Assembly (NCBI GenBank): GCA_001599915.1
Contig: BCIG01000015.1
Coordinates: forward strand, 658,240 to 722,239
Reading direction: 5' to 3'
Source: Symbiotaphrina buchneri
Lineage: Eukaryota; Ascomycota; Symbiotaphrinales; Symbiotaphrinaceae
Length of the DNA stretch: 64,000 nucleotides
The position numbers and the translations under genes are program-made. Shown in pieces: positions 1-64,000 of the stretch. The notes under the pieces were generated by a model that searched no databases, was not told where the DNA came from, and saw nothing but the letters and a program-made list of their open reading frames with translations. Position 1 is the first letter of the stretch, and the number at the start of each line of letters is the position of its first letter.

Positions 1-1034
1 TTCTTCTCAGGAGCGCGCCGGTGGGCTTGGATCACGGATGAATAGAATTGACTTTTTGGTTCACGATGCCAAGAATGCATTTCTTCAAATCCTGCCTCGT
101 CTTCTCCATTATCTGCTTGGCTGCAATTACATATCATGTACTCATACTTGCGGTATATGGAGCATCAGTCCAGTATGTGTATTGGATAGAAAATTATGCT
201 TCTCCCGTATGGGACCTTTCTCCGACTTGGATTATCGGTACTTCGCATCTTGTAGGCAAGAAAATATTCATATGCACTGATTATTGTAGAGATTTGCGGT
301 GGTGGTGGAGTACGGAGTTCGTACAGAGCCTGGTTCACCGAGGTGTTCAGGAGTCAGGGCTCAGGAGAGGTCAGGGGGTGTCTAAGGAGGTTGCCGAAGA
401 GGAGCTAGAGGTGGCAGTGCAAGGTGCAACTAGACCCTTTGTAGAGCTCCCCACCTCGTACCGGTACGTCAGCGTGTTTCCGCTTCTCGGCATCAAGAGC
501 ATCGCCGTTGTACTCATATGTCGGGCGTCAAGGAAAGGCTCGAATGGATTAGAACTGGACTGCGGGTACGAAGTGTGCAGAGAGTAAGACGGAGAGAGTT
601 CATCTAATCAACTGTCAGCCCAACCCTCCTCGGTCCTGGTCTGTGGTACGATCGTAACAACTACCCAGCAAAGGAACAGTGACCCCGACTGCTCGGCTTT
701 CCCGACCTTACCGCAAACATCGTCCACCTCCTTTACCTTGTCCGTCAAGACACCACTGCCGCTGCCGCTGCCATCCCCAGCCTGAGCTAATTAACGCCCA
801 GAACGTGTGCGAGCTCATAAAGCTCTAGAGAGCTTGGCTGCCCGCCCAGCTTGTACAAGATGTGTGAGTGTGCTGCGCCATATATTCCCGCCCTGCCTGC
901 CCCTCAACTCATGATTCTTCTTCTTCGCGCTGCATACTCTCCCAACCCAGGCTCTTCGCTGACCTGAATGTTTACTGCCCATAGACAAGGTCAAACAAAG
1001 TCTTCGCCAGGCGAGGCGCAGCACCGGCGAGAGC
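1..1034. other. left-edge region without a supported gene
   Basis: No convincing coding exon is visible. The longest open stretches here lack an ATG, a recognisable domain or splice partners. The last ~130 bases are pyrimidine-rich (around 905-960) and probably belong to the promoter and 5' leader of the Ca2+/H+ exchanger that starts at 1035. The 3' end of a gene lying further left cannot be excluded. Confidence 0.5.
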
Positions 1035-2595
1035 ATGTCGAACGGCGGCGCCGCCATTCAAGAACACATCAACGAGCATACGCGCCTTCTCTCGGGCGTT
1101 CGCGCAGATGGAGTGCCTTTCCGCGAGGATGAACGGCGCTGGGTGTCCTACCCCGCATATGCCATGCACATCTCCAAGGCGGTCCTGATCAGCAACTACG
1201 TCAACGTTCTCTTGATCTTCGTCCCCCTGGGCATCATCGCTGGAGCGCTGGATTGGAATGCTTCATCGGTCTTCATCTTGAATTTCTTGGCCATCATCCC
1301 GTTGGCCTCGCTTCTGAGCTTCGCAACGGAGGAACTGTCGGAGAAGCTGGGGCAGACCCTGGGCGGGCTACTGAATGCTACATTTGGCAATGCGGTGGAG
1401 CTGATTGTGAGCTTGTCCTTGAAGGGTACGTGCATAGGAGCTTACGATGAACAGGTCAGCATTGTAGCTCTGGTCAATGGCGAGATCCGAATTGTTCAGT
1501 CCAGTATGCTGGGCAGTATCCTGTCGAACATCCTTCTGGTGGGCGCCTCCTTTGTAATGAAACTGGAGTACCATTGCTGATTTCCCTAGGTTCTTGGATG
1601 CTGTTTCCTCGCTGGTGGTTTCACCCTCAAAGAACAGAGCTTCAATTCCACGGTCGCCTCCACCATGTCTTCCCTCATGGCGGTTGCGTCCGCGTCCCTG
1701 ATCATCCCCGCAACACTGTATGCGGCTCTTGATCACTCCAAATCCGTCGATACAGACCAGAACATCTTGATTCTCTCGCATGGCACCGCCATCATCCTTC
1801 TGCTGCTCTACGTCATGTACCTTGTGTTCCAACTGAAGACACATGCATTCCTCTTCGACGAGGCGAAGGCAGAAGAAGAAGACGCCGAAGCTGGCAATGC
1901 CAGCACCACCAATCCCGGTCCTGATGACCCGAAAGAAGGGCCGCTTCTCTCGCCCATCGCTGCAGCTATCCTTCTCGTCATCATAACCGTGATCGTCGCA
2001 GTCTGCGCCGAGTATCTCGTCGACTCTATCGACGCGATCGTCGAGTCCTCGCACATCAGCAAGACCTTCATCGGTCTGATCCTCCTGCCCATTGTTGGAA
2101 ATGCGGCTGAGCACGTCACGGCCGTGGTTGCCTCGTATAAGAACAAGATGGAGCTGGCAATTGGCGTCGCCATCGGGAGCAGCATGCAAATAGGTCTGTC
2201 CCGGCCCTCTCCCTTCTCATTCGTCGACTACATAGAGCTATCCGCTAATCGTCCACTCTTTCCTCCAGCCCTCCTCGTAACGCCCTTCCTCGTCATCCTC
2301 GGCTGGATCATCGGCGAGCCCATGACGCTGCACTTCCAGACCTTCGAGACGGTCGTCTTCTTCCTCAGCGTCCTCGTCGTCAACTACCTTATCCAGGACG
2401 GCAAGAGCAACTACCTCGAAGGCGCCATGTTGCTTGGAACGTACGTGTCCCGCTTGCCTTTGCCCTTGCCGTTGCACTCGCTAACATGGCATTCTCCCGT
2501 GTAGATACATCATCATCGCCATTGCGTTCTACGTCTACCCAGATGATGCGGGGGATATCGGCGGCCCGGGACCGGGGCCGGGACCGAAGCTTTGA
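1035..2595 (+). CDS. vcx1: vacuolar Ca2+/H+ exchanger (CaCA family, VCX1-like)
   Basis: Predicted 440-aa antiporter that would move cytosolic Ca2+ into the vacuole in exchange for protons. Five exons: 1035-1406, 1455-1538, 1590-2193, 2269-2440 and 2505-2595. The introns of 48, 51, 75 and 64 bp all have GT-AG borders, and the last has a CTAAC branch site. Both CaCA alpha-repeats are visible: GNAVELIV (split by intron 1) with VNGEIRIVQSSMLGSILSN in the first half, and GNAAEHVTAV with AIGSSMQIA in the second. An acidic loop (EEEDAE, about residues 220-230) lies between the halves, as in VCX1/CAX proteins. Length matches the family (about 410-450 aa). Aspergilli carry several vcx paralogues, so the exact orthologue is not assigned. 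The 3' end faces the stress-protein gene. Confidence 0.93.
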
Positions 2596-2631
2596 ATGCG
2601 TGAGGCGTGGGATCTCAGGGTGCCTATGAAT

Positions 2632-2750
2632 GGCAAGGCAAGGCATGGCAAAGCAATGTAAGGCAAGGAAAGGAAAGGCAAGGCAAGACAAGGCAAGGCA
2701 AGGCAAGACAGAACAAGGCAAGACAAGGCTAAGGTGGGTAAGGCAAGGCC
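2632..2750. repeat. degenerate AAGGC pentanucleotide array
   Basis: About 120 bases are built from AAGGC units with variants such as AAGAC, ATGGC and AAGGA. The stretch is strongly purine-rich on the plus strand and starts about 40 bases after the exchanger stop codon, so it may lie in that gene's 3' UTR. The open frames across it are repeat artefacts. Confidence 0.85.
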
Positions 2751-3410
2751 AGAGAAGGAAAATGGCCGTCAACTTTTCCTTTTACGTGGAGTGGAGTAAG
2801 GCAAAACGGCAAAAGTCTGTGGAGTGGAGTTGTTTGGCTTTTTGGCGTTATACCCTCGTTGAGCAGATAGGACTCAAAACGGTAAGACTTACTTTAACGG
2901 CAACTCAAAAGCTCATCATGACCATTGCGCGACCCTGCCCATAGGCTGGTCTGGCCAGTTCAGCAACTGCACTGCCTTCTGCGTGACTTGAGTTACTTAT
3001 GTTCCGAATGTCGAGCCTGTTCATCGATCTATACGCCCTTGTTGTGTGAACTACAACGCGCATCCTGATAATGACAACATCATCATCACTTGCACGGCTG
3101 GCCAGACTCCACTCACTCCACTCCCCTCTACTAGAATTAAAAGTCCCACATCACAGAAGCACAAGGAGTGCTACATGCTACACGTTCCAAGGGTTTAGAC
3201 AGAAAAGTCCGTTGTCCCTTTCTCATTGATATCTATCTCTGATCTCTGATCTCATTGTCTCGCGTTTCATTTTCGTCCCTTCCCCTTCCCTTTCCATTCC
3301 CTAATCCTTATTCTTATCCCCAATTCCTAGCCCCGTCCCACATCCGATCATAGCGGGGACGGAACATCTCCCCGCAACATCTCTCAAAAGAAGAAGGGAA
3401 AAGCAGTGTT

Positions 3411-3463
3411 GCAGAGTAGTGTGCAGCGTAGTGTGCAGCGTAGTGTGCAGAGTAGTGCGCAGT
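3411..3463. repeat. 12-bp minisatellite, about four copies
   Basis: Four adjacent 12-base units follow GCAG(A/C)GTAGTG(T/C): 3411-3422, 3423-3434, 3435-3446 and 3447-3458, then a partial fifth. The two inner copies are identical. No function is apparent. Confidence 0.85.
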
Positions 3464-3829
3464 CAGCTGGGGCCATCTGAAAAAAAAGAACGCTCAAAGC
3501 GCATCATCATCCATGGAATTCATGCGCTGCCAAACCTCGAACATAGGGTAGGCAGGAAAAAGAAAATATGACCGACCGACCGACTCCTCACGCTGCGCCG
3601 AAGGGGAGAGATAGAAAGAGAGGCGCGCAGAACGAAAACTCCATGCCTGCCAGAGCAGGTCGACTATTTCCCTTTCATCGGGAGCTAGCCATAAAATCCC
3701 ATAACCCGAGAACTCCCCGCCGCGGCTCGCAAGAGGGCGAGTAATGATTATAAGCGCACACTTTTTTGCACCCCGCCACCAAGTAACGGTCGGGGACTTT
3801 CAATCATCAACTCCCGCTGGATCGATCAA

Positions 3830-6120
3830 TCAATCAATCTTGGCAGCAGCGAGCAGGCTCAAGCCGGGCTTGGTCAGGTTGTTGCTGAGGCGGACGGGAC
3901 GCTGGTAGTAGCGCGAGTGCTTGCGGAGCTTCTTGCGCGCGACCATGACGGGTACGCTCGATTTGGTGACGAGGTAGTTGCTGAAGGAGCCTAGGAGGAC
4001 CCTGGAGGTAGGGTGTTAGTGGCTGGAGAATGGAATGGAGATTGAGGTGAAGACATACCCTTTCAACGCGCTCCTACCCCTAGAGCCGAGGATCACCAGC
4101 GTAGGTTCGATGAAGTCAATCTGTAGCATATTTATTAGCTGTTTTACCCAGGAGAAGGTGGGTCAGCTTCATAGAGAGATTCGAGGAAACTCACCACTTC
4201 TGTGATCAGATGCTTTGGGCTCTTGCAATGAATCACCTCAATCACCACTCGTACCTGCAGCCGCGTCTTGCGGAGCAACTTGATAATACTCTGCGTAAGA
4301 TCCTCCGTCGCCCGGATGCGCTCACGCTCCGCTCGGTTCTGACCAGATGGATCCCTGCTCGAAGCCCTGGCACTACCGAGGGCATTGGTGATAGGGGCCA
4401 GGGATGCACTCGAGGGTGCTAAGAGCGGATATGGCATGGCGGAGAGGCTGCGGCGCTTGCTCGAGCTGCGAGTCAGGCTTGGGCTACGCCGACCGATGCT
4501 GGGACTCCTGCCTGAAGAGCCTGCTTCCGCTTTTGCCGTCAGTGACCCAATGACCGCCGCTTGATCTTTGACTGCGAGGGCAGCGTCGCCAATTGCGATG
4601 CCTTGGGAGTGGGCATCATTAGCACCGGCACGTCCAGTACCAGTCTCTTCGTCAACCGCGTAGAGCGCGAGTAAGGTGTCGCCGTCACGGAGCACTGTAC
4701 CAATGGTCCATTCCAAAGCGTGAGCCGCTTCGTCACTCAAGTCGGTGCAGACGAGATATGTGCGCTGTCGACGGAGGCCTTTGGCAGCTTCGTCCTGCAA
4801 TTTGGAGAACTCGCCACGAATAATAGTACGGATAGTGCGGTGTGATTCGGGAGTAGATTGTATTGGCGATATGTGTACACTCAAGCGTTGAGCGCGCCGG
4901 ATATCGGAAATATCTGCTTCTTCATCGGACGCGAAAGGAGTGGAGACGTTGGAGCCCGTATTGTCAAAGCTCGTTGTAGGATGGACACCAGGCCTTCTAG
5001 GATTTAGTCGTTCTCCGCTGGGTCCAGTGATGGTGACTTCCGGTTCGCTCAAGTTATAGGCAGAGGTATTTGCTTCTCCATCGTCTTCTGCACCTCCTTC
5101 CTCAGCGGCCCTGTCATCATCGCCATTCGGGGGATGCCCATTCTCTGTGTCACCCTTGCTCCATCTTCTCCTCCTGCCCCTCTTCACCTCCGAATCATCT
5201 TCGTCGCCGGAACTCTCGTCACTATCAGATTCACTGCTCTCAATGGCCTCGTCCCCATGGGCATCACGATCGATCTTCAGATCTCGAGGTGACATTGGTG
5301 GAGAGAATCCCTCTGTATCTGAGACCTCTCCAGGGCTCTCCAGCGGCGGGCTTGCAAGGCCGGTCGGGCGGGCGTTGATGTAACCTGAATAGTTTCTGTA
5401 AGCTTGGTTCGGTTCATCAATGGCTCCTTGATCCAGTGTTTTGCTCTCGGGAACGGGCATAAGGTTCGACGTACTAGTCCGGGGAGACGATGCCCGACCT
5501 AGGGGAGATGACGGTAGCTTCAAAATACCCCCTGGGATCCTACCCACAGGTGGACCGCCAAGGCTTCCTCCGAGATCTGTAGAGTTGACCACGCTCGCCA
5601 TGGAACTTATAGCCACTGGCCTCTTCCCACCGTTGGGCGTTTTGCGGGGAGCATGCCGGACCTTCGTCTGAATATCGTAGTGCGTCTCCAATTCCTCGTT
5701 TGAGCCTTTCCTTGGTTTTGTAGGGGACGTTGCAGGGTCTGAATCGATCTTGCGCAATGGCACCACCTCCTCCGTCGTCCCATCCACGTCCGTCTTTGTA
5801 ATCTCCGGGTCGCTCGTTGTCCTGGTAGGATGTGCCGGCGGCGGGGAAGAAGGTTCGCCCATGCTGTCGATACTGTTGGCAGAGGACGACTTCGGGGGTG
5901 GATATGGCGCGGTCCTGGAGAAGGAGGGCTTTCGTGGAGAGATTGGGACGTTTGGGTCGAGGATACTACGGCGGATAGGCGATCGGGAACCATGAGAGCT
6001 AGTCGACTCGCGCTTGGGCCGGTGCGGTCGTTCCTTCTCAAGCATCTCCACGATCTCTTGTCGCTCCTGCTCAATGGCCATCTCCAACGACATGGCGCGA
6101 GGCTTCCTCCTTGTCGACAT
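3830..6120 (-). CDS. universal stress protein (USP)-domain protein with long disordered N-terminus
   Basis: Predicted 719-aa protein from three exons on the minus strand: 6120-4195, 4120-4059 and 4001-3830. The introns are 74 and 57 bp with GT-AG borders. The first ~440 residues are low-complexity, rich in Ser, Pro, Asp and Glu. The USP fold then starts (RTYLVCTDLSDEAAHALEWTI), is interrupted by a Ser-rich insertion, and finishes in the last two exons with LVILGSRGRSALKGVLLGS, the ATP-binding G-2x-G-9x-G(S/T) type signature. The tail is basic and ends in KID. Fungi have one large USP-domain protein of this layout; its role is poorly defined but linked to stress. The ATG at 6120 opens with a basic stretch (STRRKPR). 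Confidence 0.9.
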
Positions 6121-7389
6121 TTTGACGGTGTTCGTGACTTGTGGTCAAACGCAGTGGATAGACGGAGGATGAGCAATAGTGCAACAAGTGAACGCGATCA
6201 GTTGTGTGTTGTGCAAGTCGTCTGTGGATTCTAAGAAGTACTTCGACGTCACGATGGTGAATGCCCCTTTCATTCAGTGAAAGGCGGTAAAGATGATGGT
6301 GACAAGGGACTCTATTACTGGACGGCGCATATAGCCATTGTTCGTGTACGTCGTCGTACCTAAAACACTGGACCAGCGATTGGCCCGCACAAAGACTGCG
6401 TAGGTGGAGCCAACAACGCTGGGTGATGGGAGGGAGTATCTACAATGGAAAGAAAGCTGTACGAAGTAATTGGGTGGTGGACGGGACGAGTAGCGATGAT
6501 TGACTCCTTGGCTGTTGCCAGCACAGCCCAGAGCCAAGAAGGCTCGACGGGGTCGGTGCACAGGGTCACTGGTCATTGATGCGTGATGGTTTTCTTGGCG
6601 GTGAGGCAATCAGACCGCGGTGACCGGCAGTCGGACAGCGGCTGCTTCTGGCCAAGGGTCAACAATTGGAATTATTAAGGTAAGGAAACTAAGAGCCGTG
6701 TTCTAGGCGGAGAAAATAATATTAATGGCTACGGTACCTGTTCATTGTACAGTACAGTACAGATAGCCTTTCCGCGGTACTCTTACTTTTTAAAAAGCCA
6801 CAAGAACAAAAGATGCGGGGCCCCCGACGACAAGGTTCCCGCTCTTACCAGTTGCCTATCTGGTCCAATTGTACATTATTAAGACATCCTCGTCCCATAT
6901 CATGTTTGAACCTGACTCACTTCCGTTCGAGCGAGGAAAAGCGTCAAGCAAATAGTCTGCCTATCTTGGAAATAAGATGCCAAGGGCCAATTGCATGTGA
7001 TGCCCGTTTGGAAAATGAAAGAGGAAAATGTGATAGACCAGAAACGGAGTCACTGGAAGTCCGATGCGATGCAGCTGGGTAACACAGCATGAAACATCGC
7101 CTTGTCTGTTACAATGCCCAACGGGACCATAGAACCCAGGCAAAAGGTCTCTGCACGTGCATGCAAGATACGCCACATCTTCCTCCTGCGATATTCCTGC
7201 ATGAATCCGATATATTTTACAACAGTAATCGTTTTTGGTTTCTGGCGAAGCAACCCGCTTTTGGAGCAACCCCATTTGTAAGATACTATACAGCTCCTGC
7301 CAATTACGAGCAGATGCGCCCATGTCCGCTCTTCCCGCTTTTCCGCTATCCCTTCCGCCAGCAGCTCACTCGCGCCCGATGTCCCTATC
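6121..7389. other. promoter of USP gene and 3' flank of mitochondrial uS7
   Basis: 1.27 kb between two minus-strand genes. It should hold the USP promoter and 5' leader near 6121 and the uS7m 3' UTR near 7389. A short GTACAGTACAGTACAG run occurs near 6748. I see no coding exon; open frames here lack splice partners or known motifs. Confidence 0.55.
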
Positions 7390-8524
7390 CTACCTTCCAC
7401 CCTTTGGACGTCTGAAATTGATGTTCGCCCGGTTACTAACCGCCATCTTATGTACTGCTGCTCTCTTCTCCCAAACTCCGCTGCGTCCCTCCACCACCGC
7501 GATCAACTCCTCCGCTACCCGTTGCGCAAACATGTCTTTCCCACTGCCCCTGCTCTGTCGTCTCTCCGCCGCATCCAGTATCCATTGCACAGCCTTCCGT
7601 CTCCGTTGCCGCAGATGTAAGGGTTGGGGGATCTGTAGAGCCATGCCACCTCCGGCAGCACCTTTCTGCGATCGGATCTTAAGTAGCGGTGCAATAGAAT
7701 CCAGGGCGAGTGTAAGGTAGAGGATGGGGTTTAGAGGCAGATGAGATGGAGGAGGTGACCCTGGGAGCAGAGGGCGGTCAGGGTTGATCTGCGGAGGTGG
7801 GGCTGTGCGGAGGAAATTTAAGATGGCGGACATGTTCTGTTCAGGGCTGATCAGAGGACGAGTTGGAAAGAATCACAGTCAAATGGGAGCTTTCCATACC
7901 CTCTGCGCAACGCTCTTCTTCCCATCCCGCATCAGTAGGTTCGTCACTTGCTTCACCACAGGATCGTACCTGTAGTGCAGATGCGCGTCACTCGGAATTG
8001 GCAGCTCCGGTATCTCGAACTTGAACCCGGATATTGTGATATCCGTCTCGTCGACCGGCGAGACTTCCATCTGCGCCTCCGCCCATCGTCGTGCTGACGT
8101 CGAAAAAGATCTGGATCCCGTCGGGCTTGTCTTCTTGCTCTCCTCTTTCAAAATCTGAGGAGCATTCTTCCTTGCTTGCGGATCTTTCTTGAGGATCTGG
8201 ACGAATGACTGCTGTCAGTGCACGGCAATCCAGATTGAGTATGACTGCACAAACCTCCTGCACCGGCGTCCCTTGCTCCAGCTCCGGCCCGCCTTCACCC
8301 GTGATCTCTCCTATCTTCGCAGCCTCCTCGCTGATGTGTGGAAGAACATCTTGATTTGGCCCCGTCGCATTGACACCCTTTTTATCATCCGTGAACCGTC
8401 TGCTAGAGGTAGAGAACCGCGCTGCTCGGGTCGCAGCAGCGGAGCGAGGGAGGGAAGCCGGACGTGGCCGGTACACCAATGCCTGTGAGGCTTTGCAGAC
8501 TGGTATAGATATCCGTGGAGGCAT
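7390..8524 (-). CDS. mitochondrial small-subunit ribosomal protein uS7m
   Basis: Predicted 337-aa precursor of the mitochondrial uS7 protein, which binds the 3' domain of the small-subunit rRNA. Three exons: 8524-8255, 8196-7900 and 7836-7390, with introns of 58 and 63 bp. The first residues (MPPRISIPVCKAS, then Arg/Ser-rich) look like a mitochondrial presequence. The S7 core is clear: HYRYDPVVKQVTNLLMRDGKKSVAQRNM across intron 2, then GGGMALQIPQPLHLRQRRRKAVQWI and a C-terminal helix with FAQRVAEELIAVVEG. Translation starts at the ATG at 8524; frame-compatible upstream codons only add a non-targeting extension. Confidence 0.92.
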
Positions 8525-9059
8525 TTTGAATATGATGTGATGATGCTGAAACTCCAATGTGTGGAAGATGAAGCTAGTGGACTGCAATGACAAGGTTGCT
8601 GTTCTCAGAAACGACCCCCGATGCGGAGATTGTAGGTCACGTGCAGACGGTCAAAATCCCTTTTACGAGGGTACTGAGGTCGCGCTACAAGCATATCGCG
8701 CTACATGAGTTCACCTTAGACGAATATATCTGGACCGCAAGAGACTTTCAGGTGCATACATTTCTAGGATGCATGGACTGTTCCAAGTAGCCCTGATACT
8801 GAAAAGAGTACTTGAAAAGCAGATCCTGATTGCAGCCATCATTCCACGATGTGTGAAACGACTAAACCCCACCAATCAATAACTCCAAATCGCTGTGCTG
8901 CCATGTCGCTTCCCAAGTATCCTCCATGCCATGAAATCAAATGCGAAGGAAGTATCTTTCCGACGTCATGGCCACAATCATGCTACGCTCCGCCATGCCA
9001 GATGAAACAAGGAAACACTCGAAGCCGTCAAGAAGATAGGAGATGGCATCGACGCCTCT
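8525..9059. other. intergenic: uS7m promoter and DnaJ-gene 3' flank
   Basis: 535 bases between two minus-strand genes. No additional exon is supported. Confidence 0.5.
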
Positions 9060-10063
9060 TCATGCTTTGCGTCCTCGCTTGGTCTTCTTCGCGGGCTGTT
9101 CCGTTGCTTCAGGCGCCGCTGCCTTTTCCCCCTTCTTGCTGTTCTTCTGAAACGCTTCTTCAGGAGGCTCCTCCGCAGCTCTCTTCCCTTTGGCTTTGCC
9201 CTTAGGCGCGTACTTCTCCTCAAGCCTGTCCAGAAAGCTTTGACCCCTGTCCTTGTTTCTCTGCTGGATCAGGGCCGCCAAATCGTCTTCTTCAGAAGCT
9301 TTGTCTTTCTTCCCCTTCTTGCCGTCTCGCTCTCCAAACAGCTTCTCCGCAACTCCAAGCTCCTCTGCCAGTTCTCTGGCCTCCCGTTCTTCTTTCCTCG
9401 CGGCCGCCGCTCTCTTCTTCCGCTGGGCCTTTGTCTCTTTGGTGTAGGTATCATAGGCTTGCACTTCACCATCCGCGATAGCCTTATCGATAATCTTCCT
9501 GAAGCGCTCCTCGTCCTCAAGCGGATTACTGAGCATGACATCTTGGAAGACACCATCCATTTCTCCTTGAAACTTCTCATATGCTGCTAAGATATCGCCA
9601 CGCTCCTCATCTGAGCCTTGGTATTCGCCCTTGAATTTCTCCAGTGCAGCGGTGGTGATGATGTCCTTGTACTGGAAGCGGAAGTATTCCGTCCAGTTGA
9701 AGTCATCATCGTCGAGGTCGAGCGACTCGTCAGTGCGGCCAGTCGTATCATAGCGTGAGCGACGACGAGGTTCAGAGAGGATAGCGTATGCGAGAGCGAC
9801 TTCTTGGAATTTTGTATGCGCCGTAGCTTTGGCCTCAGGAGCTGCCTTGTCTGTATTGGCTCGATGGTGAGTGGAGCTGTAAGAAAAGAGATGGAATTTT
9901 CCAGTGACTATGACGAACCTGGATGATGCTTTAATGCCTGCTTGCGGTATGCGGTCTTGATCTGATCAGCTGTGGCACTGCGGTCGACTTCGAGGACTTG
10001 GTAAGGGTCGATGTTAGAGGGAGGTTCCTCGGAGGTAATATCTTCCGAGGTTGCAGATGGCAT
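9060..10063 (-). CDS. J-domain protein, DNAJC9-like
   Basis: Predicted 311-aa nuclear-type J-protein of two exons (10063-9919 and 9850-9060) with a 68-bp intron. The J-domain begins at about residue 22 (DPYQVLEVDRSATADQIKTAYR) and contains the HPD motif that stimulates Hsp70; the intron falls inside it (HP|D). The middle has the DNAJC9-type stretch DFNWTEYFRFQYKDIITTAALEKF. The last third is a Lys/Glu/Ala-rich helix with several basic clusters ending in KKTKRGRKA, which would suit nuclear localisation. DNAJC9 proteins link Hsp70 to histone H3-H4 chaperoning; that role is known for the family, not shown here. Confidence 0.9.
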
Positions 10064-10507
10064 GGTGACGGCAAGCTGTGAGCGATTCAGATGGTTTGAC
10101 GGACGTGAATCCGAGAGGGAACGGCGCTAGCAATAGAGAGCTATCATTCGCAAAGGAGTTGGACTGAAGTTGCGATTGTGGTGTTGGTGAGCCAAGGTGA
10201 GTGGACAGCGGAGTGAAGTACGGAGGTGCTTTAGGAAAGACGCGTTGCGACGCGCCGACACGTGCTGTGCTCGGAATAATTACTAGCGACGTCATCCACC
10301 TGTGAATGCTTTCCAAGTACTGTATCTTCCAGCATTCATCTTACTTGGTAGGCCTCAAATATTTATATTGAATTCAAAGATTTGAGTTACGGACAGCGGA
10401 AGAGTGGTCTGGGTTTCGTTGCGTGAGAACTCCAATATCTTAGAGAACTCAGGACGCAGCGTATGCGAGCTCTCTAAGAGACCATTCTATGTCTTATACA
10501 CACGTCT
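10064..10507. other. intergenic: DNAJC9-like promoter and GFA-gene 3' flank
   Basis: 444 bases between two minus-strand genes. No coding exon is visible. Confidence 0.5.
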
Positions 10508-11112
10508 TTAATGAGCCCCCATACCGGTGAGCTTCTCCCCTGCCTCTTCTCCATCCGTCACGCCCTCAATTCTCCTTTCCCAGAAATACTCCCCTCCACT
10601 TGGTTTGCACAATTCCGCCGCAAGCTCGCCCTCAAGCCATTTCTCGTCTAGTGACCCCAAAGTAATGCTCAGCATTTCCTGCCCCTCTTTCCTCCATGTC
10701 AAAGTACTGCCGCAGTTGATGCAGAAACCGCGGTAGTGACCTGGTGACGAGGTATATTCTCTGAATGTGGGTGCATCGGAGAGAGGAGGGTTCCAAGTAT
10801 AGGCCGTACTAGGGAGCGGGAGGAGGTGGAGCTTCAAGGCTGAAGACCATTTGCGGCATTGGGTACATTGGCATGAAAGTGTCTTGTTATTAGATTTGCG
10901 TTATTTACTGGATCTTGCCCATCGATGGATCAGGGGAGAGGCAGCACAAAAGATGAGAGACGTACAGGTGGTGGCCAAAACGGGACTTTGATACTGAAAT
11001 GGAGGGCCTCACACAAACAACCCCCGGTAATCTCAGACGGAAGTTCAGAAGGCTTCGACATTGTCATGCCACCTGGAGTAATCGAACCGCGCGATGATAG
11101 ATGTTTAAACAT
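10508..11112 (-). CDS. GFA/CENP-V-domain zinc protein
   Basis: Predicted 173-aa protein from exons 11112-10966 and 10882-10508 (intron 83 bp, ending in AAG). The zinc-binding cysteines of the glutathione-dependent formaldehyde-activating fold are present in order: GGCLCEAL, then LSCQCTQCRKW just after the splice, then GFCINCGSTLTWR. Fungal members are small cytosolic proteins of mostly unknown substrate, related to bacterial Gfa, which promotes addition of formaldehyde to glutathione. Translation could also begin at in-frame ATGs at 11067 or 11061, closer to the domain. The enzyme role is inferred from family only. Confidence 0.87.
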
Positions 11113-11290
11113 TGTGGTATGCTCGAGCTACTCGGCGGGCTCTACCCCACTTATGCCGCCCCCATTCTGGACCCCCATATGCCAAAGTCTGGAGATCACA
11201 GAACTACGAATATTTCAGACGCAACTCCACCAATGCATATGCTCTAGCTCAAATGGACACCATTTGATAAGCCGCCATGCGCTCCGATGC

Positions 11291-11866
11291 CTACCGGTTC
11301 TCAGTGGCCTTTTCAACATGCCCGGCCTCAGCAACACGAAGTATTTCCTCCTCCAATCCCTCTACAACCACCACTTCCACACCCGCCTCCTCCAGCTTTC
11401 TCCTCCCCATATTCTCTCCCACAAAAGTCTCCGGTTCTTTGACGCCGACATAGACTCTACGTATACCGCCTCCATTCTCCCTCGTTCGCAGAATCCTCTC
11501 CACGCACGGCAGGTTGCCGCTCAACCTCTTTGCGCACGGCTCCACCGTAGTGTAGATCACCACCTCGCCCGCTTCCTGGCCCAAGAGCTCTCCCACACGC
11601 TCTTCAGGAAGCCCATGCGCCGCGGCGTACTTTGACAGCGCGCACTGCTCTGCGTGCGTGTTGCCGGGGAGCTCCATTGTGTGGCCCGTCGCGAGGATGG
11701 TGTTGGTGCTGGCAGATAGGAGCACGGCGCCCACGCGGAAGTTGGTTGGAAGTTTAGGAGCCAAATCCGCGAGAGACAGGCAAAGGCGCATGTAGGCTTC
11801 GTGGTCGCCAGCTGGGATGGGAGATGGCCCTGGTGCGGGGACCGAGGGGGTTGGTGCTGCGCCCAT
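11291..11866 (-). CDS. zinc-dependent deaminase, DRAP/cytidine deaminase-like
   Basis: Intron-less 191-aa protein with the cytidine/deoxycytidylate deaminase zinc motif. HAEQ at residues 71-74 supplies a zinc ligand and the proton-shuttling Glu73, and PCAKRLSGNLPC gives C111 and C121 (PCx9C). The spacing and the sequence GHTMELPGNTHAEQ resemble fungal riboflavin-pathway diaminohydroxyphosphoribosylaminopyrimidine deaminases rather than tRNA-editing enzymes. The Pro/Ala-rich first 20 residues look disordered. The gene is transcribed away from stn1, with a 570-bp shared upstream region. The substrate remains inferred. Confidence 0.85.
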   Translation of the reverse strand: MGAAPTPSVPAPGPSPIPAGDHEAYMRLCLSLADLAPKLPTNFRVGAVLLSASTNTILATGHTMELPGNTHAEQCALSKYAAAHGLPEERVGELLGQEAGEVVIYTTVEPCAKRLSGNLPCVERILRTRENGGGIRRVYVGVKEPETFVGENMGRRKLEEAGVEVVVVEGLEEEILRVAEAGHVEKATENR

Positions 11867-12436
11867 TGAGCCAACAGTAGATGAGTGACTAGCGTCCAGA
11901 ACGCATCCAAGGAAAGCAGGAGACAGTCATATTTCGACCATCAGAAGAACTTGTTGAAAGAACGGAGGCTAAAGCTTCCAATCGAGATGTCTCTGTGCTG
12001 CGACAAGTGTCCTGAGGCGGAGATCCATGGCCGATCAAGGTGCGGGAGCTTCGCGGGGCCCAGACTATTTTAGCCCTGGATCGATAGAGTGGGGAACTCG
12101 AACCACCATCGAGGCGTGGGAGACCGCGAGAACAAGCCATATTGTGTCATACTTGAAAGTAGTGTGGTCAAAAAAGCAGTATTTCAATAATGGAACAATC
12201 ATTATTTCGACACTCATGCAGAGGGGCTGCCTGAAGGTCGAATTTTGTCGAAGACGTTGCCATGTGAACAACCGAGCTAGTGTGCTGCGTAAATCCGAAA
12301 GTGCGCGTCGAGCCGTGACTGACACGTCGCGTCTTCCAACATTCAATTAACGATCCAAATCAAGCCCGCACCGGCAACAGACAGCTACACTGCGTCTGAT
12401 CCTATTTGCCTTGTACATAGCGTCAGTCAAAATGAC
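11867..12436. other. divergent promoter region between deaminase and stn1
   Basis: 570 bases between two divergently transcribed genes, so both promoters must lie here. No coding exon is seen. A T-arm-like stretch near 12090-12110 was examined for a tRNA and rejected. Confidence 0.6.
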
Positions 12437-12440
12437 ATGA
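12432..12440 (+). promoter_or_regulatory. two-codon upstream ORF overlapping the stn1 start
   Basis: The sequence ATGACATGA encodes Met-Thr-stop. Its stop codon overlaps the main ATG at 12437 (the shared bases are ATG/TGA). Ribosomes starting at the first ATG would terminate on top of the real start, so Stn1 output would depend on leaky scanning or re-initiation. This is read directly from sequence; the regulatory effect is inference. Confidence 0.5.
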
Positions 12441-13307
12441 CCACATCGGATGGGCATTCGACGGCCTCCCCGCCCATCTACCCCGCTTACCTACACCCCC
12501 TCTCGCCGACGTTCTCCCAGTGGGCGCGCCTGACCGCCGCTGATTTCCACCAGCTGCAGGCTCATAGAGGCTTCGTCGAACAAGGAATCTATCATTACTC
12601 AAATCACCCAATACGATTTGTGCGTATCGTCGGACCTTTGGTGGCCGTGACCGACTACGAGAGAAGATGGGTGCTTACGGTGGATGACTCAAGCGGTAGT
12701 ACGCTGGATGTGGTTGTTGACCGACCCGAGAAGCCCAAGACGCAAACGCAGCCTGGGAGGGAAGATGTTATACTGCCAGAAGAGCTGGCGAAGCAGCAAG
12801 CTGCGGCGAAGGAAGAACTGAGGAAGTTGGACCTCGTACTGCGGCTGAATTTAGATGTAGGGAGTGTCGTGAAGGTGAAGGGCACTATCGGCGAATTCAG
12901 GGGAACAAAACAACTCCTGTGCAAGCGACTCAGTGTGTAAACCCAGGCTCCAGATCCCCGGTATCAGTTGACTTCCTTGAAGCTGACAACGACCTGAAAC
13001 AGCGCTTGTAGCCGACACCAACGCCGAGGTCCAAGCCTGGCAGGAGCTGACCACCTTTCGCACCTCGGTCCTTGCTAAACGATGGTATGTCTCGCCTGAA
13101 GAACAGGCGCGCATGCTGGAGGAGACATTGAAGGAGCGGAGGAGAGCAGAGGAAAGGGAAAGACGAAGGAAGGAGAAGGAAGAAAGAGCAAAACAACGTG
13201 AAGCGAGTGGAAAGCACACGAGGCACAGAAGCAAGAAAAAGATAGAAAGAGCAGAAGCGATGCTGACCGGCGAAAGAAAAGCGCCCAACCGACCCCGGAC
13301 CCTGTGA
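12437..13307 (+). CDS. stn1: CST-complex telomere-capping protein Stn1
   Basis: OB-fold protein of the CST (Cdc13/Ctc1-Stn1-Ten1) complex that binds single-stranded telomeric DNA and limits telomerase. Exons 12437-12932 and 13003-13307 are joined by a 70-bp intron (branch CTGAC). Family signatures are PAYLHPLSPTFSQWARLT near the start, NHPIRFVRIVGPLVAV, then RRWVLTVDDSSGSTLDVVV and VGSVVKVKGTIGEF of the OB fold. After the intron come VADTNAEVQAWQELTTFR and a long Arg/Lys/Glu helix. Oddity: the frame I follow stops at 13305-13307 (266 aa), yet another frame stays open from about 13199 to a stop at 13418-13420 with equally plausible content (GLWDDEIEERRELLESLR). A frameshift in the C-terminal helix is therefore possible. 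Confidence 0.85.
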
Positions 13308-13420
13308 TGCCACGGGAAAAGGGGCTTTGGGATGATGAGATAGAGGAGAGACGAGAGCTGTTGGAGTCTTTGCGGGCAAAGAAGAGGGATAAACCCAGGA
13401 AAGAACGAAACTCACGCTGA

Positions 13421-14246
13421 TATGACTCTACGATTGCCTACGCTAGAGATCTTACAGCGCAGACGATGGAGCGGATGTTTCTGGCACGTCTACTGGAGAC
13501 CTAGGCTGGGTGGTACAGGCACGTGCAGAACTGGAATCAGGCCAAGCCCAGATACAGAGCGTGGGTCTAGCAGTCTTCGACGAGAACACCCATGGAACGG
13601 TATTCGAGGACTTCCCGTTACTGGCGTACTACCTACGGGGGCTTAAACATCACTCCGGTCCCTGTATCGAGTGCGGCGCAATAATGAGGAAACCAATTGT
13701 CAACTGGCCATGCAGGTATTTTTCAGCCGTGGAGGCCTGCTGGTTTGCGGGTGGGCTTGGCGCAGAAAGGGAGTCATTCTGCCGGCCGCTGTGTGGGAAG
13801 AGGAGGATGTTATTACCAGTTGGGCCAAGGCTTGGATGAAGTGGGCTAATATAAGAACAACTGGCTGGCGGACATGAGATGTGCAGGTTTTCAGCCTGAG
13901 CTTTATCTTTATGCAGTATACGGTGATGACTATGATGATAACATCAAGGGGAATGGATATGATATGCAGGATAGGTACGATTGCTCATGAACATGACTCC
14001 GTTATAACCTATAGAAAATATATACATGATGTAGAATCTCGAACTTAGCTCCCACCTATGTATACTATGCAATAAGAAGGATAGACGCATGGGGCAGTAT
14101 TGGCCTACAGAAGTCTATCTTGATGCAAACCTTGAACCGATATGTTAGTCATTGCCGCCTGTATTCATCTGTGTGAGGCCTTACCTTCTTGAAAGCCATC
14201 CGGAACCTGTTCCGTAACTCCAACCAACACCTACAAAAGCCTTGTT
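13421..14246. other. convergent intergenic region
   Basis: 826 bases between the 3' ends of stn1 and the membrane-protein gene. An open frame at 13510-13839 has no recognisable motif and begins with a non-ATG codon, so I do not call it. No RNA gene is seen. Confidence 0.45.
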
Positions 14247-16072
14247 CTACCTCCCACCAGCAGGCAAGCCGTCTACCATATTGCCCCCTTCGACCTCCTG
14301 GACAATACTCACTCTCCTCTTCTCGCCCGCACCATAGATCATCTCCAGGAGCCTCTCTCTCTGCCTCTCCCTCACGCCCCTCAGGTACTCATACGTGCCA
14401 TCCAAGCCCACAATCTGCTCCTCAACGCTCAACGTGCTGCTATCATTCGCTCTCACAAGCGGACTGACGAGCTTTTTACGCAGGCTCTCCAGGCTCGCCT
14501 TCAGGCTCAGCAGCCGCCCGTTGTGCTCGACCAGGATGTGCTTGTTGCGGATCGTCTTGGCCCGCACGTTCAGCAGCAGCGCCCGGTTGCGCTCGTACTT
14601 GCGCAGCTGCGCCGCGTTGGGCCCCAGAACGCGCGTCCAGAGTGAGGAGAGTAGCTCGCCTTCTTCGCGCTCTTGTGCGGAGAATTCCCGTGTTACGCTG
14701 CGCGCGAGGTTGAGGAATTGCCGGTCGAGGGATTCGAAGAGGGCGAAGAGCGCGGTGGAGTGTGACAGCTCGGTCGTGATGGATTCTTCGAGCACGGCGA
14801 GAAACTCGTTGAAGGTGCGGTGTAGCGTTGAACGTGTCCGTTGGGGACCTGTTGCGCCGAAGAGAGAGGTTAGGAGAGCGCCTAGGGTGGTTGGGTCGCC
14901 CGTCGATGGGTGCTCGAGCACACCTAGACGGCACGCCAGGAGGTGGAGGTTGCTCGTTAAAGCAGTGATGGGGCTGGCTGGGCTGGATATAACTGCGGTG
15001 AGCTCGCGCTTGGCCCATTCCATGACGATTAGGATGCTGCGGGACCGTCAGTCATCTAAGGTAGAAAAATAGGGGCGAGGTGATTTACCCGTCAATGTCA
15101 CCGTCAACATTGGCGAAGAACCTGGTCAGCTCGATGGACAATGTCTTCAATCCTTCGCTGAGATCATCAAGTTCCTTCACGATGATAGGAGCGGAGGTCA
15201 TGTTTGCGGACCGGACCGATTCACTAAGGTCCCATACTGCCACACCTGTCTCTTGGAGATCGCCCACTTGCCGCACCCCATTCTCCGAGTAGAAAATGAG
15301 TGGTTCGAAGGCTTTTGCTAGGCCTGCCACCTTCACAAGGTCAGGCGCAGGAGGTGGTGGAGGCGGCTGAATGAGAAAACGGAGCATGGTAAACGAAAGC
15401 AGGAGTGTCATAGCAGCAAGCATAGTGGATGTCCGCGACTTTGTAACGCTGTCGATCTTTTGCCTCGCCCATGAGAATGCTGCTTCAAAGGGTTCAGTCC
15501 TGTGCTGTACTTCCGCTCGAACCGCGAATCGAATGTCTAGCCCAGATCAATACACGGCCACGAACTCACACAGAATAATACCTACAATTATTGGGGTTCT
15601 GTGCCACCACAACCGCTTGTTCTGACTCCTCGCCGCCAAACGTCTGTCCAAAATCCTTCTTCCCCGCCGGATACGGGTCCGGGCTCGGTGATCTCTTCTT
15701 TGGGGAGTCCGAAGGTAATCGAGCATTTGCAGCAGCGGTCAAGTCTCCCTCCTCCGCATCTTCGAACTGTGGACTTGGTTCTCTGGACCGTCGAGCCGGG
15801 CTTGTGCTTCCCCGCGGCAAGAACTCCTGCTGGTACGGCTGATGCGCATACCATGAACTACCGCTTGTCCCATGCCTCCTCCATGCCGGTGGCTCCCATG
15901 GTCCCGGAGAATCTGACCCGCGATCAGACTCCTCAGACTTGAAGCCTGAATGGTGAGAGGGTATACCGAATAGAGGGGACCGGTTGTCGTGTTCAAAATC
16001 TTCCAGGGAAGCGGAGAGAGAGGGGTGGTCGTCAAAGACGGCTTCGATATCTTCCAGGCTTGAAGCCGCCAT
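14247..16072 (-). CDS. unrecognised conserved-type membrane protein, single TM segment
   Basis: I do not recognise this family. Predicted 574 aa from exons 16072-15586, 15536-15089 and 15036-14247 (introns 49 and 52 bp). The N-terminal ~165 residues are acidic and Ser/Pro-rich, likely cytosolic or nucleoplasmic. One hydrophobic segment (MLAAMTLLLSFTMLRFL) sits just after a basic stretch (KSRTST). It is followed by a poly-Pro stretch and a long alpha-helical region with coiled-coil character and clusters such as ERQRERLLEMIYG near the C-terminus. The start is the ATG at 16072; a GTG seven codons upstream is in frame but unlikely. A type-II or tail-proximal organelle membrane protein is possible, but no function can be assigned. 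Confidence 0.8.
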
Positions 16073-17965
16073 TTTGCGTGCGGAAATTTCCACAACTCTG
16101 ATAATCTAGGAAGTCAATGGTCCAACATGCGATGGCAATGTAGGAGGCTTCCTTTCTACATTGCGCTTTAGCTGCACAATCGCATCACCGACCCGCCTGG
16201 AGCACCACTTACAACGACTGTAGCCTTATGTGCTGTGCCTGGTGCCTATGCTCTGTAAAGACAGGTCATGTCCTGGGTTGTTAAGACGGCCAATGGGAAC
16301 CAGACGACGTCGAAGCCGAGTGCAATTGCGGAGGAAGCTGAATAGCCCGGTGGCCCGCGACAGCACAGTATCGCTCGTTATCTGGTGCGCTGCAATGCCA
16401 AGTTCAATCGTTCTTTACCCCTTTCTCCAGTTGCTCTATGGAGGCGACGGAGATCCAATCCTAAGGTATGAGTCTTCTCTTTCGGCACCGTCTGGGGCTG
16501 CGGTTGGACCAGGATGTGGAAGAGGAAGAGGTACAGTCGGGAGACATGATTGCAACAAGGCTGCGCTATCAGCCAACGGGGCCGGCGTATCTAGTGGTAG
16601 CTGCTGCGGCACCGCGCCCTGGTGAGCTGTCCGACTGGAGGTGGGGTGTCGCAGAATGGGAGGGGCTGGGCCTATCAGACGCTCAGGACCAACTTTGCTC
16701 GAGATGCATCAAGCAAGGGGTTGCTTAGCTTCAAGGGGGACGAGCGGGCGGAGGCGGGTGAGAGCAAACGTGTCAAACATGACAACATTGCAAATGTTGC
16801 AAATCTCGCAAAGCTCACATATACGCCGAGACAAGGGAAACCAGTCTTGGCTAAGAGTCGGTCCGTAACTTTCTCCGCAAGCCTTTAATGAGGATGGCAC
16901 TCAGTAAGTGTCAGACCCGAGGAACTGGGACGTAGCAATTTGTTCTCATATCGATCTCTGTTCTTATTTTTCTGTTCATGACTTTGTGAGCAGAGATTGT
17001 CTCCTCCGTCATGGTGATGGTAATGTCAGTGATAACGGCTGGTATGCAATAAAGTTGCAAACTAGGAACGCGCATTGCGTTCTTCTTTCTCCACAGGGAA
17101 TTGTACTAAGTATTGTATGATGTGGATTTTCTGTATATAATGGACCACATGAACCCCCGTTATCCTTGATTGTGGTCGCCCATTATTTGGGACGGTGGCT
17201 GTCTATAGGGTTCGATAGATATTGACATCTCAAGTGCCGAGCCTGTCTAACCTCTTGCTGCTAATATGAGCGAATGCAAATTGCTCTTCAGCGATACATA
17301 CATTTTCCTAAATAAGCCAAAGCTCAGAAAGGCTCTGATGAATTCGACGGATGTGCAGCTATCCTCAATCTGATCACAGAGCATTTCTGCTCTGTCGTTG
17401 ACGTATGACTAGTATCTCCGCAGGTTCTCTCCGCATTCCGGCCCCATGCGGATGAGCTGAGTGTTCATAGGTGTACTCCGTACCTTATCTGAGGTTCATA
17501 CGAAGGAAACTGGGGAATGCTTCGTTGGTGTGGTTTCCCAAGGTCGGTTGTGGCTTGGCTGACGATTAAGCTACAGCCGGGCGCTTTCCTGGAATTTTCT
17601 GGTGTGGCGTTGATCCAAGCGGGTGACGTCAGGCGGCCGGCCCTTTCCTCCAATATTGTTGGATGGAGTGCTGATCGTCTCGCTCCAACTCCTATTCCGC
17701 ATCCTTCAACCCCTGCTTGTGGCGCCCTCGTTGATCGCCATTTTGTACTCTGTACCGTTTTGCATCCGCGAATCATCAATTACTCCTTTTCCACGTGTTT
17801 CAACGCCAAGGCATATACTTTGATACAGCAAAAGCACCATCCTTTGTATATCAACATAGCATCCCCCATCAAGAGTTGCCCGTCATGTTTTCCCTATTGT
17901 CCCTCAGCGTCTCCCAGTACACAACGTTCACTGTGACGGTGTTCAAGCCATCACGTGCTTGAGCC
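16073..17965. other. 1.9-kb divergent intergenic region
   Basis: This lies between the starts of the membrane-protein gene (minus) and the MFS transporter (plus). Open frames around 16230-16890 show no domain and no consistent splice structure. Promoter elements of the transporter are listed separately. Confidence 0.5.
17792..17957. promoter_or_regulatory. two CACGTG boxes upstream of the MFS transporter
   Basis: Palindromic CACGTG hexamers occur at 17792-17797 and 17952-17957, about 174 and 14 bases before the ATG at 17966. CACGTG is the site of bHLH regulators such as yeast Pho4 and Neurospora NUC-1, which induce phosphate-acquisition genes. The downstream gene resembles phosphate/glycerophosphodiester carriers, so phosphate-starvation control is a reasonable inference. 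Other bHLH factors use the same site, and the box nearest the ATG may lie in the leader. Confidence 0.45.
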
Positions 17966-19918
17966 ATGGCGACTTTCAAAGAGAAATTAGACCGCAGTAA
18001 CGACTTTGCTGAGGATCGCGATCCTCGACTGATCCCTGGTGGAACACGTGCCGATACGACCATGGGCACACTGCCTACCTCGGCCGAAGGTCTGCTCCAT
18101 GAAAGTTTGTATCCAGAAGACGCTTTTGCCGGGCAGACCTACTGGGCAGATCTGCCTAAGGGCCGAAAGATCAAATGGATCAACAAGCAAGCCACTGAGG
18201 AGAGTCGCCAAGAATGGTCCTCCATCTGGCGTATCTTCAAAAATGATCCACTCAAACCAGGATTTCTTTATTTTCAAAATTATGCCATCACCGGCCTTGG
18301 GTTCTTTACAGAAGGCTACACTCTCTTTTCGGTCGGGAACCTACTCACGCTCTTTGAAGCAGTATGGCCTCAGTGCTACAAACAGTATACCACTTGCAAC
18401 AAGACCTGGGTCCAGGCAATCAACTATCTTGAGATTGTCGGGATCATTGCCGGGCAGGTATTTGTGGGTATCATCGGAGATTGGATCGGCCGCAGATGGG
18501 GCATTATTCAAGATGCTGTCATCATGTGCCTTGGGACGGTCATGCTAACGGCCATGTGGGGCACGTCGCTCTCGGGCTGGGTTATTATGTACGCAATTTC
18601 GTTGTTGGTCTTCTCCGTCGGTGTTGGTGGTGAATATCCCATGACAAGCACAACGGCGATTGAGGGTCCTCATGGCGGGAGAACCGACAAAGCCGACAAG
18701 CTTCACCGGGGAAGAAATGTTGCGTTGGCATTCCTAATGCAAGGGTGGGGTCAGCTGGTCAACCAGGTCGTATTGATTATATGCTTGCTCATCTTCCATG
18801 GAGGTGGAAATCCTCCTTACAGCGAAACCTCCACACAATACACCTTCCGCGTCTCCTTCGCATTCATTGCGGTGTTCTTGCTGTTTTTAATCTATATTCG
18901 TGTGTTCAAGCTCCGGCAAGCAGACCACACCTGGAAAGCATCACGGAAACGATCAAATGTCACTGGCTACGATGTCCAGTCATTGAAGCTTGTTTGCAGC
19001 CACTACTGGCACCGCCTCTTCGGTACAGCAGTCTGCTGGTTCTGCAACGACTTTCCCTTCTACGGCAACCAGATCTTCCGCAACGTGTTCCTTCAGCTCG
19101 TTACCAGCAACTCAGACGAAGTGATGACGCTTTGGCTCTATAACCTTGTCAATGTCGGCTGTGAGCTTGTTGGCTACTATCTAGCGGCCATGCTCATCGA
19201 CTACAAGCTCTATGGACGCAAGCGGATGCAAGCTGTCGGATTCCTCATGTCTTTTGTCCTCTTCATCATCGCCGCATCTATATTCCCGTCCCTGGACAAG
19301 AAGGGACCAGGCAGCCACGGGTTTGAGTTCATCTATTTCTTCTCGTCATTCTGGATCCAGTTCGGCCCCAACTCGACAACATTCCTGCTCGCCGCTGAAG
19401 TCTACCCTGCTCCCGTCCGCGCGACAGCACATGGTCTTAGCGCAGCCGTGGGGAAGCTCGGAGCTCTTTCAGCCACCGTTCTGTACAACTATATCGGCTC
19501 TCGCACGAAGTTCTGGGTGGTATCCTGGTTTGGCCTTGTTGGCTTCCTCCTTACCATCATCTTCATTCCGGACACCACCGGCCTGGACCTGCGTGAGCAA
19601 GAGCGCTACTGGCAGTACGTGCGTGAAGGGCGCGAGGACCAGTACCACGGCATCGCTATTCACCCACAGCACCTCTCACTCTATGAGCGACTCGTGCTTA
19701 AGCGCAACCGGAATTATGATCCGGAGTTGGACCGCAAGAGCAAGATTGACGAGCTAAGGACGCTCTATGAGAAGGCACAAGCGAGCCGGACTGAGGAGGG
19801 AGAACAGGAAGAAGTGGATGATCGTGTCGGTGCGTATTTTGAGCAAGAGCGTCTAGAGAAGCGCAGGGGCGAGGAGGATGCGGATGCGGCGACGTTGAGG
19901 AACGAGACTTCAAGGTAG
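17966..19918 (+). CDS. MFS transporter, phosphate/GIT1-like (PHS type)
   Basis: Intron-less 650-aa major facilitator with about 12 predicted membrane segments. Landmarks are an N-terminal cytosolic region of ~105 residues, DWIGRRWG (the loop 2-3 MFS motif) and VGVGGEYPMTSTTA in TM4, as in phosphate and glycerophosphodiester carriers. A central loop (HTWKASRKR) follows, then WIQFGPNSTTFLLAAEVYPAPVRATAHG, characteristic of the PHS branch. The C-terminal ~90 residues are charged and cytosolic. Substrate is likely inorganic phosphate or a glycerophosphodiester at the plasma membrane, inferred from motif. The tails are longer than in yeast Git1 (~518 aa). Confidence 0.85.
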   Translation: MATFKEKLDRSNDFAEDRDPRLIPGGTRADTTMGTLPTSAEGLLHESLYPEDAFAGQTYWADLPKGRKIKWINKQATEESRQEWSSIWRIFKNDPLKPGFLYFQNYAITGLGFFTEGYTLFSVGNLLTLFEAVWPQCYKQYTTCNKTWVQAINYLEIVGIIAGQVFVGIIGDWIGRRWGIIQDAVIMCLGTVMLTAMWGTSLSGWVIMYAISLLVFSVGVGGEYPMTSTTAIEGPHGGRTDKADKLHRGRNVALAFLMQGWGQLVNQVVLIICLLIFHGGGNPPYSETSTQYTFRVSFAFIAVFLLFLIYIRVFKLRQADHTWKASRKRSNVTGYDVQSLKLVCSHYWHRLFGTAVCWFCNDFPFYGNQIFRNVFLQLVTSNSDEVMTLWLYNLVNVGCELVGYYLAAMLIDYKLYGRKRMQAVGFLMSFVLFIIAASIFPSLDKKGPGSHGFEFIYFFSSFWIQFGPNSTTFLLAAEVYPAPVRATAHGLSAAVGKLGALSATVLYNYIGSRTKFWVVSWFGLVGFLLTIIFIPDTTGLDLREQERYWQYVREGREDQYHGIAIHPQHLSLYERLVLKRNRNYDPELDRKSKIDELRTLYEKAQASRTEEGEQEEVDDRVGAYFEQERLEKRRGEEDADAATLRNETSR

Positions 19919-21004
19919 GAGAAGGCGAGTGGCTGTTGCGGGATTGGAAAATAGCTGTCGCTGCATTGGTTACCGGCCCTTACCTGTATTATTACTCAAT
20001 CCTTTTTACCTGGAGCATGGTTCAGCGAGGTGTATTAGTATTGCATAGCACATGAGCAGCATCATATACGAAGTGCTTTGATGACATAGAATATATATCA
20101 TTAGCTAAAAAGTTTTTCTTACACATTTAAATTTAGTTCGTGGAGCTGATTAAATGGCGGTGGTGCAGAACCTTTTCTAAGGTATGCTTTGATTTATATC
20201 TGCGGCTGTGCAACGACGATGGCATATCCTGGCTGGGTGACATTGGACGACAGCGCATCCCAAGAACTGACACTGCAGTTCTCCAAACGCCAATGCAGAA
20301 AGCAGACAAGCTTGCGTTGTGACTTTTGCAGTAGGGAGCTGTTTGCTTGGGCAAACACGGAACACAGCAGCAGCAGTTGTGGTATTTGAAGTGGTGGGTG
20401 ATTGATTTATGTGAGTCTTCCATACCTGGAACTCGGCGACAATTTCACTTGAATTTGCTGTACTAGGTTGGGTCGCAGGATTTATCTAATCACTTATATT
20501 TGAAAGAGCAGGCGAAAGCTTGGGCCGAACATCTGTTTCCCATCAGGTGGTCGTAGTGTTTGCGGAGGGTTCGCGACCCTTGGTGGCGAGATTAAATCAG
20601 GCAGTCGTTTGACATTCAGGGGTTGGAAAGGGGGTGAGCTGATGGCTGCCTACATAGGTGTTGGAAGCAAGCACTGAGCACTGGGTGAGTCATAGCAAAG
20701 ACATGACACATTCTATTGGACATTTACCAGGTATAGAGGATGTGGGGTAAGGCAGAAGGAGCTTTCATACACAAAGTGCTTCCATTTAAGAGCGTCTCAT
20801 AGAAGTGCACTTTCCTCTATTGGTTGGGACGCTCACTGCCTAGCCGAAATCCGAAGCCACAGCAGGTAAGGAAGGCACCGGCTTTCCCCCAATCCTTGGC
20901 ATATCAGACTATGTAAGAGCCAGCCACAACCCACTTTGCATTCAATATCTATAAATTATCGGCGAACACGACGGCCGCTAAGAGGTACAGGTAGACCCGA
21001 GAAC
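19919..21004. other. intergenic: MFS 3' flank and VIT/VWA promoter
   Basis: About 1.1 kb with no supported exon. Its left part is AT-rich around 20000-20130. Confidence 0.5.
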
Positions 21005-23810
21005 ATGTTTTTCCACCAGCCTCGTCCACACGGGCGTCTGCCGCCTTGCGGATTCTACTACATAATCCCCAGCCAACCACCGCAGAAGCGCTACCTCCCC
21101 CAAGTGAAGCTCAGCGCCCATGCAACCATCCTGTCGACCACCTCAAGGACAGTCCTGACTCAGACATTTGTCAACTCCTCATCAGAAGGCATCAAAGAAG
21201 CTGTGTACACCTTCCCACTATATGATGGTGTCAGTGTCGTCAGCTTTGAATGCAGCATCGGGCAGCGTGTTATCAAAGGAGTAGTCAAGGAGAAGCACAA
21301 AGCTCGCGCCGCGTTCAAAGAAGCGGCTGAGCGAGGCGAAGCAGCTGGCCTATTGGAACAGGATGCAAATGCAGCAGATGTGTATAGCACCAAGGTTGCC
21401 AACATCCCCGCAGGAGAACAAGCCATTGTCAAAATCACATACCTTGGCGAGTTGAAGAATGATGCCGACCTCGATGGTGTTAGATACACTATCCCCACAA
21501 TCATTGCACCGCGATATAGTGGTTACAACCAATCCTCTGCGGCGGCTTTCCCCACACAGGCTGGTACATTCGGTGGCCATGGTGTGGCCACAACTGCTGG
21601 AGGGATCGAAGTCACGATTGACGTGGTCATGGCTGAAGGGACCATTAAGAGTGTCCAGTCTCCCAGTAATCCTATCTCAGCCTCAATTGGGAACACATCT
21701 GTTGCGCCCGATGCAGCAGCTGCAATGCACAAAGCTTCCGCGACTCTGTCCTTAGGCACGACTGAGCTCGAGAAGGACTTTGTACTCATGGTACAAGCAA
21801 AAGAGACAGGGACGCCAAAGGCGATTCTGGAAACACATCCAACAATTGCGAATCAACGTGCATTATTGACAACGCTCGTTCCCAGATTTTCTCTTCCACA
21901 AGAGAAACCGGAGATAGTGTTCATCGCTGACCGAAGTGGGAGTATGCATGACAAGATCCCTACGCTTGTCCGTGCCCTCGAACTGTTTCTCAAGTCTTTA
22001 CCTGTTGGAGTGAGGTTCAACATCTGTTCATTTGGTTCGAGCTATTCTCTTCTCTGGCCGAAGAGTAAAGCCTACAGCCAAGATTCTTTGGATGAGGCAA
22101 TCCAACATGTTGCAGGGTTCGCCGCCGACTTTGGCGGAACGGAAATGCTAATGCCAGTCACCGGCGTTATTGAGAATCGATTCGAGGATCTCCCGCTTGA
22201 GGTCATGTTGTTGACCGATGGCCAGATTTGGAATCAGCAAGCCTTATTTGATTACCTGAACGAGCAGGTCAAACTCAGCCAGGGCCAGATCCGAGTGTTT
22301 ACATTAGGGATTGGAGACTCCGTTTCGCATGCACTCATCGAGGGCATTGCGAGGGCTGGCAATGGCTTTTCCCAAGCGGTCATCGAAGGTGAACAAATGT
22401 CGAAGAAAGTTGTTCGGATGTTGAAGGGTGGCCTAACACCGCATATCAACAATTACACCCTTTCGGTTAAATATGCTGCGCCCCAGCAAGGTCCAGATGA
22501 CTTTGAGCTTGTGGATAAGGTGGCCGACTGTCTTGAAGAGTGTGTGATTGATGAGCCCGAGGAAGCAGACACTTCAAAATCGGCGGAGGCGGAGAAGAAG
22601 CCCATATCGCTCTATAACAAAGATGCAGATTTGGATAAGGAGGATCGTCCAATGCCGGATGCAACCGGCGAAGGCAGATATGATCATCTCGCTACCGTTC
22701 ATCCACCAAAGCTGCTCCAGGCTCCTCACAACATACCTCCTCTTTTCCCGTTCATCCGATCATCCGTCTATCTGCTTCTTGCCCCAGAAACTTTCCATCA
22801 ACAACCAACATCTGTCCTTCTCCACGCCGAGTCTCGGCATGGGCCGCTGGAGCTCGCCGCTGGAGCTCGAAATCCCAGTACAGGCCCTGCCAACACCGGG
22901 CGAGACCATCCATCAGCTCGCTGCTAAAAAGGCAGTCCAAGACCTGGAAGAAGGCCGGGGCTGGCTCAATGACGCCTGGACCACTGACGGCACGTCCATC
23001 AAAGAGAAGTACCCAAGCCGGTTCGACGAGCTGGTCGAGCGCGAAGCCGTCCGTCTAGGCGTGCAGTACCAAGTCGGCGGGAAATGGTGCTCGTTTGTCG
23101 CGGTCGAGAACCAAGAGGAGGTCTCACGCAGCGAGGTCCCAGAGCCTAACGAGGGCTCAGTGCATATGCTGGCTTCGAGCAGAGTCGACGCGCGGTTCCG
23201 GCCTGCTGCATTTGGCGCGGGAGGCGCGCCCAAGCGCAAAGCGGCGGGTCGTGGGATCCCGAGCAAGATGGCGCGCCGTTCTGCTCCTTCTTTTGGGACG
23301 CAAGCTGTGCCGGCGGCGGCGGCACCTCCTCCGCCTGCTCCGACCGGGTCGAGTTTGTTCCCCAGGGCTGCTTCCGCAGTAGCGCCTTCCGGGGCCTTGT
23401 TCGGCGCGGGTGCCTCTACTGCGCTGCTAAGTCGTAGTGGGACCAACAACAAGGAGACAGGCGGTCCGTTCGGCGGGAAGACCGAGGCGGATCCACTCCA
23501 GGAGCTGGTGAGCTTACAGACCTTTGAGGGATTCTGGCGTCTGGACGATACGTTGCTTCGTGCTATCAGTGTCGATCCTAAAGAATCGAAGAGAGCTCTC
23601 GACGGCATTGCATCGAGTCTGGAACAAGAACTGAAGGAGGAGGTCTGGGCTACCGTATTGGTAGTGAAGTTCTTGGAGGTGAAGCTCTCGGATGAGAAGG
23701 ATGCGTGGGAGTTGATTGTGGATAAGGCTATGGCTTGGTTGGAGGAGCAGACTGAGGAGGAACAAAGGGAGGAGTTGCTGGAGAGGGCGGGACAGATTGT
23801 TAAGGCATAA
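21005..23810 (+). pseudogene. VIT/von Willebrand A-domain protein, frameshifted by 13-bp duplication
   Basis: Intron-less gene of the VIT-plus-VWA family. The first frame reads from ATG 21005 to a stop at 22925-22927; the rest lies in another frame up to 23810. Domains in order: VIT (about residues 30-155, with VRYTIPTIIAPRYSGY), VWA (from about residue 297, with the MIDAS sequence DRSGSM), then a linker. After the break come a Gly/Ala-rich part and a C-terminal region with LQTFEGFWRLDDTLLRAI, as in full-length fungal homologues. Reading shifts exactly at a perfect 13-base tandem duplication (22842-22867). Without one copy the two parts would be a single frame of about 930 codons. As it stands the product loses about 310 C-terminal residues after a 28-codon out-of-frame tail, but VIT and VWA remain intact. 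Family members act as cytosolic scaffolds of unclear role. Confidence 0.85.
22842..22867 (+). repeat. perfect 13-bp tandem duplication inside the VIT/VWA gene
   Basis: GCCGCTGGAGCTC occurs at 22842-22854 and again at 22855-22867 with no spacer. Because 13 is not a multiple of 3 it shifts the frame. The flanking codons (HGPLEL before, EIPVQALP after) join smoothly when one copy is ignored. Confidence 0.95.
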
Positions 23811-24548
23811 TGACGGCCATCGACGATAGTAACGATAGTATCGACGAGTTAATGATTGATTTCACCTCTCGTTCCTCGCCCTAATTCCTCTATACGTGGA
23901 AGAAGTTACATGGAAGTGTAGACTGTCAAGATAGTATAATTGCGCCTGATCATCAACACGCCGTCATTCATTCTCACGATCTTGGCCCCTGCGAAGCGAC
24001 CCCTGAATGCCAAGTTAGTTATGAATGATGATTTGGCGTCGAAAGGTTTCCAGTTCTTCAAAAGCATTGGATAATTCGAAATTCACAGAAGCTGATATCA
24101 AACGTTGAAATCAAACGTTGAACTTGAACCAATAAGATTCAAGATAAGAATGTACAAGAAAGAGCTGTACATGTGGTTGCTGACTCAAGCCAAGGGGGAT
24201 TGTGCCATCGCAGCACCGAATAGCGCCATCTCACGCCACGGCATCCCCGCATTTCACCATTACGCCATTCGGAGCATGTGGCTCCATCCTCTCCCCCATC
24301 ATTCGTCCGTCCCAGGAGTTGCTTATCAACACACCTGCTTGGAAATCAGGCATCCCAGAGTAATCGGGCGCCGGGACACCCGAAGGTCATGGGCCGGGTT
24401 ATTATTTAACGACTCCCATCGGAGCATTGATCTGGTAGTCGTCTCCCATCACCGATCCAGATATCTCTCTACACGCATATTGTTGTATGGATAGTGAGCT
24501 TGGAACCGAATACTCCGACGACGAACTCCCCTATCTTTCTAGAGCATC
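23811..24548. other. intergenic: VIT/VWA 3' flank and AsaB-like promoter
   Basis: 738 bases without a supported exon. A short direct repeat, ATCAAACGTTGA, occurs twice in tandem around 24098-24122. Confidence 0.5.
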
Positions 24549-25524
24549 ATGGCAACATCAGCAGTCCAGAACCCCCCTTCGCTTTCGGCGAACCACTTCC
24601 CGAACCCAACCGCCGCCCTCAAAGAACAGCAGGAGCTCAATGGGACGAGCGAGTCTCACGATGTCGTTACGACACTGAATTACTACAAGGATCCCGGTGA
24701 TGGCAGCGAGCCGCCGCCAAGCAATGTCAACAAGCCTGAGACGTACGACCGGCCTTCGGAGACTCAGACCGTTACAGTTCATGACATCCGCGGCAAGGAG
24801 GATCAGTATACGCTCGATAAGAACGGATTTCAGGTCTTCACCCGTGAGAGTAGCGAGAAGGACTTCTTCGATGATGAACGCCTCAGAGACCTTTACTACA
24901 AGGAGACGGAGCAATTGATCAAGGATGTGTATGTGCTTTCATGCTCCTATTCTAATACGACCACGATTGACTAACCTGTTCTATAGCACTGGAGCTTCTC
25001 AGATCTTCATCTTCGACCACACCATCCGGCGTGCTCAGAAGGACGTCCCCGCTGGCGGCGACCCTCGCCGCGGACCCGTCCAACGTGTGCACATTGATCA
25101 ATCCTACAGCGCTGCGCCAAACCGTGTCTTGCATCACCTGCCCGACCAAGCCGAGCGCCTATTGAAAGGCCGCTACCAGATTATCAACGTGTGGCGACCC
25201 ATCAAGCCCATCTACAAGGATCCGTTGGCTCTGGCCGATGCGTCCTCAGTGGATGACTCGGACTTGGTGCCGGTGAAATTGATCTATCCCGATCGTGTCG
25301 GCGAGACGTGCACGGTGCGCCCAAATGGCAATCACAGGTGGTTCTACCTGTATGGGCAGAAGCCTGAGGAGGTCATGTTGATCAAATGCTTTGATTCCAA
25401 GACGGATGGAAGGGCCAGGAGGGTGCCGCATACGGCGTTTGTGAACCCGGCGACTGTCGACAAGGAGCCTAGGGAGAGTATTGAAGTGAGGGCTTTGGTG
25501 TTCCACCCGAATGATACGGAGTAG
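24549..25524 (+). CDS. AsaB/CmcJ-like (GA4-desaturase-type) family protein
   Basis: Predicted 305-aa protein from exons 24549-24928 and 24987-25524 (58-bp intron with an ACTAAC branch site). Landmarks of the fungal AsaB/CmcJ family are visible: TLNYYKDP near the start, IFIFDHTIRR after the splice, RVHIDQSYSAAP with a conserved His and Asp, INVWRPI, and a C-terminal FDSKTDGRARRVPHTAF. The family includes AsaB of the aspergillic acid cluster, CmcJ of cephamycin biosynthesis and proteins annotated as GA4 desaturases. A 2-oxoglutarate/Fe-type fold is suspected from the His/Asp pair. No biosynthetic backbone gene lies nearby, so a secondary-metabolite role is not supported by context. Confidence 0.87.
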
Positions 25525-26052
25525 GGGATCATGCGTTTGCGATAGGGATACGATCTCGATGCTGTTATGTGTTGAATGTTGAGATATACTTATAACCACT
25601 GTCGTTAATCAAACGGAAGAAGTCGTTAGCTGCCAATAACACAATTTCAATACGCAGTCCTGTAGACTTTTCTTGATATTCTCATCGCCCGTTTGCTACT
25701 TTTGTCTTCAGCGCATAGCTGTGGCATTAGTGAGCAAATATTCTGTGTGGCCCGTAGTGTGGACCCGTCTTAACGAGCATGTGCAAGCACGTCAACGACC
25801 CTAGTATGTTCGTGCTCTGGTCTGACACCCAGCACCTCCTTTCAGGAGCTGTCAATTGGTAATGCATCCGACACTTCCTATCTATGGCCATAGTTCCTGT
25901 CAAACGTCACTGGGATGGTCGTTGTCGCCATCTGATCCCTGGTTCCCTTTGGACGCCAGCGGTATCATCTTGAGCTAGAGCTTTATATATTCGGATGTGT
26001 TTCTTTGTTTTCTAACAGAGCAACCCCTTTCTTTGAGATAAAGCTCTATATA
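25525..26052. other. intergenic: AsaB-like 3' flank and permease promoter
   Basis: 528 bases with no coding exon recognised. Confidence 0.5.
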
Positions 26053-27886
26053 ATGGCAGATCCACGACTTACAGACTCAACTGTGGGCGAGCAAGAGCCC
26101 CTAATATCCTCATCCTCCTCGTACTCCTCCAACAGCGCTACATCCGCCCTAAAACATCACCACAACCTCTTCAACCTCCCGTCCGAAGACCCTGTCCCAA
26201 CCTCACCAACCGATCTCTTCCCACCCATCACACACCATGGGCGTACCCTCTCCGCCGCAAGCGCCTACATAATCATCGTCTCGCGGATGCTCGGGTCCGG
26301 CATCTTCGCAACACCAGGCTCGATCCTCGTCTCCGTCGGCAGCCCGGGTCTCTCGCTGCTCCTCTGGCTTGTCGGCGCTCTGCTGGCCTTCTGCGGCCTG
26401 GCCATCTCCCTCGAACTTGGCTGCATGCTGCCACGCTCTGGCGGCGAGAAGGTCTATCTCGAGACGGCGTATCCGCGCCCGCAGTTCCTCGCCAGCACAT
26501 TAGTTGCCGTGCAGGCTGTCGTGTTGGGATTCACAGCCAGCAACTGTATCGTCTTCGGCGAGTATGCGCTGTTTGTGGCGGGCGTGCCGCCCACGCCGAC
26601 GAAGCAACGGGCGCTGGCTGTAGGACTGCTGACAGCAATCACGGTGGTGCATGGCTGCGTGCCGCGAATGGGGTTAGCTGTTCAGAATGTCCTGGGCTGG
26701 GTCAAGATCGTCCTGATGGCATTCATGGCATTGACGGGACTGGCGGTCGTGCTGTGGCGCCCTGACGTAGCGACGGGTGTCAACGTGTTCAGCTGGGAAG
26801 CCCTGTGGAAGGACTCTGTCTGGGAGTGGGGAACAATCGCGACGCCCATATTCAAAGTGTCATATGCGTATGCCGGGGCGGCGAATCTGAACAATGTCAT
26901 GAGGGAGGTCAAAGACCCGGTACGCACGCTGAAGAGGGTGGCACCGCTCGCGTTGGGTAGCGTGTGTGTTTTCTATGTGCTGATCAACGTGGCGTACTTC
27001 ATCGTGGTGCCCGTGGACAAGATCAGGCACAGTGGGGAGTTGATTGCCGCGTTGTTCTTCACGACTGTCTTCGGAAACGATGTCGGGCACAAGGTGCTAC
27101 CATTCTTGATTGCGATCTCCGCGGCTGGGAATGTCATGGTGGTGACTTTTGCCTTGGTATACACTCTATCCCCTCTTCTGCTCCTCCCATATGCTCTCGT
27201 TCGTGCGCCCCTTCAACAATCACAACGCTGACTTTACTCTCCTACTCCACAGGCTCGTCTCAACCAAGAAATTGCCCGTCAAGGCTTCCTCCCCTTCCCA
27301 CACCTCCTAGGCTCCTCACGGCCCTTCAATGCGCCCCTGGGCGGACTAATCGTGCATTACATCCCATCGCTGCTAGTCATTACACTACCGCCACCAGGCG
27401 ATGTCTACGCCTTCATCCTCGATGTCGAAGCCTACCCAGGCCAGTTCTTTGCCATCGCCGTCTCCCTGGGCCTGCTCCGGCTGCGCAAGACCAAGGCGGA
27501 CCTCAAGCGTCCTTTCAAGGCCTGGCTGCCGGCAATCTGGGTGCGCATCGTCTTCAGCCTGGCCCTGATCGCGGCGCCGTTCTTGAAGCCTGCTAAGGGA
27601 CGTGCGGATGTGCGCTTTTGGTATGGGACTTATGCGGTGGTTGGGACGGGCATGTATGTTTCTCTTGCGGCACTCTTCCTTTTTGCTGTTCGTCCTTTGA
27701 GGGATATGGAATAATGCTAACTTAGACACGCACAGTATCTTGTTTGGTGTCCTGTATTGGTATATCTGGACAGTGGCGCTGCCGCAGTGGCGGGGATACA
27801 GACTCGAGGAGAAGGTTGAGAGACTGGAGGATGGGAGGACGATCACGAGGCTGGTCAAAGTCGACAAAGGGCCTGATGCGAACTAG
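26053..27886 (+). CDS. amino-acid permease, high-affinity methionine transporter type (MUP1-like)
   Basis: Predicted 551-aa APC-superfamily permease from exons 26053-27156, 27253-27653 and 27736-27886. The introns are 96 and 82 bp, the second with a GCTAAC branch site. After a Ser-rich cytosolic N-terminus, TM1 carries IIIVSRMLGSGIFATPG, the unwound GSGIF helix break used for substrate binding in APC carriers. SLELGCMLPRSGGEKVYLE, SYAYAGAANLNNVMREVKDP and ARLNQEIARQGFLPF are typical of MUP1 and related yeast and mould permeases. An earlier in-frame ATG at 26005 adds 16 unlikely residues. The substrate (methionine, or related neutral amino acids) is inferred from family. Confidence 0.88.
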
Positions 27887-28123
27887 AAGGTTTTTGTGCG
27901 GCGTTACAATATATGGGATAAATAGATATTCTGGTGGAAAGGGGCTACATTAAAGATGAACGACGTTCTGTATGTTTATTCATTCAGTTCTACCCTTCCT
28001 GCCACCAGTCTCAGGGGTAGGTTTTGGAGATCGCTGTTAAGGGAAAGTGTGGATCTCGATTCGTGACGTGGAGAGAATCACTGATGATGTCCAGGAACAG
28101 CTCTGGTCCTCAAGGGCACCTGC

Positions 28124-28327
28124 CTATTCCCACCTCCCCCTAACCATCCCCCTCATATTTCCCTGGGCATCCACGATATACACGATCTCGATATGGCGGG
28201 TCATCGACATGATGGCGCTCGTCGCCCGCTGCGCGATGTTGATCGTGGCGCGCGAGCCCAAGGGCCCGGACTCGGCGCTGATGTGGTAGAAGGTGTTCAC
28301 GAAGGTGCTGCGTTGGCCGTCGTGCAG
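28124..28327 (-). CDS. orphan coding-like terminal exon, unknown product
   Basis: A 68-codon stretch on the minus strand ending in a stop at 28124, with striking G/C preference at third positions and balanced protein-like composition. Recognisable pieces are LHDGQRSTFVNTFYHISAES, ATINIAQRATSAIMSMTRH and EIVYIVDAQGN. A good acceptor (CGCAACCAG) precedes it at 28328-28330. Upstream sequence (28330-28630) is His/Ser/Gln/Pro-rich in every frame, and no ATG lies in the same frame, so the first exon(s) could not be fixed. I do not recognise the family. Confidence 0.4.
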   Translation of the reverse strand: MHDGQRSTFVNTFYHISAESGPLGSRATINIAQRATSAIMSMTRHIEIVYIVDAQGNMRGMVRGRWE

Positions 28328-29567
28328 CTGGTTGCGACGGTGATGGGGGTTGGAGTGGTGCTGGTGAGCGTTGTTGGGTGGATGTTGCCGTGGACGTGGA
28401 TGTTGTGTGGGCGTGGGCGTGGAGGCTGTGGAGCTGCTGGTAAGATTCGAAGATCTGATGAGATCTGACACAGGAGGAGGGCGCTGAGTTTGTAAGTTGA
28501 GGATGGCGATGTGATGAGATGTGATACTGCAGCTGTTGTTGCTGTTGCTGTTGCTGATAATGCTGATGATGACGATGATCCACTGATCAACAAGGGAAGG
28601 ACGATAGATGTGCTGTGACGTGTATGGGATCACGATGCTGCGCCAGATTCTATATCTAAGATTAAGCTCCCTTGATCACACGTGGGATTGTTCGGTGAAT
28701 AGAATGGTCTTTTCCTCTTTTCTCTCCCGTCGATTCGATCGATTCGATCAATACAAGGGCCTATGTTCTAAGACAGTCACAGACAGTATATCGTGGTTTT
28801 GATATAAGCTGCTAGCTCGTTGTCTAGCAGTGGAATAACAGGTTAAACAAATTGTCCCAAAGACTGATTCTCTTTGTACAATGAACGTGAAAAGAGTGAC
28901 TTTCTCTGACACAGGACACCAAGCTCTTTAGGCAATCATAGCGTTATAGATATCCAGCATCGTGACTGCCTACGAGCAGAGGGGACATGCCCGCTCCTGG
29001 AGATGCTGTGAACTGACAGATATCCTACCCTCGTTTTACTTGGGTGTTGTTTTTTCCACGTTTCATCATTCGTGTAAATAGGTGTTATGAGCTTGTGAAA
29101 AACTTCACAGACAAAGGGGAGGAGGGAGCTTTCAGACAGTCGACTAAGTTGTCTGGCCCGCACAGTACGTCAGAAGATATGGCGAACAAGGCAGTGGCTC
29201 AGGCAAGGAAAGAACAGGTGGCTAAGTTCAGCTTCCGCAAGATGGTAGAAGGAGCTCAGATTCAGTAACATATATTATCATTACCACTAGATCATTTCAT
29301 ACAGTTTGACTGAATGCATGTTTGGATGTTTAAAAACCTCTTCGTTCAAGATCGATCACAGAGGCCGTAATACAGCTCCTCTGCCCATTGGTGCACAACT
29401 AGGGGAAGCCAGCCCCTTACATAGTTATCTTATCCTCTAGGTATAACGCTTTTCCAACAACATCCGCCCTCAACGCCCAAGGCAAACCCGAAAGGAAAAG
29501 GCCCAACAGTCCACCCAGCGGGGTGCGTTCGCCCACCTTCCCCTTCCCACCCTCCCTCCTTCGCTCC
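28328..29567. other. intergenic / unresolved upstream part of orphan exon
   Basis: 1.24 kb. The left 300 bases may contain 5' exons of the minus-strand gene ending at 28124. The remainder shows no recognisable coding sequence. Confidence 0.35.
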
Positions 29568-30293
29568 TCACGCTCCCAATCCCCCCAGTGACCCTAAGCC
29601 GCCCAGTTTCAAGAACAAACTCCCCGCCTCACGGGGGTACTTAACGAGCATCTGGACCGCCGAGTCCTGGCGCTTCTGCACCTCCTCGGCGCGCGCCTTG
29701 GCGCGCTGCGCCAGGTCCTTGATGCTCTCGATGGCCAGGTCGGCTTGGGCGCGGCGCGCGAGTTCTGTGGCCAGCACTACGCGCAGATCTTCGGCTGGTT
29801 GTTGCGTGGAGGAAGAGGGGTTGGGAGAGGCGGATTTGGGGGGTGGGGGGATGTGGACTGGCTCGGGTTGGTGCTGTTGTTGTTGCTGTTGTTTTTGGGA
29901 AGAAGAGGTGCGGGGAGAGGATTGTCGCGTTGAGGAGCGCGTGGAGGATTTGGAGCTGGATGTGGAGGTGGAGGTGGAGGAGCCTAATGGAAGAGGCTAA
30001 ATGTCAGCTATGGATCCCAGAGAGGAATTGCGATGTGCGGAAGAAATGATGGAACGAACCTCTCTTTTGGCCTCGGCCCTTTGCTTTCCCAGCATTGCTG
30101 CTCTGCTCAGAAGTCACGGGCGAGATGGGCGGCGTCATCAGCACCTGTGGCGAGACACACGGGCCCTCCTCGTCTTCTACATATACACGCCGCATGCCAG
30201 CCGGGCGCTGAGCTGCAAAGCTCGCCATGTCCTTGCGGAGATCGCTCCGTGGCAGGGAGGGCCGTTTCAGCGGCTCCTGCGTCGGAGCATTGA

Positions 30294-30324
<31 letters not shown>

Positions 30325-30702
30325 GAATTGCTGCTGCTGCTCGAACTGCTGCTGTTGTTGTTGCTGTTGCTGCTGCTGCGCTTGCTGTTGGAAATAGCCG
30401 TTGCCGAATTGGAATGGGGTTGGCGAAAGAGTCGCAGGCGGAGAGTAATATGTTTCGGGCACGCTGGGTTTCTGTGCTTGTGCGTAGCTGTTGGTGTAGC
30501 CGTTGTAGTAGCTGTTCGTGTTCGCATTGGTAGCAGGGTAGTTGGTTGAAGGATAAGTCGTGTCGCCCAAGTTGCTGAGATATTGCTCGGCAGAATCGAG
30601 GAAGGGATTATAGGTCCAGCCCGGGTTGTTGAGCTCCAGCGGGTCGGCGTAGGTGAATGGTACCGCTTGGGGTGCTGGCGGTGTTGGAAGCGAGGCGGCC
30701 AT
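29568..30702 (-). CDS. glutamine-rich low-complexity protein with C-terminal helix
   Basis: Predicted 352 aa from exons 30702-30060 and 29983-29568 (76-bp intron). The N-terminal half is Asn/Tyr/Pro/Ser-rich. Residues around 105-137 form polyglutamine runs broken by Ala, Phe and Glu. Then comes a Ser/Thr/Pro stretch, a second short Gln run, and an amphipathic Ala/Arg/Glu helix (LATELARRAQADLAIESIKDLAQRAKARAEEVQKRQ) near the C-terminus, ending in a Gly/Leu tail. No DNA-binding domain is visible. Prion-like Gln/Asn regions plus a coiled coil are common in fungal transcription or RNA-granule factors, but function is unknown. Confidence 0.75.
30295..30390 (-). repeat. coding CAR (polyglutamine) tract
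   Basis: About 32 codons on the minus strand, almost all CAA or CAG, inside the glutamine-rich gene. Mixed codons interrupt the pure repeat, which should slow slippage, but length polymorphism between strains would be expected. Confidence 0.9.
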
Positions 30703-32209
30703 GTTGATGATAGAACGGAGTGCTTTTTATGGAGGTACACAGGACGGATGTGGCAGAATACGAGGTTCTTCTCGAGGAGAGAGCAAGTAATCGGAGTTGG
30801 GTGGAGGAGACCAATTGGTGCTATGCTTGTCTGTCTCGTTGTATAATGTATGTTATGACGAGAGACCGTGGACAGTATGCGACTCTTCTTTGAGAAGCCA
30901 GCTATCGGAAGGTCTGAGCAGCCGGCAACTGAACCGAACGTGGAAAGAACGTTGGGGACGCACGAACTAGATATAGTCCCCAAAAAGCCGCTCTTGATAC
31001 TGCAAATAAGGGGGGAATGCAATCCGTGCGATCGATGATCACTCGGGCGGCAACCAGGCCAAATTGCGTCAAGGTTGTGTGTTGCCTTGCACCATCTGCT
31101 CATCCGGCCGTGGCCCGGTAAATCCATCCGCTGTCCGGATAGCAATTAGCATGCATGGGGGAACTTAAGGGAGGGCTGCATGCATTGTTACACCAATCAC
31201 CGGACGCGGACCGGCCCATGATCATTGGCCCATGGCTGCTGAATAACCGGCTGACTACACACTTGAGGCATCAAGCTTTGGCGCCGTCGGGTTGCACGCG
31301 CAGTACACCTCCAGATCCCCTCACAAACGCTCGATCTCGGTTGTGCTGGGCCGAGAGAGTCGGAGACACTCCGCTCGCCCGCTAACGCTTCCTCGCGCTG
31401 CCCTGGCGCGCGTCCCACATGCGAAAGTTCGGATTCCCATGAATCCCATCTCTGATCTTGACCCCTCGATAGTCCGATCCCTAGCAAAAGCACGATCGTC
31501 GCTTAGTTGGGCCTGCCAGTGAGGGCAGCCCAAGGACCCACGAGGCCAGAAAACCTCGCAAACCATAAACTCCTGGCAAGGCTCAAGGGGCTCCTTGGCT
31601 CCAGGGTCTGCACAGAAGCCGGGAGAAACAGCCGGCTTGGAGGTTCAGATCCTCAGGGAATTCTCCGATCGTGTGCAACACTGAGTGCGGGAATGGCTCC
31701 CGAACATGCCATTGTTCAGCTGCTAACCGAGATTCCCACCCTTTCGAACATGGGATTCTGCCGGAGAGGGCGCTCCGACACCTCCGTCGGGCCAGTTTCG
31801 CTACTCCGTACGACTGGATCGACGATCTGGATATCCCTTGCACCACGAATCAGAATACAGGTGAGAACCCCTTATTAGTTGTGGAATGTACGTTTCGTAC
31901 GAGTGCTTGATGAGGATGGAGAAATCTCTATTTCCATTATTCCAAAAGCCACCTTATCTGTCTATCAGGGCGGTGTGTATCATCTCTATATCCCGGCCTG
32001 CCAGAGGCTGTCCGCTTTCTCTTCGCTCCGCATCATTAGTTACCGGACAGCTGCAGAGCCGTAGCCCGAGTCCGTCGACACACCGAAGTGCCAAAGCCAC
32101 CGACGCCATTTCAATAAATGCAAACCAAATTCAGCCAAAAGAAGTCAATAAAGTCAAACCCAAACACCCCCCCCCCCCTGCTTCTTCTCAAGAATGTCTC
32201 CGTCTCTTT
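30703..32209. other. 1.5-kb intergenic region
   Basis: This contains the promoter of the glutamine-rich gene on its left and the 3' flank of the duplicated-domain gene on its right. It also carries a run of 12 cytosines at 32167-32178. Numerous open frames around 31155-31900 have no domain, splice structure or codon bias that I can support. Confidence 0.45.
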
Positions 32210-32953
32210 TTAGGCCGCCGCTTCCACAACGCTAACGGTCACATTCTCTCCGCCATCCTTAACAGCATGCACGACGACCTCATCGCCGTACGTCTTGACT
32301 TCCTCGACGCCATCCTCGTACACCACAAAGCTGTTCTTCTTCACCTCCCCGCTGTCATCCAATAGCGCCCTCTTAGCCGCCAGGACCGCCTCGTCCTTCT
32401 CAAAGTAACAGCCCTCGACCTCAACACGCTGCACGGCGCCGCTGCGGTCCGCATCATAGTCGACCGTCGTCTGCAGGACATAGTATAGCCTTCCACTCAC
32501 ATGGCCATCGACGCAGAAGATACCCAGCATGTTAGGCGTGGTATCGATGCTAACCGCCAGCTCCTCGCCCGACGCGGCCTTGGCGTACACCTGCACGCCG
32601 TCGCCGTGCGTCCAGCTCTCGGCATTGCTGCTGTCACGTTCCTCGTACAGTGTGAATAGGTCCGATGTGTACCCCTCCTTGCCCAGCTGCTTCCGCGCCG
32701 CGGCTTTGGCGTACCCCAGCGTCGTGTACGTCCCGCACACGGCGACTTGCCGTGTTGCGCCGTTGGGGTCGGTGTGGTAGTCGACGAGCGTGCGGAGCAC
32801 GTGGTAGAGTAGGTTGTTGGCGGTTTCGGGGGCTGGAGTCTTCGGCGGGGTGACCGGGAGTTGAGCTCGTGGCACGGAGTCTTCGTGTGAGACCTGCCGC
32901 GAGCAGATAGTGAAGAGTGGGCGGTGAGAGGAAAGTCTTGTTGAGGACCTCAT
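32210..32953 (-). CDS. unrecognised protein with two internal repeats
   Basis: Intron-less 247-aa protein that I cannot assign to a named family. It consists largely of two copies of a ~85-residue module. The first (about residues 47-137) begins LLYHVLRTLVDYHTDPNGA and continues with DLFTLYEERD. The second (about 155-242) begins LYYVLQTTVDYDADRSGA and continues with NSFVVYEDG. The modules share YHVL/YYVL, VDY, a G-x-RQV or G-x-QRV strand, an Ala-rich helix (AKAAARKQL against AVLAAKRAL) and a final beta strand. There is no signal peptide or membrane segment; the first ~20 residues are Arg/Ser-rich and could be a weak mitochondrial presequence. Confidence 0.75.
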   Translation of the reverse strand: MRSSTRLSSHRPLFTICSRQVSHEDSVPRAQLPVTPPKTPAPETANNLLYHVLRTLVDYHTDPNGATRQVAVCGTYTTLGYAKAAARKQLGKEGYTSDLFTLYEERDSSNAESWTHGDGVQVYAKAASGEELAVSIDTTPNMLGIFCVDGHVSGRLYYVLQTTVDYDADRSGAVQRVEVEGCYFEKDEAVLAAKRALLDDSGEVKKNSFVVYEDGVEEVKTYGDEVVVHAVKDGGENVTVSVVEAAA

Positions 32954-35729
32954 TGTGGTTGTAAGTGGTGCCGCTGATGTGTGGTGCGACTTTTAATTGC
33001 TTGTAGGTAGGTTCTTATGATCTCGACGCTGGCTGTCGAAATCCGGAGTTTGTATGTTTGCGAGGTAAGTCGCTGTTCAATTGCTTCGTCCAAGTATATA
33101 TAAAATATATCTTTGACCGTAATATAACACAAAGCAGACCCCCTCCCCTTCTCCCTCATCTTATATACCCTCCAACCCCCTCATCGACAGCCCCAAAAGA
33201 CTTCCCTCCACCGGTCCGTCCAGTCTCCGTACTCGTACACCGTTCGCGCACCGCACGCACGCACGCACGCACGCACGCAAAGCAACGGAGTGTGGTGTGA
33301 CAGGTCCCGATCACCCCAGCATGTGCTCGCGTAGTGCTTGGCCTGTTTGCATCTCGCCCAGGCTAGACCGGTAGGCTCCGCGTGCGCCGATTGGACGGAG
33401 CCGACTTAAGCGAGCGTAAGGCCGATCAGGAGATGGGGTGGTGAGATGGGGTTGGACACGCGATTTCTGCTGGACCCTGAATTACTGAGGACCACGTAGG
33501 ACTGCGGCGCAAGAAACGGCCGGTTAACGGCACACCGGCGCGGTGGGATGGGGTGATGCGCTGAGTGAGGTGATGGCTGCTATTTTCGGTGGTGATGTGC
33601 ACTGTTTATGCCTGCGGATGTGCGTATTATTGGCATTTTGGCATGTGTCAGTGAGCGAGGGCACGCCCGGGTCCGGTTGCTGTGGGGAAAGCCACAGGAC
33701 GGATCCAGGTGAGACAAAGAATGGAATGTCTGGGATGATTTCTCCCACGAATACTATCTAGTTGTGTTGTCTACTAGGTGTACTTTTAATGAACCCCTGA
33801 GATGATCAGAGAGGCACTGCGTCTCTGGCTTCACACCTCCGACGGGGGTTCTTTGCAGATAAAGAGAATTGTAACCGCATCTGCTTCCGCGTGGAACGGA
33901 TAGCTCTTATGAACGAGCATCAACCTCTGAGATGACAGGTGTTTAATTGTGCTATAAAATGATACCATAATCCTCCTTACAGGTATTTGGGACGGCGTAT
34001 AGCAAAGTTTACGGGATGACCCGTATAGGAGCTCCTGCCCACAATATGCTTATCGGGGTTATCTCCGCTCCACCAGATTTAAAAGGGAACATTCAATGTG
34101 AACTTCAGTGAGGAAGTTGTGTCCGCCCGGGTTCGGACTTCAGTATGGATCTGAATTGCAGAGATCTAGGTTTTGCAGTGAGTTCCGGAGCAGAGGTCCT
34201 CCTGAGCGCTTCGGTTGCACCCCCTCGGTCCCAGCTCGCGCGATATTCTCCGCCTTCTATGGTACCCTCTTCGATAGCGGTCCAATTGCGAGTGCCACTA
34301 TGGGGGAGACACCTGGATGGCCGGGAACGCCTGGTAGACCCGAGGGGGTTGTTGCAACATGAAGGAGCAAGCAGGTTCTTTTGTTAAGAGGTTGCAAGTC
34401 CCCTCGAAGCTGTATGGCCATGATCCCGCCGGGGGGCCCTATACCCATGAGCATGGCTTCTGACATCCGGTGAATCGTCAGCATGGTATATCACCGCGAT
34501 GTCGCCAACCTCAGCAACCTTCATCATGATGGTCTGGATGATTCGTCGGAGAGGGATAGGATCACAACACATTATCTGCTCTAGACCATCTTTCCACCTT
34601 CACCTGCACTTCCTGCTACGCAGCACTCAGAAACCTATACAGCTCCAACGAACGATGGAATACCGCGGAGGCCAAGCAATGTCCCGCAAACCCGGGGGCA
34701 GCGCATCCGAGTCCTCGCGCCTCCTTCCGCTCTTCTGGTGCGGCGTGGAGACCAGAGTGTAAGCTGCTGGGAGAAGGCTCCTTGAGCCGCAATATGGGGA
34801 TCGGGAATATTGGCAGAGCCGAGGAAATCCTTGCCCGTGTATGGACCGACACGGATATTATTGAGCAAGACTTCAGTCATACTGGTCCGGAGATGGTGAC
34901 AGAACGTCTTAAGGCGCATATGCCGAAGCTCGATTGGAGGGCGATCCTGAAGGAGCGGGCATGGGATCTGATACTCCCACGACATGCGGAATTGTACTTA
35001 CGAGCCTTACAGTAACCGATGTAACCCTCGCCAGATCCTTGCTAGCAGTGCATTGGAGACTTTGCTGCAAGCTTACTTGTGGAGAGGTATTGTCTGTCAA
35101 TCACAGAAAATTGTTGTTGAGATGAGGCCCCCCAATATTGTTTTCGGAGGTGAGCATCCGATACGGAGTTGAGCGTGCCGTGGTCCGTGCTCGTCGGTAG
35201 AGAGCTTCCTTGCCCGCCTCGGAGTGATTGTACTAAATCGAATGTGTGTGCGGACTTGAGCGAAGCTTAGATACCGAGCCCAAAGTTCAACTTCCGGCCT
35301 AGGCAAAGGCCCTCGAAACAACAGCGTCGAAGCCGCTGTGCCTTGTTCCTAATATGATTTGATGATCAACAACGGACGAGAGCCTAGAGGCCCGCCTCTG
35401 CTTATCGGGAGGGGTTCATCGCCGCGTTATCAGCGTTCACCTGCCTAGTACGGCAGTTTGGCCAATCAGCAAACACTTGGCCGGCGTGTGTTTTACTCCT
35501 TCCAGCAGGTCCAGCCGTCGACGATATCAGCAGGCGCTAACTGGCGGGGCACCCACTATCAAGAATCCGCGCCGACATCTTTTTGTGCGAGGGGTCGGGG
35601 CCCCGAAGCAGGACCCGCAGATATATATATTATAGATTGCTTGTCTCCATATTCTATCCTTTCTTCATACCTCCTGCCATTACAGGGACAGACTTTTTTT
35701 GGGTCACGTCGATAGATTCGTCATTCACA
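32954..35729. other. 2.8-kb gene-poor block upstream of the amine oxidase
   Basis: No supported exon. Open frames at 34108-34390, 34499-34762 and 34782-35015 look protein-like in patches but end quickly, lack ATG or splice partners, and match nothing I know; decayed genes are possible. GATA-factor type sites (HGATAR, both strands) occur near the amine-oxidase gene, for example at 35401-35406 and 35427-35432. Confidence 0.4.
33253..33279. repeat. (GCAC)n tetranucleotide microsatellite
   Basis: Nearly seven uninterrupted GCAC units. Confidence 0.9.
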
Positions 35730-37992
35730 ATGTCTCTGTCCTTCTCCGAATCCTCCTCCGCGGGAGTGTCCTTGAACCTCCACCCTTTCGACCCCCTGAC
35801 ACCCCAGGAGATAGAACTTGCGGTCAAGCTACTGAAGTCTGCTTTTCCGGAAACCGAGTTGCGCTTCAAGCTTATCGATGTCAATGAACCTGTTAAGAAG
35901 GAAGTCATACCATATGTTGAAGCCGAGCGGCTTGGAAAGCCCCTACCGAGAAGGCCGACGAGAGTCCTACACATTCTGTTCCACCGATTGGATAACGGAA
36001 ACTTCCTAAAAGCGTTTATCAATGTGGACAAGAAGGCTATAATTGAAGTCAAGGAGCTGCCTAAGGGGGTGCAGGTGCGTTGCATCCATCCGTATCCCGC
36101 CGCCGGGGGTGACATGCATGTTGCGGAGCCAATATCTGATGCTCGTAGGGTCCCGTGGATGTTGACGAGATGATCGAGATTGAACAATTGTGCCTCCGAC
36201 ACCCGGCCGTGCTGGCTGAGATTGAGAAACTACAGCTACCGGAAGGCATCACGGTGTGCAATGACCCCTGGATCTACGGCACGGACGACGCAAACGAGAC
36301 ACGCCGGCTCTTCCAATGCTACATGTATCTCGTCGACTCTGATCATCCCGAGAGCAACCATTATTCGCTACCATGTGCCTTCTCTCCCGTATTCGATGCC
36401 ATCACACACGAGCTCGTCCGCATGGACTACTTGCCGACAGGGGTGGATAACACGGTCAGACCGACACAGCCATGGAAGCCAGTCAAGGCTGTCCATTATG
36501 CACATGATCTACTGGAAGAGCCTCTCCGGACGGATCTCAAGCCTTATATTGTGCAGCAGCCAGAAGGTCCGAGCTTTAATGTCGACGGCCAACTTGTGTC
36601 GTGGCAGAAATGGCGGTTCAGGGTGGGCTTCAACAGCCGGGAGGGATTGATTCTCTATAATGTCACCTATGATGGTCGGAATACGTTTTACCGGTTGGCG
36701 TTGTCGGAGATGACCGTACCTTATGGAGGTAAGTTGGACTTTCCACATCACCCCGACGCCCTGACCCTCGCGGGCATTACCCCCGTGTCCGACAGCTTGG
36801 TATGATCCATCGGGAAATTGTTGCTGACCATTGAAAAGATCCTCGTCCACCGTACCACCGCAAGCAGGCCTTCGATGTCGGTGATGTTGGTCTCGGTGTC
36901 ACCGCCAATCAGCTCGCTCTTGGCTGCGACTGTCTCGGTCATATCAAATACTTCGATGGGTACCGCACCGATAGCAAAGGTACACCGCTACTACTCAAGA
37001 ACGTGATCTGTCTTCATGAGCAAGACGCTGGTCTACAACACAAGCACACCAACTACCGTACTTCCGCCGCGACCGTGGTCCGCAACCGTCAATTGGTCGT
37101 ACAGATGATCTGCACCGTCTCCAACTACGAATACATCTTCGCCTGGATTTTCGATCAAGCAGGCGGTATTGAGTTCGAAGTCCGCGCCACGGGCATCCTG
37201 TCAACCATGCCTTTGGACAACGAAGACGGGACGACTGTTCCATGGGGCACAAATGTTGGGCCCGGTGTCGTGGCTGCATTCCACCAACATCTATTCTCCC
37301 TGCGAATTGACCCCGCCATTGACGGCTTCGCCAACACCGTCACCTATGAAGACAGCGTCCCAATGGACACCGACCCTGTCTTCAACCCCTATGGCGTAGG
37401 CTACCAAACCGAGGAGACTGTCCTCCGCACAGCCGGCACAGCGGAAACAGACGTCGCCCGTCACCGCGTATTCAAGATCCGCAACGACTCGGTCATCAAC
37501 CGCATCAGCCGCAAACCCGTGGCCTACAAAGTGCAAACGCTGCCCTCCCAAATGATGCTCATGTCACCCCAATCCTTCAACTCGGCCCGCGCCGGGTTCG
37601 CCTCGCACCCAGTATGGCTGACCAAATACCAAGACGGCGAGCTTTACGCGGCGGGCGAGTTCACGAACCAATCGAAGATCGGCACGGGACTCGAGCAGTG
37701 GGCGCGGCGCAACGACAGCGTCGAGAACGACGACGTCGTCTTTTGGCACACGTTCGGCCTCACGCACAACCCGCGCCCGGAGGACTTCCCCGTCATGCCG
37801 GTCGAGCGCATCAGCGTGCTCCTAAGGCCTAGCGGCTTCTTCGAGAAGAACCCCGCCCTGGATGTCCCGCCCTCGAACCAGAGCTTTAATCGCAGCACCC
37901 TCCATGAGAAGGAGGCGAAGTTGAAGATGCCCACTGCGGCGGATGCGTCGTGTTGTGCGAAGGGGAGTGTGGAGCAGGGGTCGAAGCTGTGA
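35730..37992 (+). CDS. copper amine oxidase with peroxisomal PTS1 signal
   Basis: Primary-amine oxidase: oxidises primary amines to aldehydes with release of ammonia and H2O2. Predicted 692 aa from exons 35730-36074, 36149-36728 and 36839-37992 (introns 74 and 110 bp). The topaquinone precursor Tyr405 lies in the N-Y-E-Y motif (VSNYEYIFAWIF). Copper ligands are the HQH pair (FHQHLFSLRIDP) and the later His in FGLTHNPRPEDFPVMP. The protein ends in SKL, a canonical PTS1, so it should act in peroxisomes where catalase removes the H2O2. GATA-type (HGATAR) sites in the 400 bp upstream would fit AreA nitrogen control (inference). Confidence 0.95.
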
Positions 37993-38354
37993 GGGAGATG
38001 GCTGGGAGGTGTAAATGACGGGATGGTGGACATGTGTTTTGGGCCCCCTTGAGATCGGAGTGAGGATACTGGTTAGAGGGCCAGAAGGCCGGGTTCAATA
38101 TGTCAGACGGCTCGAGAGTGAAGCTATAGATTCCTGTCAATCGTTTGGCGGATTCGTTTATATACTACCTATCCATCCAGACTGCCACTCTACGTTGTCT
38201 GTGACAGGGTGTATCTACAGAAAGGAACCCATTCATGTCTTAAGAAACGAAATTCAAAACTTCATTACTGAATCTATTTGAGCTCTCATTTTCATCAAAC
38301 CAGGCGCCGAGTAGCCAGCCATGCGTCGTCTCCGCTGGGGCCCTCGACAGCGCC
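37993..38354. other. convergent intergenic region
   Basis: 362 bases between the 3' ends of the amine oxidase and cytochrome b561 genes. Nothing else is seen. Confidence 0.5.
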
Positions 38355-39243
38355 TCAAGTCGACCCTCCGTCGACCACTTCCCTAGGCTTCCCATCCCCT
38401 CCACGGCCATCTTCTTCAATCGCATTCCTCTCTATCATTCTGTCCACTACCCCTCTGGCCCACCACTTTATCTCGGAATAACCCCAGAACGTAAAACAGA
38501 CACCTGCAACAACACCATACGCAATCTCACCATTGACGGTATTCCCGCTCAACTGCAGGCCCAGTCCCGCATTGATGCCGCCCAGGATGAGCGCCGCTCG
38601 ACCGAGCCAGACATGCGCCAGCGTCACGATCGTGCGGCGGCCGGTGCGTTTGTAGATACGATGGTGCGTCAAACCGAGGATCGGCTGTGCGCTCCAGGCG
38701 GCGAAGACGATGATTCCGATGAGGGGGTGGCCGTTGAAGGAATTCCACTTTGCGGAAGTCGTCAGCTTTCGAACGGTCTTCTGCTTTACCAACGGAGTAC
38801 AGCATTTGCATCCCAGGGGCCGTGGAAGCGGAGTTCGCGAAGCACTCACCGCATCCTCGACTTTCGCAAGCCAGATTCCCATCCCAAACCCGGCTATCGC
38901 GCAGGTGTAGCCGAAGACCTGCCAGTAAGCGTGGTACCAGACGACGTTCCGACCCTGGAGAAGGCGAATCCAGACCGCGCCGAGGGGAAAGATGAAGCCC
39001 GCCGCGAGACCCATTAGAGTGCCGTGCGCGATGATGATGTGGTTTTGATGGGATAGAGCGCTGGGACTGAGCTGCTCTTCTTCTTGAGCGAGGGTGAGGG
39101 GGAGGTGAATAAGAGCTGGAGGAAGTTAGCTCCGTGGATCTATGAAGAAAAGAATGGGGAATGGCCGTACTGAAGATGAGGCTGAGAGCAAGGGAGATCC
39201 GTTTTACACGAGTTGGTGGAGCAGACATCGTGAGGTCGGCCAT
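38355..39243 (-). CDS. cytochrome b561-domain membrane protein
   Basis: Predicted 243 aa from exons 39243-39171, 39115-38850 and 38747-38355 (introns 55 and 102 bp). A signal sequence (RISLALSLIF...LPLTLA) is followed by about five membrane helices of the ferric reductase-like cytochrome b561 fold. Likely haem-ligand histidines are in IIIAHGTLMGLAAG, VVWYHAYWQVFGY, NGHPLIGIIVF and LAHVWLGRAAL. This is the b561-only form, without the cellobiose-dehydrogenase-like DOMON domain that often precedes it in fungal extracellular versions. It would pass electrons across a membrane; partner unknown. The ATG at 39228 is an equally good start. Confidence 0.88.
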
Positions 39244-40928
39244 AGAAAGAATTGTAGTTGAACGAAACGTGAAATAGAAGGAAGAGATTTGAAAAGAAAG
39301 ATATGAATGGGGAGCCGCAGCATTTATACACCGGTTCCTGCCTCAGCAGGCAGCTTCCACGTCAGCATTCAGGTATCACCAGCCCCCAAAAGGGTAAGCA
39401 GGCAAACATCTCGATTGAAACTGTGTCTTGTGTGACCAGACCCCAGGGGCAACTCGAAAACGGCTCTCGCGGACCATTCCGCACCTAACCCAAAGCTGTA
39501 CAGTACCATCCAGGCATTGTAAGACACAAAGTGGGCGCTGCTCATTGGTCTTGTGGATCTGTATGGCTATGCACCACTCGGGCCTTTTGATATATGTGCG
39601 TGTCATACGTTGATGACATTTGCATCGATGGTGATTGGTGGTGATTGGGGGACAAGGAGTACAAGAGCTGCAGGCACCCGGGACGAGGCTCACGACGGGT
39701 AGTATCCTTTCTCTTTGTACGCGGTATCGCTGGTGAGACTTACTGACATCTGACTTGTCTCCCATGGTGTTGTTAGGGAATATGGGGAGTCCTGTGGAGG
39801 CGGCATGGAATGTGGAGGTTGTGGAGCATTAACGTCAACCTTAACCCGAACTACTGCGTACGATTGCTGAACGCAGCAACATCCGTATTAGCATTTTGCC
39901 AGCAATGAATTATTTTTACCTGCAACTGCAAGAAGTACGAGCTCTGTATCCAGCTGCGACGGATTTGTTCTCAGTCTACATGTATTTGCTGCTTACTATT
40001 CAGAAAGGATCCCTGCCAGCTGACCTATGCGAAGATGACGTAGACGTCTGATCATGTTCCTCCCTCCACACAACAACAACCCCGCCACACGACTCTTGAA
40101 GCACGATCACGATCCCTATCAACAAACTCACTCAGAACGGTGCAGTACCCATGGGGAAACACTCCTTCTTCACAGTAACCCGCCCCGGCAACTCCCCACA
40201 GCGGCTCGTCTGCCCCTGCGGACGATGCTACACCGCCCGACGACGCACATCCGAAGAGCTGCGCGAACTGCACGACCATGAACAATCCGAACAGTCCACA
40301 CACGAACCCGCAGAAGGAGAGGCGGTGACGGAGTATGTGGAAGATACGGGTATTGCGCGGCAGAGTAGCGAGAGTGTGAAACGGGAAGGGCAGGTCGCTG
40401 AGGAAGTGTAAGTTGATTCATGTTTGTTGTTTTGTGTGATTTTTGATAGGGGAGAGTGGTTAGGCTGATGTGTGTGGGCGGAAGGGAACATCATCATCAT
40501 AGTGGTGAGAGGTGGAAGAAGTGGAGGATCTGGCATCATGGGCATGTTGCACTGCTGTTGCGCATGAGGCGTCGTAATGTTATTGGGGCATGTTGTCGCT
40601 GTGGATGGGTGTGTCTTGTTGGTTTACCTTTGACGGCTCCTTCATCATGAGTAACGAATTTGGAACTTGAACTGAAACGAATCTAATTCTAATTCATCGT
40701 TGTACTCTATGTGGGACTATGGCTAGGAGCTTGCCTTTTCCCTGTGGCTATGGAAAAAGATTCAGTTCACCAGTTACAATGTACTCAGCGCCGTGGCCAC
40801 AACGTTCAACGCTGCTATTGTTCTAATCCTAAGTTTCTAAATACATACAATCCGCCGCGCCCGTCAACCCTCGAACATTCCCATTTCATCAAACAATTCT
40901 ATCTTGCCTCCCCAGCTACCTTCCTTCA
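39244..40928. other. 1.7-kb intergenic region with one doubtful small ORF
   Basis: This holds the b561 promoter on the left and the cupredoxin-gene 3' flank on the right. A small plus-strand frame is listed separately. I see no other coding exon. Confidence 0.45.
40151..40411 (+). CDS. small hypothetical protein with CPCGRC motif
   Basis: 86 codons from an ATG in a fair context. It has a Cys cluster (VCPCGRCYTARR) and an acidic C-terminal half. No homology is recognised, and no signal peptide or intron. It could be a real small zinc-binding protein or a chance frame. Confidence 0.3.
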   Translation: MGKHSFFTVTRPGNSPQRLVCPCGRCYTARRRTSEELRELHDHEQSEQSTHEPAEGEAVTEYVEDTGIARQSSESVKREGQVAEEV

Positions 40929-41812
40929 CTACAGCACCCACATCGCCGCCGCAATGACCACCAACGCGCCGACGATACTCACACCGCTTCTCCCCGCCGG
41001 CGCCGTCCCCGCAAACGCACTACTCGTAGCAGCCTGCGCCGCCGACGCCGCCGCGGGGCTGGGCGTTGACGAGAGGCCGCTGCTGACGGTGGTGTTGTCG
41101 GCCGCCGACGTGGTCGTCGTAGTGCCGGTGCTGTTCGTGGCGCCGCTGGTGGTCGAGTTCGTGCCGGCGGCGGAGGCGGTCGAGGAGGAGAGGACGCCTT
41201 TGTTGGGCCCCGTCGAGGGGGATTTGTTTGCGGTCGCGTTGCTGGCTGCGAGCATGAAGGCCGCGAGGGTTTGGTTTGCGGATGCGGGTCTGGTGAGAGG
41301 GGATGGCTTGTTAGCCGGGGGTTGATGTATGCTGGGGATAGGGGTGGGAGGGTATACGAGGTGGGACGTACGGATTCACGACCATGACCATGCCCTCTTG
41401 GCAGTGCTTGCCCTGCGAGCAGTAGATCCACATGGGATCCGTGCTGTTGACTGTCATGGTGAACGTGGTCGTCGCGGCGCCGCTGGTGGTGGGCACGAAG
41501 CCCGAGTAGACGCCGTCCGAGAGCGGCGAGCAGGGCGAGGAGAAGGCAGCTTGCACGACGGAGTGGTTCTGTAGTAGATGTGTCAGTAGGTCGGTTCGTG
41601 CCTAGGGATGGGATAAGGAGATGGGCACGCACAGATGGGTAGTATTGGAACTCGATCGTCGAACCCACGGGTGCGGTGATGCTGTTGGGTGTGAAGGTCA
41701 GGCCGCTCTGGCCTACGCTGACGGTGATGCTGGCGGCTGAGACGAGGCGAGGAAGGAGGAGGGCTGCTGCTGCCAGCAGAGCAGATGGTTGGGATAGTGT
41801 GGAAAAGCGCAT
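40929..41812 (-). CDS. secreted cupredoxin-domain protein, Ser/Thr-rich, GPI-anchored
   Basis: Predicted 245 aa from exons 41812-41633, 41568-41372 and 41289-40929 (introns 64 and 82 bp). It begins with a signal peptide ending near LVSAA. The cupredoxin fold follows: VSVGQSGLTFTPNSITAPVGSTIEFQY, then NHSVVQAAF carrying the usual His ligand, SSPCSPL with a Cys, and DPMWIYCSQGKHCQEGMVMVVNP with the C-terminal Cys/His/Met ligand cluster. A Ser/Thr/Ala/Asn-rich, probably glycosylated region leads to a C-terminal hydrophobic segment (GVSIVGALVVIAAAMWVL) typical of a GPI signal. This is the fungal extracellular serine-rich/cupredoxin family, found on cell walls; enzymatic activity is unproven. Confidence 0.9.
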
Positions 41813-44676
41813 TGTGTCGGGTTTTGAAAATGGTTCGTCTCGGACGAAGAAGAAAGAATTACAAGAGTGAAGAAGAGATTGAGATTGAGATCGAAAGTAA
41901 AAAGTTGAAGACTGGAAAATAAGGAACAGTCGAAGAAGCTGAGGCGAGCAGAGAAGGTGATGAAAGAGAGAACCAGCCTTTCTTTACTCGATGTAAAGGA
42001 GGGAAAAGCATAAGATAGATCGGGCAGAGTAATAATGCATATCCAGCGTGGCTGTGCCTCCTTACACGCATTGTTTCACGGCTCTCCCGTCCCTGATCGA
42101 CAGGCGTCCTGCAATCAGCGGCGGCGGGGATGCTATGTCATCTCTTAAGTGTCTTCGCTGGTGGAAAGGGCAGTGAGACGGCTGTTGTATCAGAGTCTTT
42201 CTTAGTGAGGGGCCGGTCCGTCCACGTAAGCAGGTGGGTAGGGCTACGGGCCAGGATTGAGTGCTCGTAGAAGGTGCTTGGGGCGAGTATGATTTGGAAG
42301 TGGAGAAAAGGAAAAGGGGCGTACACTGGGGTAGGAGCGCTGTTGTTGCAGAAACATAGACGAGACCGTTAGAGGACGGAGGTTTGAAACAGGCTATGCG
42401 ACGGCCGCCCCTGATGGGCCTGCAGGCCCTGTTTGATCATTGCCGGGGCTTGAATTTGGTCACCGCAGCGGAGAATAAATATGGAGAAGGAAGACATCCC
42501 CAAGCATGAGTTCGCTGTCGCGAAACACTCGTATTGTTGTCGCCACAGAAAGAGGCGGATCTCCAATTGGAAGAACATCGTCACTTCAGAGCGCGCATAT
42601 CGTCAATATTCCCGAGACATGAGACGATACGTTCAAGTTAATAATTCCATCAGTCGTATCCTAAGACATCTTGGGGCATTGAACCGAAGTTGACGTGCTG
42701 TTGCAATATGCGCTGCTCCTGTGCTTTCGTCGCAGCTTCTAGGGTTTCGCAGGGTGACGAGCAGAACATCGGTCTTCAGCCATGGATATGGGAGCGACTG
42801 CCGGGAGCAAGATTCCTCAGCAGGCTCAAGGATACGTTCCTGGGTCCGTTGACCGATTTGATGGAAGCGTAGCAACAGTTGTCAACATTACTTGTACCGG
42901 GATGATTCTCATGGGCAATGTAAATGACAGCATTAACAGAAGTGCTCCTCCATCTCTATGGACGACGGTCAGACGCTATGACTTGACGATCGAGGTCATA
43001 TTTCCTCAAGAGAATTCTCCAGGCCAGCATTCAGTAGGCTTTACAGACAATTGACTTGGTAGGCGTCAATATCTCTGGATGATTGCATTGAGACACTTCT
43101 TACTGCTACGGACAATCTGAAATCCCCGGAGGCCCCCGACGGAGTAATTATTATTGTTCTTCCGGGCTGCGTGTTGCACCGCCCATTGCACTGCCCCCTT
43201 AAAGTGCCGATCAAACTTCCAGTTTGCTGGACAATTGCAGGCAGCTTTGCGATGATTAGATAAGCGAACTTTAAGAGTCTGACTCAGCTGGCGCGCAAGC
43301 CCGTTTCTTGAGGCACGCAATCCCTTAATCTGCCAGGGCCGCGTCAGCAACAAGGGGCGCAGAAGGAAGAAGCCCCAACCTTACAAGAAGTTTAAATTCC
43401 CTTTCGCAGAGGTTTTCCGTAGATGGATGATTCCGCGATGGCCATGCTTCTGTCAAAAGCCATTATTGTGTTGATTGTAGAAAGCGAGGATGGTCTTTGA
43501 ACAAGCACGTGAGACATTTCCATCTGGGACCCTTCAGCCGAGGCAGTCAAGACTTGCAAGCGGAACGGGAACTTGAATCACCGCTTGCTGGTTGGTGGCC
43601 TTTGTCCCAAATTGGCATTTCCCCTGGCTACGTAAATCCAGCCAATGGGAGTCGAGAAAACCAGGCTAATTTCCGCGCCCAGCCCCACCGGCCGTAACAG
43701 CAGTTCCCAGATCAGCGTTGTGTTTTGATTGTTTGGCACCTGATTCGATGGGTTCATCCGTCGTCAGTTCTCGGATGCCTCGTGACCCTTTCCCCTTTAA
43801 GCCTAAGAGCAGCCACCGTCGTAATGTGGAAACGGGCGCTTCTGCTTCCGATACGCCTCAGTCGTTGCTTCAGCACTCTAGTGTTCCGGTCCGGCGCACT
43901 CACGGACAGACCAACAGACAAGCCGCCGTTTGGGAATTACGTGGGTTAGTTTTGCTGTGTGCGCGTAAAAATTCTGCTGCCTCGTCACTTCGTACTTTTT
44001 CGCACTGCCTGTTGCTATATCGGTCGTCGGGATTTAAAAGCTTCCGTTGATAGAGGGATGCGATTTGCTATGATCTTCACCGCCCTGGCGCGCACTTTGC
44101 ACTGCAGGCAACAGTAAATAAATACGAAGAAAAATAGCGTATGTTGGGGCTTACGCGCCGAGTCGTGGGGCTGATCTTCACCCCTATGTATTTCGCTTCT
44201 GTCGCTTTCGCTACCAGAACTGAACCTGCGCCCCGTTGTCCTTGCCCAGGTTGTTGCCCCTACCGTATTCACCTTCACTCCTAATCCTTCTCTCCACGCT
44301 CACCCGCACCACTTGCTATCTCTGCTGTACACAGAGCCAGAGGGCTAATATTATCTATCTTTCTGTCATTCCCTTGCATCGACATCATTTGGTTTCGACT
44401 TTTCAATTCGTTTGTTGATACTTGAAGCCTGGCGTTGAGGGCACGTGGCCGTGTTACTTGCTCTTGACCGTGACGTGGGCAATTCAACCCTGAGATGCAG
44501 TGACGGCCAACCACGACTCCTCAGACATACATATCTAATCACATTAACGACCATACATCCTCGCTTCATCGTCCAGCGACATCTTTTATCTGTTCTTCAC
44601 AGTCATCCAACTGCGTCGAAAGACTTAGAGTCTGGATTTTTGGTCGCGTGCTCTTTGACGCTCGCCAGCGAGAGCA
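41813..44676. other. 2.9-kb gene-free block
   Basis: The longest stretch without a supported exon. It contains the cupredoxin-gene promoter on the left and the PAP2-gene promoter and leader on the right. Small frames near 42480-43050 and 43500-43950 have no motif or splice support. Confidence 0.45.
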
Positions 44677-46173
44677 ATGGCGTCCCTGACCAACACCACC
44701 CTCCCTGGGGATGATCCCAAGTGGGGGAAGCCTCAACTGTCACCGCACACATGGATGGAACCACTGGTAAGTCATCCAACCCGCAGCAAGGAGTAGCCAC
44801 TCACGATGTCGCGATAGGCGGCCGTGTTGATCATGCTCGCGTCCATGTACTTTAATCGGAAGCGCAGCTACTCCATCATCCCTCCCTCGTGGCGACGGGG
44901 CTATAAACCTGCTGGCATCCTCGATGAATCGCCTTCCCCCAGTCCGCGCGACTCGATCGACGACATCCGCTCTCCTTACCTCTCCGACAACGACTCCAAT
45001 ACTCTTCTCGACGCCTCCTACGCCACAACTACTACTTCGCCCAAGAATCCACCTAAAGACCGGTCCTGCTGTGGCCTCCTTGTACAGACACCCAACTCTT
45101 CGCGTTTCTCGAACCATATCCAGTCGCGCCTAATACAAAAGTTTCCGTTTCTGGTGGAGATGTTTTACTGGATCATGAACTTTGCATTCTATTCTCTCAG
45201 TCGGGGGCTTTGCCAGGCCATTTTCAACGCTGAAAATGTCTGGAACGTGGCACAAAGACATGCGATATCTATATTGGAGTTGGAACATGGAGAAAATAGT
45301 TTGTTACGTTGGGCTTTCCCGCTGAAAGAGCTCGACGTTCAGCGTTGGTTCATGCATGGACACACGAGTGGTTTGACATACCTCAACCGGGCATACAGCC
45401 TTTTCCACATTCCCGGTACTGTCGCGTGAGTCATCCTAGGTCTTACGGCTGTTCTAATCTCAAGATTTGCTGACTCGTCTGACAGCTTCCTCTCGTGGTA
45501 CTACTTTGCCGCTCCCTCATTCGTTCATTTCTCCCTCGTCCGCCGTACCTTGACCTTGGCCAACTTTATGGCCTTCTGCATCTTCACTGTGTACCCTGTG
45601 ATGCCTCCGCGACTTTTGCCGACCGAGTATGGTTTCGCGGATACTGTTCATCGAGACAACGCCGAGAGTGTATGGCAAAGAGGTCGCTTCGTCAACTCTC
45701 TGGGTGCCATGCCGAGCCTGCATTTTGCCTATGCTGGCACCGTTGGATTTGTCATTCTGTGGCATGGTCTTGTCACTCTAAACGCTCGGCACACCGTTTT
45801 TGCACGGTCATATGCTGGCGAAAGTCGGTGGAAAAGGATCCTGCTTCTCGCATTGAGGAAAGCACCTTACTTGGTAATTGGACTGTGGTACCCACTCAAT
45901 GTTCTCACAGCAATTATCGCGACGGCAAATCATTTCTGGCTGGATGTCTGTGCAGGGTCACTGGTCGTGTTCCTAGCTTTCCTGGGGAACACCGTCTGGA
46001 TGAATCTATTACCGCTTGAGGATATATTGCTGTGGATCTTGAGATTGGAGAAGCCGGTGCCGACCACGGGGTGGTATTGGAGCCATTGCCAGAGACGCAA
46101 TGAGGAGCAGGACGCGGCAAAAGTCAACGTCGAGCGATACGAAAACGCTGAAGGCAACGACGCTCGCGTCTGA
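44677..46173 (+). CDS. PAP2-superfamily membrane protein (inositolphosphotransferase/AUR1-like)
   Basis: Predicted 461-aa integral membrane protein from exons 44677-44766, 44818-45425 and 45486-46173 (introns 51 and 60 bp). About six membrane helices. The PAP2 catalytic motifs are present: GAMPSLHFAYAGTVGF (C2, with the SLH histidine) and ATANHFWLDVCAGSLVV (C3, with the nucleophilic His and its Asp partner). The spacing and VYPVMPPRLLP resemble the PAP2_3 branch, which includes fungal inositolphosphorylceramide synthase relatives. Reaction would be phosphatase or phosphotransferase on a lipid phosphate; substrate not determined. A Ser/Pro-rich loop occupies about residues 55-120. Confidence 0.88.
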
Positions 46174-47300
46174 AGCAAAGACCTTCTGAATTAAAATTTG
46201 CCTGGGGCGCTTGTAGGATTCAGTTGGGAGCTGTGGATTTGTATCTCGAGCGAGCATTGTCTATAGAGAGAGCGGAGACCCCTTTTATGAGTCCAGTACC
46301 TTGCATTTGTGGACGGCGCATTTGCAAGCAGGAACAAGGCCTGCTTGAAACCTATCTGCATGGCGATGCATTTGGTCGCATTTGGTTTTGATTGCTCTTG
46401 CTTTGCTTTGCTTCGTGCCAGCATCTAGAGCCTGCTTGTTACCTATTCTGGTGCCCGTTTGCTGTGGATGTTAGATAGTCCTCTCAACCTCGACCGTCGC
46501 CATGGTCACGCCAGCCGGCTGAAAGAGTCGGGGGGCGTGGCTGTGGTGGAGGGTTAGTAATTCCTACTGTGATGATGATACCAGTTCTTCTCCCCACCTT
46601 GGAACAATATGAGTAAGAGTAGTGGGAAGTGATAGACTTGATCAGCCCGTGGAATACGACACCGGGACTCTGGATCTGGGTAAGCCGCGATTAGAATCAT
46701 GTAATAAATCTATAGATCCAGTGGGCTATTTAACTCTATTGCCATTGAGATTTCTGGAGATATCACATAATCCTATGCGGGTGTTTCTACCTTCTTAATA
46801 CCGTCGACTTATCCTTGCACTGATGACTGTAGGCCTATGGTTGTCTGTGTCGCCACTGGGCAGGCTATATTCGAAGTGATCAAGAGAGAGTCAAACAAGA
46901 AATTGAGGCTGACGAACGACGGTCGTAACTTCCTCTTTGATTCGAATCATGGTCAGGAATATTTATCAGTGAGTGCTTCTAAAGCTGGTGGTAGTGCGCT
47001 GGCCGGGTCGATCCACTGTACAGATGGGTGGACCTTCCCTTCCCCCACTTTCGCACTCTTGACGTCCAGCGAGCACACAGCAGGTAGTGTCAAACGTTTA
47101 TCCGTGGAAGCCGGCCAGGCCTTGTGCTTCCTGACAAGGAGAGGCGACTCTGATATCTCGAAAATTATCGGACTCCAGCATCTAAGACCCGGCTCAGCCG
47201 GTCTCCAATACATTTGCACGCTCGCAGCGTTTCACATCTTCCTCGACCTCTTATCTATCTATCGGACATATCAGGTTCTCGAGCTCACGATATCGCAACC
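46174..47300. other. intergenic: PAP2 3' flank and GMC-oxidase promoter
   Basis: 1.13 kb. An open frame at 46837-47400 overlaps the GMC start and lacks motifs, so it is not called. Confidence 0.5.
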
Positions 47301-49228
47301 ATGCCTCTCGCGCCCTCCGCCTCAGTCTTCACCAGCCGCAGCTACGACTACGTGGTCATCGGCGGGGGCACCGCCGGACTCGTCCTCGCCGCGCGCCTGA
47401 GTGAGGACCCGCGCACTCACGTCGCCGTGCTCGAAGCCGGGCCGCCCGCCTTCTCCGAGCCCGCCGTCACCGTCCCTGGACGCTTCGGACAAACCATGGG
47501 CACGCAATACGACTGGGCGTTCAGCACGACTCCGCAGCCCGGCCTCGGCGGGCGCTCCCTGCCCTGGCCGCGCGGGAAGATGCTCGGCGGCACGAGCGGC
47601 ATGAACTTCCTGGTCTGGAACCGCGGGTGTAGGGCGGACTACGATGCCTGGGCGCAGCTGGGGAATCCGGGCTGGGACTGGGATTCGCTCGTGCCGTATT
47701 TCAAACGTAGTGAGCGGTTGACGCCCCCGACTGAGGAGCAGAGGAGGGAGTTTGTGGCGCGCCCGAGGCTGAGTGATCATGGCGCCCAGGGACCGGTGAG
47801 GACGGCGTATGCACCGTTTTTTGCGGCGACGCATAGGGTGTGGCATGAGACGTTGGGCAGGCTGGGTGTGCAGACGAATGAGAGCCATTTTGGCGGCTCG
47901 AATGTGGGTGCCTGGACGAGTGTGGCCAGTGTGGATCCGCAGACGCAGACGAGGAGTTATTCCGCCTCGGCGTATTTTCTGCCCGCGAGTGAGAGGGGGA
48001 ATCTTGACGGAGGCAACGGCGAGGGAGGTTGAGCTTGAGAGGAAGAGTCGGCAGGGTGAGGATCTTGTGGCGACGGGCGTGAGATTTGAGTGGCGTGGAG
48101 AGATGTTTATGGTCAGGTGTAATAGGGAGGTGATCCTCAGCGGGGGCAGTGTGGGGTCGCCGCAGTTGTTGGAGTTGTCTGGGATTGGCAACCCGGAGAT
48201 TCTGAGGAAAGCGGGTATTGAGACGAAGGTGGAGAATCCGAATGTGGGCGAGAACTTGCAGGAGCACATGAGTACGTGTCTCGCTCCTTCTCCCCGTCTG
48301 GCTGCTCAGATATTGCGATATCATGGCTATAATACTGACCACTACCTCAAAACCAGTGACCATGACCGTCTACGAGCTCCAGCCCGACATCATCACGCCC
48401 GACGACTACGCCTCCCCAGCCTTCACCGCCGAAGCCGACGAGCTCTACAAGACGACCAAAAGCGGGATGCGCACCGCCACGCCCGCGTCTATAGCCTACT
48501 ACCCCGTGCACACCTTCCTTCCACCCTCAGAAGTCTCCCAACTCCTTCAACGCGCGCACTCCTACACCTCTCACACCGCTCCCCCAGGTTCGGGAGACCA
48601 CCTCCGATCCCACCTCCTCGCGCGACAGTTCCTCCCCGACGCGCGCCTCGGCCAGGTCGAAGTCGTGCTGGACCACTCCAACTACAGCCCGTTCTTCAGC
48701 GCCGTGCCGGGCCGCAAATACGCCACGCTCATGCAGATGCTGCAGTACCCCTACTCGCGAGGCAGCATCCACATCGACGCCTCCGACCCGACGGGCCCGC
48801 CCGTCATCGACCCGCGCTACTACGCCGGCTCCGGCGGAGACATCGACTTCGACGTCACGGTCGCGGCGCAGATATTTGCGGATCGCATCGCGCGCACGGA
48901 GCCGCTGAAGAGCATGGTCGTGCGGCGCGTGGAGCCGCCTGAGCCGGAGAAGGAGGGGGAGGAGGTCGACTGGAGGCGGTTTGTAAGGGATAAGACTATT
49001 ACCGATTGGCACCCGGTTGGCACGTGTGCGATGCTCCCCCGCGAGAGGGGAGGCGTGGTGGATGCGAGACTGAGGGTTCATGGGGTGGGGAATTTGAGGG
49101 TCGTGGATGCGAGTGTTATGCCGTTGCAGATTGCGGCGCATATTCAGGCGACGGTCTATGCGGTGGCGGAGAAGGCGGCGGATATGGTCAGGGAGGATTG
49201 GGAGGGTGGAGAGAGGGCGCGGTTGTGA
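47301..49228 (+). pseudogene. GMC-family FAD oxidoreductase, frameshifted
   Basis: Glucose-methanol-choline type flavoenzyme, about 614-617 codons if intact. It has a single 85-bp intron (48272-48356). The N-terminal frame shows the dinucleotide fold DYVVIGGGTAGLVLAARLSE and the GMC signature GKMLGGTSGMNFLVWNRG. The frame breaks at about 48003-48007, in the region that normally reads N-L-x-x-L-T: about 8 nt seem to be missing, and this reading stops at 48030-48032. The other frame resumes immediately with TEATAREVEL and continues through EVILSGGSVGSPQLLELSGIG, the second GMC signature. The C-terminal exon carries the catalytic TDWHPVGTCAM histidine. No plausible intron explains the shift. As sequenced, the product would lack the substrate domain and catalytic His. 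Confidence 0.87.
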
Positions 49229-49559
49229 TGGGAAAGAAAGAATTGAAGAGGCTAGGGGGTGTGTGGAGGCTCCTTAACTATAGGGGGCTGCAGAGGTATA
49301 TAGATCTGGTAGTACTGGTATTTGGCATGAAGTATTGCCGACGAGAGTTCGTTCACGCCTCGTATCGAGAGATGTATCTAATAACACTCGACTTCTAGTT
49401 GGCCAACAGTGAACAATAACCAGCCAAACGTTTATGGATTCTGCTTTGGGGCACCTTCATAGCATTAGAAGTGGAGGGGTTACCGCTCCTTCTATAGACT
49501 CAGCAATATTAATTTCTCCAAAGAGTGAAGACGCCTGACCTGCACTAGACATCCTCATC
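49229..49559. other. convergent intergenic region
   Basis: 331 bases between GMC and aldehyde dehydrogenase 3' ends. No feature is seen. Confidence 0.5.
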
Positions 49560-51043
49560 CTACAGCCTAAAACGAATAGTCTTAACGGTGAGAAACTCTG
49601 CGATGCCCCATCCACCTCCAAACCTGCCAAACCCGCTCGACTTGAACCCGCCATGCGGCAGTGTAGGCTCATCATGCACCGTGGACCCATTTATATGTAC
49701 CGCCCTGAAGACTCCGTCAGTAGAACATCTCTATATACGCAAGGGTGCTTTCTCTCCACTTACCCGCTTTCGACGCGCTTTGCAACTCTCAAGGCCCGGC
49801 TTAGGTCCCTGCTCCAGACGGCCGCAGAGAGCCCGTACTCAGTGTCGTTCGCTACCCTGATGGCTTCTTCCTCATCGGGCACCACAATCAGCGAGATTGC
49901 AGGCCCGAAGCTCTCGGCGTAGTAGAGGTCCGTGTTCTCGACGCCTTTGACGACCGTAGGGGCTACGGCTCTGCCATCGTCGTCCGCAAAGCCCTTGCTG
50001 CCGATAATGATGTCCGCGCCTTTGGCCACGGCGTCATCAAGCAGGTTCTTGACCTTCGCCGCCCCGGACTTTTGCACTGCCGGCTGCGGACGGAATCCTG
50101 CCGGATAAAGTTCCGCGTAGGTCTCGCGGAGCACCTGCTCGAACTGCGCTGCCACTCTCTGCACGACGATGATCCGTTCCGTGGCCATGCACACCTGGCC
50201 TGCATGGGCATTGGAGCCGTGTGCGGCGCCCTCGGCGGCTTCCTTGAGATCTGCGTCTTCGAGCACAATTGTGGGCGCCTTCCCGCCGAGCTCCAAGAGG
50301 ATGGGCTTCAGTTCTTTTGCGGCCAGCTGCGCCAGGATCCGCCCTACCGCGGTCGAGCCAGTGAAGTTGATCTTCTTGACGCCCCGGTGCGCAATCAACG
50401 CCCCGATGACTTCGGGGCCCTTGGCCGGCGCGTGGGCGACCACGTTCACGACACCGTCCGGGAAGCCCGCGCGCCGGAAACACTCGCCCAGCAGCCAGTG
50501 CGTGCGCGGGCAGAGCTCCGAGCTCTTCAGCACGACCGTGTTGCCCGCAGCTAGAGCGTAGGCGATGGCCCGGATGCCCAGCAGCGCCGCCGCGTTCCAG
50601 GGCGCAATCCCCAGGACGACCCCGAAAGGCACCTTATAGACCAGGGCGGTGGCGTTAGGCTCGCTCGAGGGAGGGAGCTCGCCCGTGATGCCGGACACTC
50701 GTGCAGCGACCTCGCGCACGATCAGCACGGCTGTCTCGCAGTCGAAGTCGGCCCAGCCCTGCTCTGCGGCGGTTTCCTGCATCACGTAGCTCTTGAGCTC
50801 GGGCAGCACTGCTGCGAGGCTGTCGGCGGCTGCGTTAAGCAGCCGTCGTCGCTCAAGGTAGGTTGTTTGTGACCACTGTGGGAATGCAGCTTCCGCTGCT
50901 GAGGCTGCCGCGTTGGCTTGGGCCGCCGAGGCACCGTAGGCGATCCATAGAGTCTGACCGGTCTTGGGGTCATGCACTGGGAACTTGTCGTTCGTTTTGG
51001 TGGGGGTGTTGTTGATAAGGAGAGGTACATATGGTGGATCCAT
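49560..51043 (-). CDS. NAD(P)-dependent aldehyde dehydrogenase
   Basis: Predicted 474 aa from exons 51043-49764 and 49704-49560 (59-bp intron). It oxidises an aldehyde to the acid. Key motifs are present: APWNAAALLGIRAI (Asn150), KSSELCP, FTGSTAVGRILAQL, LELGGKAP with general base Glu251, and AGQVCMATERI with nucleophile Cys285. ESFGPAIS follows, and HINGSTVHDEPTLPHGGFKSSGFGRFGG lies across the splice. The sequence is closest in style to vanillin/salicylaldehyde-type dehydrogenases. ATGs at 51061 and 51058 are alternative starts. It converges with the GMC oxidase, an arrangement that would fit a two-step alcohol-to-acid oxidation (inference). Confidence 0.93.
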
Positions 51044-53025
51044 AATGCTGGCTGCCATCATGGAGAGAGCTCGAAGCAAAGATTGGCGAAAGAAATCCAC
51101 AACGAGAAACAGGATATGCACGTATCTTCTTCCGTTCCGAGGACTTTGGACGTACGATAGCTCCGACGGCGCCCGTTGGCCATCTTATCCGTCGACAGAC
51201 TGAGCATTGCCCAGTTGAACAAGGTTCGAAGCTAAGCATAGGTGGGGCCTGGATGAACGTCGCCATAAGACAACGGACTCGTCAGACGTTCAAGAGAGCA
51301 GCAATAACCGCTTATCGTTTATCGCCCAATCTTCCATACTGGCTGTGCCTCGGTCCATGAGGTAGGTTCGGTGTGCTTGGGCAAGTGTGGACTTAAAGTT
51401 CAAGCTGGTCAAGCGCCATGTCTTTGCTCCCCCACTCTTGAGCTGCTCTGATCTAGTTGTGAACTGCTTGCCACTGTGCCACTCTAGGAGACTCATATAA
51501 TAGCTGGACGCCAGGTGCGGACAGATTGGTACCATGGACTTGTGTAGTAAGACATCGACCTTTGATTGCTTTTTTTGGCCAGCAGCATTCCGGATGTTGT
51601 ATGATGTGGCACGGGACCAGCTGCGATGGTAGACAGTCTTGCATGATGTGGTTAGCGTTGACGTTGTGATTGTCATCTGAGTTGCTGTTAACACCATCGG
51701 CCGGGATTGCATGGTGATCACTCTGTGACCGTGTCGTTGTGATGATGCCCAATCAGTAGGACTTTAATCGGGTTCTTTCGAAGCCTGGTGCGTCTTTCAC
51801 ACTCGCAGGTTCCCGGTGCGAAGTAGACTTAGCAAGGGTGGACAAGGTATTCTCTTGGAAACCCATGGAAGAGACCCCATGCTGCCCATTGCTTTTGACA
51901 ACTGGTGAACACAATAGAGTGATCTGCTGCAAATGTCGGACCTGTGTCTGAGGTTCGGCCACCCAGACGAATATCAGGCTCGCCCAGTGCAAACGCTACG
52001 GCATATCAGTGAGCAAGGAACAACAAGAACGTCCTCGGGCCAGTCGATGCATCATACCGAACTCTGTATTCACGCATATACGCGTCATCACATTTTCGCG
52101 TTTCTCACAGGCTTTGGCGACGTCGCTGAGGGTTTCACAACCAGAACAGTAGTAGAAGCAGAGCAGTATCAGCTTTGGATCATCGACCCCTTGTGTACTC
52201 GCATTTCGTGAAAATGCCGTCAATGTCTCAGAAGTGCAGCAGTGAAGGGGACCGAAATCTTCAGAGACTGACCCCCTGAGGACTTATCCCTGGTAAGGCG
52301 GAAGCTGTGTCTGACGTGAGATCTGAAGGTCTCCTCGGAGGCCGCATAACCATCGGTGGCCCAACCAGTAAGCCTCGCTGAGACTGTACGGGAGTTTAGG
52401 GATCGGGAAAGAGATCGAGGGTTACAATGATACGGATGTGATGGAATACGAGATACGAGATAGGCGTCCACTGTGCTGTATGTGACGACGTATTCTGAGT
52501 TCTTAGCGTAGGGAGTCGTATATGCGATATGTATTGGAATGAATATGAGTGTACATGATCAACCGACTTGAAGATCATAAGACCGAAAATCAATTCTCGT
52601 ATCCGGGTTGTATGCTCCAGGGACGGCACGTATGACTGTATGTACTTTGCCCTGGAGGGCACTACTCATGCTTGTCAACATCCAACCCTTGTATCACCGT
52701 ATTGAGTGACCCGTGATACGAAGTCCTAAAGTCTTTGCCGTCCTATAATGAAAATCCGACATCGAGAGAGTAAAACATGCAGCAGGGAGCTGGAGGGTTT
52801 GAGTGGATATCATAACGATATACGAATTTCTTCAACCCCTTAAGGTGCACTGTACCGTAGATGATGCTGGATCCATGCTGCCACGGTGAAATCCAAGAGA
52901 GAGCGCCCGCTGCACACCTATAAATCCAACCTTCCCGTCCCAGTCCACTCCTGTCTCCTCTGTCCATCAACAACAGCTCAAAGCCCAGCATATCCATCAT
53001 ATCTACTTCAACCGGGCCCACAAAC
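51044..53025. other. 2-kb gene-poor region
   Basis: This lies between divergently transcribed aldehyde dehydrogenase and the cysteine-rich peptide gene. I find no domain or spliced frame. The last ~130 bases are pyrimidine- and A-rich, as expected for the leader of the secreted peptide gene. Confidence 0.45.
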
Positions 53026-53423
53026 ATGAAGCTGCTCTTCCTCGCCCTCCAAGCTCTTCTCACAACCACCACGCTGGCCGAGCCCATCCACAAGGTCTTC
53101 GACCGTGACCTCAAACTCCTATCGGGCGTCTCTCGCGCTCTGCCACTCGATCACCCAGACATCCTGAAACGCGATGGAGGGTTATTTGCCAGGAACGGTC
53201 AGTCCTGCGTTCCCTGCTGCTAGCACCCTTCCTTGTATCCTTCTGTTTCCCGAAGCGTGGACGGGCAGCAGATGCGTGCTGACTGGTCCGTGGGATTTGG
53301 GCAGATGATGGCACTGAGTGTGCGTGTGCTTTTTGTTGCCTCGCTGGCTGTGATACTTGTACTTGTGCCACCTTGAATCCGGATAAGACGGGATATACAG
53401 AGGGATGCTGCCCTATTTGTTGA
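53026..53423 (+). CDS. small secreted cysteine-rich prepropeptide
   Basis: Predicted 96 aa from exons 53026-53197 and 53305-53423 (107-bp intron, GTCAGT...GCAG). Residues 1-18 are a clear signal peptide (MKLLFLALQALLTTTTLA). A propeptide follows, with a dibasic Kex2-type site in DILKRDGG and a second candidate Arg before NDDG. All ten cysteines fall in the last ~35 residues: TECACAFCCLAGCDTCTC, a spacer (NPDKTGYTE), then GCCPIC at the very C-terminus. Ending on Cys and the CxCxxCC arrangement recall compact disulphide peptides or metal-binding proteins, but I recognise no family. Without the intron the frame ends early at 53223, giving an alternative short form that also ends in CVPCC. Confidence 0.75.
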
Positions 53424-53729
53424 GGGAGTGACTACGCGGATGAGAGATTGATTGTGCAATGCGGAGAATACGAATTGGACTATGATTGAGCGGCCTCTCT
53501 CTATATTGTCTAGCAAAGCCATTCGTTACTGGTCCAATATCAGGATATCAGTACCCCGGAATTGAAGTGGACACTCCTTTTTCTTATCAAGATCATTGAT
53601 ATCTCACGGTCGTTAGGAAACTTTATGATTCACTGGATTGCTCTGATATAGCCTGCACCGTACCTCGTTCATTATGCTATGCATAGTCCGGTATGCGTTT
53701 GACATTAATAACCCCTGAAACCCCCTTGT
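53424..53729. other. convergent intergenic region
   Basis: 306 bases, AT-rich, with no feature seen. Confidence 0.45.
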
Positions 53730-55176
53730 TCACGCAAAGCTCTCCACGCCCATTGCAAACTGCTCAAACAACTCAATCGGGAACGCATTCGCAATGGCTT
53801 CATACCCCGCCACATTCGGATGCAAATAATCTCCAGAATTAAACACCGGATTGAGCTGGGTACCATTATTGGGATCCCTAACAATCGCATCAAAATCCAC
53901 CACCGCATCAAACAACGTGCCATTCCCCGTGCCATTCCGAATCCACGCATTGACCCGCTGCCGGGTCGCCTCGCGCGTCGGGTCCGCATACGCCTGGATC
54001 GTACTATTCGGCGCTCCAAACGGCGTAATCGTCGCCGCAAAGATCGGGATCCCGAACGCATGCACGCGCGTGATGATCTGCTGGTACGCGAGCAGCAGGC
54101 GGTTGCCGACCTCAGTCTGTGCGGCGGCCGTCGTGTCCGCCGTGCCGATGTCGTTGACGCCCTCGAAGATCATGCTGTAGCGCACGCCCGGCTGCGCGAG
54201 CACGTCGCGCTCGACCCGGCCCTGCGCGTTCGGCCCGTTGCCGTCGTATAGGATCCGGTTCCCGCCCGCGGCTTGGTTCGCCAGCCCGATGGAGGAGGTT
54301 AAGGGGTTGGTTTGCATTTTCGCGAGTACCAGGTCGGGCCACCGGTTGTTGGCGTCGGTGGTGCTCCCCCGTCCGTCCGTAATGCTGTCCCCGATGATGG
54401 CCCATGCGGACGTGCTGGGTACGGCCCAGGTAGAGACGGCGGAGATGAAGTACCTGATAGATGGAGAGGTCAGTTCAGGGTTTCAAGTTATGGTGCAAGG
54501 TTGTCTGCCACATACCAATGCTGCACCGCCTGCGTTGACGGGTCAGTCATGTTCTGCGCCGTGGTATAGTCTCCAAAGGAGATATAGCTAGTCGCTCGAC
54601 TGCCCGGATGGCTCGTAATAAGCGTGCCCTGCTGCCCTTCCGCGAGATACATCGTCACGGTAATCGTGCTCTGGGGCAAGATCTGGAAGTCAATGGGATC
54701 CGAGACGGCCAGCGAGCCGTCGGGGATGATGATCGATGTATTGCCACTGAATGTTAGCGTCTGCAGCGTGTCGGTTTTGATGGCACTGTCGCCCGAGGAG
54801 CCGTTGCTGGGCAACGCTACGGTCACGGTTGTGATAGGCAAGTCCACTGCACCGAAGGCGTTGGAGATGGTGAAGCGCAGTTGGGAGCCTCCGATCGACA
54901 TGTGAAGTGTCTGCCGGATGGTGGAATTGACGAAGACGGCATTGGTGCTGTTGGTGGCGTTCTATAGGAGGATAATGCATTAGAACGAGTCTCGGAGCAG
55001 GTGATGGGAGACTTTACAAAAGGAGGAGGCGGCAGGTTGCTGTATTCTGTGAGCTGCGGCATCGACGTCCAGGTGTCAACCCAGTGTCCGCCGAGGATCA
55101 GTGGCTCAATTGGAGCTGCTGCACCTCCCAGGGCTAACAGCAGCGCCGTGAAGATATGAAGCCAATGTGAGGCCAT
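53730..55176 (-). CDS. secreted GDSL/SGNH-type esterase
   Basis: Predicted 442 aa from exons 55176-55018, 54961-54516 and 54453-53730 (introns 56 and 62 bp). A signal peptide (HIFTALLLALGGAAA) precedes an N-terminal beta-rich part with several N-glycosylation sites. The SGNH hydrolase domain follows: block I IIGDSITDG (nucleophile Ser), block II Gly in NQAAGGNRIL, block III Asn in GVNDIG, and block V with Asp and His in SGDYLHPN. Such fungal enzymes deacetylate or de-esterify polysaccharides or lipids outside the cell. The next gene, on the same strand, is the secreted beta-galactosidase, suggesting a shared carbohydrate context (inference). Confidence 0.92.
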
Positions 55177-55712
55177 ACTTAGAGACCTAATCTAGGGACG
55201 CAGGCACGCAGAAAGTGATTTCAACGGTTCTGCTTTGCAAAGGCGCATCCTTCTCTATTTATCCTCTTGCAGTCTGGATGCCATCGTGCCTGGACCCGAA
55301 TGTCCCATTTAGCCGCCATGCAAGGGCTCCCCCACATGATCGTTCCCCGCAATCCGTCACTGGTGGAATAGCTTGGATAAAAGGTTCGTTCGGGAAAATG
55401 GTGGAGTGAGGACGGGCGTGGGGTTGGCTTCCACGTCATATATGCAGCTAATTAAAGCTTGTGCAATACTTAGGCTAAAACGATGAGGTGAGCTACAGGC
55501 TGCAACTGCCCCTCATTAATTGGGAACGGTGCGGCACTTTTGCCGCTTCTAAGGGCCCGAAAAGGAAGGCGTAACATTTGTGTACAGAAAAAGGTCCATG
55601 GCGGTACAGCTTTCCCGATGCCCTTAAAAGGAAGCATACATATTACTTGTGAAGATATAAACATCTCGGTAATACACCGAATATATACACCACTCGATAT
55701 ATCAAGCATACA
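55177..55712. other. intergenic: GDSL promoter and beta-galactosidase 3' flank
   Basis: 536 bases without an exon. Confidence 0.5.
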
Positions 55713-58700
55713 TTAAGCATACATCAAGCGCTCCTCCGTCCAACCAGGCCTCAGATACGACGCATCAAACCTCGGATCAAACGCACTCTCCCTGACACCC
55801 GTGACATTCCAGTTCACATCGACCTTCGCGCCCTCGACACTCTGCGCCCACACCGACAACCCAATCGTGTTATTCCCATTATAATCCAGTATGCCCGGCG
55901 GCACGGGGAACTCGATCTGGTTGCCCACCCACGGCACAAATCGGCCATACTGGTATCCATTAACAAACAACTGCGCACGCAGCTTCGACGCCGCAGGCGA
56001 CATCAGCACGAACGAGAGGTACACATCCAACCCCTCGGGGATCTCCAGCGGGACTACAGTGCGGTAGAACGTCACGCCCGGCGCGCTCAAGCCCTCCGAA
56101 GGGGCCGCGGCCGGCCACGCGCTGTCGTCGAAGCCGGGCAGGTGCCAGCCCAGGCGCTCGCTGGTCAAGCCGCCTTCGTTCAGGATGCCGCGCACGGGGT
56201 CGATGGCGCTGTCGCCGCCCGCCGTGCCGGCGACTTTCCACTGCGTGAAGGTGTTGCCGAGGAGGGTGATGTTGGTGATACCCCGCGGGTTGAGCGCGCC
56301 GGTCGTCTCGTCGTGCCCGTGGTTGTCTTGGAGGACCAGCAGCACGTTTTCGTCGCTGGAGACGGTCGCGTTGGAGAAGGAGAGTGTGAGAGCGCCGAGC
56401 TCGACGTTGGCGCCTAGGAAGGACCCGATGAAGTCCCCGTTGAGCCATGCGCTCCAGCCGCTGGTGGGTGTTAGTAGAGGAGTGCAGAAGGGGAAGGTGG
56501 TGACGTACAAGGCGGTTCCGCCGGTGATGTTCAGGTAGACGCCCTCCGCTGGGCCGGTGAAGTATCCTCGCCATAGGTGGGCGCCGTAGTGGAAGCCTAT
56601 CGCTAATTAGCCCTGCAGTGTGTGCTGAAAGAGCAAGGGAATGGAAAACCCACCATACTGGTCGACATAGAGTACAGGGAGAGTCTGCGGAGGGAATGGA
56701 TTAGGGGTCGTCATGTTGTCCGCCACTACCCGGAATCAACGATGTTCTCCATGTGGGCGAAAGGTTCATTGACTTACCAACCCATGCAGGACCTGAATCG
56801 TTGTATGTCGGCAACTTCTCAGGCAAGCTATCCATGGCCTTCCAGCAGTCCAACCCCGGCAAAACAATCGTCACATTCTGGCCTGGTATAACCGCCTTGA
56901 TACTGCCATAGCTGGTTCTGGAAGCGGATATAGGATTCGAGTTCCAAGTCACAGACTGGACGGTGCTTGAAACAAAGATCTCCATGTTAGTTTCCCCATC
57001 AGAATCGCCTGTCAATGCTAGAGTCGTCCCGGTTAAAGAGGCGCCTCGGACAAGATTCGGGCCTTGTACTAGTACTAGATACCATTGTTAGTGAGCTTAC
57101 GGAGGGCCAGTATAAACTGTAATCATACCAGTCTCATTATCTAAGGAAAAGGGGTCTTCCGAGAGAATCGGAGCCCAGAAGCCGTACGCAGCCGGACGGT
57201 CCAAGACCACCACCGTAACGTCGCTGCTGGAGCACATGGTCATTTTTAGAACCGTCATCCCAGCACCCTGAGTCAACGTGCCAATGATCTGGTCATCTCC
57301 TGGATAGAAGCCCACAGATGAACAGCCCTGGCAGGCGGCTACAGACCCTGACGTGGCACCGTTGAGAGAGAACTCCACCATCTCACCCGTGGGGACCCAT
57401 AGGACAAGTGTCTCTGAGCCGTCTATGGTCGCGTAGGTCAGGACTTCTCCGGTGGAGTAGAGGAGTGTTTGAGAACCGAAGTGGAAGTCTGTCACGATGA
57501 TTTTGGATTGGTGCCCGTTCAGCACTATTGAGCCTCCTTTCTGGGGTATTGTCACTGCGATATCTTGTCAGTCTACTCTCCAGTTAAACTGGATGGACAC
57601 ATACGTGGACCGGTCGACGTGTTGACCTTCAGCTGGAAAGCGTCCGATGTGCTAATGGTAGTATTAGCGTGGACCGTAACGTAGAATGCAGCGTCTGTCT
57701 CAGGATTCCGCAGCTCCGTCGCCAGAATGAGAGGGTTCGTGCTGTAATTAGTAGACTGAAAAGTCACCATGTCAACCATTACTCCTCCGCCCAAGGCCGT
57801 TTTCACTTACATTGCCAAGGAAATCAGTAACGAGCACCTCCCTCGCCGACCTCAGAAAGAAGCCCAGCAGCTTCGTCTCCGCATACTTATCGCCAATACT
57901 CCTATCCTCGGAGATGGGAGCTTCGTAGTCATAGCTGGTGCCCACAACGGGCGCCGCGAACGCGCCCCACGAGGTGCCTCCATACAGCATATACAAGCTC
58001 ATCATCGTGACACGCGAGGCCACATTATGCCTGTAGAACAGGTTCGCAAAATCCGCTCCAATATCGTTCGGGCAGCCACCCTGCGGGCCGCCCCACGGGT
58101 TATAGCTGCCGCCCTGGAACTCCGGCAGGAAGGCGGGCTGCGAGGGCGTGATGGCCTGGAACCAGTCGTAGTAGTCCATGACCTGGTACGCGACGTAGGC
58201 GCCGTTGGTGCCGGTGCATTCGGAGATGTTGCAGCTCCAGCATGACGGGTACGAGTCGACGCCGGCCATGTCAACGTTGCCGCCGTAGGAGGAGTAGTCG
58301 ACGGACCACGAGTCGGTGTTCATGTTGGGGTTGTTGGCCGTGAAGGGCACGTTGATGCCCGAGGATCGAGCGGATGATTCGAGCGCTTCCATGTATTGGA
58401 TCTCTGGGAGATCGGGTGTTTTGGCAGTCACGTTTGTGAATTGATCGCCGAGCTCGTTTTCGATCTGCAAGACTTGTCAACCAAGTAGCAGCGACTAAGG
58501 AGAGAGCGGGAGAGACCTGGTAAGCAATGACGTTGCCGCCATTCGTGATCTGATACTCGCTGACAATCTTGCTCAGGGTAGTCCAATACGGCATGTAGGC
58601 GTTGGTATATCGCGTATCATTATTTCGCAACTCTCCATATGCGCCGGTGGTGATCCACAGAGGAAAGCCACCTGCGTTGGCTTCTGCATTGACGTACGGA

Positions 58701-59374
58701 CCCGGCCTGAAGAGTACATATAGACCGATTTTCTTCGCCAAATCCAGCAGACCGGTGAAGTTATGCGCGCCGTGTTCGAAGTCGAGGTTCCCGGGACTGG
58801 GGTTGTGGTAGCCTGCCGCGTGTTATTGTTCGAGCACTCTTTAATCTAAGACATGCGTGCTCTCACCCCAATGCGCATAAACGGAGAACGTGTTGAAGCT
58901 GTGCGGTAGAGACACGGTCAGGTCCCTGCGCGCGAGAGGATACTGGCGAAAAGTAGTCTCACCCAGCAGCTTTGATCTTTTGTAGAATATCCTCCCATAC
59001 TTCTGGTCTGCAGCGCGTCCATCAGTTGAAGGCCGCTGCCCGCGTTTTGTCACCTACACTGGGATCCTCCAATAGTGCATCTGTCGCCGTCAGCAAGTTC
59101 CTTGACATTAGCACTAGAAGCGCTGAACATACCTCTCCAGACCAGACATACAACCTCGTGCCATTGATCATCATACTGTAGTGGTCCCTATGTGCTGATC
59201 AGCTCGCCACCGCCTGTCGCATGCACTTCCCCCACTGGCCACTTACCATTGGATAACATCATTCAATCCATCGCTATGCACCGGCCAGCCCTCAATCTCC
59301 TGCGCCGTCGCAAGCGGGTGTAAAAGCGCAAAGAACCCAAGCACAAGGTGCAAGACCACGCAGGGCAGCTTCAT
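55713..59374 (-). CDS. secreted GH35 beta-galactosidase
   Basis: Predicted 1020-aa extracellular beta-galactosidase from 12 exons: 59374-59247, 59187-59133, 59080-59058, 59007-58963, 58897-58866, 58812-58517, 58464-57811, 57755-57605, 57554-57129, 57074-56778, 56725-56654 and 56596-55713. All 11 introns are 50-65 bp with GT-AG borders. The signal peptide ends at about LATA. The TIM barrel starts [25 protein letters not shown]. The acid/base Glu197 lies in QIENELG and the nucleophile Glu308 in [16 protein letters not shown]-terminal beta domains ([13 protein letters not shown], then [13 protein letters not shown] and a jelly-roll end) match Aspergillus/Penicillium LacA-type enzymes of about 1005 aa. 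The product hydrolyses terminal beta-galactose of pectic galactan, xyloglucan or lactose. Confidence 0.96.
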
Positions 59375-59777
59375 TTTGTTGGCACAGTGTTGCGCAACGT
59401 TTCCGTTGCGTCCCGGCTTTCTGCACCAATGTGTACTTCCAGTCGTTCCTGGCGATCATCTGCATCTTTATAGCTACCTTATATACCCCAGCCCGGCCCC
59501 GCCGATGCACCCAGGAATTGCCCGACAGGCATCTCACGATATGACCCCGAACTGCCGGAGCAACGCGGCAATTTACGCTGACCTCCTGCCCAGAAACCGC
59601 CAGTTCCCCGAGCATGGGATTTCTCCAGGCCGTCGGGCCCCACTTGGTTCCTAGGACGGTGTGCTGCTAAGCTGCCTCCCCCGCGTTTCCTTGCTTGCGC
59701 GCCAATCAACTGCCTCGGATGGCGCGGGATGTTGACAGGGGTCGGCAAATCAGCTGTTAGGCCGGACACCAAACGTC
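59375..59777. other. divergent promoter between beta-galactosidase and secreted-protein gene
   Basis: 403 bases that must hold both promoters. It is too short for further genes. Shared regulation of the two secreted products is possible but not shown. Confidence 0.5.
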
Positions 59778-60770
59778 ATGCAACTGGCGCTTTTTCTTTT
59801 TACCCCTCTCGCGGCGATTGTGAGCGGTGAGCCCCAGGGGAATCGCATGGTTGGACCTGCTGTTTTGCTGGGGTGCAAGGACGGGGGTTTGTGGAACAGG
59901 GGAAAATAATGTCCTTTTTACATAGTATCCACTGTTGGGTTATAATACGGTGCAGAAATCCGAACAGGGTCAACGCGTTCAAGCGTCTCAATGATTGATG
60001 GGACAGATATAGGCATGTATTCAGATATCCGCAGAGACGTTGCCTTTCAAGCAAGCTTATACTCACGAATGATCTTCTCCGCCGCCATCTCGCCAACAAT
60101 GTACGCCGTTGACTGCGTACGCGACGCTTTCCGCGGCGACCAAGACGCCCATAGACGTGACGCTGCCCCAGATCGGGACGTCGGCTCAAGAGTGCTACGA
60201 GGGCTTTGGCCCCAACAATGCGACCATCGCGCCCTATACGAATTTGTCGACGTCAAACGTCGACTTTTCCACCTCAAAAGCCGATCTTACTGCTCCCTGC
60301 CTGTGGTCCATTCCCGTGTGCGACTGGGTTACCTGGATTGACACCGCTGGTGAGTCAAAGTAGCTCTGTTCCCAACGTTTGAAGCTCCAGCCCATAGGAG
60401 AGAAAAGCGGCTGGCATCATTTCTGTGCTGACACGATTTGCTTTCTGCAGTCTCGCAGTCGGAAACCGAGGGAAAATATCAGTACAGCGGCAAGGTCGAC
60501 GGCGCGACACACTACCCGCTGACGACTGAAGAACAGATCGATAACCTTGCGCAGTGGTGTGCATACCGTATGTTCCCTTAGACCCAACTTCTCTCGTTGC
60601 GGCAACATACAATGCCGAGGCTGACTTGTGACCCCGCAGAGTTTGGGTTCAACTCGGAGTTCAAATGGTGCGCGGATGTGCAAGATTGTGATCTTTCGGG
60701 CAACTGTGACTACAGGGTAACGAAATGTTCTAATCATAAGTGGTCGAAATTGATAACGGTGCAGTCGTGA
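59778..60770 (+). CDS. unknown secreted cysteine-containing protein
   Basis: Three downstream exons are well supported: up to 60349, 60451-60567 and 60640-60770. Their introns (101 and 72 bp) are clean GT-AG with CTGAC branch sites. They encode TLPQIGTSAQECYEGFGPN, CLWSIPVCDWVTWID, an acidic/Tyr part, then WCAYQFGFNSEFKWCADVQDCDLSGNCDY and a short basic tail. Cysteines are spaced as in a disulphide-bonded extracellular protein. The best N-terminal exon is 59778-59826, a signal peptide (MQLALFLFTPLAAIVS), joined in phase to an acceptor at 60154. That gives about 155 aa but requires a 328-bp intron, far longer than others here. I do not recognise the family. Confidence 0.6.
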
Positions 60771-61561
60771 GGGTGCAGATGGGTAGGTTCGCGGTGGAAG
60801 ATGGCGGCTTGGAGGAGTGGTAAAATGGGCTGATTGTTGATGACGTTGTTGTTATGGAGGATTGCTGCTTAATTTGTTGATAATGAAAATGGCCAGAGGG
60901 ACACTTGGTTTGTTTCCGAAGGTCCAAGCGTTCTTCTTTAGAAATCAGGAGCAGCAGTAGTGTCACGTATGATTCTTCCAGGAAAGATATCCACCTCCGC
61001 GGGAGGATCGCCAGTTTGGCCCATGTTTCCCGCGGTCCCAGCTAACCACCGCACCCCAACCCACGCAGAGCAGTTCTCTCCGCGGTCTGGGCCCCTTCCA
61101 CTTTTCACTGCCCGTCTCAAGAACACGCCCAGACCCATTTGGAGCCGGGTGGGGACGCATGGGGCGCCAAGGGCCAGCGGGGGGTTTAGGGTGTGGGGTA
61201 AAAGAAGGGGAAGCAAAGGACAACTGCAACTGCCGAAGCGGGGCAAAGGAGCTCCCAAGGCGCCTTCCAAGACCTGTCCAAGGCCGTTCCAAGACACATT
61301 CTCTGCACATTCTTCCGCAGAGCATCGTTGCGGAGAAAGAGTGGGGTAAGGGAAGAGCTTTGGCTTGGCTTCTTTGGGGGAAGAAAGGGGAGAGTCTTTC
61401 GTACTCGACAGGGGTCTCTCCTACCCACCACGATAACTGCAAGCGCCAATCGTAGATTGTCGTTCTCTGGGCTTTTGTGCCTCCAGCAGCCCTTGCGCCT
61501 GTCAATCAACTGCCTCCTACGGCATCACATCTGAATCTCCGCGCCTCATCTCATTCCAGCC
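60771..61561. other. intergenic: promoter of FAD monooxygenase
   Basis: 791 bases with no supported exon. Several open frames on both strands reflect high GC content only. Confidence 0.5.
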
Positions 61562-62995
61562 ATGCCCAGCGCCACTCACCCGCCGCCGCCCTTCCGCGTC
61601 GCCATCATCGGCGGTGGCATCGGGGGGCTCTGCACCGCGCTATCCATCCATTACCACTGTCGGGATCTCGCCACGCCACCTCAGATCACCATCTACGAGC
61701 AGGCGCCGCAATACCGAGAGATCGGGGCCGGGGTGGGCATCGGGGTCAACGCGGCCAAGATCCTGTGGGACCTGGGGGTCGGCAAGGAGGCGCTGAAGAT
61801 CGCGGGCCGGCGCAGCGGCATCTGGATCAGCTTCCGCAAGTTCAATGACGGTAGCGATCTCCTGACGATCCCGGCCGTGGAGAGAGGAGAGGTCCAGCAG
61901 TTGCCTGTCCATCGTGCGGAGTTTTTGGATTTGTTGGTCAGGATTGTGAAGGAGAAGGGCGCGGCGGAGATGTTTACAAATAAGCGCTGTAAGAAGGTCG
62001 AGGTGAGTCCCGCGCTGCATTTTGAAATAGGGTTGGTTGGACGGGGACTTCGCTGACACTGAACAGGAGGGTAGCAATGGCGAGGTAGTCGTTTCCTTCG
62101 AAGATGGCACCACGGCCAGCGCAGACCTCGTCGTGGGCTGCGACGGGATCCACAGCGCAGTGCGGGGCCAATTCGCAGTCGACAAGCCCATCTACAGCGG
62201 GCGGATCGCATACCGGGCTTTGATCCCAATCTCAGCCTTCGAGTCATGGTGGCCGTTTGAGACGTACAGCGTTACGTGGTGCGGCAAGAACCGGCACTTC
62301 CTATGCTTCCCCATCTCGCAGAACAAGACGCTGAACATTGTGGCGTTTGTCGGCACCAAGGAAGAGGAGCTGGGCGACTTGAAGGAGAGCTGGACCACCA
62401 CGGGCGACCGCGCCGAGGTCGAGAAGGCCTTTGGGCTGTTCGAGGATAAGGTACATCGGTTGATCAAGCTCATGCCGGAGAAGCCTAGCAAGTGGCTCCT
62501 GAATGATCGGAACCCCCTCGACGAGTGGGTCTATCTCAATGGAAAGGTTGTGTTGCTCGGCGACGCCGCGCATGCTATGTTGCCGCACCAAGGTACGTGT
62601 CCTCAGCATCCCACAGAAATCACACGAAACACACCATATTGACATGAAACTCAGGCGCCGGCGCGGGCCAAGCCATCGAAGACGGCTATATCCTAGGTCG
62701 GGCTCTCAAGGACTACCTGTCCTCGCCGGACCGGGATTCGGACAAGACGCTGGAGCAGTGGATGCACGTTTACCAGGCGGTGCGGCTGCCGCGGGCGCAG
62801 AAGGTGGCGGCCGGGTCGCGCGAGGCGGTCGAGCTGTGGGAGGCGACGGCACCGACGATGCTCGACAAGCCCTTCGAGGAGTGCGTGCCGGAGATCCGCG
62901 AGCGCGCACAAAACCGCATGAATTGGATCTGGACGGGCGATATTGATAAAGAGTATGATGATATTGTGGCGGAGAGGAAGTTGAAGCTGGGTTAG
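61562..62995 (+). CDS. FAD-dependent monooxygenase, salicylate hydroxylase-like
   Basis: Predicted 435-aa class-A flavoprotein monooxygenase from exons 61562-62002, 62067-62592 and 62655-62995 (introns 64 and 62 bp). Motifs in order: FAD-binding RVAIIGGGIGGLCTAL (GxGxxG), YREIGAGVGIGVNAAKIL, the DG-type ADLVVGCDGIHSAVR, and GDAAHAMLPHQGAGAGQAIEDG, the second FAD ribityl motif (intron 2 falls within it). It hydroxylates an aromatic substrate with NAD(P)H and O2; salicylate 1-monooxygenase-like enzymes share this layout but substrate cannot be read from sequence. It lies just inside the telomere-truncated NtaA-like gene. Confidence 0.93.
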
Positions 62996-63769
62996 TATAC
63001 TCTAGGAAGTGTGTGTTTATGTGCTTGGCATGAGTGTTGATGGGGTTTGGTTTCGGAGATACAGAGAGCCAAGATACAGAGAGCCAGGATACAAAGAGCA
63101 GGCTGTAGACCGTTATTCTATTGAGTATTTACATATATACGATGTGGACCACTACATTCACATTCAGCTTTTGATATTTACATCTGGAATGGAGTAAATT
63201 CGCCGCGAGGAACACCGAGAAGATCGATTCGTCCTTTGTGTTCCACAGCTAAAGGTTCCGCTCAGTAGATATAGTATCTCCTATTATACACAGCTAAAAG
63301 GCGAAGCTTGAGGTCGCTGCTCTCCCAGGTCGGTTGCGAGCAACCAGTACAACATCAAGGGATGATATATACGAGGGAAGTACGATTTCGCACAAAGGTT
63401 AGGCCTTGTGCAGCTCCTAGTCAACCAAAAAAGAGCAATATGGAGTCCCTATTGTCTCAGGGACCCTATTTTATTTTCTCAATATCGTTGCATCCTGACT
63501 TGGCTACTACCCCTACGTTATTCAGTGGCACGCCGCAAGTCTTGCCAAGCCCCTGCAAAATGACAGCCCCGCCTCCATCGATGGCGTGCTCGCGACACGA
63601 CCTCGGAATGGAGCTTTATCGCATTTGTCATCTTCGCTGTGTGATATCATAATATATATCCGGAGTAGCCGTGGCCGGCAAGTCAGGGCACCGTAGTGGT
63701 CCAAAGGAGACTGTAACAGTCCATTGCTCCAATACTCATCTCCGACCAACAACCAACTAGAAAACAACC
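62996..63769. other. intergenic: last promoter before the telomere
   Basis: 774 bases holding the FAD monooxygenase 3' UTR and the promoter and leader of the truncated flavin monooxygenase. Apart from a short tandem repeat there is no other feature and no known subtelomeric helicase or satellite sequence. Confidence 0.55.
63058..63102. repeat. 15-bp tandem repeat, three copies
   Basis: Three adjacent copies of GATACAGAGAGCCAR, the last with two changes. Located just after the monooxygenase stop codon, probably in its 3' UTR. Confidence 0.8.
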
Positions 63770-63913
63770 ATGACGGAGCCCAAGAAGAAGCTGCACCTCA
63801 CCGCATTCATGCGGCCGGTCAGCCTGCACACGGGCGCATGGCGATACCCCGGCTCCTACCCAGACGCCAACTTCAACCTGGCGCACCTCAAATCCTTCAT
63901 CCAGAAGGGTTAG
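63770..63913 (+). pseudogene. 5' fragment of NtaA/SnaA-type flavin monooxygenase, cut by telomere
   Basis: From the ATG at 63770 the frame reads MTEPKKKLHLTAFMRPVSLH and continues through TGAWRYPGSYPDANFNLAHL to FIQK. This is the N-terminus of the FMN-dependent nitrilotriacetate/dibenzothiophene monooxygenase family (luciferase-like fold, normally about 430-480 aa). The gene-specific sequence ends at about 63906; the reading then enters TTAGGG repeats and stops at TAG, 63911-63913. Only 46 native codons remain, with no active-site or flavin-binding region, so the product is non-functional. The upstream promoter and start context look undamaged, suggesting a recent break. Confidence 0.88.
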
Positions 63914-64000
63914 GGTTAGGGTTAGGGTTAGGGTTAGGGTTAGGGTTAGGGTTAGGGTTAGGGTTAGGGTTAGGGTTAGGGTTAGGGTTAGGGTTAGGGT
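63907..64000 (+). repeat. telomere, (TTAGGG)n
   Basis: A GGG followed by 15 perfect TTAGGG units to the window edge, with no variant repeats. The G-rich strand runs 5' to 3' toward the right end, the correct polarity for a chromosome terminus. No telomere-associated repeat separates it from gene sequence. Confidence 0.98.

Follow-up and report, generated by a model that had tools for sequence, protein, structure and literature searches.

Introduction

In Neurospora crassa, telomeres are reportedly placed on chromosome-unique sequence without shared subtelomeres. Seeds of 1–4 nt were found in Magnaporthe at 19 of 24 new telomeres formed in rDNA (PMC7367193), and seeds of 1–7 nt are described for 17 of 23 truncated MoTeRs in Magnaporthe/Pyricularia oryzae, five of the six exceptions having a terminal C (PMC7367193, PMC8381367). 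Single-copy sequences adjacent to the telomere are often explained in these fungi by truncation (PMC7367193, PMC8381367), and in the sections of the P. oryzae study that concern the cause, its authors favor telomere failure and progressive erosion rather than internal breaks (PMC8381367). The relevant parts of a paper on AVR-Pita contain no clear case of a telomere inside coding sequence (PMC3145791). At the healing hotspots of Saccharomyces cerevisiae, telomerase acts at a double-strand break and the chromosome is truncated (PMC10055226).

Here we report on a stretch of 64,000 nt (the window) that forms the right end of contig C15 (658240-722239; the contig has 722,239 bp) in an assembly of 23.4 Mb and 82 contigs. 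The host is probably a filamentous ascomycete, as indicated by the homologs of its proteins and by a match to the Ascomycota telomerase RNA model; a neighboring VIT/VWA protein is closest to those of Pleopsidium, Lepidopterella, Lineolata, and others, at about 60% identity. The right end of C15 adds a case to a process already known, and terminal loss within a gene followed by healing by telomerase is the best account of it that we can give, one that we hold to be highly probable.

Structure of the Junction

The window ends in a tract of 95 bp of perfect AGGGTT/TTAGGG (63906..64000, + strand) that continues to the contig end. As the first-pass annotation had claimed, this tract follows without any spacer on the 46 N-terminal codons of a gene for an NtaA/DmoA-type luciferase-like FMN-dependent monooxygenase (63770..63907, + strand; M..FIQK); the coordinates of the ORF and of the repeat bear this out, and homology to related proteins ends at the junction. 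The start codon ATG lies at 63770 and codon 46, AAG, at 63905-63907, its last two bases (AG) being at the same time the first two bases of the tract. The telomere itself then supplies GGT TAG (63908..63913, + strand), that is, a glycine and a stop codon for the residual frame, which thereby becomes an ORF of 47 aa.

Protein homology places the end of the gene with high precision. The residue that follows the last chromosomal lysine is leucine in all 120 listed homologs, and as leucine codons start with C or T while base 63908 is G, the sequence from 63908 onward is telomeric. Since the gene ends at 63907, at most AG (63906-63907) can be shared between chromosome and repeat. Ahead of the first full TTAGGG stand four bases in register (AGGG), so that the 3-nt GGG overlap noted earlier has to be replaced by an in-register stretch of 4 nt whose chromosomal share is at most AG. 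The junction is not a matter of chance, for the tract is the physical end of C15 and the opposite end of this contig is telomeric as well.

Upstream of the cut gene lies a single-copy intergenic region (62996..63769, + strand) in which no subtelomeric repeat was found and where the promoter would be expected; the start codon is indeed retained, as had been stated at first, and the promoter that was claimed along with it is probable from position. At score 50, this upstream region has a single listed array, a 15-bp tandem repeat at 63057-63099. The last whole gene before the telomere encodes an FAD-binding monooxygenase (61562..62995, + strand), with exons predicted from ORFs and a match to PF01494 at 62031-62639 of the window (E=4.4e-10), and judged by eye it is salicylate-hydroxylase-like. 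About 124 of the 722 kb of C15 were examined. The window holds 47 non-overlapping ORFs of at least 150 aa, 20 of which were scanned against Pfam at 1e-5; matches at this threshold were obtained for eight of ten and five of ten window ORFs and for seven of ten further ORFs of C15, and the scanned ORFs look like ordinary genes. A tRNA search within the 64-kb window gave none. The idea that C15 is an accessory mini-chromosome was considered. A formin was tried as a sign that C15 is a core chromosome, but while a Drf_GBD match lies on C15, the FH2 domain is on C18, and this gives no proof.

The Truncated Gene and Its Missing Part

The identity of the fragment derives from its sequence and its homologs. 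All 1643 candidates retrieved from a large protein set reached E<=0.001, and the best 120 of these 1643 were used; they match the fragment with E 2e-20 to 3e-18 and 85–100% identity across 85–98% of its length. The match is to the N-terminus of fungal luciferase-like/NtaA proteins, which among the matches listed are mostly about 442 aa long, and one homolog (P0003) matches PF00296 with E=1.5e-49. The fragment itself is too short for the full TIGR03860/PF00296 cut-offs and falls below them: against NCBIfam TIGR03860 it gives a weak match (E=0.1, 11.4 bits vs. a cut-off of 279.7, profile positions 1-35 of 422), a Pfam scan of the 47 aa returned no match, and a search of solved structures gave a single match at chance level (E=0.91). 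It is a remnant of an NtaA/DmoA FMN-dependent monooxygenase gene, not a working member of the family.

The remaining 3′ part, for which the first-pass annotation had proposed a search elsewhere in the assembly, was not found. Full-length P0003 has five matches in the whole genome, one being the end piece itself (95% over query 2-45) and the other four being paralogs at 32–43% identity: one on C14 (35%), two exons on C3 (39% and 32%), and one on C8 (43% over 59 residues). A search of the genome with the family profile returned the same three other loci (C14, C3, C8), the long profile having missed the end piece. Within the 82 contigs, and as far as the completeness of the assembly allows, the distal sequence is therefore lost and only paralogs at 32–43% are present. 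The C14 gene (4833-6146) was tried as the missing piece and rejected, since at 35% identity it is a separate paralog of almost full length (query 5-430 of 442). The partial NtaA-type paralog at C8:523119-523553 carries two TAG within the match, which would make it a pseudogene or an intron read through.

The flank of 915 bp before the junction (62990-63904) matches only itself, so it is single copy and no internal donor copy was found in the genome. With the homology stop in all 120 listed homologs and this single-copy flank, the telomere repeat is joined directly to formerly internal sequence.

How old the junction is can be judged only within limits. Across the 41-residue core that was compared, 34 columns reach at least 95% conservation among the best 120 of 1643 homologs, and the fragment retains every one of them. 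Its mean identity to the listed homologs is 0.945, a higher value than 112 of these 120 reach against the others. The event had been described as recent, and a young age would agree with the absence of visible decay, but a stretch of so few codons is insufficient for dating. At the opposite end of C15 the cut gene likewise keeps 24 of 24 columns at 90% conservation.

Telomeres at Other Contig Ends

Exact (TTAGGG)3 18-mers were searched in the 82 contigs. Tracts longer than one 18-mer occur at seven contig ends, all of them pointing outward (C3R, C6L, C7R, C15L, C15R, C27L, and C33L, with L and R for the left and right end), and the three further matches are single internal 18-mers (C8:683, C29:14636, C19:628660). 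The telomere is joined directly to other sequence at six of the seven ends, a proportion that is probably biased upward because short-read assembly would favor repeat-free ends and repeat-bearing ends may be missing; poor representation of fungal telomeres in assemblies is itself the subject of a study (PMC2824731). The lack of a subtelomeric repeat at the right end of C15, to which attention had first been drawn, holds in that none was found, but it is not special to this end. The exception is C6L, where a degenerate 12-bp array of the TTAGGGTTTTGC type, about 100 bp long (45-144 of the C6 left-end piece), lies between TTAGGG and other sequence. On the same piece a 492-aa open frame ends about 318 bp inside of the pure tract, and by eye it looks like an aldehyde/pyrroline-5-carboxylate dehydrogenase.

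At the left end of C15 the telomere cuts the gene of an FAD-dependent oxidoreductase (oxidase) in frame after 90 codons (PF01266, E=6.5e-13). Of 108 homologs, 106 share its last glycine, and the residue that would come next is tryptophan in 91 of them all, valine in 12, and others in five. When a homolog (P0243) was compared with the genome, the C15L end piece was recovered at 76% and 17 other matches at 29–58%, and the 3′ part of the gene at like identity was not found in this search. The flank of 1705 bp has no other full copy in the genome, with two short matches of 87 and 100 bp. The open frame here (1-361 of the left-end piece, reverse strand) meets no stop codon at the junction and continues through the tract as (Leu-Gly)n. 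Farther inside, 6.6 kb from this telomere, a 4.2-kb block (C15:6600-10800) has about 10% G+C within a context of ~53%, and could be a transposon heavily mutated by RIP or else a small AT-rich centromere.

The sequence at C7R enters the phosphatidylserine decarboxylase profile at position 37 of 198, within the domain, and the junction may lie at an exon border of that gene. No recognizable cut gene was detected by domain scan at C3R, C27L, and C33L; the C3R piece gave two sub-threshold domain matches (E 0.04–0.07), while the C33L piece and both C27L pieces gave none. Three of the six direct ends (C15R, C15L, and C7R) are thus taken to cut a known gene, two of them by residue-level homology. A cis signal of the kind used in programmed chromosome breakage of the ciliate type was looked for by blastn among the seven fetched ends, and no common sequence appeared at 1e-3. 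Genome-wide copy number was measured for the C15R and C15L flanks only. At both ends of C15, a gene stump that retains its start codon is oriented toward the telomere.

Junction Register and Telomerase Components

At the six direct ends the number of bases in register before the first full TTAGGG is 4, 4, 4, 3, 4, and 4, i.e., a short seed of (A)GGG followed by TTAGGG at every one of them. If phase were random, six of six junctions would fall in two given neighboring phases out of six with a probability of (2/6)^6, about 0.001 by hand; the set comprises six junctions, and the question was framed after the data had been seen.

The genome also contains matches to the telomerase machinery. The RNA-binding domain of telomerase reverse transcriptase is found in two pieces at C13:8490-8962, 8.5 kb from the contig start, and the Telomerase_Asco model (RF02462) matches C1:581240-581380 with E=2.4e-12 and 49.8 bits vs. 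a gathering threshold of 30, spanning model positions 1190-1381 of 1858 only. On the same strand as this match, 1086 nt upstream of it, lies TAACCCTAA, with the 9-nt candidate template UAACCCUAA at C1:580154-580162. A second telomere-like run of 9 nt is present on the opposite strand in the same 4 kb, and 10 such runs of at least 8 were counted in 152,004 background bases, where two of the eight background loci had been fetched for a short telomere stretch. The C1 stretch is thus a candidate telomerase RNA gene with UAACCCUAA as its putative template. The predicted template of Aspergillus carbonarius begins and ends with UAA, according to the section on that species (PMC3603654), and TAACCCTAA resembles this kind of template. 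A terminal 3′ A would anneal to the 3′-AAU part of such a template, after which GGGTTA would be added, and an A followed by GGGTTA is the register seen. At C7R the chromosomal part ends in C or in a G that follows it.

Origin of the Junction

Under terminal loss and healing, the right chromosome arm would have broken or eroded inside the monooxygenase gene just after codon 46, with loss of the distal part. Telomerase would then have extended a 3′ end in ...CAGAA or ...CAGAAG, aligned on its RNA template, and addition of GGGTTA repeats would have built a new telomere straight onto unique coding sequence. The terminal deletion healed by a new telomere that was proposed at first is well supported by the homology that ends at the junction, the 3′ part that was not found, the single-copy flank, and a register common to the sister junctions, which would suit the template candidate. 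Telomerase is the likely agent, and an ancestor probably carried the whole gene at this chromosome end. The loss may have been one terminal deletion rather than stepwise erosion; given that the P. oryzae authors, in the portion of their work on this question, prefer erosion (PMC8381367), a single break is not favored over erosion here, and the present data do not separate the two.

The explanations that compete with terminal loss and healing concern the assembly as well as the chromosome. Telomeric reads could have been misattached to a contig that ends in a gene for other reasons, and the tract lengths, overlap included, deserve attention in this respect: 95 bp at C15L, C15R, and C33L, 93 at C27L, 93 and two unread bases at C7R, 124 at C3R, and 44 at C6L. 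The recurring 95 bp looks like the word-size limit of a short-read assembler (ALLPATHS-LG uses K=96), and with 95- and 93-bp tracts that suggest a de Bruijn word size most ends look like graph ends, into which C3R (124) and C6L (44) do not fit. As word size likely set the tract length, the visible tract is not a measure of telomere length. A word-graph end of this kind would nevertheless require words that span the junction, and a misattached end should leave the 3′ part of the gene on another contig, yet none of the 82 has it. Six direct ends moreover agree in register and in outward orientation, for which reason neither chance nor artefact was retained as the sole explanation, and we regard misattachment at this end as very improbable.

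A deprotected end could instead have copied an internal stretch by break-induced replication, or received it by translocation, before the telomere was added, so that the fragment was never native to this end. The flank and fragment are single copy in the genome and the seven fetched ends have no sequence in common by blastn, both of which speak against such a capture and leave it improbable. It is also conceivable that the contig simply stops at a long TTAGGG array of internal position beyond which the chromosome continues, since internal arrays of 6–34 repeats are reported for a P. oryzae strain in the part of that study dealing with them (PMC8381367). No contig end carries an inward tract here: the seven long tracts are all outward and the other matches are the three single internal 18-mers, in a search confined to exact 18-mers, which makes a continuing chromosome extremely improbable.

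Terminal loss and healing can be extended to a broader picture, in which the fungus would be largely without subtelomeres, telomeres would run straight into genes at most ends with a register fixed by the telomerase RNA, and the promoters of the stumps would drive UUAGGG (TERRA-like) transcripts. On the sequences at hand this combination is unlikely; if it were true, the C15L frame would be a (Leu-Gly)n fused to an FAD-binding N-terminus.

Comparison with Known Systems

The right end of C15 provides a clean natural record of telomere healing in which protein homology places the break within a codon, and it indicates that gene loss at fungal chromosome ends can occur without any subtelomeric repeat. 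Two healed ends on one contig and a template candidate make a good test case, and as several ends and a telomerase RNA candidate come from one genome, the rule that the first block added is GGGTTA is directly testable. Compared with the ends of Neurospora crassa, three of the six direct ends here are placed inside recognizable protein genes. Relative to the healing hotspots of S. cerevisiae, as far as that source describes them, the chromosomal seed here is 1–2 nt (PMC10055226). The closest likeness is to Magnaporthe/Pyricularia oryzae, where, in the junctions presented in these reports, the telomere also sits directly on truncated sequence with short in-register seeds (PMC7367193, PMC8381367), and C7R resembles the Magnaporthe exceptions that end in C (PMC7367193). 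The two cases differ in their evidence: the P. oryzae work, in the parts concerned, draws on strain comparison, cloning, and long reads, whereas ours draws on protein homology and on a candidate telomerase RNA template from the same genome.
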